Origin: Acidiphilium iwatense | Lineage (GTDB): Bacteria; Pseudomonadota; Alphaproteobacteria; Acetobacterales; Acetobacteraceae | DNA: 64,000 bases | Direction of reading: 5' to 3' | Assembly (NCBI RefSeq): GCF_021556475.1 | Contig: NZ_JAKGBZ010000018.1 | Location: forward strand, 1-64,000 | Position numbers and translations under genes: made by a program | Notes under the pieces: generated by a model | Told to the model about the DNA's origin: nothing | The model's database searches: none | Seen by the model: the letters and a program-made list of their open reading frames with translations, nothing else | In this document: positions 1-64,000 of the stretch, piece by piece | How positions within the stretch are numbered: position 1 is the stretch's first letter | Layout of the letters: every line of letters starts with the position of its first letter

Positions 1-3391
<3,391 letters not shown>

Positions 3392-3568
3392 GGCCTTGTT
3401 GTATCCGCAGAACTGCGCTTCGTCATCATTACCATTTGCGCGAACCTGGCCAATACAACCGGCGCACGGCGCCCGTAACCGGCGCCGCTAAAATATCCTA
3501 TTCATTTGTCAAAGAATTTTACTCCGCGAACCCGCCCGGAAAATGCCGCTCGCTACAGGTTCGCGCGG
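3392..3568 (-). promoter_or_regulatory. CRISPR leader
   Basis: This 177-bp non-coding stretch lies between cas2 and the first repeat, in the leader position for leftward transcription. It contains an AT-rich core at about 3488-3535, unlike its GC-rich surroundings. On the minus strand a TTGACA hexamer (3507-3512) could be a -35 element, but no convincing -10 stands at the usual distance. The leader normally carries the array promoter and marks the site of new spacer insertion. Confidence 0.75.
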
Positions 3569-3859
3569 CTAAAACAGCAGCGGGCCTTCCAGGTCCAAGT
3601 CAGGTTTCGCACCCACATGCTCCACGCGCCGCCGCCCCTCGGCGCCAAGCCGGTAAAAGCGCAAGCTATCCTCCGCCGGCAGGATTTCGGCAATCAGCCG
3701 GGTGCGCAACGCCACCCATTGCGCCGGGTCCACCTCGCACTCAAACACCGAGTTCTGCACGCGCTGGCCGTAGTCAAGACAGGCACGCGCCACCCGGCGC
3801 AGGCGCCGCCGGTCCGCTACGGTCGTCGTGCCAACATCATATGTAATGAGCATCAACAT
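3569..3859 (-). CDS. cas2: CRISPR-associated protein Cas2 (type I-C)
   Basis: This 96-aa protein is a typical Cas2 by length and by its opening MLMLITYDV, a ferredoxin-like first strand ending in the conserved Asp (D8). Family knowledge: a Cas2 dimer bridges two Cas1 dimers in the spacer-integration complex. It begins 5 nt after the cas1 stop and is the last cas gene before the leader, so it is probably translated from the long cas5-cas2 mRNA. Confidence 0.96.
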   Translation of the reverse strand: MLMLITYDVGTTTVADRRRLRRVARACLDYGQRVQNSVFECEVDPAQWVALRTRLIAEILPAEDSLRFYRLGAEGRRRVEHVGAKPDLDLEGPLLF

Positions 3860-3864
3860 CGCCG

Positions 3865-4899
3865 CTATTTCCAGATGAACGCCGGGTAGCCATCCATATC
3901 GCCGCGCAGATGCCGTGCCAGCAGCTGGGCCTGGATGTGAGGAACCAGGCCCAGCGTAACCTTCTCGTTTAAAAATGGGTGGACGAGTTCATCCTTCTTG
4001 CGTTCTTGGTAGGCTACCAGCACGGTTTTGCGGGCCTCATCCGTCAACCGCACGGCGCCACCATCTTCAAAGACAAAATCCTTCGGCGTAAGCTGACGGC
4101 GATTGATGAGGCTGAGCACCAAGCGGTCCGCCAGGACAGGGCGGAATTCCTCCATCAAATCCAGGGCGAGGCTTGCCCGGCCAGGGCGATCAGCGTGAAG
4201 AAACCCCACCTGCGGGTCCAGCCCCACGCCCTCCAGCGCCGATCGGCAATCATGCCCCAACATCGCGTACAGAAACGAGAGCAGCGCATTCACGGCGTCC
4301 AATGGCGGGCGGCGGGTGCGCACCGAGAATGAAAAATCGCTGCTGCGGATGAGGTGATTGAAGACACTGAAGTACACCTGCGCGGCCTCGCCCTCCAATC
4401 CGCGCAACAGAGCGACGCCGTCATTTTGCAGTGCTCGCCGGGCAACATCCGAAAGCCGCGCCTCGGCGCCCGTCAGCGCCTCGCAGGCTTCAGACGCAAG
4501 CGTTTCACCATGATCTCGCAGCGCCCGGCGAACAACGGCGCGCTGGTTGGCCGTCTTGGCCGCGACGATTCCCTGTACAATGGAAACCCCGCGCGCCGGG
4601 TCGTCCGCCAAGCGATATTGGCCCCGGCGAAGCAGAACATTGCCGCTGCGCACCCCTTCCAAACGGGCCAGGAAGCGGCCATTCGGATCGAGCAACGACA
4701 CGCAGATGCCCGCTTCGGCACAAGCCGCCAGCGCCGCCGGAGATGCACCAGCCCGCCCGAAGCAAATCAACCCCGAGAGCATGTGCAGCGGCGCGCGGCC
4801 CAGTTCCTGTCCCTTCGCCTCCACCACCAGATTTTCGCCGTCCTTGCGGACCCAGGCGTTCTCCGTGGTCACATAGATGGTGTTGAGATGCCGCCGCAT
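3865..4899 (-). CDS. cas1: CRISPR integrase Cas1 (type I-C)
   Basis: The 344-aa protein starts MRRHLNTIYVTTENAW. I chose this ATG (4897-4899) because it lies 2 nt after the cas4 stop and matches the usual family N-terminus; the frame stays open about 24 codons further upstream. The metal-binding triad is visible: Glu in GLEGEAA (about E169), His in GFLHADRPG (H235) and Asp in ALDLMEEF (D247). Family role: metal-dependent integration of new spacers at the leader end, with Cas2. Cas4 lies next to it, as in other I-C adaptation modules. Confidence 0.97.
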   Translation of the reverse strand: MRRHLNTIYVTTENAWVRKDGENLVVEAKGQELGRAPLHMLSGLICFGRAGASPAALAACAEAGICVSLLDPNGRFLARLEGVRSGNVLLRRGQYRLADDPARGVSIVQGIVAAKTANQRAVVRRALRDHGETLASEACEALTGAEARLSDVARRALQNDGVALLRGLEGEAAQVYFSVFNHLIRSSDFSFSVRTRRPPLDAVNALLSFLYAMLGHDCRSALEGVGLDPQVGFLHADRPGRASLALDLMEEFRPVLADRLVLSLINRRQLTPKDFVFEDGGAVRLTDEARKTVLVAYQERKKDELVHPFLNEKVTLGLVPHIQAQLLARHLRGDMDGYPAFIWK

Positions 4900-4901
4900 G
4901 A

Positions 4902-5537
4902 CTACCGCCCTATTTGCCGTACAAGCCAAGCCGTGATGCGGGGTGGCGTTTGCAAGGCCTCCGGCGCGCACAAATCATGCAGCGAGCAGTTCGCACAGCT
5001 TGGCTTGTACACAGGCGGCGGCGTCTGACCGGACGCCAACAGGGCACGGGTTTGCCGGGCGATTTCCTGCGTCAGAGCGCGAAGCGTGTTATCGAAGGCA
5101 ACTTCAATACGCCGCCGCGTGGCGCCGTAGAACAAGGCCCCTTGTGGCACGGCGCAGTCAAACATCTCCTCCAGGCAGATCGCCTGCGCGCAAAGCTGCA
5201 CCTCGTCAGCCCGGTGCGCCTTCGGCCGGCCACGCTTGTACTCCACCGGATAAGGCTGGCCGCCGTGCATCTCCACCACGTCCGCTTTGCCCGCCACGCC
5301 CAGCGAAAAGGAGCGCAACGTGAGTGAACGCAGGATTTTAACGCCCTGGCGCCGCTCCGGCGGCCCCGTATCGGCGCGCTGGTGCAGAGCGCGCCCTTCC
5401 GCCGTCGCCGAATCCTCGGCCCAAAGCCGCTCCACGTGGATGAGCGCGCATTGCCTCGGGCAAAACAGAAAATGCTGCAAAGCCGAGAGCGGTATCAGCG
5501 CCTCTTCCTGCGCCTCCGTTCCCGGCTTCAGGCTCAC
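4902..5537 (-). CDS. cas4: Cas4 nuclease, PAM-selecting adaptation factor
   Basis: This 211-aa RecB-type nuclease shows the PD-(D/E)XK core as D86 (GKADVVE) and E99/K101 (PVEYKRG), with the downstream motif QLCAQA. Four cysteines for a 4Fe-4S cluster are present: one near FCPRQC at 26-30 and three in CANCSLHDLC (181, 184, 190). Family role: trims prespacers and enforces PAM-side orientation with Cas1-Cas2. The start overlaps the cas7 stop by 4 nt (ATGA), which suggests translational coupling. Confidence 0.96.
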   Translation of the reverse strand: MSLKPGTEAQEEALIPLSALQHFLFCPRQCALIHVERLWAEDSATAEGRALHQRADTGPPERRQGVKILRSLTLRSFSLGVAGKADVVEMHGGQPYPVEYKRGRPKAHRADEVQLCAQAICLEEMFDCAVPQGALFYGATRRRIEVAFDNTLRALTQEIARQTRALLASGQTPPPVYKPSCANCSLHDLCAPEALQTPPRITAWLVRQIGR

Positions 5538-6499
5538 CGGTCGATCAACTCCACGCCAGCGGGCAGGTTGTCGCGGTCCACACGAATTTCATAGTCATCG
5601 AAGCTGCGGGCCGGCGGCCAGTTGTCTGTGGCATCGTCGCCAATCGCGTGGGTGGCCCCTTTGTAGCGGCGCAGCGTGGTGACCCGCCCGAACAGTTCGT
5701 GCGAAGGGGCATTGCCCAGAGCGGATTGATGCCGGAAGATGAACAGCTTGCGCTTTACCATCTCGCCACGCGCGGCGGAGCGGTCATGCTCGAACATGTT
5801 CTGGTCCAGCGCCTCGAACAACACGTCCAGGTCTTCTTGCGTAAAACCCGTGCCCTTGGTGTCGTGTGAGGCGAGAGGCGCGGAGACATAGCCATGCACC
5901 CGATACAACCCGTAAGGGATGATGTGCTTGCGGCCCATGGTGCGCTTGTCACCGCGCTTCTCGTCATCGCCTTCGGTGAACTCTTTCTTTTCCTTCTCGC
6001 TGGTCGCCGCCATACGGGTGATGGAGATTTCCAGCGGCAACACTGGTTCCACGGACTCCGCGAAGCTCAACTGTACGGGACCGCGCACCTGGCCGCAATT
6101 AATGCCGGTGGAGAGCACGCCGCCGAAGGCGCGAATGTCGAAGAAATTTCCGCACATGAATTTGCGCAGCTTCAGCGCATCATCATCGTTCTTCGGCGAA
6201 AGCTTCGTTGCCGTTTTCACCTCCTTGTAATCAGGGCATTCCGCAATATAGGCCTCGCGGTGCTTCTCGTTCAGCACCGCACCCTCCGTAACATAAATGC
6301 GGTAGCGCGGCTGGTTCTCCCGGCTCAGCTCCACCCAGTTACGGATTTTGCGCTTCAGGCACACATCCGTAACCAAGCCCCTGCTGGTCTCTGGATCCAG
6401 ACGCGGCATGTTGCCAGCGTCCGGATCACCATTCGGGTTGCCATTGGTCACGTCGAAAAACAGCACGAAGTCGTGCCGCTGTGTCAGGGGCGTGCTCAT
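5534..6499 (-). CDS. cas7: Cas7 (Csd2), Cascade backbone subunit
   Basis: This 321-aa protein has the Csd2/Cas7 N-terminus (DFVLFFDVTNGNPNGDPDAG) and later the DIRAFGGVLS segment typical of I-C Cas7. Several copies coat the crRNA spacer in the I-C Cascade. It overlaps cas8c at its start and cas4 at its end by 4 nt each, so the effector and adaptation genes form one translationally coupled unit. Confidence 0.96.
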   Translation of the reverse strand: MSTPLTQRHDFVLFFDVTNGNPNGDPDAGNMPRLDPETSRGLVTDVCLKRKIRNWVELSRENQPRYRIYVTEGAVLNEKHREAYIAECPDYKEVKTATKLSPKNDDDALKLRKFMCGNFFDIRAFGGVLSTGINCGQVRGPVQLSFAESVEPVLPLEISITRMAATSEKEKKEFTEGDDEKRGDKRTMGRKHIIPYGLYRVHGYVSAPLASHDTKGTGFTQEDLDVLFEALDQNMFEHDRSAARGEMVKRKLFIFRHQSALGNAPSHELFGRVTTLRRYKGATHAIGDDATDNWPPARSFDDYEIRVDRDNLPAGVELIDR

Positions 6500-8244
6500 T
6501 TATTGTCTCCCTCTTCCTGTTGCGCGGCTTCGCTCTGACTACGTGGCGCCCGCTCATGGTAATAGCCGACAGCGAAACGTCCTTGCGCTTCCAAAGTCAG
6601 CGTTTTCGGGAGAGCCGGATCAAGATGCGAAAAAATTTCTTCCAGACGCCGCTCGATCCACCAACCTTTGTTGCGCTTTTGCGCATCTGAAATGTGATTG
6701 CGGGCGTTACGCAATAGCGGACCAAACACACGCGCCGGTGTGGCTGAAGCCGCGCCGTAATATCTGTCAGCAATGGAGGCATTCACCTTACCTAACGCCT
6801 CTTTTTGCGCGCCAACCAACACGGCGAATAGCCGCCCTAATTGATACGCTTGATCGCGGGACTCCGGGTTGAGGGCCACGGGCAGCTTCTCCTTTTCCGA
6901 AACACTTTGGTTAATACAGGCTTTGATGACGGCGGCGTGCCAACCGGAGAGCGAATCGCCCGCACGCAAGCGCATGATGACGGCGGTAAGCAGCGTGCGT
7001 GGATAGGGGTGCCCGGCCAGAACGGCCCTGGCCGTCTCCCCGGCCAGCAGCGGCGGCACGTTCTCGGGTTTTTCCTGCAAGGCCGTTGTACGGACAAGCA
7101 AGTAACGGATGGACGGCGGACGGTTCCACGGCGCCGGTTCGATATTTAGTGCCTCAAAATGTTTAGCCAGACGCGCAAAGAAGTTGCCGAACGTATCCAC
7201 CAGCCAGAAGCGCACGGCGAGCCGCGCCGCGTTGGGGGCAAGGCCCAGGATGTAAAAGCGCGTGCCCGATTGTAGACCCGGAAATGCACTCGGCGGGCGC
7301 CCCGCGCGAATGTCCACCAAGGCATCGCGCAGTTTAGTCGCCTCGGATGGATCGTCCGGTGGCTCCATGCCCATTGCCATCGCCATTTCGGCAGCGGCGG
7401 CGGCTTCCTCGCCAAATCCCTGAGCATCCGCCCAGAAGGCGATGGTGGTGTCGCCGATCTTAAGCCGGTTGCTACTGCCACGGTCCAGTAGCCGGTTCAG
7501 CGCCGTACCGTAACGGAACGCCGCCTGCACCGAGGTTGGCGCGTTGGCGCCACTATCCGCGCTGTAGGAAGTGAAAGCATCTGCGTTGTACGAAACGAGC
7601 CGCGCTCCGGAACTCTGCGCACCGTCCACCCCTTGGATCGCCGGGTGTAGCCGTTCGATTGGTCTTTCCTCACCCGTCACCAAGCAGATGCCGGTTTTCC
7701 AAACCTCTCCCGGCTCTTCGATCAGCCGCTGCGCCGCCGGGCGCTCATGCAGATATTCAAGCTTTCCGCCAGTCAACCCAAACACGACATTCCTGTCGAG
7801 CATATCGGGCAAAAAGCGCGCGTCTCCCTCAAAATCTTCCGGCTTCCACGTGTTGAGAAATGCCAGCAACGCACAAAGGCCCGCATCGTCCGAACCCACC
7901 AGGCGCTCGCGGTGCAAGCGAACGAATTCAGCGTGCTCCTTTTCAAAGAAACGGATCGCTTTCTTATCCTTGTCGCGCCCGACGCCCAGCGTGTAAGCGG
8001 TTTTGTCCCACAAGAAATTGCTGGAAATACCAGAGGTCCGAATGACCTCCTGCGGCACGGAAAGCCTGCGCGGTTGTGGCTTCTTGCCGCTGTAGTCGTT
8101 CAAGTCATCGACCTTTGCAATGCTTCCATCCGGGTTCAACCACACGCAAACCTCGATGGACTTGCGCGAATACCCCGGCGGCTCGGCATCCCCCCGCTCC
8201 GCCATGCGAACATAGTAATGGTTAAGCGCCTGTAGAACGGTCAT
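6496..8244 (-). CDS. cas8c: Cas8c (Csd1), Cascade large subunit
   Basis: This 582-aa protein is in the normal Csd1 size range and is recognised by its N-terminus (LQALNHYYVRMAERG), the segment ending SSNFLWDKTAYTLGV and its place between cas5 and cas7. Family role: PAM recognition and recruitment of Cas3. I-C systems also make a small Cas11 from an internal start in this gene; I could not single out that start from sequence alone. Both ends overlap neighbours by 4 nt. Confidence 0.95.
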   Translation of the reverse strand: MTVLQALNHYYVRMAERGDAEPPGYSRKSIEVCVWLNPDGSIAKVDDLNDYSGKKPQPRRLSVPQEVIRTSGISSNFLWDKTAYTLGVGRDKDKKAIRFFEKEHAEFVRLHRERLVGSDDAGLCALLAFLNTWKPEDFEGDARFLPDMLDRNVVFGLTGGKLEYLHERPAAQRLIEEPGEVWKTGICLVTGEERPIERLHPAIQGVDGAQSSGARLVSYNADAFTSYSADSGANAPTSVQAAFRYGTALNRLLDRGSSNRLKIGDTTIAFWADAQGFGEEAAAAAEMAMAMGMEPPDDPSEATKLRDALVDIRAGRPPSAFPGLQSGTRFYILGLAPNAARLAVRFWLVDTFGNFFARLAKHFEALNIEPAPWNRPPSIRYLLVRTTALQEKPENVPPLLAGETARAVLAGHPYPRTLLTAVIMRLRAGDSLSGWHAAVIKACINQSVSEKEKLPVALNPESRDQAYQLGRLFAVLVGAQKEALGKVNASIADRYYGAASATPARVFGPLLRNARNHISDAQKRNKGWWIERRLEEIFSHLDPALPKTLTLEAQGRFAVGYYHERAPRSQSEAAQQEEGDNK

Positions 8245-8921
8245 GCCGTCAGCCCCTCAGCCACCAGTTTAGCAACGTTCAGCACGCCATCCTCAAGCCG
8301 GCCACGGAAAAAACGGGAGGTGTTGTCCTTGGCAAAGTCGATGTCGTGCAACATCCAGCCCAGGTCGCGGTTACGGTCCGCCTCCGGTAGCTCATTGACT
8401 GGTAGCAATGCACCTTCCGGGACCAAAGCGAAATTTGCGGCGAATTCCCGCGTGCCCAGGCAAGGGCGATGAAAACATTGCCCCGTCTCCGCGCGCCGGT
8501 TGAACATGGAGATGTGCTTGGCCTCGGTGTCTTCCGGGCCGGCCTTATCTGTGAGGGTGAAATGCGCTTCAATAACGTAGGCCACATGGCGCAGCAGCGT
8601 GGTGGAGCGCTGCGTGCCGTGTGGCGCTCCAGCAGAAAGGGACAACCCCTTGAGGTCGCCGCGCTTCATTGCGCTGCGCGCCGTCGATTCGGAGATTTTG
8701 TTGTTCACTTCGTTGCGGCGGATGGTCTGAAAGCGGATCGGCTTCAGCACATGAATCCGGTCCACCTGCCAAAGGATGGCGGGCTTCCAGTGAATCGCCT
8801 CCAGAATCCCCCGCGCGGCGGAGGGCGTCATCACGTCATAGGAGACGCGCTCAACCTTCATCTCTGGGCGCGTGAAGCAGGCATAATCGCCCCAGACATG
8901 CAAACGGACGCCATAACTCAT
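8241..8921 (-). CDS. cas5: Cas5c (Cas5d), crRNA-processing endonuclease
   Basis: This 226-aa protein starts SYGVRLHVWGDYACFTRPEM and contains KHISMFNRRAETGQCF, with adjacent K135-H136 that probably correspond to the catalytic Lys-His pair known in Cas5d. I-C has no Cas6, so Cas5 cuts the repeat hairpin and stays on the crRNA 5' handle. There is no cas6 here, which agrees. A GGAG sits 9 nt before the ATG. The gene opens the effector operon and follows a 397-bp gap that holds its own promoter candidate and a crRNA-like module. Confidence 0.96.
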   Translation of the reverse strand: MSYGVRLHVWGDYACFTRPEMKVERVSYDVMTPSAARGILEAIHWKPAILWQVDRIHVLKPIRFQTIRRNEVNNKISESTARSAMKRGDLKGLSLSAGAPHGTQRSTTLLRHVAYVIEAHFTLTDKAGPEDTEAKHISMFNRRAETGQCFHRPCLGTREFAANFALVPEGALLPVNELPEADRNRDLGWMLHDIDFAKDNTSRFFRGRLEDGVLNVAKLVAEGLTA

Positions 8922-8956
8922 GATTGGACGCTCCGAATCGCTCTACTTGTAAGGGA

Positions 8957-9012
8957 ATTGTTGACGGAATTTTACCAAACTTCAATCCCGACGCTTTGGT
9001 CCTGGTAAATTC
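8957..9012 (-). promoter_or_regulatory. Candidate promoter and inverted repeat upstream of cas5
   Basis: On the minus strand TTGAAG (8980-8985) and AACAAT (8957-8962) stand 17 nt apart, giving a plausible though weak sigma-70 promoter with a start site about 30 nt before cas5. An inverted repeat, GAATTTTACCA (8967-8977) and TGGTAAATTC (9003-9012), overlaps it and could be an operator. The intrinsic terminator at 9048-9071 lies upstream, so the effector operon needs a promoter here or read-through. Confidence 0.45.
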
Positions 9013-9047
9013 TTTGTTGGCAGTGCCCGTTGAGCGAAGAGAAAATT

Positions 9048-9071
9048 GCCCCCGACATTTCTGTCAGGGGC
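9048..9071 (-). terminator. Intrinsic terminator of the crRNA-like transcript
   Basis: The minus strand folds into a 10-bp stem (one G-U pair) closed by a GAAA tetraloop and is followed by AATTTTC. A TTTT also follows on the plus strand, so it may act in both directions. It ends the unit that contains the mini-ORF, degenerate repeat and pseudo-spacer, and separates that unit from the cas5 operon. Confidence 0.8.
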
Positions 9072-9137
9072 TTTTGCGCGTCAGTTGCAAACGAGATTAA
9101 CACGTTTCGATCCACAGGCGGTCTCACGCCGCCCGAC
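9072..9137 (-). ncRNA. crRNA-like RNA: degenerate CRISPR repeat plus pseudo-spacer (CreA-like)
   Basis: Minus-strand 9137-9104 is a divergent repeat. The last 12 nt, GTGGATCGAAAC, match the array repeat exactly. The array's GCCCCC/GGGGGC stem is replaced by a different but still paired GGCGG/CCGCC stem, so structure is kept while sequence changed. About 32 nt of pseudo-spacer (9103-9072) follows, then the terminator. The first 19 nt of the pseudo-spacer match 9297-9279 at 17 positions (mismatches at 9 and 12). That target is preceded by TTC, the I-C PAM, and lies 4 nt after a TATAAT box. Known family: CreA and CreR guides use Cascade for repression through partial complementarity. A possible own promoter has CATAAT at 9139-9144 but a poor -35. 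Confidence 0.82.
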
Positions 9138-9215
9138 TATTATGGGCTCAATTTCGACTTCGAGATGAAACGCGCCAATACTTAACCTGATTGTCAGCTT
9201 TTGACGTCGACGCAT
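9081..9215 (-). CDS. 44-codon mini-ORF, candidate CreT-like toxin
   Basis: A strong Shine-Dalgarno AAGGAGG (9224-9230) stands 8 nt before ATG (9213-9215). The frame encodes 44 residues beginning MRRRQKLTIRL and ends in TGA at 9081-9083, running through the degenerate repeat and part of the pseudo-spacer. Codons 2-4 are CGT CGA CGT and codons 25-26 are tandem ATA ATA, very rare for a GC-rich genome. CreT toxins of CreTA modules are short ORFs with strong ribosome binding that trap a scarce tRNA, so either cluster could matter; a peptide toxin is also possible. I recognise no protein family. Its promoter is the one matched by the pseudo-spacer. Confidence 0.55.
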   Translation of the reverse strand: MRRRQKLTIRLSIGAFHLEVEIEPIIVGRRETACGSKRVNLVCN

Positions 9216-9278
9216 TTGCCCAGCCTCCTTTTGGCCAGGAAGCCTGTTTGCCACATGCGCGGAACCGGGTCAATGTTC

Positions 9279-9307
9279 TTGCAAAGGAAATTAACACGAA
9301 GATTATA
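9279..9307 (-). promoter_or_regulatory. Promoter of the mini-ORF with PAM and pseudo-spacer target
   Basis: On the minus strand a consensus TATAAT (9302-9307) is followed by C, then TTC (9298-9300), then the 19-nt target 9297-9279 beginning GTGTTAAT. No good -35 hexamer is visible 16-18 nt upstream. The predicted transcription start (about 9295) lies inside the target, so a Cascade R-loop here would block initiation. The -10 sits 11 nt beyond the cas3 stop codon. Confidence 0.75.
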
Positions 9308-9318
9308 TTGGACGGATG

Positions 9319-11571
9319 TTAAAGAACATTCTCCTCCGCTCCTCGCTCCCATGGATCATCCAGACTCAGCCCACTTACCTCGTCATAAAGACCTGCACTT
9401 TCCACCACCATAAACCGCTCGTCATAAGCATCTGGCCGCACTGGCTGGATGCCCCCGCTCTTGCGCAGCCCCTGCCACACGTCCTCGGGCACCGGCACGG
9501 TATATTGCTGAAGCTTCTGCAGCGTGCCGCGCGGCGGCACCGGGGCATGACGCAATGCTTCCAGCGCCTCTCCGGCGCCGCCGCGCCAATTCACGATCAC
9601 GTTGCGCATCCTGTCATCAATCAACCGGAACGCTTCGGCAATGCTGGCGAAGGGAAAGTCCGCACCGCTCTCAGCCACGGCGCGCAGCACGCCTGGGAAC
9701 TCTCCTACCGTGAGTGCATCCAGCTGGTCTGGCCCCTTATTGAAGTAAAGCTCCTGGAAATAGCCTTGTACCGCTTCCAGCCCCAGTGGGTCCGGCATCT
9801 TCAGCGGCCCCTCGGCGGCCTGAGAAAATGCACGGAAGGCGCGGGGCGTCTTGTGGTCAGCCGGCTCAAACACCACCACCCGGCCCTTCTCCGGCAACTT
9901 CCCTTCCCTATTGCACCGCCCCGCCGCTTGCGCGATTGAGTCCAGCCCCGCTTTCGCGCGCCAGACCTCGGCGAAGTCAACGTCCACTCCGGCCTCAATC
10001 AGGCTGGTCGCCACCAGACGCACCGGGCGCGAATTCGCCAGGTCGTCACGAATTTGCACCAGCACTTCGCGCCGATGGGCGGCACACATCAGCGTCGTCA
10101 AATGCCGCGCGCTTGGCAGAGCGGCAATCAACCCAAACAGCGCCTTGGCATGGGCGCGGGTATTCACGATGCACAGCATCCGGTCCTGTTTCACGAACCG
10201 GGCGGCAATTTCAGCATCCGTTACCGGCGCCGGCAAAACCTCAACCCGAACGCGCTTCAGGGCTGCAAACAAGGCTTCGGGGTCAGGGGCCAACTCACGC
10301 TCCGGGCCGATGTCAAACCCGAGTTGCCGCTTGTCTTTCATGCGTGGCAAGGCATTATCCTGGCGCCGCCAAGCGGGCTGCGTGGCCGTACACAACACCA
10401 CGCTGGCGCCGTAATTCAGCGTCAACTCCTCCAATGCCGCGAGACAGGGCCGCAGCACGGGTAAAGGCAATGTCTGGGCTTCGTCCAGCACGATCACGCT
10501 GCGCGCGATGTTGTGCAGTTTGCGGCAGGCGGAAGGCCGTGCGGCAAACAGGCTCTCGAAGAACTGCACCGCCGTGGTCACGATGACCGGCTCCGCCCAA
10601 TTCTCCGTCGCATTACGGAGTTTCTTAACCCCATCCGGGTCGGCCTCCTCTTTCGCCTTGTTTCCGTCAAAACCGCTATGGTGCTCCAGCACGTCCGCAT
10701 CGCCCAGGGCGTTCTTGAAGACCTGTGCCGTCTGTTCGATGATCGAGGTGTAGGGGGCAACGTAGATAACCCGCCGCAACCCGTGCTTCGCCGCGTGCTC
10801 CAGCGCAAAAGAGAGAGACGCCAGGGTTTTGCCGCCGCCGGTGGGGACCGTCATGGTAAAAAGACCAGGGGCTAAGGCGGCGCTCTCACGGGCACGGGAC
10901 AGAATTTGGTTGCGAAGCCTGTTCAACTCTCTGGCCTTCTCTGTGGCTTTCGCCTGGGCAAATTTCGCCATGAAGTCCGCAAGGCGGGCGTGCAGATCAG
11001 GAGTGGCGGCGAAACCATCCCGCGTTTTGGCGGCGGCGGGATCATAGAAGGCCTCCGTGGCGAGAAAATCCGCGTCCACCAGGCAAGAAAACAGCATCCG
11101 CACAAAGAAGGACTGCGTGAAATACTTCTCCGGGTTTCGCCGGTTTGCATCCTTACCCCAGTCAGGCAGCGCCAGCGAGGGGAGCGAGCCAGTATAGGCT
11201 TCCCACCCCGTGTATTTCTCCAGCTTCTTTCGCAGCCGCTCGTTCAGGGATTTGCCGTCCGCAAGACCGGCATGGTGCCCCGCCACGGCAAAGGCCAGAA
11301 AGCGCCCTAACGGCCCAAATTGCTGTACCGCTTCCACAGCGCCCGCAGTGCTATGGTCGGGGCTGACGCCCCTGCCACGGATATAGGACTGGTAGGCGTC
11401 CGACGCCTTGCCGATGTCGTGTAACAACCCAGAAGCTTCCCCCCAGTTTGCCAATTTGAGCGGCTCGCCGAAATCGTGTGTCATTTTGGCGACTTCCCGC
11501 AAGTGATCTCCCAGCGGTTCCCAGCAGGTTTCATCGGTTGTTCTCGGTACGGAGTGGGCAAAGCGGAACAC
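9319..11571 (-). CDS. cas3: Cas3 helicase-nuclease (type I-C)
   Basis: This 750-aa protein starts at a GTG (MFRFAHSVPRTTDE). The N-terminal HD nuclease shows H23, the HD pair at 51-52 (GLLHDIGK) and AGHHAGL near 98-103. The SF2 helicase has Walker A TVPTGGGKT (241-249) and DEAQ at 363-366. Family role: it is recruited by target-bound Cascade, nicks and unwinds the non-target strand and degrades DNA. It lies upstream of cas5 and is separated from it by the crRNA-like module, so it is probably transcribed from its own promoter in the 240-bp gap it shares with the divergent gene at 11812. Confidence 0.97.
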   Translation of the reverse strand: MFRFAHSVPRTTDETCWEPLGDHLREVAKMTHDFGEPLKLANWGEASGLLHDIGKASDAYQSYIRGRGVSPDHSTAGAVEAVQQFGPLGRFLAFAVAGHHAGLADGKSLNERLRKKLEKYTGWEAYTGSLPSLALPDWGKDANRRNPEKYFTQSFFVRMLFSCLVDADFLATEAFYDPAAAKTRDGFAATPDLHARLADFMAKFAQAKATEKARELNRLRNQILSRARESAALAPGLFTMTVPTGGGKTLASLSFALEHAAKHGLRRVIYVAPYTSIIEQTAQVFKNALGDADVLEHHSGFDGNKAKEEADPDGVKKLRNATENWAEPVIVTTAVQFFESLFAARPSACRKLHNIARSVIVLDEAQTLPLPVLRPCLAALEELTLNYGASVVLCTATQPAWRRQDNALPRMKDKRQLGFDIGPERELAPDPEALFAALKRVRVEVLPAPVTDAEIAARFVKQDRMLCIVNTRAHAKALFGLIAALPSARHLTTLMCAAHRREVLVQIRDDLANSRPVRLVATSLIEAGVDVDFAEVWRAKAGLDSIAQAAGRCNREGKLPEKGRVVVFEPADHKTPRAFRAFSQAAEGPLKMPDPLGLEAVQGYFQELYFNKGPDQLDALTVGEFPGVLRAVAESGADFPFASIAEAFRLIDDRMRNVIVNWRGGAGEALEALRHAPVPPRGTLQKLQQYTVPVPEDVWQGLRKSGGIQPVRPDAYDERFMVVESAGLYDEVSGLSLDDPWERGAEENVL

Positions 11572-11811
11572 GCCAAAAGCCTACCATTCAACCATTGGTG
11601 GCGGAAGCTTTTGAGCGACGGCGGCGCTGCGGCGGTTTGAGTTTTGCCATCCCTACGATATTTTACGGGGGGCAAGCCCCTGGTTGCACTTTTACCTTGG
11701 CGCTGCGCAATAATGACCGCAATGGTAGCTTCCGGGACAATATGGCGCTAATGACCAGTTACAGGGCCAGTTACTGTTTGCCCCTCGCGCTAACCTTGGA
11801 GGTTTTGACGC

Positions 11812-12150
11812 ATGTTGAACCGGCCACCGCCGCATACGGAGGCTGAGATTCAAGCTCTGGTGGATGAGTTCGCGGCCTCGTACGAGCCGGGGGTGACAAT
11901 CCTGACGGCGTGGTTCCGGCTGCAAGCGCCTCGGATAAATGGGTTGCTGGACGCACATTGGAAATGGGCGGAAATCGCCGCGATTCTGACGCGTGCGGGG
12001 GTGATTTACGGCACGGGCAAACCCTGGACGGTGGAGGTTCTGACGGCGACCTATCATCGGGCCAAGAAGCCACTCAAATCGTCAAAGCCCCGTTGGCCTG
12101 CCGCGAGTGACATGCCGGCTTCGCCGAATGAGCCCTCGAAATCCTCGTAA
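11812..12150 (+). CDS. Hypothetical protein, island/plasmid-type, possible HTH
   Basis: This 112-aa protein starts at an ATG with a good ribosome site (TTGGAGG). The middle section, WKWAEIAAILTRAGVIYGTG followed by KPWTVEVL, resembles the helix-turn-helix-like stretch seen in recombinase C-terminal domains and small plasmid proteins; the tail is Lys/Ser/Pro-rich. I cannot assign a function. It is divergent from cas3 and could be a DNA-binding protein acting on the shared 240-bp region, but that is inference from position. Confidence 0.55.
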   Translation: MLNRPPPHTEAEIQALVDEFAASYEPGVTILTAWFRLQAPRINGLLDAHWKWAEIAAILTRAGVIYGTGKPWTVEVLTATYHRAKKPLKSSKPRWPAASDMPASPNEPSKSS

Positions 12151-12162
12151 AACAGCTTTCAA

Positions 12163-12288
12163 ATGGTTGGATATGGAGAAGGTGCAAAACCTGAAACTAC
12201 CCATCTATCTACTCGGATAACTGCCTATATAACTCACGCTATAACTACCTATATTACTGCATATGAAACTGCCAATATAACTACCTAA
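12163..12288 (+). CDS. Short ORF encoding an Ile-Thr-x-Tyr tetrapeptide repeat
   Basis: This 41-codon frame starts MVGYGEGAKPETTHL, 12 nt after the preceding gene, and continues with tetrapeptides such as ITAY, ITHA, ITTY, ITAY and ETAN. The codons come from a 12-bp tandem repeat, so each DNA unit is one peptide unit. The ribosome site is weak. It may be a real small protein of plasmid origin, or the reading frame may be incidental to a DNA repeat that works as a binding site. Confidence 0.4.
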   Translation: MVGYGEGAKPETTHLSTRITAYITHAITTYITAYETANITT

Positions 12289-12302
12289 GTAACTGGGTAA
12301 TA
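12195..12302 (+). repeat. Nine tandem degenerate 12-bp repeats (AT-rich)
   Basis: Nine consecutive 12-bp units follow the pattern AACTRCCTATAT without a break in period; several keep AACT at positions 1-4. The block is much richer in A and T than its surroundings. A regular array of short units like this resembles plasmid iterons or partition-site repeats. Confidence 0.75.
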
Positions 12303-12636
12303 CCGGCCGTTAGGTGTGGTATTGGGTTATGTTTCTACAACAGACCAAGGAATGCAAGCGCATGCTGCGATATTGCAATGACGCCGCCGATCGCGCCACC
12401 GCGTCATTCACCTCCCTTCTGATCTTGATTCTCCCTGCATGTGCTCGGCTGTGCAAGGCCGCTCGCCGTGCTCGCCCGTCGGGCTGCGCGCGTCTGCGCG
12501 CCGTCCGCGGCGGTGGCCGCTGCGCGTCCATCCTTTGACGGCCTGCGCGCATTGCGGGTTATTGTTCCCAGGGACGGGACAAGGAACGGGGGTTTGCCGG
12601 TCCGAACAAAGAACGGCTGTTGCTGCCATGACAAAT
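12303..12636. other. Gap with no supported gene
   Basis: Several short frames exist on both strands between the repeat block and the vapBC operator, but none has a good ribosome site or a recognisable protein sequence. The second half is strongly GC-rich and contains G/C alternations; I see no convincing gene or RNA here. Confidence 0.5.
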
Positions 12637-12653
12637 GTGCCATTATATGGTAC
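12637..12653 (+). promoter_or_regulatory. Palindromic operator candidate upstream of vapBC
   Basis: GTGCCAT-TAT-ATGGTAC is a 7-bp inverted repeat with one mismatch, centred about 45 bp before vapB and containing a TATATGG stretch that could be part of the promoter. VapB-VapC complexes usually repress their own promoter through such palindromes. Confidence 0.55.
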
Positions 12654-12689
12654 AAATAGAATAATTACGTTTGAATTGGGACCGCCGCT

Positions 12690-12932
12690 ATGAATCTACA
12701 AATACGAGACCCTCGTGCGCGCGAGCTTGCCAGACGAATTGCGCAGCGCCGCCACATCTCCATGACCGAGGCTGTTGTTGAGGCCCTGGAAGCGGAATAC
12801 CGGCGCGTGGCCGCTCGGCAATCTCTCGCAGAGCGTTTAGGTGCTATCGCGGACGAACTTGCCGCTTTGGCCAAGCCAGGCGGGCGGGATATGACGAAGG
12901 ACGAGATCGACGCGATGTGGGGTCATCCCTGA
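12690..12932 (+). CDS. vapB: VapB-type antitoxin
   Basis: This 80-aa protein has a short N-terminal DNA-binding strand-helix-helix (MNLQIRDPRARELARRIAQR) and an acidic C-terminal tail, as in the PSK/Rv0623-like VapB group. It neutralises the downstream PIN ribonuclease and, by analogy, autorepresses the operon. Its stop overlaps the vapC start (TGATG). Confidence 0.85.
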   Translation: MNLQIRDPRARELARRIAQRRHISMTEAVVEALEAEYRRVAARQSLAERLGAIADELAALAKPGGRDMTKDEIDAMWGHP

Positions 12933-13321
12933 TGTTCATCGACACGTCGGTCATCGTCGCGATCCTTTCCAAGGAGCCCGATGCAACCGAATTTGCGAAC
13001 AAGATCGAGGCGGCGGAGTGCTGCACGTCGGCTTTGGTTATTCTGGAAGCTGCCATGAGGCTTTCAACAAAACTGGGGATTGATCCGGTTGAGGTGGAAC
13101 AGCGGATTCAGGCTCTCTTGGACGAGGCCAGAATCAGGCTCGCACCGATGGATGCGAGAACAGCCAGCTTGGCGGTGAAAGCTTTTGCCGATTATGGAAA
13201 AGGCAGGGGCCATCCCGCCCAGCTCAACTTGGCAGACTGTCTCTCTTATGCTTGCGCCAAGGCGCAAAACATCCCGCTCCTCTACAAAGGGAAGGACTTT
13301 TCGCACACTGATTTGGGGTAA
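12932..13321 (+). CDS. vapC: VapC PIN-domain ribonuclease toxin
   Basis: I start this 129-aa protein at MFIDTSVIVAIL, whose ATG overlaps the vapB stop; an upstream in-frame start would add five residues. The four acidic PIN residues are visible: D4, E39, D102 (NLADCLSYA) and D122. Family role: Mg-dependent cleavage of tRNA or rRNA when VapB is lost. It lies next to the CRISPR-Cas region, so it may help stabilise this island. Confidence 0.9.
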   Translation: MFIDTSVIVAILSKEPDATEFANKIEAAECCTSALVILEAAMRLSTKLGIDPVEVEQRIQALLDEARIRLAPMDARTASLAVKAFADYGKGRGHPAQLNLADCLSYACAKAQNIPLLYKGKDFSHTDLG

Positions 13322-13591
13322 GCGTTACCTATCCTCACCCCGCGATGGCCCGATCTGCCCCGGCAGCAAGGAGAAAGATCAAGCCCTGTAACTGGTGCCA
13401 GAATTATGCGAATACCGGCGCCATGTGGACCCAAACCCCAAATTCGCCCGTTGGCTGGCCTGTAACCGGAGCGCCCAGAGCCCGAGTGGCGGCACATGAA
13501 ACAGCCCAATACCTGAGATCATTGCGATTTCGACCTGCACAGATTCTACACAGGCCGAAAAACGCTAAAATTATTTAAGGAAATCAACATC

Positions 13592-15271
13592 ATGCCCAGC
13601 TATCAATACGTCTACGTGATGAAAGACCTCACCAAAGCCTTCCCCGGCGGGCGCGAGGTGTTCAAGGGAATCACCCTGTCCTTCCTGCCCGGCGTGAAAA
13701 TCGGCGTGCTCGGCGTCAATGGCGCGGGCAAATCCACCCTGCTCAAAATCATGGCCGGGATCGAAAAGGAGTTCGGCGGCGAAGCCTGGGCCGCCGAGGG
13801 GGCCACCATCGGCTATCTGTCGCAGGAACCGCATCTCGACGCCGGCTTGACGGTGGGAGAAAACGTCGCGCTCGCCTTCGCCGAACTACGCGCGGCGATC
13901 GCCCGGTTCAACGCGATCTCGGAAGAATTCGCCGAGCCGATGGACGACGCCAGGATGAACGCCTTGCTCGCCGAGCAGGCGGAATTGCAGGAGAAAATCG
14001 ACGCCAAGGACGGCTGGGAACTCGACCGGCGGATCGATATCGCGCTCGACGCGCTGCGCTGCCCGTCGGCCGAAAGCGCGGTCACCAATCTTTCGGGCGG
14101 CGAGCGCAGGCGGGTGGCCTTGTGCCGGCTGCTGCTGGAAAAGCCCGATCTGCTGCTACTCGACGAACCGACCAACCATCTCGACGCCGAATCGGTCGCC
14201 TGGCTGGAAAAAACCATGCGCAACTATGCCGGCACCGTGATCGTGGTGACCCATGACCGGTATTTTCTCGAAAACGTCACCAACTGGATTCTCGAACTCG
14301 AACGCGGCCGCGGCTATCCGTTCGAGGGCAATTACACCTCCTGGCTGGAGCAGAAGCAGAAGCGGCTGGCGCAGGAAGAGAAAGAGGAATCCGCCCGCCA
14401 GCGCGCGCTCAAGGAAGAGCGCGAATGGATCGGCGCGTCGCCCAAGGCTCGGCAGGCGAAAAGCCGCGCGCGCATCACCCGCTACGAGGACATGCTGGCG
14501 AAATCGCAGGAGCAGGTGTCGGGCGTCGCCGATATCGTCATCCCGCCCGGCCCGCGCCTGGGCGGCACCGTCATCGAGGCGGAAGCCCTGCGCAAGGGCT
14601 TCGGCAACAACCTGCTGATCGACGGCGTGTCGTTCAAGCTGCCGCCGGGCGGCATCGTCGGCGTGATCGGCCCGAACGGCGCGGGCAAGACCACGCTGTT
14701 CAAGATGATTACCGGCGCCGAACACCCGGATTCCGGCACGTTCAAGGTCGGCGATACCGTCCGGCTCGGCTATGTCGATCAGTCGCGCGACAGCCTGAAC
14801 GCCGACAAATCGGTCTGGGAGGAAATCTCGGGCGGCACCGACGTGATCCATCTCGGCAAGCGCGCGGTGCCGTCGCGCGCCTATGTCGGCGCGTTCAACT
14901 TCAAGGGCGCCGATCAGCAGAAGAAAGTCGGCATCCTCTCCGGCGGCGAGCGCAACCGCGTGCATCTCGCGAAAATGCTCAAGGGCGAACACAACGTCAT
15001 TCTGCTGGACGAGCCGACCAACGATCTGGATGTCGATACCCTGCGCGCGCTCGAAGAGGCGCTGATGGAATTCCCCGGCTGCGCCGTCATCATCTCGCAC
15101 GACCGCTGGTTCCTCGACCGTCTCGCCACCCATATCCTCGCCTTTGAAGGCGACAGCCACGTCGAATGGTTCGAAGGCAACTTCGAGGCCTACGAAGAGG
15201 ATAAACGCCGCCGCCTCGGGGCCGACGCCACCGAACCCCACCGCATCAAATATCGCCCCCTGACACGGTGA
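13592..15271 (+). CDS. ettA: EttA-type ABC-F translation factor
   Basis: This 559-aa soluble protein has two ABC domains and no membrane segments. Domain 1 has Walker [10 protein letters not shown] (41-49), signature [13 protein letters not shown] and Walker [13 protein letters not shown]. Domain 2 has [22 protein letters not shown] and [12 protein letters not shown]. An Arg/Lys/Glu-rich linker lies between them. Length and motifs match EttA, which binds the ribosomal E site and tunes early elongation by ATP/ADP ratio. Ribosome site AAGGAAA precedes the ATG. It appears to be a single-gene transcript. Confidence 0.93.
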
Positions 15272-15322
15272 CACGCCGATGCGGGGTGTGCATGGGCGCA
15301 TGGGGCTCCCCCTTCAGGCGCT

Positions 15323-15552
15323 TTCCATTGGCTTTCGCCAATGGAACCTTGGCGCCTTCCGCCCCATACCCCGCCAGAGGCTCCGCCTCTGGACTCCGCT
15401 AAGGGCTAGGCCCTTAGAACCGGGATTTGCGGCTCAGGACAGGCGGGGCCAGAACGTGCTCGTCGTGAGCGTTAGCCCCGCCTGCCCTGAGCCGCAGTTC
15501 TGGATTCCAAAGGCTCGGCCTTTGGTGGGGGTTCAGGGGGCAAAGCCCCCTG
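15323..15552. repeat. Cluster of five perfect hairpins and one 22-bp inverted repeat
   Basis: Five perfect hairpins lie in 230 bp: 15323-15346 (10-bp stem, TTTC loop), 15374-15392, 15399-15417, 15507-15525 and 15534-15552 (each 8-bp stem, 3-nt loop). In the middle is an inverted repeat of two 22-bp arms, 15428-15449 and 15475-15496, with one mismatch. It fills the gap between ettA and the GNAT gene. It looks like a REP/BIME-type extragenic palindrome cluster; the first hairpin could also end ettA transcription. Confidence 0.8.
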
Positions 15553-15583
15553 ATGGGGATCAGGGTGAAACCCCGCGCGACCC

Positions 15584-16120
15584 ATGAGCAACCCGGCATG
15601 GTGTGTCGCCACGGCCAGGCTGCGGTTGGAGCCGGTGGGGTGGGGGGATTTGGCGGATCTGGTGGCGTTGAAGACCGATCCGCGGGCGTTCGCGATGATG
15701 CTGGGCGGGGTGCGGACGCGCGAGCGCGTGGTCGAGGAGTTGGCCGAGGATGTTGCGGCGTGGGGTGCGCTGGGGTTCGGGATTTGGGCGGTGCGGGGGC
15801 TGCACACCGGCAATTTCCTGGGGATGACGGGTCTGGCGGAGCGGCCGGATCAGCGCGGGATTGCGCTGCGGTTCGCGTTATGGCCGGAGGTTCGGGGGGC
15901 CGGGCTGGCGCGCGAGGCGGCGGGTGCCGCGTTGCGCTATGGCCATGGGCAGGCGGGGCTTGGGCGGATCGTGGCCGTCGCGCGGGCTGACAATTTCGCC
16001 TCGCGCACGGTTCTGGGCGCGATCGGCATGGTCGAGTGCGAGGAGTTCGTGCGCGATGCGGTGCCGATGCTGGTGTATGAGAGTGTCGCGGAGCGGAGCG
16101 ACGCGCAGGGTCAGGGATAG
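15584..16120 (+). CDS. GNAT family N-acetyltransferase (RimJ/RimL-like)
   Basis: This 178-aa protein starts MSNPAWCVATARLRLEPV, the TxRLxLxP opening of RimJ/RimL-type acetyltransferases. The acetyl-CoA loop is in the segment RFALWPEVRGAGLAREAAGA, and the later NFASRTVLGAIGM matches the conserved N-x-x-S-x-x-x-L motif. Substrate is unknown: a protein N-terminus, amino acid or antibiotic is possible. It converges on the next gene with a 10-bp overlap. Confidence 0.85.
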   Translation: MSNPAWCVATARLRLEPVGWGDLADLVALKTDPRAFAMMLGGVRTRERVVEELAEDVAAWGALGFGIWAVRGLHTGNFLGMTGLAERPDQRGIALRFALWPEVRGAGLAREAAGAALRYGHGQAGLGRIVAVARADNFASRTVLGAIGMVECEEFVRDAVPMLVYESVAERSDAQGQG

Positions 16121-16947
16121 TGGCCGTCGATCGCGGCGAGGTAGCGTGTGGCGGAGCGGCGGAGCGCGGTCTTGGCGTCCTGGGCGATGACGGAATGCCA
16201 CCAGCCGCCGTAGATCCGCTCGAAATCGTAAGGTTCCAGCGTGGCGGCGATGCGTTCGACCGAAGCGCGGCCGAGCGGAATATAATTCGGATAGCTGCGC
16301 AGGAAGCTGACATAGCGCGTGTCGGCGGCCACACTCGCGATATCGGCGGTGAGCAGGACGCCGCGCCCATCCGTGCCGTCGCGCCAGTGCAGCACGGTCG
16401 CGCCCTCGAAATGGCCGCCGGTGTTGATCAGGGTGACGCCGTCGAGAATTTCGCTCGTCTCGCCGGACCAGAAGCGGATCGCGGGGTCGGGACGGGCGAC
16501 CGAAGCGCGGTCGGCGGCATGGACATGGATCGGCGCGTCGCCGAAGGCGCGGCTCCAGTCCACCATGGTCGCGTGGAAATGCGGGTGGGAAATGGCGATC
16601 GCCGCGATGCCGCCGAGGGCCGTGACGATGTCGCGCGTAGCGGCGTCGAGCAGGCTGATGCAATCCCACAGGATGTTGCCGTTCGGGGTGCGGACCAGCA
16701 GGGCGCGCTGGCCGATCGCGAAATGCGGCTCGGTGCCGATGCCGGTGAGGTTCGGTTCATGGTTTTGAAAGCAATTGCGGTGGCCGTTTGCCAGCGCGTC
16801 CATCGTGGTCCAGCGCTGGCCGCCGGTGGGCACGTATTGGCGTGGATCGGCGCAGATCGCGCAGAGGTCCGGCGGCTGGGCCGAGGCGTTCGTCTGCACG
16901 CCGCAGGTGGCGCAAATCCAGGCTGGTTCCGGCATCGCGGACATCAC
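16111..16947 (-). CDS. MBL-fold hydrolase with N-terminal zinc-ribbon
   Basis: This 278-aa protein begins with paired cysteines (CATCG and CAICA) that form a rubredoxin/zinc-ribbon-like knuckle. The metallo-beta-lactamase core follows, with motif SHPHFHATMVDW instead of canonical HxHxDH, a later NTGGHFEGATVLHW and the metal ligand region LTADIAS. The Asp of HxHxDH appears replaced or shifted, so metal use may differ. Start could also be the Met at 16935. Its start overlaps a small upstream ORF by 4 nt. Substrate unknown. Confidence 0.85.
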   Translation of the reverse strand: MMSAMPEPAWICATCGVQTNASAQPPDLCAICADPRQYVPTGGQRWTTMDALANGHRNCFQNHEPNLTGIGTEPHFAIGQRALLVRTPNGNILWDCISLLDAATRDIVTALGGIAAIAISHPHFHATMVDWSRAFGDAPIHVHAADRASVARPDPAIRFWSGETSEILDGVTLINTGGHFEGATVLHWRDGTDGRGVLLTADIASVAADTRYVSFLRSYPNYIPLGRASVERIAATLEPYDFERIYGGWWHSVIAQDAKTALRRSATRYLAAIDGHYP

Positions 16948-17087
16948 TCCTCATTCCCCGGAGCGTCGCGCAGCCGATTGACCAGATCGAGGATGATCGT
17001 TTCGTCCGTCTGTTTTGGCAGAAGCGGAATGAAATTGCGCTGCGGGCGGGCGGCATCGCCGGTTCTTTTGGGCACGGGATCGTCCAT
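16944..17087 (-). CDS. Small hypothetical protein upstream of MBL hydrolase
   Basis: This 47-codon frame starts MDDPVPKRTGDAARPQRNF and ends with an ATGA overlap onto the MBL start, which suggests translational coupling. It has no recognisable domain. The composition (Pro, Arg, Asp) is soluble. Reality is supported only by the overlap, so I give it modest weight. Confidence 0.4.
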   Translation of the reverse strand: MDDPVPKRTGDAARPQRNFIPLLPKQTDETIILDLVNRLRDAPGNEE

Positions 17088-17131
17088 GGTTCGGGGCGGT
17101 TGCATCGGCGCATTCCGCCTCATCTTTCGGT

Positions 17132-17157
17132 CGGTGTCACCTAAAAAGCTGACACCG
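17132..17157. other. Perfect hairpin between GT8-like gene and small ORF
   Basis: CGGTGTCA (17132-17139) and TGACACCG (17150-17157) form an 8-bp stem with a 10-nt loop containing AAAAA. It lies about 90 bp beyond the GT8 stop on the minus strand and may be a terminator or an extragenic palindrome; no T-run follows it. Confidence 0.45.
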
Positions 17158-17244
17158 TCGTCCGATTTCGCCTTGACCAGTGTGGTGGATTGCATCGGCG
17201 CTTTCGCGCCTCGCAATGACGGGGCCGACATTCGGGGTGCGAAC

Positions 17245-18147
17245 TCAGTCGGCGAAAAGGTGTGCGCGCATGAAGGTCAGGTCGTGGGTGCGGGGCGCGT
17301 TGGTGCGCTGGTAGGCGGCGAGTCTGCCCGCCACGCGGTGCAGCCGGAGCGCGAGGCCGATATCGACCATTTGCATCCGTTCCCCGAGATCGGTCAGCCA
17401 GGCGACGTAGCGGGGGACATGGGCGTCGCACAGCGCGCCGATGGCGCGGGAGGTTGGGTCGGACCAGTTCCAGTGCCTGTCGGCGATGGCTTCGATGCCG
17501 CCGAGCTTGGGGCCGTGGAAATGCAGTACGCCGGCGCGCGGGTCGTGCGGCCAGTAGGGTTTTGCGTTCAGGCCGGGATCGAGCCGGTCCCAGTGGCCGC
17601 GGAAGGCCTGGTTGAGCGCCACCTGGTCGTCGTAGGTTCGCGCATCGGCCTCCGCGAAGCGGGCGCGCAGTACCGTCTCGAAGGCGGGCTGGCTCGACCG
17701 CAGCGCCGCCAGGTTCAGCACCATCACGCCGGAATTGAAGTAGTTCCAGACATCGGGCGCGAATTCGGGGGCGGCGGCGAAGACGCGCGGGCGGATCGCG
17801 CCCCAGTCGACCGGGCGGAGGAAGGCGATGTCGCAATCGGTATAGAGGGCGAAATCGGCGTCCCGGTCGATCAGCGGGATGGCGAGGCGCAGCCAGTGGC
17901 CGAGCGAATGGGCGCGGAACGCGCCGCGCGCCTCGGCCACGCGCATCGCATCGAGGCAGGGCGGCTCGGCGTCGATGACCGTGACGCCGTGCCGCTCCAT
18001 CCAGCGGGTGAACTCGTTGCGCGCGCCGTGATAGAGCAGGCGGGGTTCGAGCGTGCCGGCGAGGGCTGCGGAGCGCACCGCAAGCCGGGCATGCAGGCCG
18101 GCATCGCCGTCGCTGCCGCCCTCGTCGATCGCGAAATACCAGCGCAT
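17245..18147 (-). CDS. GT8-like glycosyltransferase
   Basis: This 300-aa protein has the DxD metal/nucleotide-sugar motif within LYTDCDIAFL, and downstream YFNSGVMVLNL, as in family 8-type transferases that make lipopolysaccharide or glycogenin-like linkages. A conserved HFHGPKLGG with His near the end fits the family's second metal site. No signal peptide or membrane segment is evident. The acceptor is unknown. It is divergent from pcp. Confidence 0.75.
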   Translation of the reverse strand: MRWYFAIDEGGSDGDAGLHARLAVRSAALAGTLEPRLLYHGARNEFTRWMERHGVTVIDAEPPCLDAMRVAEARGAFRAHSLGHWLRLAIPLIDRDADFALYTDCDIAFLRPVDWGAIRPRVFAAAPEFAPDVWNYFNSGVMVLNLAALRSSQPAFETVLRARFAEADARTYDDQVALNQAFRGHWDRLDPGLNAKPYWPHDPRAGVLHFHGPKLGGIEAIADRHWNWSDPTSRAIGALCDAHVPRYVAWLTDLGERMQMVDIGLALRLHRVAGRLAAYQRTNAPRTHDLTFMRAHLFAD

Positions 18148-18192
18148 CGCCGATTCATCGCATGATCGGGGCGCATCTTCTATAGCTGAGCG

Positions 18193-18831
18193 ATGCGCAT
18201 TCTGGTCACCGGCTTCGAGCCGTTCGGCGGCGATGCCGTCAATCCCTCGGCGATCCTGGCGGAAACCCTGGCGGCGACGCCGGTTTCAGGGGCGGCGATC
18301 GTTTATGCCATCCTGCCCTGCGCCTTCGCGCCGCTGGGGGCAACGCTGAATGCGGCGATCGCGGCCTATCGGCCGGATGTCGTGCTGGGATTCGGGCTGG
18401 CGAGCGGGCGGAGCGGGGTTTCGCTCGAACGAGTGGCGATCAATGTGATCGATGCGCGAATCCCGGACAATCTTGGGGCGCAGCCGATCGACGAGCCGGT
18501 GATCCCCGGCGGCCCGGCGGCGTATTTTTCCACCCTGCCGATCAAGGCGGCCTGTGCGCTGCTGGGCGAGGCGGGGATTCCCGCCACTGTGTCCCAGACC
18601 GCCGGCACCTTCGCCTGCAACGCCGCGTTCTACCTCGCCCGCCACCGCGCCGAGGCGACGGCGATCCGCGCCGGGTTCGTCCATGTGCCGTGCCTGCCGG
18701 ACATGCCGGATGCGCTGGGCGGCGCGCCGTCGCTCGATCTGCCGAGCCTGCGCGAGGCCGGAATCCTGATCGTCAAAGCGTGTCTTGAATGCAACACAGA
18801 CCGGCGAATTGCGGGGGGTTCCATCGCATGA
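18193..18831 (+). CDS. pcp: Pyrrolidone-carboxylate peptidase (peptidase C15)
   Basis: This 212-aa protein starts MRILVTGFEPFGGDAVNPS, the family hallmark. The catalytic triad is visible as E79 (SLERVAINV), C142 (GTFACNAAFY) and H164 (GFVHVPCLP). It removes N-terminal pyroglutamate from peptides in the cytoplasm. It appears monocistronic. Confidence 0.95.
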   Translation: MRILVTGFEPFGGDAVNPSAILAETLAATPVSGAAIVYAILPCAFAPLGATLNAAIAAYRPDVVLGFGLASGRSGVSLERVAINVIDARIPDNLGAQPIDEPVIPGGPAAYFSTLPIKAACALLGEAGIPATVSQTAGTFACNAAFYLARHRAEATAIRAGFVHVPCLPDMPDALGGAPSLDLPSLREAGILIVKACLECNTDRRIAGGSIA

Positions 18832-18891
18832 CGTTGCCCGGTCTGCTTCTCTTGGCTAGACCCGTCATGTCATAGAACAGACATAAAAAAG

Positions 18892-18914
18892 CCCCGCCGG
18901 GGAAACCGGCGGGG
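18892..18914 (-). terminator. Intrinsic terminator (minus strand)
   Basis: CCCCGCCGG and CCGGCGGGG form a perfect 9-bp stem with a 5-nt loop; on the minus strand a run of six T follows directly. It lies 4 nt after the stop codon of the small frame at 18919-19092 and would end that transcript. Confidence 0.8.
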
Positions 18915-18918
18915 TAAG

Positions 18919-19092
18919 TCAACAGGGAGGCTTCACGTCTGGGAGACGTTGGGATCCGAAGATCCCCATCCGGCCGGTCAGGGCCGGATAGCGGACGGCG
19001 CGAACGCCGAATTCCGTGGCCGAACGCTTGGCCTGCTCAACACATATGGCGCCGCAGCAATTATGGAAGGGCGGATTGCGCGAATCCGCCAT
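18919..19092 (-). CDS. Small Cys-containing ORF or sRNA ending in a terminator
   Basis: This 57-codon frame (MADSRNPPFHNCCGAICVEQ...) is followed at once by a strong intrinsic terminator. Four cysteines, including CCGAIC, are present. A perfect GCGGATT/AATCCGC hairpin lies at its 5' end. The ribosome site is weak, so the transcript may instead be a small RNA. It lies downstream of lysR on the same strand. The rest of the pcp-lysR gap holds nothing I recognise. Confidence 0.35.
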   Translation of the reverse strand: MADSRNPPFHNCCGAICVEQAKRSATEFGVRAVRYPALTGRMGIFGSQRLPDVKPPC

Positions 19093-19170
19093 GAAATTGT
19101 CGCATGATCGCGGCAAGGTGAGCGGTGCCCCCGGATTGCCTCGGTTTCGGCTCGCATGCCAGCGGAAAAG

Positions 19171-20058
19171 CTAGCGCCGGCCGATTTCGCTCACCAGGAA
19201 GTCGCGGAACACGCCGACTCGCTTCGAGTTCCGCAATTCCTCCGGGTAGACGAAATACATGTCGATTTTCGGCGTATTCGTGTCGGGCAGGATGCGCACC
19301 ATGCCGGTCATGTCCTCGGCGAGGTATTCCGGCACCGCGCCGATGCCGAGCCCGCTCTTGATCGCGATCAGCATGGCTTGCAGCGAGTTCACCTCCAGCG
19401 CGCCGGAGCGCGGTGCCGCACCCTCGGGCCGGCCGAGAGCGGCGAGCCAGTTGACATCCTGCACCGGCGGCTTGCGGTCGCCGAACAGGATCAGTCGGTG
19501 CCGGTCGAGATCCTCGGGCCGTTGCGGCGTTCCGCCCGCGCCGGCGAGATAATCCTCCGCCGCCCAGATCTGCCAGCGGATTTCGCCGAGCGAGCGCTGT
19601 ACCAGATCGGGCTGACGCGGCGCGTGCATCCTGATCGCGACATCCGCCTCGCGCATCGCAAGGTCGAGATCGGTATCGTCGAGCAGGAGCGTCATGCTCA
19701 CATCGGGATACTGGTTGAGGAAGGTTTTCAGCCTCGGCGCGAGCCAGGCGACGCCGAAGCTATGGGTGGTGGTGACTTTCAGCCGGCCGGCCGGGCGTTC
19801 CTTGCTCTCGGCGAGCAGTGCCTCGGTCATCGCGAGCTTGGCGAACACCTCGCGCACCGTGCGATTGAGCTGCTCGCCCTGTTCGGTCAGGATCAGCCCG
19901 CGCGCGTGGCGGTGGAACAGCGGCACCGACAGCGCCTCCTCCAGCGCCGAGATCTGCCGCGATACCGCCGATTGCGACAGGTTCAGCGTGTCGCCCGCAT
20001 GGGTGAAGCTGCCGGCTTCGGCGACCGCGTGGAACACGCGCAGCTTGTCCCAGTCCAT
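19171..20058 (-). CDS. LysR-family transcriptional regulator
   Basis: I start this 295-aa protein at MDWDKLRVFHAVAEAGSF, the usual LysR opening; the frame is open 44 codons upstream without homology. The N-terminal winged HTH contains LNLSQSAVSRQISALEEAL; the rest is a two-lobe periplasmic-binding-like effector domain. It follows trxB by 76 nt on the same strand, so the two are probably co-transcribed. The inducer is unknown. Confidence 0.9.
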   Translation of the reverse strand: MDWDKLRVFHAVAEAGSFTHAGDTLNLSQSAVSRQISALEEALSVPLFHRHARGLILTEQGEQLNRTVREVFAKLAMTEALLAESKERPAGRLKVTTTHSFGVAWLAPRLKTFLNQYPDVSMTLLLDDTDLDLAMREADVAIRMHAPRQPDLVQRSLGEIRWQIWAAEDYLAGAGGTPQRPEDLDRHRLILFGDRKPPVQDVNWLAALGRPEGAAPRSGALEVNSLQAMLIAIKSGLGIGAVPEYLAEDMTGMVRILPDTNTPKIDMYFVYPEELRNSKRVGVFRDFLVSEIGRR

Positions 20059-20134
20059 ATGATTGCCCGTCACGATCAGCTTCCCTTCCGCGGCCCGATT
20101 CGGGGCCGTTGCATTCTTGATAGTTTCATTACTC

Positions 20135-21109
20135 TCACGCCGCGCGCCGTTCCAGTGCGGCGTGCGCGGCGATGAATTTTTCGGCTTCAAGGGCGGCGAT
20201 GCAGCCCGAGCCGGCGGCCGTCACCGCCTGGCGGAAAATCCGGTCCTGCACGTCGCCGGCGGCGAACACGCCTGGGACCGAGGTTTTCGTGCTGCCCGGC
20301 ACGGTGGCGATATAGCCATCCTCGTCCATGTCGAGCTGGCCGCGGAACAAGGCGGTCGCCGGATCATGGCCGATCGCGACGAACACGCCGTCCACCGCGA
20401 TCTCGCGCGCGGCACCCGACCTGACATTGCGCAGCCGCGCGCCGGTGACCACCGGAGGGGTACCTGCGCCGGTAATGTCCTCGACCGTGTGGTCCCAGAC
20501 GACCTCGATCTTCGGGTTGGCGAACAGCCGGTCCTGCAGGATTTTTTCGGCGCGCAGCGCGTCGCGCCGATGGATCAGGGTGACGCTTCTGGCATGGTGG
20601 GTCAGATAGAGCGCTTCCTCGACCGCGGTATTGCCGCCACCGACCACGGCCACCGCCTTGCCGCGATAGAAAAATCCGTCGCAGGTCGCGCAGGCGGAAA
20701 CCCCGGCGCCCTGGAAACGCCGCTCGGCGGGCAGGCCGAGCCAGCGCGCCTGCGCCCCGGTGGCGATGACCACGGCGTCGGCCAGATAGAGTGTGCCGGA
20801 ATCGCCGGTCGCGCGCAGGGGGGGGGCGGAAAAATCGACCGAGGTGATGATGTCGTGCTCGATGGTGGTGCCGACATGGGCGGCCTGCGCCGCCATTTGT
20901 TCCATCAGCCATGGGCCCTGGATGACATCGGCGAAGCCGGGATAATTCTCGACATCGGTGGTGATCATGAGCTGGCCGCCCGGCTGCAGCCCGGCCACCA
21001 GAACCGGCTTGAGATTGGCCCGCGCCGCATAGATCGCCGCCGTGTAGCCGGCCGGCCCCGCGCCGATGATCAGAACCTGCGTCTCGATCGTTTTATGTGT
21101 CTCGGCCAT
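20135..21109 (-). CDS. trxB: Thioredoxin-disulfide reductase
   Basis: This 324-aa protein starts MAETHKTIETQVLIIGAGPA, with the FAD-binding GxGxxG. The redox pair is in ACATCDG, the NADP-binding motif is VVGGGNTAVEEAL, and the C-terminal FAD motif is GVFAAGDVQDRIFRQAVTAA. It transfers electrons from NADPH to thioredoxin. The upstream in-frame extension (to 21232) lacks homology and was not used. It is divergent from the Lrp-type gene. Confidence 0.96.
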   Translation of the reverse strand: MAETHKTIETQVLIIGAGPAGYTAAIYAARANLKPVLVAGLQPGGQLMITTDVENYPGFADVIQGPWLMEQMAAQAAHVGTTIEHDIITSVDFSAPPLRATGDSGTLYLADAVVIATGAQARWLGLPAERRFQGAGVSACATCDGFFYRGKAVAVVGGGNTAVEEALYLTHHARSVTLIHRRDALRAEKILQDRLFANPKIEVVWDHTVEDITGAGTPPVVTGARLRNVRSGAAREIAVDGVFVAIGHDPATALFRGQLDMDEDGYIATVPGSTKTSVPGVFAAGDVQDRIFRQAVTAAGSGCIAALEAEKFIAAHAALERRAA

Positions 21110-21245
21110 GTCTTTCGCCACCAACCCGAACTGTCTCGATTTTATCATATCGAGGTTGTATCGCGTCGCACAAGGACATTGCGCGGCACCGCTTTCCGCC
21201 ATTCCGACGGCAATGATCTTGCGTGCATTCACAGCGGCGCGATAT

Positions 21246-21258
21246 GCAATTATATTGC
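21246..21258. promoter_or_regulatory. Palindrome between trxB and the Lrp/AsnC gene
   Basis: GCAAT-TAT-ATTGC is a perfect 5-bp inverted repeat around an AT core in the 177-bp divergent gap, 28 bp before the Lrp-type start. Lrp-family proteins bind such AT-centred palindromes and often repress themselves. Confidence 0.4.
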
Positions 21259-21286
21259 GTCAATAACCCTGTCCCTGGTGATATCC

Positions 21287-21811
21287 ATGCCGCCTGCCCC
21301 GGCCCAGCCGAACCCGACCACGAACTCCAACGCGGCTTCACGCCCCGCCGACCTGCCCCAGCTCGACGATATCGACCGGCGAATTCTGACCGAGTTGCAG
21401 GAAAACGGGCGGATGACCAATGTGGAGCTGGCCAGCCGCGCCGGCATTTCGCCGCCGCCCTGCCTGCGCCGGGTGCGCCGGCTGGAGGAGGCCGGGCTGA
21501 TCAAGGGCTATCACGCCGAGACCGATCCGCAGAAACTCGGCTGGCAGATCCAGTTTTTCGCCATTGTCGGGCTCGACAGCCAGCGCCAGAGCGTGCTGGA
21601 GGCGTTCGAGACGATGATTTCCTCCTGGGAGGAGCTGCGCGAGTGCCACATGATCAGAGGCGGCGGCGATTTCCTGATGAAATTCGTCGCGCGCGACGCT
21701 GCGCACGAGAATAGGCTGACCGAGCAACTGATTTCGGCCCCCAACGTTTCGCGCGTGCAGACGCTGCAGACCATCCGCACCAACCGCATCCTGGCCGGGG
21801 TGCCGATTTAG
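21287..21811 (+). CDS. Lrp/AsnC-family transcriptional regulator
   Basis: This 174-aa protein has a short Pro/Ala/Asn-rich leader, then LDDIDRRILTELQENGRMTN, the usual Lrp opening, an HTH (VELASRAGISPPPCLRRVRR) and a RAM ligand domain (GWQIQFFAIVGLD onward). I start at ATG 21287; the frame is open far upstream but only as a shadow of trxB. Target genes are unknown; the divergent trxB is a candidate. Confidence 0.92.
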   Translation: MPPAPAQPNPTTNSNAASRPADLPQLDDIDRRILTELQENGRMTNVELASRAGISPPPCLRRVRRLEEAGLIKGYHAETDPQKLGWQIQFFAIVGLDSQRQSVLEAFETMISSWEELRECHMIRGGGDFLMKFVARDAAHENRLTEQLISAPNVSRVQTLQTIRTNRILAGVPI

Positions 21812-21827
21812 CCTTATATTTGGCGCC

Positions 21828-22790
21828 ATGGATGACGCGCGCCACGGCTTCGACCGGATTGATTGTTACGCGATCGGGGCGATCCTGATCGCGGGAGCGG
21901 CGCTCGACCTCGCGTGCCGGTTCGTGCCCGCCGATCTGCCCTATGCCGCGCCGTTCGTGTTCAACATCCCGGTCTTTGCCTTGTGCTGGCTGTTCGCCTT
22001 CTGGTACGGGCGCGGGCTTGCCCGCACGGCGGCGGGCGCGCGCCCGGCCTTGTGGCGGAGCCTGTGCTATTTCGCCGGAATCGTCGCGATCTATGCCGTG
22101 GTGCAGACGCGGTTCGAATATGCCGCCCAGCATATGTTCTTCCTCAACCGGCTGCAGCAGATGACGCTCGGCGTGTTCGGGCCGTTCCTGATCGCTTTCG
22201 CCTGGCCGCGCGATGTGCTGGCGCGCGGCGTGCCGTCCGAGCTGATTGGCATCGCGGCGTCGAAGCCGGTTCGCGCGCCGCTCGCGGTGCTGCGCCATCC
22301 GCTGGTCGCCGCGGTGCTGGCGATCGCGGTGACCGATATCTGGGTGATTCCGTCGGTCGATTTCGTCTCGATGCTCGACCCCACCCTGTATGCGGTCATG
22401 AACCTGTCGATGATCGCGACCGGGCTGCTGTTCTGGCTGGTGGTGCTCGACCCGAGGCCGCGCCCGGCCTGCCCCTATTCGTTTTTCGCGCGGATGGCGG
22501 CTGGGTTCCTGACGATGTTTCCGCAAATCGCGGTGGCCGGCACGATCGCGCTGTCGCGGACCAGTTTCTACGATTTCTACGAGCTGTGCGGCCGGCTCTA
22601 TCCCGGCATTTCGCCGATCCACGACCAGTTGCTCGGCGGGATCATCCAGTGGATTCCGCCGGGGATGCTCAATACCGCCGTGCTGTTCGTGCTGCTGCAC
22701 GCGATTCGCAAGCACGAGGACAGGCAGACGCGGGAGACGGTGATTCCGCCCGGAGCGCGGGTGATCGAAGCGAAGTGGACGGGACGATGA
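21828..22790 (+). CDS. CtaG-like (Caa3_CtaG) membrane protein
   Basis: This 320-aa integral membrane protein has about seven hydrophobic segments. It carries FEYAAQHMFFLNRLQQMTL, resembling the conserved His/Met-rich motif of caa3-type CtaG proteins that are linked to copper delivery or assembly of terminal oxidases. It begins 16 nt after the Lrp-type gene and is probably co-transcribed with it. The C-terminal ARVIEAKWTGR falls inside an 89-bp tandem repeat, so the last residues may be recent. Confidence 0.75.
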   Translation: MDDARHGFDRIDCYAIGAILIAGAALDLACRFVPADLPYAAPFVFNIPVFALCWLFAFWYGRGLARTAAGARPALWRSLCYFAGIVAIYAVVQTRFEYAAQHMFFLNRLQQMTLGVFGPFLIAFAWPRDVLARGVPSELIGIAASKPVRAPLAVLRHPLVAAVLAIAVTDIWVIPSVDFVSMLDPTLYAVMNLSMIATGLLFWLVVLDPRPRPACPYSFFARMAAGFLTMFPQIAVAGTIALSRTSFYDFYELCGRLYPGISPIHDQLLGGIIQWIPPGMLNTAVLFVLLHAIRKHEDRQTRETVIPPGARVIEAKWTGR

Positions 22791-22968
22791 AATTCGCGTG
22801 CCGCATCCGAAACGCGCCCGCGCGACCGCTTCGACGCGATTATGCGCGGGTGATCGAAGCGAAGTGGACGGGGCGGTGAAATTCGCGTGCCGCATCCGAA
22901 ACACGCCCGCGCGACCGCTTCGACGCGATCATGCGCGGGTGATCGAAGCGAAGTGGACGGGGCGGTGA
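22755..22968 (+). repeat. 89-bp tandem direct repeat, about 2.4 copies
   Basis: Copies begin at 22755, 22844 and 22933 with GCGCGGGTGATCGAAGCGAA; the third is partial. Copies 1 and 2 differ at only a few positions. The repeat includes the 3' end and stop of the CtaG-like gene and ends just before the PCMT-like gene. Confidence 0.9.
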
Positions 22969-22972
22969 TGTC

Positions 22973-23830
22973 ATGTCTGGCTCCCATGATCGCGCGGAGC
23001 TCGATGCCGTAAGGCGCGACTACGCAAAGCGGATGCTGGCGCTGGCCGGCGTTGCCGGCAATTCGCGGCTGGAGGACGCGTTCGGCGCCGTGCCGCGTGA
23101 GGATTTCCTAGGCCCGTTTCCATGGCGCGCGTTGGCGGCGGGCGATCTGACGAATGTCTATCAGGATGTCGTCATCCCGCTGGACCCGGAGCGCGGCGTC
23201 AATAACGGCAGCCCGGTGCTGCACGCGCTCTGGCTTGATGCGCTGGCGCCGAAGCCAGGCGAGGCGGTCGCGCATCTTGGCGCGGGCACCGGCTATTACA
23301 CCGCGATTCTCGCGAAACTGGTCGGGCCGGGCGGCCATGTTCAGGCGGTCGAGATCGATCGCCGCCTCGCCGCGCGCGCGCGGGACAATCTGGCGGGATT
23401 CGGCAACGTGACCGTCATCGACGGGAACGCCGCCGAATTTCCCGAAGCGGCGACGGACTGCATCTATGTCAATTTCGGGGTCGAGCGGCCGGTGGCGCGC
23501 TGGATCGACCGCCTGGCGGCGGGCGGGCGGCTGGTGTTTCCGCTGGGCTATCTGCGGTACGACCCCTCTCCGGGTATCACGGGGGGCGGGTTTCGCATCG
23601 AACGGCGCGGCGATGCTTTTGCCGCTTCCTATCTCGGGCCGGCCTATTTCGTCGGCGATGAGTCGGCACCCGAGGAGCCGGACGCCTATCGCAAGCGGCT
23701 CAGGGCGGCGTTCAACAATGGCACGGCCGAGCGGATCGGGAGTTTTCGCTGGAAATGCGCGGCACCGCCCGAACGCTGCTGGTTCGGCGATGACGGCTGG
23801 GCGTTCGGCTATGAGCCGGTCGCGGGCTGA
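22973..23830 (+). CDS. Protein-L-isoaspartate O-methyltransferase family protein
   Basis: This 285-aa protein has N-terminal RRDYAKRMLALAGVAGNSR and the SAM-binding motif AHLGAGTGYYTAILAKLVG followed by VQAVEIDRRLA. It lacks the strict GTGSGY of classical Pcm but keeps the PCMT fold order. It may repair isoaspartate or methylate another acceptor. The C-terminal 60 residues, ending RCWFGDDGWAFGYEPVAG, are not part of the usual catalytic core. Confidence 0.8.
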   Translation: MSGSHDRAELDAVRRDYAKRMLALAGVAGNSRLEDAFGAVPREDFLGPFPWRALAAGDLTNVYQDVVIPLDPERGVNNGSPVLHALWLDALAPKPGEAVAHLGAGTGYYTAILAKLVGPGGHVQAVEIDRRLAARARDNLAGFGNVTVIDGNAAEFPEAATDCIYVNFGVERPVARWIDRLAAGGRLVFPLGYLRYDPSPGITGGGFRIERRGDAFAASYLGPAYFVGDESAPEEPDAYRKRLRAAFNNGTAERIGSFRWKCAAPPERCWFGDDGWAFGYEPVAG

Positions 23831-23865
23831 ACGCGCGGTTTTGTGCGCCGCGGCATCGAATTGGG

Positions 23866-23918
23866 TTGACAGAGCGAGCTTGGCCTGATTATTTCATCAC
23901 TCAATACAGAAATAATCA
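23866..23918 (+). promoter_or_regulatory. Promoter and palindromic operator of the polyol operon
   Basis: TTGACA (23866-23871) and TTATTT (23889-23894) are 17 nt apart. A perfect 10-bp inverted repeat, TGATTATTTC (23886-23895) and GAAATAATCA (23909-23918), overlaps the -10 and start site. SorC-family regulators bind such AT-rich palindromes, so the regulator encoded next probably controls its own operon here. Confidence 0.7.
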
Positions 23919-23971
23919 TTTGCCATCCATGGCAAGCGACCGAGGAAACCGCCAGTGAAAGCCCGCGCGCG

Positions 23972-24952
23972 ATGACGCAGCCATCATCGAAACCCGCCCA
24001 TGACGATGCCGAACTGGCGACTCGCGCCGCGTGGCTCTATTACGAAGCCTCGCTAACCCAGGCGGAGATCAGCACCGAGTTGCGGGTGCCGCCGGCCAAG
24101 GTGCAGCGCCTGATTGCCAGGGCGCTGCGCGACGGGCTGGTGCGGATTCTGATCGAAGGCGATATGGCCGGGTGCATCACGCTCGAACGCGAGCTGATAG
24201 CGCGCCACGGGCTCGATTTCTGCCGGGTGGTGCCGGCGCTGCCGGGAGCCAATTTGTTTTCCGGCCTCGGCCGGGCGGCGGCCTCCTATCTGCACGGCGT
24301 GTTCGAGAAGCGGCAGCACCGCATCGTGGGCATCGGTCATGGCCGCACGCTCGCGGCGGCGGTGGAGCATCTGCCGCGCATCGATTGTCCTGACCTGACC
24401 GTGGTTTCCGTGCTGGGCGGGGTGCCGCGCCGGGTCGGCGCCAACCCGTTCGACGTGGTTCACGCCCTGGCCGAGAAGACCGGCGCTGCCGCCTATTTCC
24501 TGCCGGTGCCATTCTACGCCAATGACGAGGGCGACCGCGCGGTTCTGCTGCGCCAGCGCGGCGTTAGCGAGACATTGCGCATCGCCGAGGAGGCGAGCCT
24601 GTTCGTGCTCGGCGTCGGCGAGGTGAGGGAAGCCGCGTATCTCTGCGAAAGCGGCATGATCCTGCCTGAGGAAATCGCGCGCGCGCAGCGGGACGGCGCG
24701 ATCGCCGAAGCGTTCGGCACATTCTACGACCGTGACGGCAAGCCGGTCGCGACCGATCTGCATCACCGGGTGATCGCGGTGGCACCCGAGGCGATGCGCG
24801 GACGCGATGTGCTCGCGGTGGCGGGCGGGGCGGAGAAAGCTGCGGCGATACGAGCGATGCTGAAAACCAGCCTGCCGACCGCGCTGATCACCGATGAGAT
24901 GACGGCGCGGCTTCTCATCGCGCAGCCGAAGACGCGCGAGGCTGCCGACTGA
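23972..24952 (+). CDS. SorC-family sugar/polyol-responsive regulator
   Basis: This 326-aa protein has an N-terminal HTH (LTQAEISTELRVPPAKVQRL, about 29-48) and a SorC sugar-binding domain with VGIGHGRTLAAAVEHLP and VVSVLGG. EryD, the erythritol operon repressor, belongs to this family. It is the first gene of the polyol operon and sits directly after the palindromic promoter, which supports local control by a phosphorylated polyol or sugar. Confidence 0.9.
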   Translation: MTQPSSKPAHDDAELATRAAWLYYEASLTQAEISTELRVPPAKVQRLIARALRDGLVRILIEGDMAGCITLERELIARHGLDFCRVVPALPGANLFSGLGRAAASYLHGVFEKRQHRIVGIGHGRTLAAAVEHLPRIDCPDLTVVSVLGGVPRRVGANPFDVVHALAEKTGAAAYFLPVPFYANDEGDRAVLLRQRGVSETLRIAEEASLFVLGVGEVREAAYLCESGMILPEEIARAQRDGAIAEAFGTFYDRDGKPVATDLHHRVIAVAPEAMRGRDVLAVAGGAEKAAAIRAMLKTSLPTALITDEMTARLLIAQPKTREAAD

Positions 24953-24993
24953 AGCGGCAATATTTTCAACCATAAAACATGACGGGAGTTTAC

Positions 24994-26430
24994 ATGAGCG
25001 ACAAAACCAAGGATGCGGCGAAGGCGTTGCTTGCGGGGGAGATCGACCGGCGCGGCTTTGGCAAGCGGATGGCCAGCCTCGGTATCGGTGCCGCGGCGGC
25101 GAATTTCGCGCTGGGTGGCGTGGCGACCGAGGCGCTGGCGGCGGATTTCAACTGGCAGGCGCATAAAGGCAAGACGCTGCGACTGTTGCTCAACAAGCAC
25201 CCCTATGCCGATGCGATGATTTCCGATCTCGCGCATTTCAAGGCGCTGACCGGAATCGATGTGCAATACGACATCTTTCCCGAGGATGTGTATTTCGACA
25301 AGGTGACGGCGGCGCTGTCGTCGCATTCCAACCGCTACGACGTTCTGATGACCGGCGCGTATCAGACCTGGCAGTACGGCCCGGCGCAATGGCTGGTCGA
25401 TATGAAGCCATACTTGAAGAATCCGGCGAAGACCGCGCCGAATTACGATTTCAACGGCATCATCGCCAATCTGCGCGATTCGGATGCGTGGTCCGGCGTG
25501 CCGGGCGAGGCGCTGGGAAGTGCGAACGCCAAGCAATGGGCGGTGCCGCTCGGTTTCGAGCTGTATAATGTGAGTTACAACAAGCGGATTTTCGACAAGC
25601 TGAAGATCGAGCCGCCGAAGAACCTGCCGGACATGATCGAGATCGGCACCAAGATTACCAAGGATGCCGGCGGTGCCTATGGCGTCGCGGTGCGCGGCAG
25701 CCGGTCCTGGGCGACGATTCATCCTGGTTATCTGTCGGCCTATACCAACTACGGCGCCAGGGATTTCGAGGTGAAAGGCACCAAGCTGACTTCTGCGGTG
25801 AATTCGGCGGAATCGAAGGCGATGAACAAGCTCTGGGTCGAGATGATCCAGAAGGCGGGGCCGAAAAACTGGGCGACCTATACCTGGTACGAATGTGCGC
25901 AGGATCTCGGCGCGGGCCGTTGCGGCATGATCTACGACGCCAACATCATTGGGTTTTTCGAGAACAGTCCGGGGACCAAGGAATCCGGCCATATCGGCTA
26001 TGCGGCGTTCGTGCCGAACCCGAAAATGACGCATGCAACCTCGAATGTCTGGATCTGGTCGCTCGCGATGAGTAGTTTTTCGAAAGAGAAGGACGCGGCC
26101 TGGTATTTCATCCAATGGGCGAGCGGCAAGAATTTCGGCATTTATGGCGGGGTGAAGAAGAAGCTGGTCGATCCGGTGCGCAACACGACCTGGCACGATG
26201 CCGCGTTCAAGGCCCGGCTGGACAAGAATTATCCGGGCTTTTACGAGGCGTTCGAAAAGACCCTGCCGGATGCGAAGATTTATTTCACGCCTCAGCCGCT
26301 GTTCTTCAATGTCACGACCGAGTGGGCGGCGATGCTGCAACGCATGGTCGCCGGGCAGGTCACCATCGATGCCGGGCTCGACAAGCTCGCAGCCCATATC
26401 GACCGTGAAGTGAAGAGCGCGGGAATCTGA
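24994..26430 (+). CDS. ABC transporter polyol-binding protein (Tat-exported)
   Basis: I start this 478-aa protein at MSDKTKDAAK because GGGAG lies 6 nt upstream; an in-frame ATG at 24979 is less likely. The N-terminus carries a twin-arginine motif, DRRGFGKRM, then a hydrophobic stretch ending in ALAADF, so it is probably folded before export. The mature part is a family-1 extracellular binding protein (KTLRLLLNKHPYADAMISDL). It delivers substrate to the permease pair. Substrate is inferred to be a polyol from the operon. Confidence 0.9.
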   Translation: MSDKTKDAAKALLAGEIDRRGFGKRMASLGIGAAAANFALGGVATEALAADFNWQAHKGKTLRLLLNKHPYADAMISDLAHFKALTGIDVQYDIFPEDVYFDKVTAALSSHSNRYDVLMTGAYQTWQYGPAQWLVDMKPYLKNPAKTAPNYDFNGIIANLRDSDAWSGVPGEALGSANAKQWAVPLGFELYNVSYNKRIFDKLKIEPPKNLPDMIEIGTKITKDAGGAYGVAVRGSRSWATIHPGYLSAYTNYGARDFEVKGTKLTSAVNSAESKAMNKLWVEMIQKAGPKNWATYTWYECAQDLGAGRCGMIYDANIIGFFENSPGTKESGHIGYAAFVPNPKMTHATSNVWIWSLAMSSFSKEKDAAWYFIQWASGKNFGIYGGVKKKLVDPVRNTTWHDAAFKARLDKNYPGFYEAFEKTLPDAKIYFTPQPLFFNVTTEWAAMLQRMVAGQVTIDAGLDKLAAHIDREVKSAGI

Positions 26431-26501
26431 GGTCGTGGCGGCGGCGCGAGATCGCTCCCCTCGTGCCGCGCCAACCGCGACTATTCCCAGGAAAGCAGCC
26501 G

Positions 26502-27431
26502 ATGAACGATATCGCGACGCATCCCGAGTTGATTACCGCCAAGCCAGCGCGGCGGCGGGCGAATCCGCTGCCCTATCTGCTCAGCCTGCCAGCGCTGATC
26601 GTGTGCATCGGCATTCTGATTCCGTTTTTCACCGCGGTCTGGTACAGTCTCGAATCCTATAACATGGCGTTTCCGACCGGCCGGCATTTCGTCGGAATCG
26701 GCAACTATATCGATCTGTTTTCCAGCGGCACGTTCTGGCACACCATCGTGGTCTCGATGGTTTACATGGGTGCCAGCGTGATTTTCGAATTGCTGCTCGG
26801 CCTTGGCATAGCCCTTCTGCTACGCGAGCGCAGCAAGCTGAACAATATCATCTCGGTCGCGCTGCTGATGCCGCTGATGGTCGCACCGGTGATCGCCTCG
26901 CTGATTTGGAAGCTGATGACCAACCCGAATTTCGGAGTCTATGCCTGGATCGTCAACGGATTGGGGTTCACCAATTTTGGCTGGGCGTCGAGCCCGGATA
27001 CCGCGATGTTCACCGTCATTCTGATCGACATGTGGGTGAATACGCCGTTCATCATGATCCTGCTGCTGGCCGGGCTGCGCAGCCTGCCGACCCAGCCCTT
27101 CGAGGCGGCGAAACTCGACGGCGTGCCGGCGCGGTTCGTGTTCTTTCGGATCACGCTGCCGATGCTGATGCCTTACATCATCACCGCGACGCTGTTTCGT
27201 CTGCTGTCCGCGATTCAGGAGTTCAGCATCGTGTATGGAATGACCCAGGGTGGGCCGGGGGATTCGCTGATGGTGTTTCAGATCCGATCCTATATCGATT
27301 TCTACCAGAACACCAATGTCGGCCGGTCCTCCGCGATCCTGATGGTACTGTGGGCGATTACCTTCGGGTTGTCGAAGCTATTCGTCAATCAATGGCACGC
27401 GATGCGCGAACGGAGCAAGGCCGGTGCGTGA
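26502..27431 (+). CDS. ABC transporter permease 1 (polyol uptake)
   Basis: This 309-aa protein starts MNDIATHPELITAKPARRRA and has six hydrophobic segments. The EAA loop that contacts the ATPase is EAAKLDGVPARFVFFRITLP. It is the MalF-like partner of the next permease. An AGGAAAG site precedes the chosen start; the frame is open 13 codons further up. Confidence 0.92.
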   Translation: MNDIATHPELITAKPARRRANPLPYLLSLPALIVCIGILIPFFTAVWYSLESYNMAFPTGRHFVGIGNYIDLFSSGTFWHTIVVSMVYMGASVIFELLLGLGIALLLRERSKLNNIISVALLMPLMVAPVIASLIWKLMTNPNFGVYAWIVNGLGFTNFGWASSPDTAMFTVILIDMWVNTPFIMILLLAGLRSLPTQPFEAAKLDGVPARFVFFRITLPMLMPYIITATLFRLLSAIQEFSIVYGMTQGGPGDSLMVFQIRSYIDFYQNTNVGRSSAILMVLWAITFGLSKLFVNQWHAMRERSKAGA

Positions 27432-27432
27432 C

Positions 27433-28134
27433 ATGATCCTGAAATCCCTGCGGGGTGTGGCACTGTTGCTGGTCGTGCTGTTCTTCATGTTCCCGATCTT
27501 CTGGATCGTGGTGATGTCGTTGCAGACCAATGCGGAAATATTGTCGCTGCCGCCGAAGCTGATTTTTCCGCCGACGCTGATGAATTACACGGCGTTGATC
27601 ACCGGGCATCTGAAAACCTCGGTGGGCACGCTGAACATCGCGTTCATGCATAATCTGTGGAACTCGTTCCTGCTGTCGGCATTGTCGGTGATCGTTGCCT
27701 TGGTGCTTGGCGTGCCGGCGGCCTATGCGTTCGCGCGCTACAAGTTCCGACTCGGCGAGGATATGGCGTTTACCCTGCTATCCCTGAAATTCGCGCCACC
27801 CCTGCTGGTGCTGCTGCCGCTGTCGCTCGAATTCCAGCGGGTCGGGCTCGACAATACCTATATCGGACTGATCTGGATTTATCAGCTCATCACCCTGCCA
27901 CTGATTCTGTGGATCGTGCGCGGCTATTTCGAGGATGCGAGCCCGGACATCGAATATGCCTATCGCGTCGATGGCCATTCCTGGCTCAAGGGATTTCTGA
28001 AAATCGCGATTCCGCTGGCGCGGCCGGGCATCGCGGCGGCGGTGGTTTTGTCGATCATTCCGACCCTGGCGATCGCGCTCTACGCGCAGCGCTGGCTGGT
28101 CGAAGGGTTGAGCCTGGGAGCGGTAAAAGGATGA
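27433..28134 (+). CDS. ABC transporter permease 2 (polyol uptake)
   Basis: This MalG-like permease starts MILKSLRGVALLLVVLFFMF; a GTG at 27424 overlapping the previous stop is an alternative. It has about five or six membrane segments and the EAA-type loop EYAYRVDGHSWLKGFLKIAI. At 233 aa it is about 40 residues shorter than usual MalG-type permeases. Its stop overlaps the next ATPase start (ATGA). Confidence 0.88.
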   Translation: MILKSLRGVALLLVVLFFMFPIFWIVVMSLQTNAEILSLPPKLIFPPTLMNYTALITGHLKTSVGTLNIAFMHNLWNSFLLSALSVIVALVLGVPAAYAFARYKFRLGEDMAFTLLSLKFAPPLLVLLPLSLEFQRVGLDNTYIGLIWIYQLITLPLILWIVRGYFEDASPDIEYAYRVDGHSWLKGFLKIAIPLARPGIAAAVVLSIIPTLAIALYAQRWLVEGLSLGAVKG

Positions 28135-29222
28135 GCGCGCTCATTGTTACGTCACTGTCGGTTCGTTACGGCACCCACCACGTGCTGCGCGATGTCGATC
28201 TCGACGTGCGGCAGAATGAGCGGGTGGTTCTGTTCGGACCGTCCGGCGTGGGCAAGACGGTGATGCTGCGCGCGATCGCCGGGCTGGAGCCGGGGGCGGT
28301 CGGGCAGGTGGTTCTGGCGGGGCGGGATGTGTCGCGCGATCCGCCGGAGGCGCGGCATCTCGGCATGGCGTTCCAGAATTTCGCGCTGTATCCGCACATG
28401 CCGGCGCGAGAGAATATCGCGAGTCCGCTGCGCGCGCGGAAGCTCGACACCGCGCCGATCGCGGCGAAGGTGAAATCGGTCGCCGAATTGCTGCGGATCG
28501 ATCACGTACTCGATCATTTTCCGCGCCAGCTTTCGAACGGACAGAAGCAGCGCACCGCGCTGGCGCGCGCTCTGGTGGGCGAGCCGAAGCTGATTCTGTT
28601 CGACGATCCGCTGCGCAACGTGGATGCGAAACTGCGCTACGAGATGCGCATCGAACTGCCGCGTTTGCTGGCTAAGCGCGAGACGGCGGCGATTTATGTG
28701 ACGCAGGATTTTCGTGAGGCGATGGCGATCGGCGACCGGGTCGCGGTGCTGATCGATGGCGAGATCGCGCAGTTCGCCCTGGCCGACGAGGTGTATGACC
28801 GGCCGGCAACCATCGCGATCGCGCGGCTGTTCGGCGATCCGCCGATGAACCTGATCGCGGCGCATGGCCAGGCGCGTGGTTCGGGTACGCTCGTACGCGC
28901 GGCGGGGCTGGTGTTCGGCTTCGATGCGGCACCGCCGCGCGAGCCGGTGTTCGGGATTCGTCCTGAAGCGGTCATGCTGTTTTCCGAGCCGGAGACGGGG
29001 CGGGTCGCGGCGCAGATCGTCGCGGTGACGCCGATGAACGAGCGGTATCTGGTGCTGCTGCGCACCGAGGACGGCACCGAACTGGTGGCGAGTCACGACA
29101 CGCCGCCGCCGCACGGCTCGCATATCTGGATCGGTGCGGAGCCTGGGTTGGGCGCGCTGTTCGACGCCGCGACCGGGCTGTGCGTGGCGGCGGCGCCGTC
29201 TTCCGAGGAGATCGCGGCATGA
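28131..29222 (+). CDS. ABC transporter ATPase 1 with degenerate catalytic residues
   Basis: This 363-aa MalK-type ATPase has Walker A GPSGVGKT (36-43), Q-loop Gln ([11 protein letters not shown]), and signature LSNGQ (134-138). In Walker B the catalytic Glu is Asp ([11 protein letters not shown]), and the switch His is Gln ([10 protein letters not shown]). The TOBE-like C-terminal domain is intact. Paired with the canonical ATPase 2, it would form one normal and one degenerate ATP site. Starts and stops overlap both neighbours (ATGA). Confidence 0.9.
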
Positions 29223-30316
29223 GCCTGAACCTCGAATCAGTCAGCAAGATTTATGGCGAGGGATCGCGCCATCCGGTTCATGCGGTGCGCACCATGGACC
29301 TTGAGGTCAAGGACGGCGAGATCATCGCGCTGCTCGGGTCGTCGGGCTGCGGCAAGACCTCGACCCTGCGGATGATTGCCGGATTCGAGACGGTGAGCAG
29401 CGGCACGATCAATCTCGCCGGGCGGCGGATCGACCATCTGGCGCCGGCGCAGCGCCGGGTGGCGATGGCGTTCGAGGGTTACGCGCTGTATCCGCCGCTC
29501 ACCATTGCCGAGAATATCGGGTTTGCATTGCGCGGCGACAGAACGCAGGCGGCGACGGCATCCGCGCAGGTGAAGGAAGTGGCGGAGCTTCTGGAAATCG
29601 GCCCGATTCTGAACCGGCGACCTAACGGATTGTCAGGCGGGCAGCAGCAGCGCGCCTCGCTCGCGCGGGCGCTGATCCGCAACGCCGAGCTGCATCTGCT
29701 CGACGAGCCGATGGGGCAGCTCGAACCGCAATTGCGCGCGGTGCTGCGCGGGCGGGTGAAGGCGCGGATCCAGGAGCGCGGCTATACCGCGGTTCTGGTG
29801 ACCCACGACCAGGGCGAGGCGAACGCGATGGCGGACCGGATCGCGGTGATGGAGGCGGGGGTGTTGCAGCAATACGGCACGCCGGCCGAGTTGCGCGACC
29901 GGCCGGCGAATTTGTTCGTCGCGACGTTTTTCGGCGAGCCGCCGATGAACACGCTGCCCGGCATCGTCACCGAAGCGGGCTATGACGCGCTCGATGCGGC
30001 GGGGGCTGTCGCGCTGCGGATTCCGGTGGCGGCGCCGCGCGGACTCGCCCATGGACGCCGGGTGGTGCTGGGATTACGGCCGCACCGGCTGCATCTCGGG
30101 CGTGACGACTATCGCGGCGTCATGGTCTCCAACCAGTGGCTCGGCGATCAGGCGCATGTCGCGATCGAGGCGACGGGGCGGATGCTGATCGCGATTCACC
30201 CGACACGCATTGCGGCGCGGCTCGGCGAGACGATCGGGTTCGGTTTCGACCCCGACGATCTGCACCTGTTCGATGCCGAGAGCGGGGCGGCGCTGGCGCA
30301 TGGGGCGGCTTCGTGA
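29219..30316 (+). CDS. ABC transporter ATPase 2
   Basis: This 365-aa MalK-type ATPase has Walker A GSSGCGKT, signature LSGGQ (138-142), Walker B LLDEPMGQLEP with the catalytic Glu, and switch His (VTHDQGEA). Its Q-loop Gln is replaced by Glu (AFEGYALYP). A C-terminal TOBE-like domain follows. With ATPase 1 it should make an asymmetric heterodimer that drives the two permeases. Stop overlaps the kinase start as GTGA. Confidence 0.9.
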   Translation: MSLNLESVSKIYGEGSRHPVHAVRTMDLEVKDGEIIALLGSSGCGKTSTLRMIAGFETVSSGTINLAGRRIDHLAPAQRRVAMAFEGYALYPPLTIAENIGFALRGDRTQAATASAQVKEVAELLEIGPILNRRPNGLSGGQQQRASLARALIRNAELHLLDEPMGQLEPQLRAVLRGRVKARIQERGYTAVLVTHDQGEANAMADRIAVMEAGVLQQYGTPAELRDRPANLFVATFFGEPPMNTLPGIVTEAGYDALDAAGAVALRIPVAAPRGLAHGRRVVLGLRPHRLHLGRDDYRGVMVSNQWLGDQAHVAIEATGRMLIAIHPTRIAARLGETIGFGFDPDDLHLFDAESGAALAHGAAS

Positions 30317-31878
30317 GCGCGCGGCAGCTCATCATCGCGCTGGATGCCGGAACCTCGATGATGAAGGCGGTGGCGCTCGATATCGCGGGCGATCCGGTAG
30401 CGATCGAGAGCCGGCGCAACCAGTATCGCGAGGCGCCGGGCGGTGTCGCCGAGCAGGACATGGCGCGGACCTGGGACGAAGCCGCCGCGACTATCGCCGC
30501 CGTGGTGGAAAAACTCGATGACGCGGAGGTTGTCGGGCTCGCGGTGACCGGCCAGGGCGACGGCACCTGGCTGATCGATGAAGCTGGCGAACCGGTGGGA
30601 CCGGCTTTGCTGTGGCTGGACGGCAGGGCGGGGCCGATCATCGAGCGGATCAGGGAAAGTGACGCGGGACGGGTGATTTTCCGCGAATCGGGAACCGGGC
30701 CCGCCGCCTGCCAGCAATCCGGCCAGTTGCTCTGGCTCGCGGAAAACCGGCCCGAGCAGATCGCCCGCGCCGCGACCGCGATGCATTGCAAGGACTGGCT
30801 TTATTTCAACCTGACCGGCGAGCGCGCGACCGATCCGTCGGAGGGAAGTTTCACTTTCGGCTCCTGGCGCAAGCGCGGTTATTCGGATGTCACGATCGAT
30901 GCGCTGGGGCTGGCGAAATACCGGCATATGCTGCCGCCGGTAACCGACGGCACGCGCGTGCATCATGCGTTGAGCAGGGCGGCGGCGCGGCGGCTTGGAC
31001 TAACGCCGGGGTTGCCGGTGGTGCTCGGCTATGTCGATGTGGTGTGCAGCGCGCTGGGGGCCGGGATTTACGGCACCGGGGAGGATTGCGGCACCTCGAT
31101 CATCGGCAGCACCGGGATGAATATCCGGCTCGCCGATGACGATTTCGACCGCCCGCAGGACGCGCCGCTGAGCGGCTACCGGATGGTGTTTCCGGTGCCG
31201 GGCAAGACCGCCTTGTTGCAATCGTCCCTGGCGGCGACACTGAACATCGACTGGCTGGTGGGTATTGCCGACCAGGCGGTGCGGATGGCGGGGCACTCCT
31301 CGGATCATGCTTCGATGCTGCGGGTACTGGACGCGGCGGTGCTTGCGGCGACGCCGGCGCAGGCGATGTATCATCCCTATATTTCGGCGGCGGGCGAGCG
31401 CGGGCCGTTCACCGATGCGCGGGCGCGCGCGAGCCTTGCCGGGTTCGACCGCAGCCTCGATCTGCCGGGGATGATGCGGGCAATTTACGAAGGCCTCGCG
31501 CTGGGCGCGGCGGATTGTTATGCGGCGATGGGCGGCGCGCCTTCGGTGATCAGCATCACCGGCGGGGCGTCGCGCTCGGACACGATGCGGCGGATTTTCG
31601 CGGCGGTGGTGAACCGGAAGGTGCGGATCATCAAGGAACATGGCAGCGGCGCGCTGGGGGCGGCGATGATCGCCGCGGTGTCGCTCGGGATCATGCCGGA
31701 CATGGCGCATTGCGCGAAAAGCTGGGTGGTGCCGCTGCTCGGCGAGACGGAGACGCCCGATCCGGTGCTCGCCGCGACGTACGCGCCGTTAGTGCCGGTG
31801 TATCAGGACGCGCGCGGGGCTATGCCCGGATTTTGGCACGAATTCGGACGATTCCAGGAGGCACGGCATGGACACTGA
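30313..31878 (+). CDS. FGGY-family carbohydrate kinase 1 (erythritol kinase-like)
   Basis: This 521-aa protein starts at GTG (SARQLIIALDAGTSMMKAVA), with the FGGY phosphate-binding motif DAGTS. A later conserved segment is SITGGASRSDTMRRIFAAVV. Length and N-terminus resemble EryA, but the exact polyol cannot be read from sequence. It probably phosphorylates the imported polyol at a terminal hydroxyl. It overlaps both neighbours. Confidence 0.85.
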   Translation: MSARQLIIALDAGTSMMKAVALDIAGDPVAIESRRNQYREAPGGVAEQDMARTWDEAAATIAAVVEKLDDAEVVGLAVTGQGDGTWLIDEAGEPVGPALLWLDGRAGPIIERIRESDAGRVIFRESGTGPAACQQSGQLLWLAENRPEQIARAATAMHCKDWLYFNLTGERATDPSEGSFTFGSWRKRGYSDVTIDALGLAKYRHMLPPVTDGTRVHHALSRAAARRLGLTPGLPVVLGYVDVVCSALGAGIYGTGEDCGTSIIGSTGMNIRLADDDFDRPQDAPLSGYRMVFPVPGKTALLQSSLAATLNIDWLVGIADQAVRMAGHSSDHASMLRVLDAAVLAATPAQAMYHPYISAAGERGPFTDARARASLAGFDRSLDLPGMMRAIYEGLALGAADCYAAMGGAPSVISITGGASRSDTMRRIFAAVVNRKVRIIKEHGSGALGAAMIAAVSLGIMPDMAHCAKSWVVPLLGETETPDPVLAATYAPLVPVYQDARGAMPGFWHEFGRFQEARHGH

Positions 31879-32917
31879 AACGCGCGATTGCGCGGTGATC
31901 GGCGATAATTTCATGCGCCCGGAGAAATTCGAGACCGCGATCCGCGCGCGCTGCGGCGATGCGGTGTCGCTGCGCAGCATGACGCTGCCCTGGCCCGACG
32001 AGCCGATGGAGCACGGCTATGCGAAAGCCGGGATGGACGGGCTGAAGGAATATCAGGGCGATCCCGACATGATCGCGGCGTTCGTCGGCACTGCCGAGAT
32101 CCTGGTGACGCATCTGGCTCCGGTTTCGGCGCGGATGCTGGAGCGGATGACCCGGCTGCGGCTGATCGCGGTGTCGCGCGGCGGACCGGTGAATATCGAC
32201 ATGCGGGCGGTGAAATCGCGCCAGATCCGCGTGGTCAATACGCCGGGGCGCAACGCGAGCGCGGTCGCCGAATTCACCATCGGCGCGATTCTGGCGCAGA
32301 CGCGGCTGATCGGCATCGGGCATGACTCGCTGCGCGCGCATGACTGGCGGGGCGATCTGTATCGCGCCGATCTGACCGGGCGGGAATTGTCGGAACTGAC
32401 CGTCGGCGTGATCGGCTACGGCCATATCGGCGCGCGGGTAGTGCGGTTGTTGAAACCGTTCGGTTGCCGGATTCTGGTGTATGACCCTTATGTTGGTCTT
32501 TCGGATGCGGATCGCGCGGATGGGGTGGAAGCGGCAGCACTTGACGCTCTGTTAGCGGAGGCGGATGTGGTGACGCTGCATCCGCGCGTGACCGAAGAGA
32601 CTAGGGGGATGATGAGCGCCGCGCGGCTCGGCGCGATGAAGCGCGGCGCCTATCTGATCAATACCGCGCGCGGCCCGCTGGTGGATTACGATGCGTTGAC
32701 CGCGGCACTGCGATCCGGCCAACTGGGCGGTGCGGCGCTGGATACGTTCGGGATCGAGCCGGTGCCGGCGGACTGGACGCTGCTCGATCTGCCGAACGTG
32801 ACGCTGACGCCGCATATCGCCGGCGCCTCGGTGAAGACCGTGACCGTCGCGGCCGAAGCGGCGGCCGAGGAGCTGCGCCGGTTCATCGCCGGCGAACCCG
32901 CGCTCAACCCGTGCTGA
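31868..32917 (+). CDS. D-isomer-specific 2-hydroxyacid dehydrogenase
   Basis: This 349-aa protein has the NAD-binding Rossmann motif GVIGYGHIGARVVRLLKPFG and the catalytic Arg (NTARGPLVDYDAL), Glu (DTFGIEP) and His (TPHIAGAS). It resembles SerA-like or glyoxylate/hydroxypyruvate reductases. In this operon it may process a 2-hydroxyacid or aldehyde-derived product of the polyol. Its start overlaps the kinase end by 11 nt. Confidence 0.9.
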   Translation: MDTETRDCAVIGDNFMRPEKFETAIRARCGDAVSLRSMTLPWPDEPMEHGYAKAGMDGLKEYQGDPDMIAAFVGTAEILVTHLAPVSARMLERMTRLRLIAVSRGGPVNIDMRAVKSRQIRVVNTPGRNASAVAEFTIGAILAQTRLIGIGHDSLRAHDWRGDLYRADLTGRELSELTVGVIGYGHIGARVVRLLKPFGCRILVYDPYVGLSDADRADGVEAAALDALLAEADVVTLHPRVTEETRGMMSAARLGAMKRGAYLINTARGPLVDYDALTAALRSGQLGGAALDTFGIEPVPADWTLLDLPNVTLTPHIAGASVKTVTVAAEAAAEELRRFIAGEPALNPC

Positions 32918-32942
32918 TCCGTCTAACAGGAGCCGTTCCACC

Positions 32943-33608
32943 ATGACCGAACTTTCGATCCGCAAAGCCCTGATCCACGCCTGCCAGCAGATGAACGCGC
33001 TCGGCATCAACCAGGGCACGTCCGGCAATATCAGCGTGCGCCATGACGGCATGATGCTGATTTCGCCTTCGGCCACGCCCTATCACCTGATCGAGCCGGA
33101 GATGGTCGCGGCGATGCCGATCGAGGGCGAATACGGCACCTGGACCGGGCCGAAAAAACCCTCGACCGAATGGCGGTTTCATCTCGACATCATGCGGGCA
33201 AGGCCCGAGGTGAATGCGATCGTGCATTCGCACCCGACCTTCGCGACGGTGCTGGCGATCGCGCGCAAGAATATCGAAGCGTGCCACTACATGATCGCGG
33301 CGTTCGGGGGCACCGATATCCGCTGCGCGCCCTATGCGACGTTCGGCACCAAGGCATTGTCGGTTCATGCGGTGGAAGCGCTGCGCGATCGGATGGGCTG
33401 TTTGCTCGCCAATCACGGCATGATCGCGCTGGGTGAAAATCTGGACAAGGCGATGTGGCGCGCGGTCGAGCTGGAGACGATCGCTCGGCAATACTACCAC
33501 GTGCTGGTTCTGGGCAATCCGCATATCCTGACCAGGGCGGATATCGACGCGACCCTGGCGCAGTTTTCCGGCTACGGCATTCAGGACGAGACGGCGAGCG
33601 CCGCATGA
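32943..33608 (+). CDS. Class II aldolase 1 (AraD/FucA-like)
   Basis: This 221-aa protein is a zinc-dependent class II aldolase/epimerase. The zinc histidines appear in AIVHSHPTFA and LLANHGMIALG, and the phosphate-binding region is GTSGNISVRH. FucA-type enzymes cleave ketose-1-phosphates into DHAP and an aldehyde, which fits a role after the GlpD-like step. An AGGAG site precedes the ATG; its stop overlaps the next start by 4 nt. Confidence 0.9.
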   Translation: MTELSIRKALIHACQQMNALGINQGTSGNISVRHDGMMLISPSATPYHLIEPEMVAAMPIEGEYGTWTGPKKPSTEWRFHLDIMRARPEVNAIVHSHPTFATVLAIARKNIEACHYMIAAFGGTDIRCAPYATFGTKALSVHAVEALRDRMGCLLANHGMIALGENLDKAMWRAVELETIARQYYHVLVLGNPHILTRADIDATLAQFSGYGIQDETASAA

Positions 33609-35095
33609 ATTCTGACTACGATCTCGTCGTCATCGGCGGCGGCATCAACGGGGCGGGGATCGCGCGCGACGCGGCGGGACGGGGGTTGAAAACCCTGCTG
33701 TGCGAGAAAGGCGATTTCGCCGAAGGCACCTCGTCGCGCTCGGGCAAGTTGGTGCATGGCGGGCTGCGTTATCTGGAGTATTACGAGTTCCGCCTGGTGC
33801 GCGAGGCGCTGATCGAGCGCGAGGTGCTGCTGCGCGCCGCACCCCATATCGTCTGGCCGATGCGCTTCGTGCTGCCGCACAGCCCGGAGCAGCGGCCGGC
33901 CTGGATGGTGCGGATCGGGCTGTTTCTCTACGATCATCTCGGCGGGCGCGAGAGGCTTCCCGCCAGCCGGGCGCTCGATCTGCGGCGCGCGCCCGAAGGC
34001 GATGCGGTGAAGGACGGATTCCCGCGCGGCTTCGAGTATTCCGATTGCTGGGTCGATGACGCGCGGCTGGTGGTGCTGAACGTGCTGGACGCGGCGCGGC
34101 GCGGTGCCGAGGTTCGTCCGCGCACGGCGGCGGCTTCGGCACGGCGCGCGGATGGGGTCTGGCAGGTGACGCTGGACGATCATAACGGCGCGACAGAAAC
34201 CGTGACGTCACGCATCCTGGTCAATGCCGCCGGGCCGTGGGTCGCCGAGGTGATGCGGGGCGTGGCCGGACTGAATACGCCGGCGAAGGTGCGGCTGGTC
34301 AAGGGCAGCCATATCGTCGTGAAAAAATTCTGGAAGGGGCCGCAGGCCTACCTGTTGCAGAACGACGACAAGCGGGTGATTTTCGTCAACCCTTACGAGG
34401 ACGATCTCTGCCTGATCGGCACCACCGACATTCCCTATGAGGGCGCGGCCGAGGATGTCGCGGTCGAGGACGCGGAGCGCCGGTATCTCTTGCGTGTCGT
34501 CAATCGCTACATGAAGGTGCACTTGACCGAGGCCGATATCGTCAGCGAATTTTCCGGCGTGCGGCCGCTCTATGACGACCTTGCGGCGAACCCCTCGGCG
34601 GTGACGCGGGATTATGTGTTCGATATCGACCACCTTCCCGGCGAGGCGCCGCTGCTGTCGGTGTTCGGCGGCAAGATCACCACCTATCGCAAGCTCGCCG
34701 AGCACGCGCTGGACAAGCTCAGGCCGTTCCTGAACGGCGCGTCCGGCGCGTGGACCGCGACGGCTTCGCTGCCCGGCGGCGAGATGCAGAACGCCGATTT
34801 CGATGAATTTCTCGCGGCGCTGTCCCGCGAATATCCGTTTCTGCCGATGACTTTGGCGCATCACTACGCGCGGCTTTACGGCACGCGGGCGCGCGAGATG
34901 CTGGGAGATGCGCGCGGCATGGGCTCGCTTGGCCGGCATTTCGGCGGGCTGCTCCATGAAATCGAGGCGGAGTTTCTGCGCCGCACCGAGTGGGCGCTGA
35001 CCGCCGAGGATATTCTGCTCCGGCGCACCAAGCACGGGCTGCATCTGACGCAAGCGGAGCAGGTGGAGTTCACCAAGTGGATGGCGGCATCGTGA
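33605..35095 (+). CDS. FAD-dependent glycerol-3-phosphate dehydrogenase family (GlpD/EryB-like)
   Basis: This 496-aa protein starts MNSDYDLVVIGGGINGAGIA, the FAD dinucleotide-binding motif, followed by TSSRSGKLVHGGLRYLEYYE, a GlpD signature. It would oxidise the secondary alcohol next to a phosphate, as in sn-glycerol-3-phosphate or EryB's erythritol phosphate, passing electrons to the quinone pool. It lies between the two aldolases and overlaps both. Confidence 0.9.
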   Translation: MNSDYDLVVIGGGINGAGIARDAAGRGLKTLLCEKGDFAEGTSSRSGKLVHGGLRYLEYYEFRLVREALIEREVLLRAAPHIVWPMRFVLPHSPEQRPAWMVRIGLFLYDHLGGRERLPASRALDLRRAPEGDAVKDGFPRGFEYSDCWVDDARLVVLNVLDAARRGAEVRPRTAAASARRADGVWQVTLDDHNGATETVTSRILVNAAGPWVAEVMRGVAGLNTPAKVRLVKGSHIVVKKFWKGPQAYLLQNDDKRVIFVNPYEDDLCLIGTTDIPYEGAAEDVAVEDAERRYLLRVVNRYMKVHLTEADIVSEFSGVRPLYDDLAANPSAVTRDYVFDIDHLPGEAPLLSVFGGKITTYRKLAEHALDKLRPFLNGASGAWTATASLPGGEMQNADFDEFLAALSREYPFLPMTLAHHYARLYGTRAREMLGDARGMGSLGRHFGGLLHEIEAEFLRRTEWALTAEDILLRRTKHGLHLTQAEQVEFTKWMAAS

Positions 35096-36054
35096 CGGCG
35101 CTTGCCGAGCTGGCGGCGGCGTCGGCGCGGCTCGGGGCGGACCGGCTGCGCGTGCAGGCGGCGGGCGGCAATACTTCGGTCAAGCTCGACGATACGCTTT
35201 GGATCAAGGCGTCCGGCCAGTGGCTGGCGGATGCAGAGGCGCGCGACATCATGGTGCCGGTAGCGCTCAGCGCGCTGTGCCACGCGTTCGCGTGCGGCGA
35301 GGATGTCGAGAGTGTCCAGCGATTCGTGCGCGACGACACCGCGCTGCGCCCCTCGATCGAGACCGCGATGCACGCGCTGCTGCCGGGGCGCGTGGTGCTG
35401 CATGTGCATTGCGTCGCGACCATCGCCGTCGCGGTGCGCGAAGATGCGCCGGAAATTCTGGCGCGCGCGCTTGATGGCCTGCTCTGGACGTTCGTTCCCT
35501 ATGTGCGGCCCGGCCAGCCATTGGCCGAGGCGGTGGCGGCGCAGCCGGGCTTCGACATTTACGTGCTCGGCAATCACGGCCTGACCGTGTGCGCCGAAAC
35601 GGTCGCGGCGGCGATGGCGCTGCTCGATACCGTGGCGGAACGGCTCGCGGTGGCGCCGCGCCCGGCGCCGGAAGCCGATATCGGGCGTCTGGCCGCCCTG
35701 GCGGACGGCACCGATTATGTGCCCGCGACCGACGCTGCGCTGCACGCGCTGGCGACCGATCCGGTGTGTCTTGCGGTCGCGCGGGCGGGGTCGCTCTATC
35801 CCGATCATGTGATTTTTCTTGGCCCCGGCGCGGCGGAATGGCCGAAAGCGACCGCGCCATTGGCTTTGGTGCCAGGCGCGGGGGCGCTGCTGCGGCGCGA
35901 CGCTTCGACCTCCGCGCTGGCGATGGCGCGCTGTCTCGCCGATGTCGCGGCACGGATTCCGCCCGGAGCGCCGCTTGTGGCGCTGAGCCAGGCGGACGAG
36001 GCGGCGCTGCTCGGCTGGGAGGCGGAGACCTATCGGCAGGGGCTGAGGCGGTGA
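35092..36054 (+). CDS. Class II aldolase 2 (RhaD-like)
   Basis: I start at GTG 35092, overlapping the previous stop as GTGA, which gives 320 aa. The N-terminus has QAAGGNTSVKLDDTLWIKAS, the substrate-binding region of class II aldolases. Zinc histidines are in VVLHVHCVATIAV and VLGNHGLTV. The longer C-terminal part is that of RhaD-like proteins. A second aldolase could handle a different ketose phosphate or epimer. Confidence 0.85.
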   Translation: MTALAELAAASARLGADRLRVQAAGGNTSVKLDDTLWIKASGQWLADAEARDIMVPVALSALCHAFACGEDVESVQRFVRDDTALRPSIETAMHALLPGRVVLHVHCVATIAVAVREDAPEILARALDGLLWTFVPYVRPGQPLAEAVAAQPGFDIYVLGNHGLTVCAETVAAAMALLDTVAERLAVAPRPAPEADIGRLAALADGTDYVPATDAALHALATDPVCLAVARAGSLYPDHVIFLGPGAAEWPKATAPLALVPGAGALLRRDASTSALAMARCLADVAARIPPGAPLVALSQADEAALLGWEAETYRQGLRR

Positions 36055-37307
36055 GGGTCGGGCTCGGGATCGATCTCGGCACCTCCGGGGTTCGGGCGGT
36101 CGCGATCGATGCGGGCGGGGCGGTGCTCGGCCAGGGGTCCGCACGGATCGCGGCGGAGAACCGGCGCGATCCCGGATCGATCTGGCGGGCGGTCGGGGCG
36201 GCGCTGGAGGTGCTGTGCGCTTCGACCGATCCGGGCGCGGTGGATGCCATCGCGGTCGATGGCACGTCGGGCACGATCCTCGCGACGGATGCGAAGGGTG
36301 CGCCGCTCGGCCCGGCCTCGCTCTATAATGACCGGGCGGCGCCGGATGCGGTCGCGCGCATCGCCGGGGTTGCCCCGCGGGACAGTGCCGCGCATGGCGA
36401 GACCTCGCCGCTTGGGCGGATGGTTTCGCTCCTTGATCGGCCTGGGCTTGCCCATGTTTTGCATGAGGCGGATTGGGTGGCGCATCGTCTGGGCGCGCCG
36501 CTCGGCGTGTCGGATGCCAATAACACGCTGAAATCGGGCTATGATCCGGTCGCGGGCGGGTGGCCGGGCTGGATCGGGCGGCTCGGGCTCGATGTTTCGC
36601 TGCTGCCGCGCGTGGTCGAGCCGGGGGTGGTGATCGGCGCGGTCGGGCGGGACGCCGCGGCGCGCTTCGGGTTCCGCGCGGATGCGCGGATCGTCGCCGG
36701 GACCACCGATGGCTGTGCCTCGTTCCTCGCGACCGGCGCCGCGCGGGCGGGCGACGGGGTGACGGCGCTGGGCTCGACCCTGACACTGAAGCTGCTGTCG
36801 GACCGGCCGGTGTTCGCGCCCAATCATGGTATCTACAGCCATCGGCTGCTCGGGCAGTTCCTGCCCGGTGGTGCCGCGAATGCCGGAGCGGCGGTGCTCG
36901 CGCAGTTTTTCGCGCCCGAGCGGATCGCGGAACTTTCGGCGCGGATCGATCCGGCGCGGGATTCCGGGCTCGATTACTATCCGCTGCCCGCGCCGGGCGA
37001 GCGGTTTCCGGTCAACGATCCCGGCTTGCGGCCAAGGTTGGAGCCGCGCCCGGATGACGATGCGCGGTTTCTGCACGGGCTGCTGGAGGGGTTGGCGCGG
37101 ATCGAGGCGCTGGGCTACCGGCGGCTCGCCGAGCTGGGCGCGCCGCCGGTGCGCCGGGTGCTGACGGTGGGCGGCGGCGCGGTGAACCCGGTATGGACTG
37201 CTTTGCGCGCGCGGATTCTGGGGGTCGAGGTGGTGGCGGCACGGCAGACCGAGGCGGCCTATGGCACGGCACGGCTCGCGCTGCTGGGGCTCGCGTCATG
37301 CGGATGA
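36051..37307 (+). CDS. FGGY-family carbohydrate kinase 2
   Basis: This 418-aa kinase starts at GTG (RVGLGIDLGTSGVRAVAID) and overlaps the aldolase stop. It has DLGTS, DGTSGTILATD and a C-terminal TVGGGAVNPVWTALRARILG ATP-binding motif. It differs clearly from kinase 1, so the operon can phosphorylate two substrates or intermediates. It is shorter than xylulokinases (about 480-500 aa). Substrate unknown. Confidence 0.85.
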   Translation: MRVGLGIDLGTSGVRAVAIDAGGAVLGQGSARIAAENRRDPGSIWRAVGAALEVLCASTDPGAVDAIAVDGTSGTILATDAKGAPLGPASLYNDRAAPDAVARIAGVAPRDSAAHGETSPLGRMVSLLDRPGLAHVLHEADWVAHRLGAPLGVSDANNTLKSGYDPVAGGWPGWIGRLGLDVSLLPRVVEPGVVIGAVGRDAAARFGFRADARIVAGTTDGCASFLATGAARAGDGVTALGSTLTLKLLSDRPVFAPNHGIYSHRLLGQFLPGGAANAGAAVLAQFFAPERIAELSARIDPARDSGLDYYPLPAPGERFPVNDPGLRPRLEPRPDDDARFLHGLLEGLARIEALGYRRLAELGAPPVRRVLTVGGGAVNPVWTALRARILGVEVVAARQTEAAYGTARLALLGLASCG

Positions 37308-38134
37308 TTCCGGGTCTGTCGGCGCTGATGGACGAGGCGGATGCGTTCCTGATCGACCAGTTCGGCACGATCCATGACGGAGCAAAACCCTATCCGGGGG
37401 CGGCGGAGACGCTGAGGCGGCTGCGCGCTGCCGGGAAGGTGGTCATTCTGCTGTCGAACTCGGGACGGCGCGCGGCGAACAATGATCGCCGGCTCGCCGC
37501 CATGGGGATCGGGCCGGAATGCTACGATGCCTCGCTGTGTTCCGGCGAGGTGGGCTGGGCCGCGCTGCGCGCGGACCCGCCGGAGGTGCTGCACCGGCGC
37601 TGCCGGGTTCTGCTGTTCGCGCGCGACCCCGCGCTCGATATTCTGGAAGGCTTCGATATCGAGCTGGTGGCGGATGCCGATCGGGCCGATCTGGTGATGA
37701 TCGCCGGTTCCGAGACCGACCGCTACGGCTACGACGCGCTGTGGGCGCGGATGGCGGCGGCGGCGGCGCGCGGAGTTCCCGCGATCTGCACCAACCCGGA
37801 TCGGCTGATGCTGGCCGATGGAGCGCTGCATCCGGGCGCCGGGGCGCTGGCCGAGGCGTATCGCGTGGCGGGGGGCACTGTGCGCTGGTTCGGCAAGCCG
37901 CATCCGAAGCTGTATCAGGCGGCGTTTTTACTCCTGCCGGGAATGCCGCACGCGCGGATTTTCGGTGTGGGCGACAGTATCGAGCACGATATCGCCGGGG
38001 CGGCGGCGCAGGGCTGCCGCACGCTTCTGGTGCGCACCGGCATTCTGGCCGGTGCCGGCGAGGCTGGGCTCAGCGCGGAGGCGGAGCGGTTCGGCGTCCG
38101 GCCGGGCGCGGTTACGCCCCGGTTTGCCTGGTAG
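37298..38134 (+). CDS. HAD-superfamily class IIA phosphatase (TIGR01459-like)
   Basis: This 278-aa protein has motif I as DAFLIDQFGTIHDG, with the nucleophile Asp but no second Asp, as is usual for this subgroup. Motif II is LLSNSGRR, motif III follows in WFGKPHPKLYQ, and the last Asp pair is in GVGDSIEHDIAG. It may dephosphorylate an intermediate. It is the last gene of the operon and overlaps kinase 2. An ATG at 37304 is an equally good start. Confidence 0.88.
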   Translation: MRMIPGLSALMDEADAFLIDQFGTIHDGAKPYPGAAETLRRLRAAGKVVILLSNSGRRAANNDRRLAAMGIGPECYDASLCSGEVGWAALRADPPEVLHRRCRVLLFARDPALDILEGFDIELVADADRADLVMIAGSETDRYGYDALWARMAAAAARGVPAICTNPDRLMLADGALHPGAGALAEAYRVAGGTVRWFGKPHPKLYQAAFLLLPGMPHARIFGVGDSIEHDIAGAAAQGCRTLLVRTGILAGAGEAGLSAEAERFGVRPGAVTPRFAW

Positions 38135-38261
38135 TTCATGATTCTGAGAGCGCGATGACTTTCGGTCGATCACGCTTGTCTTATGACGGTGTTGGTTCAT
38201 CCGATCCAAGATGAGCCGTCGCCGGCGAGTTGCGATCTCGCGATGCTCGGAGGGTTCGGGG

Positions 38262-39443
38262 TCAGGCGGGCAGGTCGATGGTTTCGATCCGTTTGCCGCG
38301 GGCGGCGAGGGCGATTTTGCCCGCCTTGAGGCGGAGCGCGTCGGTGCCGAAAATCTCGGCGCGCCAGCCGTGCAGGCAGGGCAGGTCGGGCGCATCCTCG
38401 CCGGCGAGACGGTCGATATCCTCCGACGAGGCGATCAGCCGCGCGGCGACGTGATGGGCGCTGGCGCACTCGGCGAGGAGGACTTTCAATAATGCGACCA
38501 TGGCCGGGGATGGCTTGAGGAATTCGTTGGCGCGGGGGAGTAGGGGCAGGGCGCTGTCCGGCAGGGATTTGGCCTCGCGAATGGCGGCGAGGAGCGAAGT
38601 GCCTGATTTTCCTTCCGCGAACCCCTTGGACAGGCCGCGTACGCGGGTGAGATCGTCGGGGTTGGACGGGGCGATCGCGGCAAGTTCGGGGATCTGCTCG
38701 TCCTTGACCACGCGCTGGCGAGGAATGTCGATGCGCATCGCCTCGCGCTCGCGCCAGGCGGCGATCGCCTGGATCAGGGCGAGCTGGCGGCGGTTGGCGC
38801 CGCGCAGTTTAAGGCGCTTCCAGGCTTCCTCGGGTTCGGTGCGGTAGGTGCCGGGTTCGGCGAGGACGGCCATTTCCTCGGCGACCCAATCGAACCGGGA
38901 ATCGCGCTCCAGCCGGTCGCGCAGCGCTTCATAGACGCGGCGCAGCCAGGTCACGTCGGCGGCGGCATACTCGATCTGCGCCGCCGAGAGCGGGCGTGCC
39001 TGCCAGTCGGAAAAGCGATGGGCCTTGTCGATGCCGCCGCCGGCGAGGGATGAGACCAGCGTGTCGTAACCGACCTGATCGCCGAAGCCGGCGACCATGG
39101 CGGCGATCTGGGTGTCGAAAATCGGGGTGGGAACCGCGCCGAATTTCAGGAGAAAGATTTCGACATCCTGGCGGCAGGCGTGGAACACCTTGGTGACGGA
39201 CGGATTGGCGAGCAGGGCGCCGAGCGGGGCGAGATCGAGGCCCGGCGCCTGAGCGTCGATCACCGCGACATCCGTGGCACCGCCGAGCTGGACCACGCAG
39301 AGCTGGGGGAAATAGGTGCGCTCGCGCATGAATTCGGTATCGACCGTGACATAGGGTTCCGCCGCAAGACGCTCGCAGAGTGCCGCGAGGTCGGCGGTGG
39401 CGGCGATCAGGACGGGTGCTGGGAAGGTCGCTTGCGGCTTCAT
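38262..39443 (-). CDS. rnd: Ribonuclease D
   Basis: This 393-aa protein has the DEDD 3'-5' exonuclease core ([20 protein letters not shown], then [12 protein letters not shown] and a Tyr-containing segment near [13 protein letters not shown]) and a C-terminal HRDC domain. It trims tRNA and other RNA 3' ends. It is divergent from aspS with 83 bp between them. Confidence 0.95.
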
Positions 39444-39526
39444 GTCCGGTCAGTGGCACGGGGCGGGTTGACAGAAAAGAGGCCGGCCGGTCATTTGCCC
39501 CGGATTTCATTCAGGATCGGTTCCCC

Positions 39527-41308
39527 ATGCACGAGTATCGCACCCATGATTGCGGCGCCCTGCGCGCGGCCGATGCCGGTTCGGCGGCGCGGCTGTCCGG
39601 CTGGATACACGCCAAGCGCGACCATGGCGGGCTGCTGTTCATCGATCTGCGCGATCATTTCGGGATGACCCAATGCGTGGTGCCGAACGGGTCTTCGGTG
39701 TTCGAGGCGGCCGAGGCGCTGCGGGTGGAAAGCGTGATTACCGTGACTGGGGATGTGGTGGCGCGCGAAGTCGGGACGGTGAACCCGAAGCTGCCGACCG
39801 GGGAGATCGAACTGCGCGTGGCGACGCTGACTGTGCAGTCGGCGGCCGATGTGCTGCCGATCCAGGTGGCGGGGGATGCGCAATTCCCCGAGGATTTGCG
39901 GCTGCGCTACCGGTTCATCGATTTGCGACGGGAAAAGCTGCACCGCAACATCATGCTGCGTGCCCAGGTGGTCGCGTGGCTGCGGCGGGAAATGACGGCA
40001 CGCGGGTTCACCGAATTCACCACGCCGATCCTGACCGCGTCCTCGCCGGAAGGGGCGCGGGATTTTCTGGTCCCGGCCAGGCTGCATCCGGGCAAATTCT
40101 ACGCGCTGCCGCAGGCGCCGCAGCAGTTCAAGCAGTTGCTGATGGTGGCCGGGTTTGACCGGTATTTCCAGATCGCGCCGTGTTTTCGCGACGAGGCGAG
40201 CCGGGCGGATCGGGCGCCGGGCGAGTTTTATCAGTTGGATTTCGAAATGAGCTTCGCGACGCAGGAGGATGTGTTCGCGACGATCGAGCCGGTGCTGGGC
40301 GGGTTGTTCCGCGCGTTTTCGGGCGGCAAGCGCGTCAGCGACTGGCCGTTTCCGCGCATCCCCTATGGTGAGGCGCTGCTGAAATACGGCTCGGACAAGC
40401 CGGATTTGCGCAATCCGCTGGAAATCGCCGATGTGACCGAGGCGTTTCGCGATTCGGGGTTCGGGCTGTTCGCGAAGATCGTGGCGGGCGGCGGCGTGGT
40501 GCGCGCGATTCCGGCGCCGGGGACGGCGGGCCAGCCGCGCAGCTTTTTCGACAAATTGAACGAATGGGCGCGCGCCGAGGGTGCCGGCGGGCTGGGTTAC
40601 ATCGTTTTCGAGGAAGGCGGTGCGAAGGGTCCGATCGCGAAGAATCTTGAAGCGTCGCGCTGCGAGGCGATTCGCGAGGCTTGTGGCGCGAAGCCGGGGG
40701 ATTCGGTGTTTTTCGCGGCGGGTGCCAGGGATGCGGCGGCGAAATTCGCCGGTGCGGTGCGCACCAGGCTCGGACATGATCTGGGATTGATTTCGGGGAC
40801 GGAATTCCGGTTCTGCTGGATCGTCGATTTCCCGATGTTCGAACTGGATGAGGAGACCGGGCAGATCGGGTTTTCGCACAACCCGTTCTCGATGCCGCAG
40901 GGCGGTCTTGAGGCGCTGAACGGCCAGGACCCGCTGACCATCAAGGCGTTTCAATACGACATCGTGTGCAACGGGGTGGAATTGTCGTCCGGGGCGATCC
41001 GCAATCATCGCCCGGATATCATGCTGCGGGCGTTCGAGATCGCCGGGTACGGCGCGGAAGAGGTCGAGGCGCGGTTCGGCGGCATGCTGAACGCGTTCCG
41101 CTATGGCGCGCCGCCGCATGGCGGTTCGGCGCCGGGGATCGACCGGATGGTGATGCTGCTGACCGACGAACCGAATCTGCGCGAGGTGATCGCCTTCCCG
41201 CTCAATCAGCAGGGCGAGGATCTGATGATGGGCGCGCCCGCGCCGGTGCCGCCGGCGCGGCTGAAGGAATTGTCGCTGGCGCTGGCTTTGCCGGCGAAGA
41301 AAGCCTGA
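39527..41308 (+). CDS. aspS: Aspartyl-tRNA synthetase
   Basis: This 593-aa protein begins [18 protein letters not shown]. The OB anticodon-binding domain is followed by class II motifs 2 ([19 protein letters not shown]) and 3 ([19 protein letters not shown]) and the bacterial GAD insertion. The RDHGG near residues 31-35 resembles the His found in non-discriminating bacterial AspRS, which also charge tRNA-Asn for GatCAB; that is inference. It is convergent with tlyA, 20 bp apart. Confidence 0.96.
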
Positions 41309-41328
41309 TCGTTCTGATTCGGAAATGC

Positions 41329-42024
41329 TCAGGCTGATTTTTCGGCGGCGATCAGGAATTCGCGATTGCCGTCGCCGCCGGCGATCGGGCTGTCGGTGAC
41401 GCCGATGACGCGCCAGGACGGCAGGGCACTCCACCAGGTTTCGATCGTGTCGCAGACCGCGCGATGGATCGCGGGATCGCGCACGATGCCGCCTTTGCCG
41501 ATCGCACCCCGCCCGGCTTCGAACTGGGGTTTGATCAGGGCGATCGCGAAGGCGCCGGGCGCGCAGAGGGCGAGACCGGCCGGCAGGGCGAGGCGCAGGC
41601 CGATGAAGCTGACATCGCAAACGAGGGCGCCGATCGGCTCGGGGATCGCGTCTTGCGCGAGATGCCGGGCATTGCACTCCTCCATGACGCGAACACACGG
41701 ATCGTTCCGCAATCTAACCGATAGTTGGTTATGGCCAACATCAACCGCATAGACGTATTTTGCGTCGTTTGCTAACAGAACCTCGGTGAAGCCGCCGGTC
41801 GAGGCGCCGATATCGAGACAGATGCGCCCGGCCGGCGAGAGGCCGAAATACGCGAGCGCGTGGGCGAGCTTGATGCCGCCGCGCGACACCCAGCCATGGC
41901 CGGAGCCAAGCAGTGCGAGGGGGGCGTCATCGTCGATCGGATCGCTTGGGCGGGTGATGGCGCGGGTGCCGGAGACCACTTGCCCGGCCTTGATCGCCGC
42001 CTGCGCGCGCGCGGCTGGGCGCAA
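41329..42024 (-). CDS. tlyA: TlyA-type rRNA 2'-O-methyltransferase, N-terminal frameshift suspected
   Basis: The continuous frame gives 231 aa from a TTG start, with the FtsJ-like SAM site ICLDIGASTGGFTEVLLAND. The N-terminal S4 RNA-binding domain appears interrupted. Another frame, between about 42065 and 42010, encodes RADLALVARGLAPSRARA, the normal S4 opening, and joins this frame if 2 nt are added to the alternating CG run at 42003-42013. Family role: methylates 16S/23S rRNA. Either a real frameshift, a shorter TTG start or a sequencing error explains it. It follows the XRE gene on the same strand. Confidence 0.85.
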   Translation of the reverse strand: MRPAARAQAAIKAGQVVSGTRAITRPSDPIDDDAPLALLGSGHGWVSRGGIKLAHALAYFGLSPAGRICLDIGASTGGFTEVLLANDAKYVYAVDVGHNQLSVRLRNDPCVRVMEECNARHLAQDAIPEPIGALVCDVSFIGLRLALPAGLALCAPGAFAIALIKPQFEAGRGAIGKGGIVRDPAIHRAVCDTIETWWSALPSWRVIGVTDSPIAGGDGNREFLIAAEKSA

Positions 42025-42063
42025 GGCCGCGCGCGACGAGGGCGAGGTCGGCGCGTTGCCGTG

Positions 42064-42408
42064 TCAGCTTCGGGCGAGGCGCTTCGCGGTTCGGAGCAGG
42101 ATCTGGCGATCCTCCGGCGCGCAGGCGCGATAGAGGCGCATCAGCGCAAGCTCGTCGCCTTGCAGCGACCCGGTCTCGCCCGAGACCAGATAGGCGAGCG
42201 AGGTGCCGAGAACCTTGGAGATGCGCTCAAGATTTTCGCGCACCTGCCCGGCCCGGTCGGTCTCCCACTGGGCGATGGCCGAGCGGGAGACCCCGAGCTG
42301 CTGCGCGAACTCGTCCTGAGTGAGGTTATTGGCAAGACGGAGGGCGCGAATCCGCTGACCGACCGACTCCTGGGCTACTTGTTTTTTTGCGGGCATGATT
42401 TTCATCAT
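42064..42408 (-). CDS. XRE-family transcriptional regulator
   Basis: This 114-aa protein has an HTH_3 domain: VGQRIRALRLANNLTQDEFA then LGVSRSAIAQWETDRA. The C-terminal helix LQGDELALMRLYRACAPEDR resembles phage-repressor-like dimerisation tails. It precedes tlyA and may be co-transcribed with it. AT-rich sequence upstream holds its promoter. Start may also be a later Met (MKIM or MPAKK). Confidence 0.85.
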   Translation of the reverse strand: MMKIMPAKKQVAQESVGQRIRALRLANNLTQDEFAQQLGVSRSAIAQWETDRAGQVRENLERISKVLGTSLAYLVSGETGSLQGDELALMRLYRACAPEDRQILLRTAKRLARS

Positions 42409-42869
42409 ACAGGTTCAAACAGATAAAATCTATAGTTTGTTATCGTGTTAGGTCATTGATCCTGTAGTAAAACGAAACTTTTTTAGTCATCGGCGGTTGG
42501 TTTGCCGGGCGCTGACCTTCCGTCAGGCCGGAATGACCTTGCCGTTTCGTTCTGACGGCGGGGTTTCAGCAAAGGATGTGGGCCGGAGGGAGTGGCTGGG
42601 CGCGGCGACGGGACGGAGAGATGGGGCCGGAGCCGGGTTCGGCGGCCCGCCGGCGGCGGGGAAACCGGAACGGAACGGTGCCGTTCTCCGGGGGCTTCGC
42701 GAAATCGTGACCGTGCAATTTCCGACATCGCGGTTTCTTGACAATCCCCGGAAACCGGCATACCGATGAGGCTCGAATAGGTAAGTTGCTTGTTGATTCC
42801 GTGCCGCTAAGGTGAGGGATAGCAGAACTTAGCGGGCGGTTTCCGAACCTTGGATCGGGAGCGCGCCGG
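42409..42869 (+). promoter_or_regulatory. XRE-nuo intergenic region with nuo promoter candidate
   Basis: About 70 bp next to the XRE gene are AT-rich and would carry its promoter. A GC-rich middle (42500-42720) has no supported gene. On the plus strand TTGACA (42738-42743) and TACCGA (42761-42766), 17 nt apart, lie about 100 bp before nuoA and are a candidate promoter for the nuo operon. Confidence 0.5.
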
Positions 42870-43268
42870 ATGGGAAAAGCGACACATCTTTGGTTTCTGG
42901 TCGTGTATTTCGGCGCCGTCTTCGCGCTCGTCGCGGCGATGATCGGAGGCTCTTTCGTCCTCGGCCAGCGGCATACCGCGCGATCCACCATCCAGCCCTT
43001 CGAATCCGGAATATTGCCGGTCGCGGATGCGCGGATGCGCTTTCCGATCCAGTTCTACCTCGTCGCCATGCTGTTCGTGGTCTTCGATCTCGAAAGCGTG
43101 TTCATCTATGCCTGGGCGATCGCCATTCGGCCCGCGGGGTGGAACGGCTATATCGCGATGCTCGGGTTCATCTTCCTGCTGTTAGCGGCGCTCGCCTATC
43201 TCTGGCGCATCGGCGCGCTGGACTGGGGGCCGAGGCCGCGAATCCGGCCGGTGCCGGGGGTAAGGTGA
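42870..43268 (+). CDS. nuoA: NADH-quinone oxidoreductase subunit A
   Basis: This 132-aa protein has three membrane segments and the conserved FESGILPVADARMRFPIQFY and LFVVFDLESVFIYAWAI. It is part of the membrane arm junction of complex I. First gene of the nuo operon. Confidence 0.96.
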   Translation: MGKATHLWFLVVYFGAVFALVAAMIGGSFVLGQRHTARSTIQPFESGILPVADARMRFPIQFYLVAMLFVVFDLESVFIYAWAIAIRPAGWNGYIAMLGFIFLLLAALAYLWRIGALDWGPRPRIRPVPGVR

Positions 43269-43274
43269 GCGGCG

Positions 43275-43925
43275 ATGGCATGGTCCCTCACCCGTACCGA
43301 CGACAGAATGGCTGATCCGGCGGCCGCCGGCGTCCAGGGCGGCTCGTTCACCGACGCGGTCATGCGCAATCTGGTGCTGGGCAAGCTGCAGGATCTGGTC
43401 GCCTGGGGGCAGAAGAATTCGCTCTGGCCGTTCAATTTCGGGTTGTCCTGCTGCTATGTCGAGATGGCCACCTCGTTTACCAGCAAGTTCGATATCGCAC
43501 GGTTTGGCGCGGAAGTGTTGCGGGCGACGCCGCGCGAAGCGGACGTGATCGTCATTTCCGGGACGGTATTCGTGAAAATGGCCCCCGTGATCAAGTATCT
43601 ATACGACCAGATGCTGGAGCCGCGCTGGGTGATTTCGATGGGGTCCTGCGCCAATTCCGGCGGGATGTACGACATCTACAGCGTGGTGCAGGGGGTCGAC
43701 ACCTTCCTGCCGGTCGATGTGTATGTGCCGGGATGCCCGCCGAGGCCGGATGCGCTGTTCGAAGGGCTGATGCTTCTGCAGAAATCGATCGCGAGCGATC
43801 GCCGCCCGCTGAGCTGGGTGGTCGGGCCGCAGGGGGTGGTGCGGGCGCCGCGGCCGAGCTTTCGCGACATCAAGCGCGAGAGGCGCAACCAGGCGACCGA
43901 TCTCGACCCCCCCGATCGAATCTGA
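43275..43925 (+). CDS. nuoB: NADH-quinone oxidoreductase subunit B
   Basis: This 216-aa protein holds the N2 4Fe-4S cluster: tandem Cys in [11 protein letters not shown], then MGSCANSGG and [11 protein letters not shown]. It passes electrons to quinone. A GTG/ATG start at 43275 follows nuoA by 6 nt; a later Met (MADPAAAG) is possible. Confidence 0.96.
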
Positions 43926-43940
43926 CGAGGCGAATGCGCA

Positions 43941-45710
43941 ATGCTGCAAAGAACCGCGTCGATCCATACCGAGCCGCCGATTGCCCGCGAGCTTGCGGAC
44001 AGGTTCAGATCGCGGTTCGTCAAGGTGCAGCCGACCTGCGACGATATTCCGACGATCTGGGTCGAGCGCGAACACCTGCGCGAGACGCTCCACTACCTGA
44101 AAAGCGAGGCGCCCGACCCTTTTCGGATGTTGTTCGATCTGACCGCGCTCGACGAGCGGATGCGCACGCATCGCGCCGATCAGCCGGAAAGCGATTTCAC
44201 CGTGGTGTATCACCTGATGTCGTTTACCCGGAATCAGGATGTGCGCATCAAGGTGGCGCTGAGCGGCGAGACGCCCAGCCTGCCGACCATCAGCGATTTC
44301 TGGCCGAACGCCAACTGGTACGAGCGCGAGGTGTGGGACATGTTCGGCGTGACCTTCACCGGCCATCCGCATCTGACCCGTATCCTGACGCCGCCGACCT
44401 GGACCGGCCACCCGCTGCGCAAGGACCATTACGCGCGCGCGACCGATATGGGCATCTATGATCTCTCCGAGGAGAAGGAGATCGCCGAGCAGGAGGCGCT
44501 GCGCTTCCGCCCCGAGGATTGGGGCATGGTGCGCCAGAGCGAATCGACCGATTTCATGTTCCTCAACATGGGGCCGAACCATCCGAGCGTGCATGGCGTG
44601 TTCCGCCTGATCCTGCAGCTCGAGGGTGAGCAAATCGTCGACGTGGTGCCGGAGATCGGCTTTCATCATCGCGGCGCCGAGAAGATGGGCGAGCGGCAAT
44701 CCTGGCACACCTACATCCCCTACACCGACCGCATCGACTACCTCAGCGGCGTGATGAACAATTTTCCCTATGTGATGGCGGTCGAGCGGCTGGCCGGGAT
44801 CGAGGTGCCGCCGCGCGCGCAGATGATCCGCATCATGATGGCGGAGCTGTTTCGGATTGCCAGCCATCTGGTGTTTTTCGGCACCATGTCGCAGGATGTC
44901 GGCCAGCTTTCGCCGGTGTTCTACATGTTCACCGATCGCGAGCGCGTGTTCGAGATCATCGAGGCGGTGTGCGGGTTTCGGATGCATCCGGCGTGGTTTC
45001 GGATCGGCGGGGTCGCGGCCGATCTGCCGCAAGGCTGGGACAGGCTGATCGGCGATTTCTGCGCGTATCTGCCGAAGCGGCTCGACGAATACGTCAAGCT
45101 CGTCATGCAGAACCGGATCTTCAAGGCGCGCACCGTCGGCATCGCCGCCTATACGCTGGACGAGGCGATCGACTGGGGGGTGACCGGGCCCGGTTTGCGC
45201 GCCTGCGGGATCGACTGGGATTGCCGGAAAAAGCGGCCCTATTCGGGCTACGATCAACTGGAATTCGACGTGCCGGTCTATACCCATGGCGATTGCTACG
45301 ATCGCACGATGGTGCATGTCGAGGAATTGCGCCAGAGCGTGCGGATCATCCGGCAATGCATCAAGAACATGCCGAGCGGTCCGTATAAATCCGATCACCG
45401 GCTGACCACGCCGCCGATCAAGGAACGGACGATGCACGACATCGAGACCTTGATCACCCATTTCCTCAATGTGAGCTGGGGGCCGGTCATCCCGCCCGGC
45501 GAAGCCTGCGTCGGGATCGAAGCGAGCAAGGGGATGAACGCCTATTATCTGACCAGCGACGGCGATACCATGTCGTATCGCACGCGCATCCGCACGCCGT
45601 CGTTTCCGCATCTGCAGATGATTCCGCTGATCAGCCGGGGCGCTTTCGTCGCCGATCTGATCGCGCTGATCGGCAGCATCGATTTCGTGATGGCCGATGT
45701 CGATCGTTGA
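43941..45710 (+). CDS. nuoCD: NADH-quinone oxidoreductase fused subunits C and D
   Basis: This 589-aa protein has NuoC in the first about 190 residues ([20 protein letters not shown]) and NuoD in the rest ([20 protein letters not shown], then [19 protein letters not shown]). The fusion is the Escherichia-type arrangement; most alphaproteobacteria have separate genes. It forms the quinone-binding site with NuoB. Confidence 0.97.
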
Positions 45711-46185
45711 AACCGAAGCGGGACTGACCGCCGAGCAGCGCGCCGCGATCGAGGCGATGGCGGGACATTACGACGACAAGCGCGCGGCCTGCATCGAGGC
45801 GCTGCGCTATGTCCAGGGTCATTACCGATGGGTTTCCGACCGGCATCTCGCCGAGGTCGCGGCACTGCTCGATATGTCGCGCGCCGATCTCGACGGAGTG
45901 GCGACCTATTACAACCTGATCTTTCGCCGTCCGGTCGGCGAGCACGTGATTTTCCTGTGCGACAGCATCTCGTGCTGGGTGATGGGACGGGAGGCGGTGA
46001 ACGCGCATCTATGCAAGCGCCTCGGCATTCAGCCGGGCGAGACCAGCAAGGATGGCGCCTATACGCTGCTGCCGATCGTGTGCATCGGCCATTGCGACCA
46101 TGCGCCGGCGATGCTGCTGGATGACGAGCTGCACGGCGATCTCGATGCGGTGCGGATCGATACGATACTCGGGATTCAACCATAG
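45697..46185 (+). CDS. nuoE: NADH-quinone oxidoreductase subunit E
   Basis: This 162-aa thioredoxin-like 2Fe-2S subunit has Cys pairs in [11 protein letters not shown] and CIGHCDHAP. It is close to enteric NuoE in length and shorter than typical alphaproteobacterial NuoE. The start overlaps nuoCD by 14 nt. Confidence 0.96.
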
Positions 46186-46197
46186 CGAAAAAACCCA

Positions 46198-47481
46198 ATG
46201 GAAACGCCGCTCACCAATAACATCCGTCCCGATCGCGAGCCGCTCGACATCGAAGGCTATGAGCAGGCGGGCGGCTATCGCGCGGTGCGCAAGGTTCTCG
46301 GCGGGATGGCGCCGGCGGATGTGATCGAGGCAATCACGCAGTCCAAGCTGCGCGGCCGCGGCGGGGCGGGATTTCCCACCGGCATCAAATGGAGCCTGGT
46401 GCCGAAGGATCTCGCGGCGTCGGGGCCGCATTATCTCGTGGTCAATGCCGACGAGATGGAGCCGGGTACGTTCAAAGACCGGCTGCTGCTCGAAGGCGAT
46501 CCGCACCAGATGATCGAGGCGGTGATCGTCGCCGCCTATGCGATTCAGGCCGAGACCGCCTACATCTTTTTGCGCGGCGAGTATTTTCTGGCCGAGCGCC
46601 GGCTGCGGCGGGCGGTCGGGGAGGCGGACGCGCGCGGCTATCTCGGCACGAACATCCTCGGATCGGGCTACGATCTTGCGGTTCACGTTCATGCCAGCGG
46701 CGGGCGCTATATCTGCGGCGAGGAGACTGCACTGCTCACCGCACTTGAAGGCAGGCGCGCGGTGCCGCGCGCGAAACCGCCCTTTCCGCAGACCAGCGGT
46801 CTGTGGGGCAAGCCGACGGTGGTGAACAACGTCGAAACGCTCTGCAACGTTCCGCATATCATCAATAACGGCGCCGACTGGTTCATGGGCTTGGGACGGG
46901 GCGAGGATGGCGGCACCAAAATCTACGGCGCGAGCGGACGGGTGCGCCGGCCCGGCTCGTGGGAGCTGCCGATGAGCACCCCTTTGTGCGAAATCATCGA
47001 GGAGCATGCAGGCGGGATGCGCGACGGCTACGAGCTGCGCGGGGTTTTGCCGGGCGGCTTGTCGACCTCCTTCATCATGGCCGACGATATCGAAGTGAAA
47101 ATGGATTTCGCCTCGGTCGAGAAAGTCGGCAGCCGGCTCGGCACGGGGGCGGTGATCGTGCTCGATCAGCGGACTTGCCCGATCGGGATGCTGCGCAATC
47201 TTGAGCATTTTTTCGCCCAGGAATCCTGCGGCTGGTGTACCCCGTGCCGAGACGGGCTGCCCTGGGTCGAGCGACTGCTCGCCGGGATCGAGGCGGGCGA
47301 GGGCGAGATGGACGATCTCGACATTCTCGAACAGCACGTGAAATTTCTTGGACCGGGCCGGACATTCTGCGCCCATGCGCCGGGAGCGATGGCGCCGCTC
47401 GCATCCGGGCTGAAATATTTCCGCGCCGAGTTCGAGCAGCATATTCATGAGAAACGCTGTCCGTGGAACGAGGCGCACTGA
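46198..47481 (+). CDS. nuoF: NADH-quinone oxidoreductase subunit F
   Basis: This 427-aa subunit binds NADH and FMN (GRGGAGFPTGIKWSLVPKD) and the N3 4Fe-4S cluster (ESCGWCTPCRDG plus a later FCAHA). Entry point of electrons from NADH. Confidence 0.97.
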   Translation: METPLTNNIRPDREPLDIEGYEQAGGYRAVRKVLGGMAPADVIEAITQSKLRGRGGAGFPTGIKWSLVPKDLAASGPHYLVVNADEMEPGTFKDRLLLEGDPHQMIEAVIVAAYAIQAETAYIFLRGEYFLAERRLRRAVGEADARGYLGTNILGSGYDLAVHVHASGGRYICGEETALLTALEGRRAVPRAKPPFPQTSGLWGKPTVVNNVETLCNVPHIINNGADWFMGLGRGEDGGTKIYGASGRVRRPGSWELPMSTPLCEIIEEHAGGMRDGYELRGVLPGGLSTSFIMADDIEVKMDFASVEKVGSRLGTGAVIVLDQRTCPIGMLRNLEHFFAQESCGWCTPCRDGLPWVERLLAGIEAGEGEMDDLDILEQHVKFLGPGRTFCAHAPGAMAPLASGLKYFRAEFEQHIHEKRCPWNEAH

Positions 47482-47483
47482 CC

Positions 47484-50180
47484 ATGGCGATCATCCATAT
47501 CGACGACCGCGAATTCACCGCCAACCCGAAGGACAACCTGCTGCAGGCGTGTCTGTCGAACGGGTTCGATCTGCCGTATTTCTGCTGGCATCCGGCGCTC
47601 GGATCGGTGGGAGCATGCCGGCAATGTGCGGTGCGGCAATTCGCCAATCCAGAGGATACGACGGGGCGGATCGTGATGGCGTGCATGACGCCGGCGACGG
47701 ATGGGACGCGGATTTCGATCGCCGACCCGGAGGCCGTGTCGTTTCGTGCCAGCGTGATCGAATGGCTGATGACGAATCATCCGCATGACTGCCCGGTTTG
47801 CGAGGAAGGCGGCGAGTGTCACTTGCAGGACATGACGGTGATGACCGGCCATGCCTATCGCCGCTACCGCTTCAGCAAGCGCACGCATCGCAACCAGTAT
47901 CTGGGCCCGTTCGTCAAGCACGAGATGAACCGCTGCATCGCCTGCTATCGCTGCGTGCGGTTCTATCGCGATTATGCGGGTGGTGCCGATCTCGACGTGT
48001 ATGCGGCGCGCAACAACGTCTATTTCGGGCGGGCCGAGGACGGGGTTCTGGAAAACGAGTTCAGCGGCAATCTCGTCGAAGTGTGCCCGACCGGCGTGTT
48101 CACCGACAAGACGCTATCGGCCGCCTATAACCGGAAATGGGACATGCGCAGCGCGCCGTCGGTGTGCGTGCATTGCGGGGTCGGCTGCAATACCAGCGTG
48201 AACGAGCGGGGCGGCCAGGTGCGCCGCATCCTGAACCGCTATAACGGCGCAGTGAATGGCTATTTCCTGTGCGATCGGGGCCGGTTCGGCTACGGGTTCG
48301 CGAACCGGCCGGACCGGGTGCGCACGCCGGTGCTGCGCGACCCCGGCGGTAGCATGCGAACGGCGACCAGGACCGAGGCGCTGGATGCGCTGACGAAGAC
48401 GCTTGGCACGGGCGGCAAAATCATCGGGATCGGCTCGCCGCGCGCGTCGCTCGAAGCGAATTTCGCGCTGCGGCGGCTGGTTGGCGCCGATGGGTTCCAT
48501 GCCGGGGTTTCGGCGCGGGAGGCACGTTGCCTTGCCACGGCGATTGAAATTCTACAGGCGGGGGCGGTGCCGACGCCGACACTGCGCGAGATGGAAGCGG
48601 CGGATGTCGTGCTGGTGCTGGGCGAGGATGTCGCGGACACGGCACCACGGGTTGCGCTGGCGCTGCGCCAGGCAGCGCGGGGGCGCTCGATGGAGATCGC
48701 CGATCGGCTGAAGATCGCGCATTGGCAGGATGCGGCGGTGCGCGACGCGGCGCAGGGCGCGCGCAGCCCGCTTTTCGTCGCCTCGGTTGCGGCAACCCGG
48801 CTCGACGATATCGCCGCGCGGACCTGCCGCGCCGCGCCGTGCGATATCGCGCGGCTCGGTTTCGCGATCCGGCATCGGATCGATGCGAATGCGCCTTCGG
48901 TCGAAGATCTGCCGGAGGCGATGCAGGCGCTGGCGGGAGAGATCGCCGATGCGCTGCTGGCGGCGAAGCGCCCGCTGATCGTGTCGGGCTGCGGGCTGGG
49001 CGACGAGGCGGTGCTGCGTGCGGCGGCCGGCATCGCCCAGGCGCTGAACGGCGCGGACCGGCTTCCCGGCATCGTGCTCGCGGTGCCGGAATGCAACAGC
49101 ATGGGGCTCGCGCTGATGCAGGGCGGCAGCGTGGAGGATGCGATCGACACCGTCACCGAGGGGGCCACGGTGATCGTTTTGGAAAACGATCTGTACCGGC
49201 GGGCGGAACGCAAGCGGGTCGATGCGCTGTTCGATGCCGCGGCGAATGTGATCGTTCTCGATCATGTATCGACGGCGACCGTGGCGAGAGCCGATATCGT
49301 GCTGCCCAGTGCGAATTTCGCGGAATGCGACGGCACGCTGGTCAGCGGCGAGGGGCGGGCGCAGCGCTCGTTCCAGGCGGTGTTTCCGAAGGACGACGTG
49401 CAGGCGAGCTGGATGTGGCTGCGCGATATCGCTGGAACTTCGGAATGGCACCGGCTCGACGATGTCGTGCGGTCTCTGGCATCCGCGATGACGCAATTCG
49501 TGGCGATCGGCGAGGCCACGCCGCCGGGCGATTTCAGGATTGCCGGAAGCCGTATCCGCAGCGAGCCGCATCGCTACAGCGGCCGTACCGCCGTCGATGC
49601 CGACCGGACCGTGCACGAGCCACGCGCATCGGTGCCGGAGGAGTCGCCGTTCAGCAGCACGATGGAAGGCTATTACGGTCAGATGCCGGCGTCGCTGATC
49701 CCGTTCTTCTGGGCGCCGGCCTGGAATTCCATCCAGTCGCTCAACAAGTTTCAGGATGAGGTCGGCGGCGCGCTGCGCGGCGGCGACCCCGGCGTGCGGC
49801 TGTTCGAGCCGAATGGCGCCGCGGCGCCGCGCCCCGATGCCACGGCACCCGGCCAGTTTGTCCGTGGGCCGGGACAATGGTTCGTCGTGCCGCGCCGGCC
49901 GATTTTCGGCGGCGAGGAACTCAGCGCGCTGGCCCCGGCGGTCGCGGAACGGATCGCGGCGCCGAGCCTCGCGCTGAACCCAGCGGATGCGCGCAGCCTC
50001 GATGTGGAAAACGGTGGCATGATCGACATCGATTTCAAATCTGGGTCGTATCGTCTGGCGGTGACGGTGGCGCCGGAATTGCCGTCCGGTGTCGCGATGC
50101 TGAGCGTCGGGCTGCCGGGGATGGATTGGTGCGCGCTGCCCGGCTGGGGCACGCCGCGGCGCGCGGAGCCGGCGCCATGA
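47484..50180 (+). CDS. nuoG: NADH-quinone oxidoreductase subunit G
   Basis: I start at [20 protein letters not shown], 2 nt after nuoF. The 898-aa protein has N-terminal ferredoxin clusters ([50 protein letters not shown]) and a molybdopterin oxidoreductase-type domain ([20 protein letters not shown]). Length is close to enteric NuoG (about 900 aa), not the about 690 aa of most alphaproteobacteria. It overlaps nuoH by 4 nt. Confidence 0.97.
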
Positions 50181-51130
50181 ACCTGATCCTGTTCGGTCTG
50201 CTCAACATCGTCGGCATTCTGCTCATGCTGGTGATCGGCGCCGCGCTGCTGACCTGGATCGAGCGGCGGCTGCTCGGCTTCTGGCAGGACCGGCGCGGGC
50301 CGAACCGGGTGGGGCCGTTCGGGTCGCTTCAGGTGGTCGCCGACATGATCAAAATCCTGTTCAAGCAGGACTGGATACCCCCTTTCGCCGACCCGGTGGT
50401 GTTCGTTCTTGCCCCGGCGGTCGTGATGGTCGCGGCGCTGCTGGCGTTCGCGGTCGTGCCGGTAACGCCGTCGATCGGTATCGCGGGTAATCTGAATATC
50501 GGCATTCTGTTCTTTCTCGCGATGACGTCGCTGTCGGTCTACAGCGTCGTTCTCGCCGGCTGGGCCTCGAACAACAAATATTCGCTGCTGGGCGGGATGC
50601 GCGCGGCGGCGCAGATGGTGAGCTACGAGGTCTTCATGGGGCTGGCGCTGATCGGCGTGGTGATGCTGACCGGCTCGTTCAGCCTTGCCGATATCGTGCG
50701 CGCGCAACAGGAGCTGTGGTTCGTGGTCCCGCAGTTTCTCGGCTTCATCGTGTTCATGATCGCCGGAATCGCCGAGACCCATCGGCTGCCCTTCGATCTC
50801 CCGGAAGGCGAGAACGAGCTGGGTGCCGGGTTTCACACCGAATATTCCAGCATGAAATTCGGGATGTTCTTCGTCGGCGAATATATCGGCATCATCCTGG
50901 TCTCGGCGATGATCGTGATCCTGTTTTTCGGCGGCTGGCAGGGGCCGCTGCTGCCGCCGATATTGTGGTTCGCGATCAAGACCGGGGCTTTCGTGGGCTT
51001 CTTCATCCTGCTGCGCGCGGCGCTGCCGCGTCCGCGCTACGACCAGCTCATGGCCTATGGCTGGAAACTGATGCTGCCGCTGTCGCTGTTGAATATCGCT
51101 GTTACCGGTGCCGTCATGCTGACGCACTGA
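50177..51130 (+). CDS. nuoH: NADH-quinone oxidoreductase subunit H
   Basis: This 317-aa protein has eight membrane segments and signature motifs [19 protein letters not shown] and [20 protein letters not shown]. It links the quinone site to the proton-pumping arm. Start overlaps nuoG (ATGA). Confidence 0.97.
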
Positions 51131-51164
51131 CCGTTCGGCCGATCGGCCGGGAAAGGCTGCCGCG

Positions 51165-51677
51165 ATGCTGAGTTCGATACGCACGCTCTGGTACACATTC
51201 CTGCATCTGTTTCATCACAGCGAAACGGTGCAGTACCCCGAACAGATGCCGTATCTCGCGCCGCGCTACCGCGGCCGCATCGTGCTGTCGCGCGACCCCG
51301 ATGGCGAGGAACGTTGCGTGTCCTGCTATCTGTGCGCCGTGGCCTGCCCGGTCGACTGCATCAGCCTGCAGAAGACCGAAGAGGACGGGCGGTGGTATCC
51401 CGAATGGTTTCGGATCAATTTCTCCCGCTGCATTTTCTGCGGATTTTGCGAGGAGGCGTGTCCGACCTATGCCATTCAGCTCACCCCGGACTTCGAGATG
51501 AGCGAATATGAGCGGGAAAACCTGATTTACGAAAAAGAGGATCTGCTGATCAGCGGCACCGGCAAATATCCCGATTACAGTTTCTATCGGGTGTCGGGCC
51601 TCGCGATACCGGGCAAGGGCAAGGGTGAGGCGGAGCGCGAGCGGCCGCCGATCGACACCCGCGCGCTGCTGCCGTGA
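51165..51677 (+). CDS. nuoI: NADH-quinone oxidoreductase subunit I
   Basis: This 170-aa protein has two ferredoxin motifs, [16 protein letters not shown] and [16 protein letters not shown], for N6a and N6b clusters. It follows nuoH by 34 bp with an AAAGG-type ribosome site. Confidence 0.96.
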
Positions 51678-51690
51678 GAAAGTATCAGCC

Positions 51691-52191
51691 ATGAACGCGA
51701 CATTCTATCTCTCCGCCGCCATCGCCGTGCTCTCCACGGTTCTCGTGATCACGCGGGCGAACGGCGTGCATGCGCTGCTGTATCTGGTCGTCTCGCTGCT
51801 CGCGGTGGCGCTGGTATTCTTCACGCTGGGCGCGCCGTTCGCGGCGGCGCTCGAGGTGATCGTCTATGCCGGCGCCATCATGGTCCTGTTCGTCTTCGTC
51901 GTGATGATGATGAATCTCGGCGATGCGGCGGCGGTGCGCGAGGCGCGGTGGATGGAGCCGAAAATCTGGGTCGGTCCGTCGATCCTGGCGATTCTGCTGA
52001 CCGCGCAACTGGCTTATATGCTCGACAGCAACACGATGAGCCAGCCGCATCATGCGATAGTTCCGGCGCGGGCGGTCGGCATCGCGATGTACGGGCCGTA
52101 TCTGCTCTGCGTCGAACTGGCGTCGATGCTGCTGCTCGCGGCGCTGGTCGGCGCCTATCGCCTCGCCCATACCGAGCATGGGAGGCTCTGA
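51691..52191 (+). CDS. nuoJ: NADH-quinone oxidoreductase subunit J
   Basis: This 166-aa membrane protein starts MNATFYLSAAIAVLSTVLVI, 13 nt after nuoI, and has five membrane segments with the EVIVYAGAIMVLFVFVVMM helix typical of NuoJ. Confidence 0.96.
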   Translation: MNATFYLSAAIAVLSTVLVITRANGVHALLYLVVSLLAVALVFFTLGAPFAAALEVIVYAGAIMVLFVFVVMMMNLGDAAAVREARWMEPKIWVGPSILAILLTAQLAYMLDSNTMSQPHHAIVPARAVGIAMYGPYLLCVELASMLLLAALVGAYRLAHTEHGRL

Positions 52192-52195
52192 GCCA

Positions 52196-52504
52196 ATGAC
52201 GACGATTCCGCTCGATCACGTTCTGATCCTTCCGGTGCTGCTGTTCGCGCTCGGCGTGATCGGCGTTCTGGTGCGGCGGAATCTCGTGTTCATTCTGATG
52301 TCCATCGAGATCATGCTGAATGCGGCGGGGCTGATGTTCATCATCGCCGGGGCGCGCTGGGGGCAGCCCGACGGCCAGGTGATGTTTCTTCTGGTGCTGA
52401 CGCTGGCGGCGGCGGAGGTTTCGGTCGGCCTCGCGCTGATCATTCGCATCCGCCACCGGCTGACCACGCTCGATTCCGACGCGGCCGATCTGTTGCAGGG
52501 GTGA
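52196..52504 (+). CDS. nuoK: NADH-quinone oxidoreductase subunit K
   Basis: This 102-aa protein has three membrane helices and keeps the buried Glu residues of the family (MSIEIMLNAAGL and LAAAEVSVGLAL). It starts MTTIPLDHVLILPVL, 4 nt after nuoJ. Confidence 0.96.
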   Translation: MTTIPLDHVLILPVLLFALGVIGVLVRRNLVFILMSIEIMLNAAGLMFIIAGARWGQPDGQVMFLLVLTLAAAEVSVGLALIIRIRHRLTTLDSDAADLLQG

Positions 52505-52508
52505 GAGG

Positions 52509-54398
52509 ATGATCCACGATCTTTGGCTGGTTCCTGCTTTCCCGCTCCTTGGCGCCGCGATCCTGATGATCAGCGCGGGGCGGCTGCCGTCCCGCGCGGT
52601 CGCGCTGGTGGGGGTGGTGCCGGTTGCCGTGTCGGCGATCGTCTCCGCGATCATCGGCATCGGGTTCATGGCGGCGCCGCCAAGCGGGCACGCATTCACC
52701 GAGATATTGTGGCGATGGATCGCGATCGGCGGGTTCAGGCCGGCGGTCGGGCTCTATCTCGATCCGCTGTCGCTGGTGATGATGCTGGTGGTCACCATCG
52801 TGGGGTTTCTGATCCTGCTCTACTCGACCGAGTTCATGGCGGGCGACGAAGGCTATAGCCGGTTCTTCGCCTATATGAACCTGTTCGTCTCGGCGATGCT
52901 GGTGCTGCTGCTCGCGAGCAATCTGCTGTTCCTGTATGTCGGCTGGGAAGGAGTCGGCCTGTGCAGCTATCTGCTGATCGGGTTCTGGTATCAGGATGCG
53001 GCCAACGGGCTTGCCGCGCGCAAGGCGTTCATCGTCACCAGAATCGGCGACACCGGGCTGATGATCGGGCTGTTCGTTCTGTTCACCCATCTCGGCACGC
53101 TGGATATCCAACCTTTGCTGCACCGTGCCGCAAGCGTCTGGCCGCATGGTTCGGCGATCGCCTCGCTTGCCACCGCGCTGCTGCTGATCGGCGCGCTCGG
53201 CAAATCCGCGCAAATCCCACTGCAGACCTGGCTGCCCGACGCGATGGCCGGGCCGACGCCGGTGAGCGCGCTGATCCATGCCGCCACCATGGTGACCGCC
53301 GGCGTCTACCTGATCGCGCGGATGCACGGGCTGTATATGCTCGCACCCGCGATTCAGATGACGGTCGCGGCGATCGGCGCCGCCACACTGTTCGTCGCCG
53401 CCTTCGCCGCGCTCAATCAGCATGACATCAAGCGCATCCTGGCTTATTCGACGGTCAGCCAGATCGGCTACATGTTCCTTGCCCTCGGGGTCGGGGCGTG
53501 GACCGCGGCGATCTTTCATTTCATGGCGCATGCGTTCTTCAAGGCGCTGCTGTTCCTTGCCGCCGGAGCGATCACCATGCGGCTGGAGCACCACGAGCAC
53601 GATATTTTCCGCATGGGCGGGCTGGCCAAAAAACTGCCGGTGGCGTTCTGGAGTTTCCTGATCGGCAGTGCCTCGCTCGCCGCGCTGCCGCTGGTGACGG
53701 CCGGTTTCTACAGCAAGGAAATGATCCTGTCGGAAACCTGGGCGCATGGCGGCGCGGTGCCGATTCTGTGGGCCGCCGGGCTGGTCACCGCGTTCGTCAC
53801 CGCGCTGTATATTTTTCGCGCGGTGTTCATCGTGTTCTTCGGCGAGGCCAAGACGCCGATCGTCGGGCGCTACGGGATACGGATCGTGCTGCCGCTCGCG
53901 GTGCTTTCGGTGCTCGCGGTGATCGGCGGTTTCGTCGAGACGCCGAACGGGCTTGGCGGCGTCACGATATTCTCACGATTCATGGGCAGCGTGTTCGGGC
54001 CGGCGCCGCTTGCCGCCGGTGCCACGGAAACCGCGCTGCTGGTGTTCGCCTCTCTGGTGTCGCTGTCGGGCGTCGGGCTTGCGTGGCTGCTCTACATGCG
54101 TCCGGCGCCGCGTTTCGCGGCATGGACGCAAACGCCTTCCGTTGTCGCGTGGCGCGCGTTCTTCCTGTCCGGCTGGGGGTTCGATGTCGTGTATGACCGG
54201 CTGGTCGTGCGGCCGTTCCTCTATGTGGTGCGGATCAACCGGCATGATGCGATCGACGATGTCTATACCGGCATCGCGGAGGCGAGCCGGGGGCTGCACC
54301 GCCTGCTCAAGCTGACCCAGACCGGGCGAATCCGATGGTATGCCGGCTGGCTCGCCGCCGGGTCGATCCTCACCATTGCCGTCGCGGTGATCCGATGA
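52509..54398 (+). CDS. nuoL: NADH-quinone oxidoreductase subunit L
   Basis: This 629-aa antiporter-like subunit has LLFLYVGWEGVGLCSYLLIG, QTWLPDAMAGPTPVSALIHA and ALNQHDIKRILAYSTVSQIG. The C-terminal amphipathic lateral helix region is present. It overlaps nuoM (ATGA). Confidence 0.97.
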   Translation: MIHDLWLVPAFPLLGAAILMISAGRLPSRAVALVGVVPVAVSAIVSAIIGIGFMAAPPSGHAFTEILWRWIAIGGFRPAVGLYLDPLSLVMMLVVTIVGFLILLYSTEFMAGDEGYSRFFAYMNLFVSAMLVLLLASNLLFLYVGWEGVGLCSYLLIGFWYQDAANGLAARKAFIVTRIGDTGLMIGLFVLFTHLGTLDIQPLLHRAASVWPHGSAIASLATALLLIGALGKSAQIPLQTWLPDAMAGPTPVSALIHAATMVTAGVYLIARMHGLYMLAPAIQMTVAAIGAATLFVAAFAALNQHDIKRILAYSTVSQIGYMFLALGVGAWTAAIFHFMAHAFFKALLFLAAGAITMRLEHHEHDIFRMGGLAKKLPVAFWSFLIGSASLAALPLVTAGFYSKEMILSETWAHGGAVPILWAAGLVTAFVTALYIFRAVFIVFFGEAKTPIVGRYGIRIVLPLAVLSVLAVIGGFVETPNGLGGVTIFSRFMGSVFGPAPLAAGATETALLVFASLVSLSGVGLAWLLYMRPAPRFAAWTQTPSVVAWRAFFLSGWGFDVVYDRLVVRPFLYVVRINRHDAIDDVYTGIAEASRGLHRLLKLTQTGRIRWYAGWLAAGSILTIAVAVIR

Positions 54399-55906
54399 TG
54401 CTGGTATGGCTGATCCTGATCCCGCTGCTCGGCGGCCTGCTCGCCTGGCCTGCCGCACGGCTGCGCGCCGCCGCCGCGCGCTGGGTTTCGCTCATCGCCA
54501 TGGCGCTCGACCTGCTGGTTCTGCTGCTGGTGTGGCTGCGTCACGCCGGCCCGATCGAGATCACCGGCGGCGGACGTTGGATCGCGATGTTCGACGCCCC
54601 CTGGATTCCGCAACTCGGCATCAGCCTGCGGCTCGGCCTCGACGGGCTGAGCCTGCTGCTGATTTTGCTGACCATCGGGCTTGGATTCGTTTCGGTGGTG
54701 ATTTCCTGGACTGAGATCGGCGAGCGGGTCGGGGCGTTCCATTTCAACCTGCTCTGGACCATCGCGGGGACCATCGGGGTATTTCTGGCGCTCGATCTGT
54801 TCCTGTTCTTCTTCGCCTGGGAAATCATGCTGGTGCCGATGTATTTCCTGATCGCGCTGTGGGGGCACGAGAACCGGATTTATGCGGCGATCAAGTTCTT
54901 TCTGTTCACCCAGGGCAGCGGATTGCTGATGCTGCTGGCGATTCTGGCGCTGGTCTTCGTGCATCAGCGAACCACCGGCACCCTGACCTTCGACTATTTC
55001 CGGCTGCTCGGCACGCGGATGAGCCCGTCGACCGAAATGTGGATCATGCTCGGGTTCTTCATCGCCTTCATCGTCAAGCTGCCGGCAGTGCCGTTCCATA
55101 CCTGGCTGCCGGACGCGCATACCGAGGCGCCGACGGCGGGAAGCGTGATCCTGGCCGGCATCATGCTGAAAACCGGCGCCTACGGGCTGCTGCGCTTCGT
55201 TGTTCCGCTGTTCCCGCTCGCCGCGATCCGGTTCGCGCCGATCGCCATGCTGCTCGGGGTGATCGGCATCATCTACGGCGCGCTGCTCGCCTTCGGCCAG
55301 AACGACCTGAAGCGGCTGGTCGCCTATAGCAGCGTCAGCCATCTCGGCTTCGTGCTGCTCGGCGTTTTCGCCTGGAACGCGCTCGCCTTGCAGGGAGCGG
55401 TGATGCAGATGCTGGCCCACGGGGTGAGCACCGGCGCGCTGTTCATCATGGTGGGCGCGTTGCAGGAACGGCTGCATACGCGCGACATGCGGCTTATGGG
55501 CGGGCTGTGGGCGAACATGCCGAAACTGTCCGCGATCGGGATGTTTTTCGCCATCGCCTCGCTCGGCCTGCCGGGGCTCGGCAATTTCATTGGCGAATTC
55601 CTGATCCTGATCGGCACGTTCCGGGTGTATCCGGCGTTTGCCGTGGTGGGCACGCTCGGCGTGATCGCCGCCGCCGCCTATGCGCTGATCCTGGTGCAGC
55701 GCGCGTTCCATGGACCGCCTCGGGATGCGGTGGCGGCGCCGGATCTGCGGGCGCGCCATCTCGCGGTGATGGCGGCGCTGACCGTCGCGATCGTCTATCT
55801 CGGCGTCTATCCGCAGCCGGTGTTCGACATGGCTTCGGGCGGCCTTGCCAATCTGCAAACTGCGACGCATGGCGTGCTGAAGCTGGCCGAGGGAGATCCG
55901 CGATGA
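54395..55906 (+). CDS. nuoM: NADH-quinone oxidoreductase subunit M
   Basis: This 503-aa antiporter-like subunit starts MMLVWLILIPLLGGLLAWPA and contains FHTWLPDAHTEAPTAGSVIL and GQNDLKRLVAYSSVSHLGFV. Start overlaps nuoL and stop overlaps nuoN. Confidence 0.97.
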   Translation: MMLVWLILIPLLGGLLAWPAARLRAAAARWVSLIAMALDLLVLLLVWLRHAGPIEITGGGRWIAMFDAPWIPQLGISLRLGLDGLSLLLILLTIGLGFVSVVISWTEIGERVGAFHFNLLWTIAGTIGVFLALDLFLFFFAWEIMLVPMYFLIALWGHENRIYAAIKFFLFTQGSGLLMLLAILALVFVHQRTTGTLTFDYFRLLGTRMSPSTEMWIMLGFFIAFIVKLPAVPFHTWLPDAHTEAPTAGSVILAGIMLKTGAYGLLRFVVPLFPLAAIRFAPIAMLLGVIGIIYGALLAFGQNDLKRLVAYSSVSHLGFVLLGVFAWNALALQGAVMQMLAHGVSTGALFIMVGALQERLHTRDMRLMGGLWANMPKLSAIGMFFAIASLGLPGLGNFIGEFLILIGTFRVYPAFAVVGTLGVIAAAAYALILVQRAFHGPPRDAVAAPDLRARHLAVMAALTVAIVYLGVYPQPVFDMASGGLANLQTATHGVLKLAEGDPR

Positions 55907-57396
55907 GCCCCGCCTTGCGCGCCAGCCTGCCGTTCCTGGTGCTGTCCGCCGCGATCGTGGTGGTGATGCTGCTGATCGCGGTGCGGCGGGATCATCGGAT
56001 GATCGCGACGGTGACGGCGATCGGGCTGCTCGCCTCGCTCGCGGCGATCATCGCCGCGGCGCCGGCCGCACCCGTCGCGGTGACGCCGATGTTCCTGGTC
56101 GATGGGTTCACGCTGTTCTTCCTCGCACTCGTGCTGGTCGCGTCGGTCGCGGTGGTGCTGCTGTCCCACGCCTATCTCGACGGCACCCATGACGGACCGT
56201 ATGACGAATATTATCTGCTGTTGCTGCTCGCCACCCTCGGGGCCGGCGCTTTGCTGGCGAGCGTGCAGTTCGCCTCGTTCTTTCTCGCGTTGGAGACGCT
56301 CAGCATCGCGCTGATCGGGTTGATCGCCTATCCGCGCGGCCGGGCGGGCGCGATCGAGGCCGGGATCAAATATCTGCTGCTCGCGGGCGTATCCTCGGCG
56401 TTCCTGCTGTTCGGTATCGCGCTGATCTATCTCGATTTCGGCACGATGTCGTTTGCCGCGCTGGGCCGGCTCTGGAGCGCCGCGCACGGCCCGACCGACA
56501 TCTACGCCTATACCGGCTTCGCGATGCTGCTGACCGGGATCGGCTTCAAGCTGTCACTGGTGCCGTTCCATATGTGGGCGCCCGATATTTACGAGGGTGC
56601 GCCCGCGCCGGTGACCGGCTATGTCGCGGTGGTTTCCAAGATCGGCGTGTTCGCGCTGCTGCTGCGCTATTTCGTGCTGATGGACGGCTACCACGATCCC
56701 TCGCTGCTGCGGGTGATCGCCCTCGTCGCCATCCTGTCGATGCTGATCGGCAATCTGCTGGCCTTGCTGCAGGACAATGTCAAACGGATTCTGGCCTATT
56801 CGTCGATCGCCCATCTCGGCTACGTTCTGGTCGCCCTGCTTGCCGGCGGCGTGATCGGCATCGAGGCAGCGAGCTATTATCTCGCGGCCTATGCGGTGAC
56901 CACGATCGGCGCTTTCGGGGTGGTGGCCGTGCTGTCCCAACAGGGCAGCCTGCACGATACCGACCGGCTGGACGCCTATCGCGGTCTGATGTGGACCCGG
57001 CCCTGGCTGGCGAGCGCGTTTACCGCGTTTCTGCTGTCGCTTGCCGGGATTCCACCGACCATGGGCTTCATCGCGAAAGTTTATGTGATGACCTCCGGCG
57101 TGGGGACGCTGCTGATCTGGCCGCTCGCGGCCTTGGTTATCGGCAGCGTGATCGGGCTGTATTATTACCTGCGCATCATCGTCGTGCTGTTCTCGCCGGT
57201 GCGGGATGCGGAGCCACTTCCCCCGAAAGCCGGGGTGTCGTGGGCTGGCGGACTAACGCTCGCGGTTCTGGTCGTGTTGCTGATCGGACTCGGCGTGTAT
57301 CCGACGCCGGTGATCGCACTGGCGCACGAAACCACGGCTGGATTGATGCCACATCAGAAAACCATTCATACGGCAGAGATTTTGCCGACACGTTAG
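55903..57396 (+). CDS. nuoN: NADH-quinone oxidoreductase subunit N
   Basis: This 497-aa antiporter-like subunit starts MSPALRASLPFLVLSAAIVV and contains FHMWAPDIYEGAPAPVTGYV and LLQDNVKRILAYSSIAHLGY. It is the last gene of the nuo operon; about 210 bp with no supported gene follow. Confidence 0.97.
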   Translation: MSPALRASLPFLVLSAAIVVVMLLIAVRRDHRMIATVTAIGLLASLAAIIAAAPAAPVAVTPMFLVDGFTLFFLALVLVASVAVVLLSHAYLDGTHDGPYDEYYLLLLLATLGAGALLASVQFASFFLALETLSIALIGLIAYPRGRAGAIEAGIKYLLLAGVSSAFLLFGIALIYLDFGTMSFAALGRLWSAAHGPTDIYAYTGFAMLLTGIGFKLSLVPFHMWAPDIYEGAPAPVTGYVAVVSKIGVFALLLRYFVLMDGYHDPSLLRVIALVAILSMLIGNLLALLQDNVKRILAYSSIAHLGYVLVALLAGGVIGIEAASYYLAAYAVTTIGAFGVVAVLSQQGSLHDTDRLDAYRGLMWTRPWLASAFTAFLLSLAGIPPTMGFIAKVYVMTSGVGTLLIWPLAALVIGSVIGLYYYLRIIVVLFSPVRDAEPLPPKAGVSWAGGLTLAVLVVLLIGLGVYPTPVIALAHETTAGLMPHQKTIHTAEILPTR

Positions 57397-57610
57397 ATAA
57401 CCATAATCGTTCGTTGGAGAGGGGAAGACAATTAAGCTGGGTTATATTGGCGGTTAACGCGAAGTTTTTCGTCCGTTTGCGCTTCCGGGTTTGGGTCATC
57501 GATGAAGGCGGCCGTTCGACATCCGGGCCGATCGACGATTATCGCCGACCGGGATGCATGGCGCCGCATGCTCAAGGCACGCTCGACGTGCGAGATTCGG
57601 GAGAAAGGCC

Positions 57611-58048
57611 ATGGAAACCAGGGTTTCCGCTATTCTGAAACGAAAAGGCAGCAACATCGTCACCGCCGTGCCGGACCAGAGCGTCGCGGCGTTCGCGTGT
57701 CAGCTCCATGCGCATCGGATCGGGGCAACACCCGTCGTCGATGCCGAGAACCATGTGATCGGGATGATCTCCGAGCGCGACGTGATCCGGGGAATCGTCG
57801 AGCATGGCGCCAAGGTGCTGACCATGCCGGTGCGCAGCCTGATGACCACGCTGGTCAGCACCTGCGCGATGGAAGACAGGATCGGCGACGTTCTGGACAT
57901 GATCACCCGGAACCGGACCCGTCACATCCCGGTGGTCACCGATGGCAAGCTGGAAGGCATCGTCACGATCGGCGACGTGGTGGCGCAGCTTCTGGAAGAG
58001 GCGCGGTTCGAGGTGGATTCGCTGCGGACCTACATCACCTCGCCATAG
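57611..58048 (+). CDS. Tandem CBS-domain protein
   Basis: This 145-aa protein is two CBS domains: METRVSAILKRKGSNIVTAV to ISERDVIRGIVEHG, then MTTLVSTCAMEDRIGDVLDM to GIVTIGDVVAQLLEEARFEV. Such stand-alone proteins bind adenosine nucleotides and regulate partners or respond to stress. An AGGCC-type site precedes the ATG. It is separated from nuoN by about 214 bp. Confidence 0.88.
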   Translation: METRVSAILKRKGSNIVTAVPDQSVAAFACQLHAHRIGATPVVDAENHVIGMISERDVIRGIVEHGAKVLTMPVRSLMTTLVSTCAMEDRIGDVLDMITRNRTRHIPVVTDGKLEGIVTIGDVVAQLLEEARFEVDSLRTYITSP

Positions 58049-58261
58049 GGGCGGGGGGCTGTTGTTTTTCTGTAACCGAAGGTCCGGCTGCTGCGGCGTT
58101 AGCGGCGGAGTCGCTCGTCGCGATGCTGTTATCGACTACGCAAAGACACAGCGGGCGGGTGTGCGGAAAAATGGATTTCCCAGCCAATGTTTATGAAAAC
58201 TACTATCCTGCAAATTGATCTGACGACAATCCTCGTAAACGGCAGAGCAAAGGAGGGTTAA

Positions 58262-58747
58262 ATGGCTGGAAATCCCCTTACGTGGAACGATATGATTACG
58301 ATTTACGGGTGGCTCTCGGCTCTTGCAAAGCAAGAGCAGAAAACGAGATCGGCAGGGAGGATGGTCCTGGACTCAGGAAAATCAGTATTGGCGGCGCTCC
58401 ATATTCCAATTGAACCTGAAAAGCAAACCCTTTCTGCACAAATTCTTGATTTGAAGCAGTTTTATAATGCGGTACAAGCATCTCAGCCAGTTTTGAATAC
58501 ATTACCGTCACCAACATTCAATGTTTGTAAATTAATTAATGATAAAAACACAGAGACATTAATGAAACTTGTCAGTTATGCTTTCAGACACTTACCTTCG
58601 ACCGACCACAAATATCAACAAATTGAACGATATCTGCTGAACCGTAACTGGTTTGTTCAGGATATCGACAGTTTCGGCACGTGGGCTCCAGACCCAAAAT
58701 GGACGCAAGATAAGCTGATTCACGGATATGGAGGGTTGCACGGTTAG
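58262..58747 (+). CDS. AT-rich hypothetical protein, likely acquired
   Basis: This 161-aa protein (MAGNPLTWNDMITIYGWLSA...) follows a good GGAGGG site. I recognise no domain. Its codons and bases are far more AT-rich than every neighbour, and it uses many Asn, Lys and Ile codons, which points to recent transfer. It lies between the CBS gene and the RES-Xre pair. A defence or phage-related role is possible but not shown. Confidence 0.7.
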   Translation: MAGNPLTWNDMITIYGWLSALAKQEQKTRSAGRMVLDSGKSVLAALHIPIEPEKQTLSAQILDLKQFYNAVQASQPVLNTLPSPTFNVCKLINDKNTETLMKLVSYAFRHLPSTDHKYQQIERYLLNRNWFVQDIDSFGTWAPDPKWTQDKLIHGYGGLHG

Positions 58748-58798
58748 CGAGCTGATTCCGCCTCATTTCGTGTTAAACGAAAAACACGGCCAAGATGA

Positions 58799-59497
58799 TC
58801 AGCCAGCCTCTCCGTCAAGAGTTCGTTTCTCGTAAACAGCGCCGATCCGTTTTCCGTCCCAGGCATAGCGGAGATGACGTTCCTGGCGGCAGTTCGAGAG
58901 CAGCCGCGGGCGGAAGGCCGCGGCGCATTCGCCGCCGTGCCGGCGCACACTGTCATAGGCGATGCCGTTCGAGCCTTGGTTTCGGAGGGCTGATGCAAGG
59001 TGCTGGCCGGCCGCGTAATCGTCGCTGAGGTAGACCAGCGGAAATTCTTCCTGCAACCCGCGCAGATCGTGCAGGCGCGCCGCGAGATCGACCAGATAGA
59101 CCCGCATGTCCAGCTCCATGCGGGGCTGGTCGGTGGCGCGCATGAAGCGCGCGCGATGATATTTCGTCTCCGCGATGGCGGTATCGAGATCGTTCGCGGC
59201 GTAGAACGCGCCGAATGTTCCGTCGCTGAAGCGGCTCCCTTCGGGGTTCAGATGAGTGAAGGCGGCCATGACGATGCTCGAACCTGGACCGCTGATGCGA
59301 CCCTCCGGCGGAACCAGGCGAATATCGCCGGCTTCGTCGCGCAGGCGTGGGTTGGTTAGCGATTCGATTTCGAAAACCGCGTCGAGATCGGCCGGGTTGG
59401 CCACCCGTTCGAAAAGCTGGATCGGGGGGAACCGGCTCGGGATGATCCGCCAGCCCGGCGTCCAGTCGACCGGGGTGACGGGAATGGTTACGCCCAT
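58799..59497 (-). CDS. RES-domain toxin
   Basis: This 232-aa protein contains a RES domain: RVANPADLDAV near the start, FGAFYAANDLDTAIAETKYH in the middle and SNGIAYDSVRRHGGECAAAF at the end, with conserved Arg, Tyr, Glu and Ser. Known RES toxins degrade NAD. Its start overlaps the antitoxin stop by 10 nt. Confidence 0.88.
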   Translation of the reverse strand: MGVTIPVTPVDWTPGWRIIPSRFPPIQLFERVANPADLDAVFEIESLTNPRLRDEAGDIRLVPPEGRISGPGSSIVMAAFTHLNPEGSRFSDGTFGAFYAANDLDTAIAETKYHRARFMRATDQPRMELDMRVYLVDLAARLHDLRGLQEEFPLVYLSDDYAAGQHLASALRNQGSNGIAYDSVRRHGGECAAAFRPRLLSNCRQERHLRYAWDGKRIGAVYEKRTLDGEAG

Positions 59498-59892
59498 CCG
59501 CCACGCTGCGCATCGAGATATTGCCGCACGACGAAGAGGTCGGCGACCTGGCCCGACAGCATCCGGTCGAGAGCGGATTTTCCACCGAACGGGGCGGCCA
59601 GGTTCGGGCGCTTCACCCAGTCGTCGGCCGATCGTTCATCCGGCAGCAGAATCTGAAGCGCCTTGTAGATTCCGAGAATATAGGAAATGCGTTCCAGGGT
59701 GTCTTTCGGCAGGACCGCCTCGGTGCTCTTTTTCCACTTGAAGAAGGTCGACCGGCTGGTGACGCCGAGAAGGGTCATCTGCTGATCGGCCGAAACGCGC
59801 CAGAGTTCGGCGATGCGAAAGAATGTGCGGAGCGCCGGGCCGGACAGGTTCCTGCGGTCGATCGCCAGCGCCAAATGCTTCTGGGAAGTCAT
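59488..59892 (-). CDS. Xre/MbcA/ParS-type antitoxin
   Basis: This protein of about 134 aa begins MTSQKHLALAID; an upstream ATG at 59904 would overlap the operator. It has an Xre-like HTH (LLGVTSRSTFFKWKKS) and a C-terminal toxin-binding domain (LDRMLSGQVADLFVVRQYLD). It neutralises the RES toxin and represses its own promoter by analogy. Confidence 0.88.
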   Translation of the reverse strand: MTSQKHLALAIDRRNLSGPALRTFFRIAELWRVSADQQMTLLGVTSRSTFFKWKKSTEAVLPKDTLERISYILGIYKALQILLPDERSADDWVKRPNLAAPFGGKSALDRMLSGQVADLFVVRQYLDAQRGGWA

Positions 59893-59900
59893 GCGGTTTT

Positions 59901-59939
59901 CCATATTTGGACTCTAAGATAGATATAGTCCAAATATGG
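59901..59939 (-). promoter_or_regulatory. Perfect 13-bp palindromic operator of RES-Xre
   Basis: CCATATTTGGACT (59901-59913) and AGTCCAAATATGG (59927-59939) are perfect inverted arms separated by 13 bp. They cover the promoter and the upstream alternative start of the antitoxin. The antitoxin probably binds here. Confidence 0.75.
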
Positions 59940-59973
59940 ACTAATGCAAGTTTTTTTGGCCGGGCTGAATGAT

Positions 59974-60050
59974 TGGTGCGCCGGGCAGGACTTGAACCCG
60001 CAACCAAACCGTTATGAGCGGTCCGCTCTAACCAGTTGAGCTACCGGCGC
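59974..60050 (-). tRNA. tRNA with CAT anticodon (probably Ile2, possibly elongator Met)
   Basis: The minus strand folds as a full tRNA: acceptor GCGCCGG/CCGGCGC, D arm GCTC/GAGC, anticodon stem GACCG/CGGTT with loop CTCATAA, T arm GCGGG/CCTGC, discriminator A and encoded CCA. The anticodon is CAT. The loop CTCATAA followed by a TTGGTT variable region resembles tRNA-Ile2, which reads ATA after lysidine modification, more than tRNA-Met; initiator features are absent. Confidence 0.92.
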
Positions 60051-60072
60051 ACTAGATAGGGTGCGCCTGGGG

Positions 60073-60093
60073 CCAATTGAGCTACCGGCGCAC
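60073..60093 (-). repeat. Duplicated fragment of the tRNA 5' end
   Basis: These 21 bp match the 5' end of the adjacent tRNA (acceptor and D-stem half) with one mismatch and lie about 22 bp beyond its 5' boundary. There is no rest of a tRNA, so it is a remnant, like those left by integration or unequal recombination at tRNA genes. Confidence 0.8.
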
Positions 60094-60195
60094 GGGCTCT
60101 GTATGGGCGAGACGCGGCTCGATTGGCAATATGCCAAGGGGCGGCTAGATAGCGCCCGATCGAAATTATCCGACGCAATTCAGGAGGTTTTTGCC

Positions 60196-60720
60196 ATGGA
60201 CATCTCGAAGCTTTCGGCAGGAAAGGCGCCGCCGGCCGATATTCAGGTGGTGATCGAGATTCCGCAGGGCTCGGCGGTGAAATACGAGGTGGACAAGGCG
60301 AGCGGGGCGGTGATGGTGGACCGGTTCCTGTTCACGCCTATGGCCTATCCGGCGGCCTACGGGTTCATTCCGGGCACGCTGGCCGATGATGGCGACCCGG
60401 CCGATGCGCTGGTGCTGACGCCGGCTTCGGTGGTGCCGGGTGCGGTGATCCGGGCACGACCGATCGGGTTGCTGCGGATGGAGGACGAGGCCGGGCAGGA
60501 CGAAAAAATCGTCTGCGTGCCGCACGACAAGATCCATCCGCAATGGAGCGGCATCGGCGAGGTCGCGGAGCTGCCGGAGATTACGCGCGATGCGATCGCG
60601 CATTTCTTCACCCATTATAAGGACCTGGAGAAGGGCAAATGGGTGAAGGTGACCGGATGGGAGAACCGCGCGGCAGCGGAAGCGGCGATCACCGAAAGCC
60701 TCGCGCGCTACGGCAAATAG
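60196..60720 (+). CDS. ppa: Inorganic pyrophosphatase
   Basis: This 174-aa protein starts MDISKLSAGKAPPADIQVVI after a perfect AGGAGGT site. It has the family segment GDPADALVLTP, YEVDKASG and KIVCVPHDKIHPQW. It hydrolyses PPi in the cytoplasm. The frame extends upstream to 60061 but without homology. Confidence 0.96.
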   Translation: MDISKLSAGKAPPADIQVVIEIPQGSAVKYEVDKASGAVMVDRFLFTPMAYPAAYGFIPGTLADDGDPADALVLTPASVVPGAVIRARPIGLLRMEDEAGQDEKIVCVPHDKIHPQWSGIGEVAELPEITRDAIAHFFTHYKDLEKGKWVKVTGWENRAAAEAAITESLARYGK

Positions 60721-61343
60721 GTTTTTGCGCCGTTCTGGCGCTGGGCGGCTGCGCGGCACAGGCGCCGGCGCCGGCGCCGGAGGTTGCGCGGGCTAATCTG
60801 TTCGTCGTCGGGGTGGGCTGGCATACCCAGATTTTCCTGCCGGATAGCGCATTGGGAGGCGGATTGCGGGCGCTGGCGATATCGGGCGCGCGCTATGTCG
60901 GGTTCGGCTTCGCCCAGCGCGCCTATGCGATGCCCAAAAACCATGCGGCAATCGCATATGTGAAGGGGTTCTTTCAGGGGCTGGTGCCGTCGCGCGGGAT
61001 CATCATCGTCACCTGGCTGCGGGCGGCGCCGGCGCTGGCCTGGGGCGCGGGGCATGTTGTGGGTCTGCACGCCTCGCACGCGGAGATAGTGCGGCTGAAC
61101 CGGGTGCTGTGGGCGGATTTCGTCCATAAGGAGGGCCGGCCAGTCCGGTTGGAGCGTGGGTTCTATCCGGGCAGCGCCTTCTATGCGGCGACGCCGCGCT
61201 ATGATCTGCTGTTCACCTGCAACACCTGGACGAATGCGGTGCTGCATGAAGCCGGGTTGCCGATCGGCGCCGGCGGGGTAATTTTTGCGAGCACGACGAT
61301 GGATGATGTCCGGCGCCTCGCGGCACGGCAGGCGACGGAATAG
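60657..61343 (+). CDS. DUF2459 lipoprotein
   Basis: This protein overlaps the ppa end by 64 nt in another frame. The N-terminus MGEPRGSGSGDHRKPRALRQ is followed by IGFCAVLALGGCAAQ, a lipobox (LGGC). The rest, NLFVVGVGWHTQIFLP to CNTWTNAVLHEAGLP, is a DUF2459 domain. Start choice is uncertain, because an upstream ATG at 60639 is also in frame. Function unknown; anchored in a membrane. Confidence 0.75.
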   Translation: MGEPRGSGSGDHRKPRALRQIGFCAVLALGGCAAQAPAPAPEVARANLFVVGVGWHTQIFLPDSALGGGLRALAISGARYVGFGFAQRAYAMPKNHAAIAYVKGFFQGLVPSRGIIIVTWLRAAPALAWGAGHVVGLHASHAEIVRLNRVLWADFVHKEGRPVRLERGFYPGSAFYAATPRYDLLFTCNTWTNAVLHEAGLPIGAGGVIFASTTMDDVRRLAARQATE

Positions 61344-61348
61344 GCGGA

Positions 61349-61867
61349 TCAGTCCCAGATGCGGTGCCAGCCATGCGGGCGCCGATTGTTCGGCCGAGGG
61401 CCGATGAATCGGCGATAAGCGGCGATCCAGTCGCGCGCCACCATCGCCCGCGCGCGGTTCAACGAGAGGCGATGGCCGCAGACGAGGTGGACCATGCGGG
61501 CTTCCAGCCGGTCCTTGGCGTAGGCGCCCCATTGGCGCGGGCCGAGATAGGGTTCCGGCCAGAGATTGCGCGGGTTGGTGGGCGAGCCGCCGAGATCGAG
61601 CGGGATCAGGTGGTCTTCCTCATAGTGCCAGGGTTTCCGGTCGGTATAGCGATAGGCGCGGATTTGCGCCTTTTTCAGCGGCTCGGTGTAGGAGGCCGGC
61701 GGGCGGATGCGCGCGGTCCAGCCGCGCACGCAGATCGTGTCGCCGATGGTCGATTGGGTGACCGCCGGGTTGATGGCGCCTGGGGTGAGATCACGGTCGG
61801 GCAAGGGCGATTGGGCGCGGGCGATCAGCGGCAAGGCGAGGGCGGCGATGAGGAGCTTATGTCTCAT
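61349..61867 (-). CDS. Secreted HNH/His-Me finger-like protein
   Basis: This 172-aa protein has a signal peptide (MRHKLLIAALALPLIARAQS) and the segment YEEDHLIPLDLGG followed by NPRNLWPEP, typical of HNH-like nuclease folds. The tail is Arg-rich. It may be a periplasmic nuclease. It is convergent with the lipoprotein gene. Confidence 0.75.
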   Translation of the reverse strand: MRHKLLIAALALPLIARAQSPLPDRDLTPGAINPAVTQSTIGDTICVRGWTARIRPPASYTEPLKKAQIRAYRYTDRKPWHYEEDHLIPLDLGGSPTNPRNLWPEPYLGPRQWGAYAKDRLEARMVHLVCGHRLSLNRARAMVARDWIAAYRRFIGPRPNNRRPHGWHRIWD

Positions 61868-61897
61868 GGCCGGATCATGGTGCTGGGACGTTAAGAT

Positions 61898-63043
61898 TCA
61901 GGTGAGCGACGCGAGGCCGGCGCGCAGGCGATCCATCGCGCGGGCGAGTTTTTCGGGGCTCTGGGCGAAGCAGAGGCGGATATGGCCCTCGCCCGCTACC
62001 CCGAAGGCGATGCCGGGGGCGACCGCGACTTTGTGCTCCGTCACCAGTTTTCGCGCGAGACCGAGGCTGTCGGTGATGCCATCGATGCGGGCGAAGGCGT
62101 AGAAACTCGCGCGCGGAGGCTGAAACTGGACGCGGTTGAGCCCGGCAAGTCCGGCCTGCACGATGGCGCGGCCTTCGGCGCAGAAATCGCGGAACCGATC
62201 GACGAAATCCTCGCAGGCGAGGGCGGCGCGTGCGGCTTCCTGCGAATAGGGGGCGACGGTGGAATGGGTGGCTTCGGTGAGTTCGCCGATCGCGTCGCGC
62301 ATCCCCTCCGGCACGACGAGCCAGCCGACGCGAAACCCGGTCATCGCCCAGGTTTTCGAGACCGAATTGGCGACGATCACGCGGTCGTTCGGGGTGGCGT
62401 GATCGAGCAGCGAAGGCGCGGCGGCCGCGCCGTCGAAAGTGAGGCGGGAATAGACCTCGTCGGAGAGCAGCCAGGTGCCGTGACGGCGGCAGAGATCGAG
62501 AATCGCGGCGATTTCGGCACGGCTCGCCATCCAGCCGGTCGGGTTGTTCGGCGAATTGAGGCAGAAGACGCGGGCGCCGGCCAGTGCCGCGTCGAGTTTC
62601 GCGAGGTCGAGACGGAAACCGCCGTCGCTGGTCGCATCAAGGCCGATCCGGGTGACGGTGGCGCCGCGCGCCAGGGCGGCGCCGGCGAGATTGGGCCATT
62701 CCGGCTCGTGGATGACCACGCGATCGCCCGCGCGCAGGATGGCGGCGAAAGCGACCGAAATCGCCGCCATGCCGGAGGCGGTGACGACGATGCGGTCCTC
62801 GGGAACCGGGGTGGCATGGAGTGCCGAGAGGTAGGCGGCGAGATCGGTTCGGAGGGTGGCGCGGCCGCGGCTGTCGACATAGCGGGTGTCGCCGGACCGG
62901 ACCGCGCGGATCAGGGCTTCGATGGCGGCGGCAGGCGGGGGATGGTCGGATTCGCCGAAGGCAAGGTTTTCGATGGTGGGGTCGCCGAAGGCGATGCGCC
63001 CGATATCGCCGATTTTCGAGCGCGGGATGAGAGTGATGTCCAT
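61898..63043 (-). CDS. Class I/II aminotransferase (PLP)
   Basis: This protein of about 381 aa has SPNNPTGW, the PLP Asp region LLSDEVYSRL and the Schiff-base Lys in NSVSKTWAMTGFRVGW. It resembles aspartate/tyrosine-type transaminases. Start at MDITLIPRSK is preferred to an ATG at 63052, which abuts the upstream ligase stop. Substrate unknown. Confidence 0.9.
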   Translation of the reverse strand: MDITLIPRSKIGDIGRIAFGDPTIENLAFGESDHPPPAAAIEALIRAVRSGDTRYVDSRGRATLRTDLAAYLSALHATPVPEDRIVVTASGMAAISVAFAAILRAGDRVVIHEPEWPNLAGAALARGATVTRIGLDATSDGGFRLDLAKLDAALAGARVFCLNSPNNPTGWMASRAEIAAILDLCRRHGTWLLSDEVYSRLTFDGAAAAPSLLDHATPNDRVIVANSVSKTWAMTGFRVGWLVVPEGMRDAIGELTEATHSTVAPYSQEAARAALACEDFVDRFRDFCAEGRAIVQAGLAGLNRVQFQPPRASFYAFARIDGITDSLGLARKLVTEHKVAVAPGIAFGVAGEGHIRLCFAQSPEKLARAMDRLRAGLASLT

Positions 63044-63052
63044 GCCGCGCAC

Positions 63053-63631
63053 TTAGCCGAATCGCGGGGATTCGGCCATGGCGCGGATGAGGGCTTGCTC
63101 GGTGGCGATGGCGTGGAGCCGGACGTCGTTCGGGCCGGCGGGAACCTCGGGGATTTCCTGCGCGGCATAGGCACAGCCGAGGCGGAAGGCGTGGGGTAGT
63201 GCCGCGAGGGTGCGGTCGTAATAGCCGGCGCCGTAGCCGAGGCGATGGCCGGTGCGGTCGAAAGCGAGCAGCGGGACCAGCAGGAAATCCGGCGTCAGCG
63301 TCTCGCTGTCCGGGTGGGAGGTGCCGAAGCGGCCGGGAATCAGCCGGTCGCCCGGCTGCCAGCGCCGGAAAATCAGCGGATTGCCGCGCTTGACGGTTTC
63401 GGGCAGGCAGAGGCGGTGACCGCGCGCGTGCAGGGCGATGAGCAGGGGGCGGAGGTCGATTTCATCGCCGATCGGCCAGAAGCCGGAGACGATGGCGCCC
63501 TGCGGCGGTGGGGATTCGGCGAGGACGATGGCGGCGAGGCGCCCTCCGAGCGCGGGATCGAAGCCGGTGCGCCGCGCCATGGCTTCGGCGCGGGCGGCGG
63601 CTTTCGCGGCAGCGAGGACCGGATCAACCAT
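63053..63631 (-). CDS. 5-formyltetrahydrofolate cyclo-ligase
   Basis: This 192-aa protein starts MVDPVLAAAKAAARAEAMAR and has the signature GYGAGYYDRTL and DFLLVPLLAFDRTGHRLGYG. It converts 5-formyl-THF to methenyl-THF using ATP. Its position after 6S RNA and zapA is conserved in proteobacteria. The aminotransferase follows directly. Confidence 0.95.
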   Translation of the reverse strand: MVDPVLAAAKAAARAEAMARRTGFDPALGGRLAAIVLAESPPPQGAIVSGFWPIGDEIDLRPLLIALHARGHRLCLPETVKRGNPLIFRRWQPGDRLIPGRFGTSHPDSETLTPDFLLVPLLAFDRTGHRLGYGAGYYDRTLAALPHAFRLGCAYAAQEIPEVPAGPNDVRLHAIATEQALIRAMAESPRFG

Positions 63632-63642
63632 GGATGGAAAGC

Positions 63643-63802
63643 GCGAAGCCGCCCTGGCCGTTGGCGTTGTCATCCTCCCAGAGCCTGCTTGTGCAGGTGG
63701 GCGCCGGAAGTACCGGAACCACGGTTCCGGCAGAGCCAGCTCCCTGGGAGATACTTACTGGCCCCGGGGATGCGCTTGCCTGACGCACCGGGCAGCTTCG
63801 CA
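63643..63802 (-). ncRNA. ssrS: 6S RNA candidate
   Basis: The gap between zapA and the 5-FCL ligase is the conserved site of 6S RNA. The minus strand gives about 160 nt with closing CGAAGC/GCTTCG and GCCC/GGGC pairing, and an internal hairpin CCGGAAC/GTTCCGG. It would mimic an open promoter and bind RNA polymerase. Ends are estimated from pairing. Confidence 0.75.
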
Positions 63803-63810
63803 TGTTCAAC

Positions 63811-64000
63811 TTAGTGTTCGGCGAGGTCCGCCGCAATCTCTTCCGCGCGCGCGGCGATGCGGCGCAGCCGTGCGCTGCGCTCGGGCGAGCCGGTGGTTTT
63901 ACCGGTTCTCGCCGCGGCGAGGTCGCTTTTCATGTCGTGCAATTCGTCGGCGAGCAGGAGGCCGGCGAGCACGAGCAGCCGTGCCTCGCCCGACTGGCCG
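63811..64000 (-). CDS. zapA: ZapA cell-division protein (3' part, runs off window)
   Basis: The last 63 codons end SGEARLLVLAGLLLADELHD, then a basic stretch and EIAADLAEH, a match to the C-terminal coiled-coil of ZapA. It stabilises the FtsZ ring. The gene begins beyond the right edge. The zapA-6S-ligase order supports the call. Confidence 0.85.
   Translation of the reverse strand, partial: GQSGEARLLVLAGLLLADELHDMKSDLAAARTGKTTGSPERSARLRRIAARAEEIAADLAEH

What the first reader, a model, noticed from the sequence alone, without database searches (positions are those of the whole stretch)
9048..9307. CreTA-like module hidden in a type I-C cas operon
Seen in the sequence: between cas3 and cas5 stand, in order on the minus strand, a TATAAT box, TTC, a target site, a strong ribosome site and 44-codon ORF, a degenerate repeat with a compensated GGCGG/CCGCC stem and an exact 12-nt GTGGATCGAAAC end, a pseudo-spacer and a GAAA-loop terminator. 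The pseudo-spacer and the target agree at 17 of the first 19 nt. The mismatches are at positions 9 and 12, and position 12 is one of the every-sixth bases that type I crRNAs do not pair. TTC is the usual I-C PAM and lies immediately 5' of the target, so orientation is correct. Established knowledge: CreTA modules use a crRNA-like antitoxin and Cascade to repress a toxin promoter, tying cell survival to the cas genes. Inference: this is a CreTA-like guardian (or at least a CreR-like regulator) in I-C.
Basis: partly seen in the sequence, partly recalled or inferred. Interest (0 to 1): 0.95.

Follow-up and report, generated by a model that had tools for sequence, protein, structure and literature searches.

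The report
CRISPR-guided microprotein switch in type I-C
Between two genes of a bacterial CRISPR immune system sits a tiny cassette whose own guide RNA very probably tells the CRISPR complex to keep a conserved small protein switched off, and similar cassettes in about 30 related bacteria suggest a built-in switch, perhaps a suicide switch, that fires when the CRISPR complex is lost or blocked.

Summary
On the minus strand of a type I-C cas operon stand a TTC PAM and target (9300-9279), a strong ribosome site and ORF (9230-9081), a degenerate repeat (9137-9104), a pseudo-spacer (from 9103; 17/19 match to the target) and a hairpin (9071-9048). No other place in the 4.16-Mb genome carries TTC plus this sequence within 3 mismatches.

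It is not isolated. Among about 115 I-C loci about 30 have the same anatomy. Each guide matches its own upstream target (28 of 30) and never another locus's (0 of 870). The target carries TTC and almost no other PAM. Pairing fails at positions 6, 12 and 18, as for type I crRNA. The repeat stems covary. Guide-directed Cascade binding is close to certain by inference.

The ORF belongs to a conserved microprotein family (M-R-x-R...G...EWEPP) that travels with the cassette, even to an antisense site between cas7 and cas4. Other loci hold membrane-type microproteins, mini-ORFs or VapBC. This favours a CreTA/CrePA-like toxin cassette over a CreR-type autoregulator, but toxicity is untested and CreR is not excluded. 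I found no I-C CreTA in the literature I could read; the key census paper (Shmakov 2023) was not available.

The parts
9298..9300 (-). TTC PAM
   Evidence: over 31 standalone handles 24 have an upstream match flanked by TTC, all 63 other trinucleotides together 4
9263..9297 (-). target (protospacer); the paired part is 9297-9279
   Evidence: 17/19 match to the pseudo-spacer; unique in the genome
9302..9307 (-). TATAAT box upstream of the PAM (promoter role uncertain)
   Evidence: sequence; no adequate -35
9268..9273 (-). TTGACC, candidate -35 inside the protospacer
   Evidence: TTGAC elements lie near the target in several relatives, but the promoter score is significant in only some of them and not in this window
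9224..9230 (-). strong Shine-Dalgarno AAGGAGG
9081..9215 (-). 44-codon ORF; residues 1-26 are the conserved microprotein family core (9215-9138), the rest overlaps repeat and pseudo-spacer
   Evidence: profile search hits no convincing homologue elsewhere in 289 class genomes
9139..9144 (-). CATAAT, possible -10 of the guide RNA's own promoter
   Evidence: sequence; similar ATAAT just 5' of the pseudo-repeat in L005, L018 and L023; inference
9104..9137 (-). degenerate repeat (psiR) with compensated stem and intact GTGGATCGAAAC handle
9072..9103 (-). pseudo-spacer (psiS), the guide
9048..9071 (-). stem-loop with GAAA loop and T-rich tail (terminator-like)
   Evidence: hairpins in the same place in many relatives
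9319..11571 (-). cas3
   Evidence: NCBIfam TIGR01587/TIGR01596 domains
8241..8921 (-). cas5c (Cas5d, the I-C crRNA-processing nuclease)
   Evidence: TIGR01876
6496..8244 (-). cas8c
   Evidence: TIGR01863
5534..6499 (-). cas7
   Evidence: TIGR02589
3569..5537 (-). cas4, cas1, cas2
   Evidence: TIGR00372, TIGR03640, TIGR01573
1..3391 (-). CRISPR array, 51 exact repeats GTCGCCCCCCGCGCGGGGGCGTGGATCGAAAC

Best explanation
It is a CRISPR-regulated cassette of the CreTA/CrePA kind in a type I-C locus. The pseudo-repeat/pseudo-spacer is transcribed and processed by Cas5c into a crRNA-like guide. Cascade (Cas5c-Cas8c-Cas7) carrying this guide binds the TTC-flanked target in front of the small ORF, pairs with only about 17 bases (so it represses but does not trigger Cas3 destruction), and keeps a conserved microprotein off. 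When Cascade is lost, or blocked by an anti-CRISPR, the microprotein is made and harms or arrests the cell. Shown by sequence: anatomy, guide-target coevolution, PAM, pairing rule, stem covariation, protein-level conservation of the ORF. Inferred: transcription, processing, repression, toxicity, addiction or abortive-infection role.
For: 17/19 PAM-flanked match unique in the genome. About 30 I-C loci with the same anatomy. Own-target score at least 8 in 28/30, cross-locus 0/870. 24/31 handles have a TTC-flanked match, 4 for all 63 other PAMs; skip phase 6 is best of all phases. Match counts over 26 pairs: positions 1-5 23-26, position 6 7, positions 7-11 20-25, position 12 5, position 18 7. 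Stem score 412.6 against 261 +/- 20 for exchanged arms. The ORF is conserved as protein: BLOSUM 2.3 in frame against at most -0.06 out of frame and 0.72 null. The same micro-ORF family lies in antisense cassettes between cas7 and cas4. VapB/VapC occupies the slot in Gluconacetobacter diazotrophicus. Other slots hold microproteins with one predicted membrane helix or SD-hairpin mini-ORFs like Acinetobacter I-F CreT (PMC10097628).
Against: No toxicity, transcript or binding data. The microproteins match no known toxin family. In this window the ORF lacks the family's usual stop and overlaps the guide. Promoter elements are weak. The two closest Cas5 relatives lack the cassette (gaps of 65-77 nt), so it is dispensable over evolution. 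Cassettes without an ORF exist (L093-L095). The target often also lies close to a cas gene start. The frame test used an alignment made on the protein, which favours frame 0.
Confidence: 0.62

Rival explanations
1. CreR-type autoregulator: the guide sends Cascade to a promoter that (also) drives cas5-cas8c-cas7, so Cascade limits its own synthesis. The small ORF is a leader peptide or bystander.
For: The cassette lies directly upstream of cas5 in most loci. Tistrella (L093-L095) has guide, target and promoter but no ORF. In antisense cassettes the target is near the cas4 start. CreR in other type I systems and V-A is described (PMC12737573).
Against: A terminator-like hairpin separates the target promoter from cas5 here. 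The ORF is conserved as protein and keeps its place downstream of the target when the cassette changes position and strand. VapBC in the slot of one locus. CreR is described as generally not coupled with toxin genes.
Confidence: 0.22
2. Cascade-controlled microprotein that is not a toxin, for example a modulator of Cas proteins (a self-limiting inhibitor or helper) made only when free Cascade is scarce.
For: Conserved microprotein that I found only in this cassette (289 genomes of the class searched with a profile).
Against: The slot also holds unrelated membrane-type microproteins and VapBC, which fits toxins better than Cas cofactors.
Confidence: 0.12
3. A decayed leftover spacer-repeat unit with a chance match to upstream DNA.
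For: The repeat is degenerate and stands alone; ORF and guide overlap.
Against: Unique 17/19 match; guide-target coevolution and PAM/phase specificity across loci; stem covariation.
Confidence: 0.02
4. A phage-type RNA anti-CRISPR (Racr), a solitary repeat that sequesters Cas proteins.
For: Solitary I-C repeats with this function exist in phages (PMC10651486).
Against: It sits inside the cas operon, and the pseudo-spacer has a specific PAM-flanked target, which a Racr does not need.
Confidence: 0.02

Closest known systems
CreTA, Acinetobacter type I-F (PMC10097628) and haloarchaeal I-B (PMC8501985, PMC9458426)
   Same: Degenerate repeat(s) plus spacer among cas genes; guide partly matches a PAM-flanked site in front of a mini-ORF with a strong Shine-Dalgarno; close relatives of the same cas genes share related modules.
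   Different: Subtype I-C (processing by Cas5c); the ORF is conserved as a protein, whereas the characterised CreT toxins act as RNA; in many I-C members only one clear repeat; slot contents vary widely (microproteins, membrane-type microproteins, mini-ORFs, VapBC).
CrePA (protein toxin repressed by CreA-guided Cascade; reviewed in PMC12737573)
   Same: crRNA-like guide and Cascade repress a protein-coding gene; release expected when an anti-CRISPR blocks Cascade.
   Different: [quoted passage not shown] here the product is a microprotein with no known domain.
CreR (cas-regulating crRNA-like RNA; PMC12737573)
   Same: Mini-CRISPR near cas genes with a partial PAM-flanked match to a promoter; Tistrella I-C loci L093-L095 look like this.
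   Different: CreR is generally not coupled with a toxin gene; here a conserved micro-ORF lies between target and guide.
Racr, phage solitary-repeat RNA anti-CRISPR, including I-C (PMC10651486)
   Same: Standalone I-C repeat.
   Different: Host cas locus, target-matched spacer, controlled ORF.

Membership tests
CreTA / CRISPR-regulated toxin-antitoxin | crRNA-like gene (psiR-psiS) beside cas genes of a type I system | tested here: met
CreTA / CRISPR-regulated toxin-antitoxin | psiS partly complementary to a PAM-flanked site at the toxin promoter | tested here: met
   TTC, 17/19, coevolution across loci; that the site is a promoter is only partly supported
CreTA / CRISPR-regulated toxin-antitoxin | mini-ORF with strong Shine-Dalgarno downstream of the target | tested here: met
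CreTA / CRISPR-regulated toxin-antitoxin | the slot product is toxic | not testable with these tools
   only indirect: VapBC in one slot, membrane-type microproteins in others
CreTA / CRISPR-regulated toxin-antitoxin | repression depends on Cascade and guide processing | not testable with these tools
   the every-sixth-base pattern is an indirect sign
CreTA / CRISPR-regulated toxin-antitoxin | the toxin acts as RNA (characterised CreT) | tested here: inconclusive
   the ORF family is conserved as protein; rare codons such as CGA, AGG, TTA and two ATA occur in the ORF but were not tested for function
CreR | target lies in a cas operon promoter | tested here: inconclusive
   target between cas3 and cas5 but separated from cas5 by ORF, guide and terminator-like hairpin; no transcript data
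CreR | no coupled toxin or ORF | tested here: not met
   conserved micro-ORF between target and guide; met only in L093-L095
Type I-C CRISPR-Cas host locus | cas3-cas5c-cas8c-cas7-cas4-cas1-cas2 plus array | tested here: met

The most novel reading that the evidence does not exclude
Type I-C loci of Proteobacteria carry a widespread family of CRISPR-repressed cassettes with an exchangeable effector slot: conserved microproteins (a basic EWEPP family in alphaproteobacteria, families with one predicted membrane helix elsewhere), RNA-like mini-ORFs, or a whole VapBC pair. Each is held off by its own coevolving guide, so losing or inhibiting Cascade releases a peptide toxin.
Probability: 0.5. Interest if true: 0.85.

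Novelty: new variant of a known kind. Interest (0 to 1): 0.76.

Why it matters
Would show that guide-controlled switches of the CreTA/CrePA kind are common in type I-C, a subtype for which I found none described in the papers I could read, and that the effector can be a conserved microprotein family of unknown fold. It would help explain why I-C loci persist and how cells may react to I-C anti-CRISPRs, and it gives a directly testable set of microproteins with named hosts (for example Acidocella aquatica, Xanthobacter oligotrophicus, Gluconacetobacter diazotrophicus PA1 5, Sphingobium sp. SYK-6). Anyone deleting or inhibiting I-C Cascade in such strains could meet unexpected toxicity.

Tried and rejected
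Chance match: rejected. DNA search for the 283-nt cassette in 60 relatives: no homologue, probably because ORF and guide diverge fast; finding it needed the Cas5 neighbourhood approach. Pfam: no family for the microproteins; plasmid tblastn: none. Rfam: none in 8900-9400. Profile search for the micro-ORF in 289 genomes of the class: apart from this window only weak partial matches, mostly inside long ORFs. Promoter scoring around the targets: supportive in some loci (L008, L036, L062, L067, L094, L095) but not in this window. Rhizobium Q54, Zymomonas, Nitratidesulfovibrio, Geminicoccaceae, Azospirillum and Acidisoma plasmid records were fetched: the annotated cas3-cas5 gaps of Zymomonas, Nitratidesulfovibrio, Geminicoccaceae and Acidisoma are about 110 nt or less, too short for a cassette; Rhizobium Q54 has a long gap without a handle; Azospirillum was not scanned. 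The second mini-array in the own genome (contig C85) has no TTC-flanked target in the genome.

Full report
WHAT IS THERE. The window (contig C67 of a 4.16-Mb genome) carries a type I-C locus on the minus strand: cas3 (9319-11571), cas5c, cas8c, cas7, cas4, cas1, cas2 and an array of 51 exact repeats. Relatives with the nearest Cas5 include Acidiphilium and Acidocella (Acetobacteraceae). The 397-nt gap between cas3 and cas5 holds, in order, TATAAT (9307-9302), TTC (9300-9298), a target (from 9297), AAGGAGG (9230-9224), an ORF from ATG 9215 to the stop at 9081, a 34-nt degenerate repeat (9137-9104) ending in the exact array handle GTGGATCGAAAC, a pseudo-spacer from 9103, and a GAAA-loop hairpin (9071-9048) with a T-rich tail.

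IS IT MORE THAN CHANCE. Pseudo-spacer and target agree at 17 of the first 19 nt. The next best of 2072 TTC-flanked places in the window reaches 11, and no other TTC-flanked place in the genome matches within 3 mismatches.

RELATED LOCI. A Cas5 search gave 80 loci from named genomes and 36 more stretches from unnamed ones, some of them duplicates. An unguided scan for repeat handle plus TTC-flanked upstream match found the same anatomy in about 30 loci of alpha-, beta- and gammaproteobacteria and, weakly, a Desulfobulbaceae bin. Four controls show that the matches are functional. (i) Of 31 standalone handles, 24 have a strong upstream match flanked by TTC; all 63 other trinucleotides together give 4. 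(ii) Leaving out every sixth base starting at position 6 gives 24 strong matches; no omission gives 16 and the other phases 6 to 11. (iii) Over 26 pairs the match counts are 25, 23, 25, 25, 26 at positions 1-5, then 7 at position 6, then 25, 22, 20, 25, 23 at 7-11, then 5 at position 12, and 7 at position 18. Positions 6, 12 and 18 were not used in scoring, so their near-random rate is unbiased; it is the known flipped-out pattern of type I crRNA (established knowledge). (iv) Each guide matches its own target (28 of 30 at score 8 or more) and no other locus's (0 of 870). Guides and targets have therefore changed together many times. The repeat stems also covary: the summed stem score is 412.6 against 261 +/- 20 when arms are exchanged between loci. 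Acidocella aquatica (L005), the nearest relative with the cassette, has an unrelated guide and target but the same layout, and its target is present twice as an inverted repeat. The two nearest relatives by Cas5 (L003, L004) have no cassette in the gap.

THE ORF. Between target and repeat, alphaproteobacterial loci carry a micro-ORF of one family: L010 MRKRGWRLKISIGSFVVKVEWEPP, L021 MRKRGWKLKIAVGFLQIKIEWEPL, L052 MRHQRRIRVKIFGVCCLEIEWLPP, L057 MRVSKRIRVKVLGISVIEIEWWPP, L023 MRKRRSWRLRVSAGWFYVEVEWEPIIT, L005 MRRRRRIVFRLQIGSLRIEIEWDPII..., this window MRRRQKLTIRLSIGAFHLEVEIEPII.... Codon comparison shows protein-level constraint: mean BLOSUM score 2.3 in frame, -0.06 and -0.22 out of frame, 0.72 for a null with the same number of changes per codon; 185 of 336 identical residue pairs use different codons. 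The alignment was made on the protein, so the frame comparison is somewhat biased; the null and the synonymous changes are the better evidence. A profile of the family finds this window and otherwise only weak partial matches in 289 genomes of the class. Many other positive loci carry different ORFs: 33-54 residues with one hydrophobic stretch fit for a membrane helix, or a strong Shine-Dalgarno before a tiny ORF at a hairpin (L013, L062, L074), reminiscent of the Acinetobacter CreT RNA (PMC10097628); L013 and L074 have only weak target matches. In Gluconacetobacter diazotrophicus the slot holds a MazE/AbrB-type antitoxin (just below the Pfam cut-off) and a PIN-domain toxin, i.e. VapBC. Tistrella loci L093-L095 have no conserved ORF.

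POSITION. In most loci the cassette lies between cas3 and cas5 in sense. In Acetobacter tropicalis, A. persici and G. diazotrophicus it is inverted there; in Novosphingobium, Sphingomonas, Sphingobium and Gluconacetobacter aggeris it lies antisense between cas7 and cas4. The order target - ORF - repeat - guide stays the same wherever the alphaproteobacterial micro-ORF is found. In the antisense cases the target is also close to the cas4 start, so an effect on cas4 is not excluded.

MECHANISM. Best reading: Cas5c processes the guide; Cascade with this guide sits on the target and blocks expression of the micro-ORF; about 17 paired bases are too few for Cas3 attack (inference from type I biology). 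If Cascade is lost or blocked, the product is made. That the product harms the cell is an inference from the CreTA/CrePA precedents and from slot contents such as VapBC and membrane-type microproteins. The main rival is CreR-type autoregulation of cas5-8c-7; it fits L093-L095 and is not excluded elsewhere. A non-toxic Cascade-controlled microprotein is a third possibility.

COMPARISON WITH THE KNOWN. CreTA is described for haloarchaeal and Acinetobacter I-F systems, CreR for type I and V-A, CrePA for a protein toxin (PMC8501985, PMC9458426, PMC10097628, PMC12737573). A text search found no mention of I-C in any of these four. The census of standalone repeats by Shmakov et al. (NAR 2023) was not held and the original CreTA paper (Science 2021) was not read; from memory the former covers many type I subtypes, so the existence of I-C mini-arrays may already be listed. 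What I found nowhere is the conserved microprotein family and the exchangeable slot. I therefore rate it a new variant of a known kind.

Noticed in passing
L069 (Gluconacetobacter diazotrophicus PA1 5), about -148 to -984 relative to cas5: A VapB/VapC pair lies between a TTC-flanked target and a reverse-oriented repeat-plus-guide, so a type II toxin-antitoxin pair appears to be under CRISPR guide control.
   Followed up: partly
L005 (Acidocella aquatica), 200-300 nt upstream of cas5: The target of the guide is present twice as a near-perfect inverted repeat, each copy with its own TTC, like a double operator.
   Followed up: partly
L093, L094, L095 (L093 is Tistrella mobilis; all one genus): Guide, target and a plausible promoter upstream of cas5 but no conserved ORF: looks like a plain CreR autoregulator in I-C.
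   Followed up: partly
L013, L062, L074, between target and repeat: Strong Shine-Dalgarno followed by ATGTGG at a small hairpin and a very short ORF, resembling RNA toxins of the CreT kind; target matches in L013 and L074 are weak.
   Followed up: no
L036, L042, L046, L050, L056, L063, L067, L106, L108: Small ORFs in the same slot with one hydrophobic stretch; L042, L056 and L106 share a D-F-x-(x)-L-x-L-x-L-[RK]-I-R-like motif before it, possibly one family.
   Followed up: partly
own genome contig C85:38400-38777 (L147): A two-repeat mini-CRISPR with a variant repeat (GTCGCTCCCCGCGCGGGAGCGTGGATCGAAAC); its spacer has no TTC-flanked target in the genome.
   Followed up: partly
window 2236-2300, 2701-2865 (array spacers 8, 9 and 16): One spacer occurs three times in the array, twice identical and once with one change.
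   Followed up: no
own genome contig C146:1-1306 (L148): Further repeats that overlap the window's first spacers and run to a trailer, so the array is about 70 repeats long and split between contigs.
   Followed up: partly
L070, L078, L132 (Rhizobium sp. Q54), cas3-cas5 gap: An ORF or remnant (115 aa in L078) with a Y-x-N-G-K-x-Y-x-G motif, GIY-YIG-like to the eye but without a Pfam match, sits in the gap instead of the cassette.
   Followed up: partly
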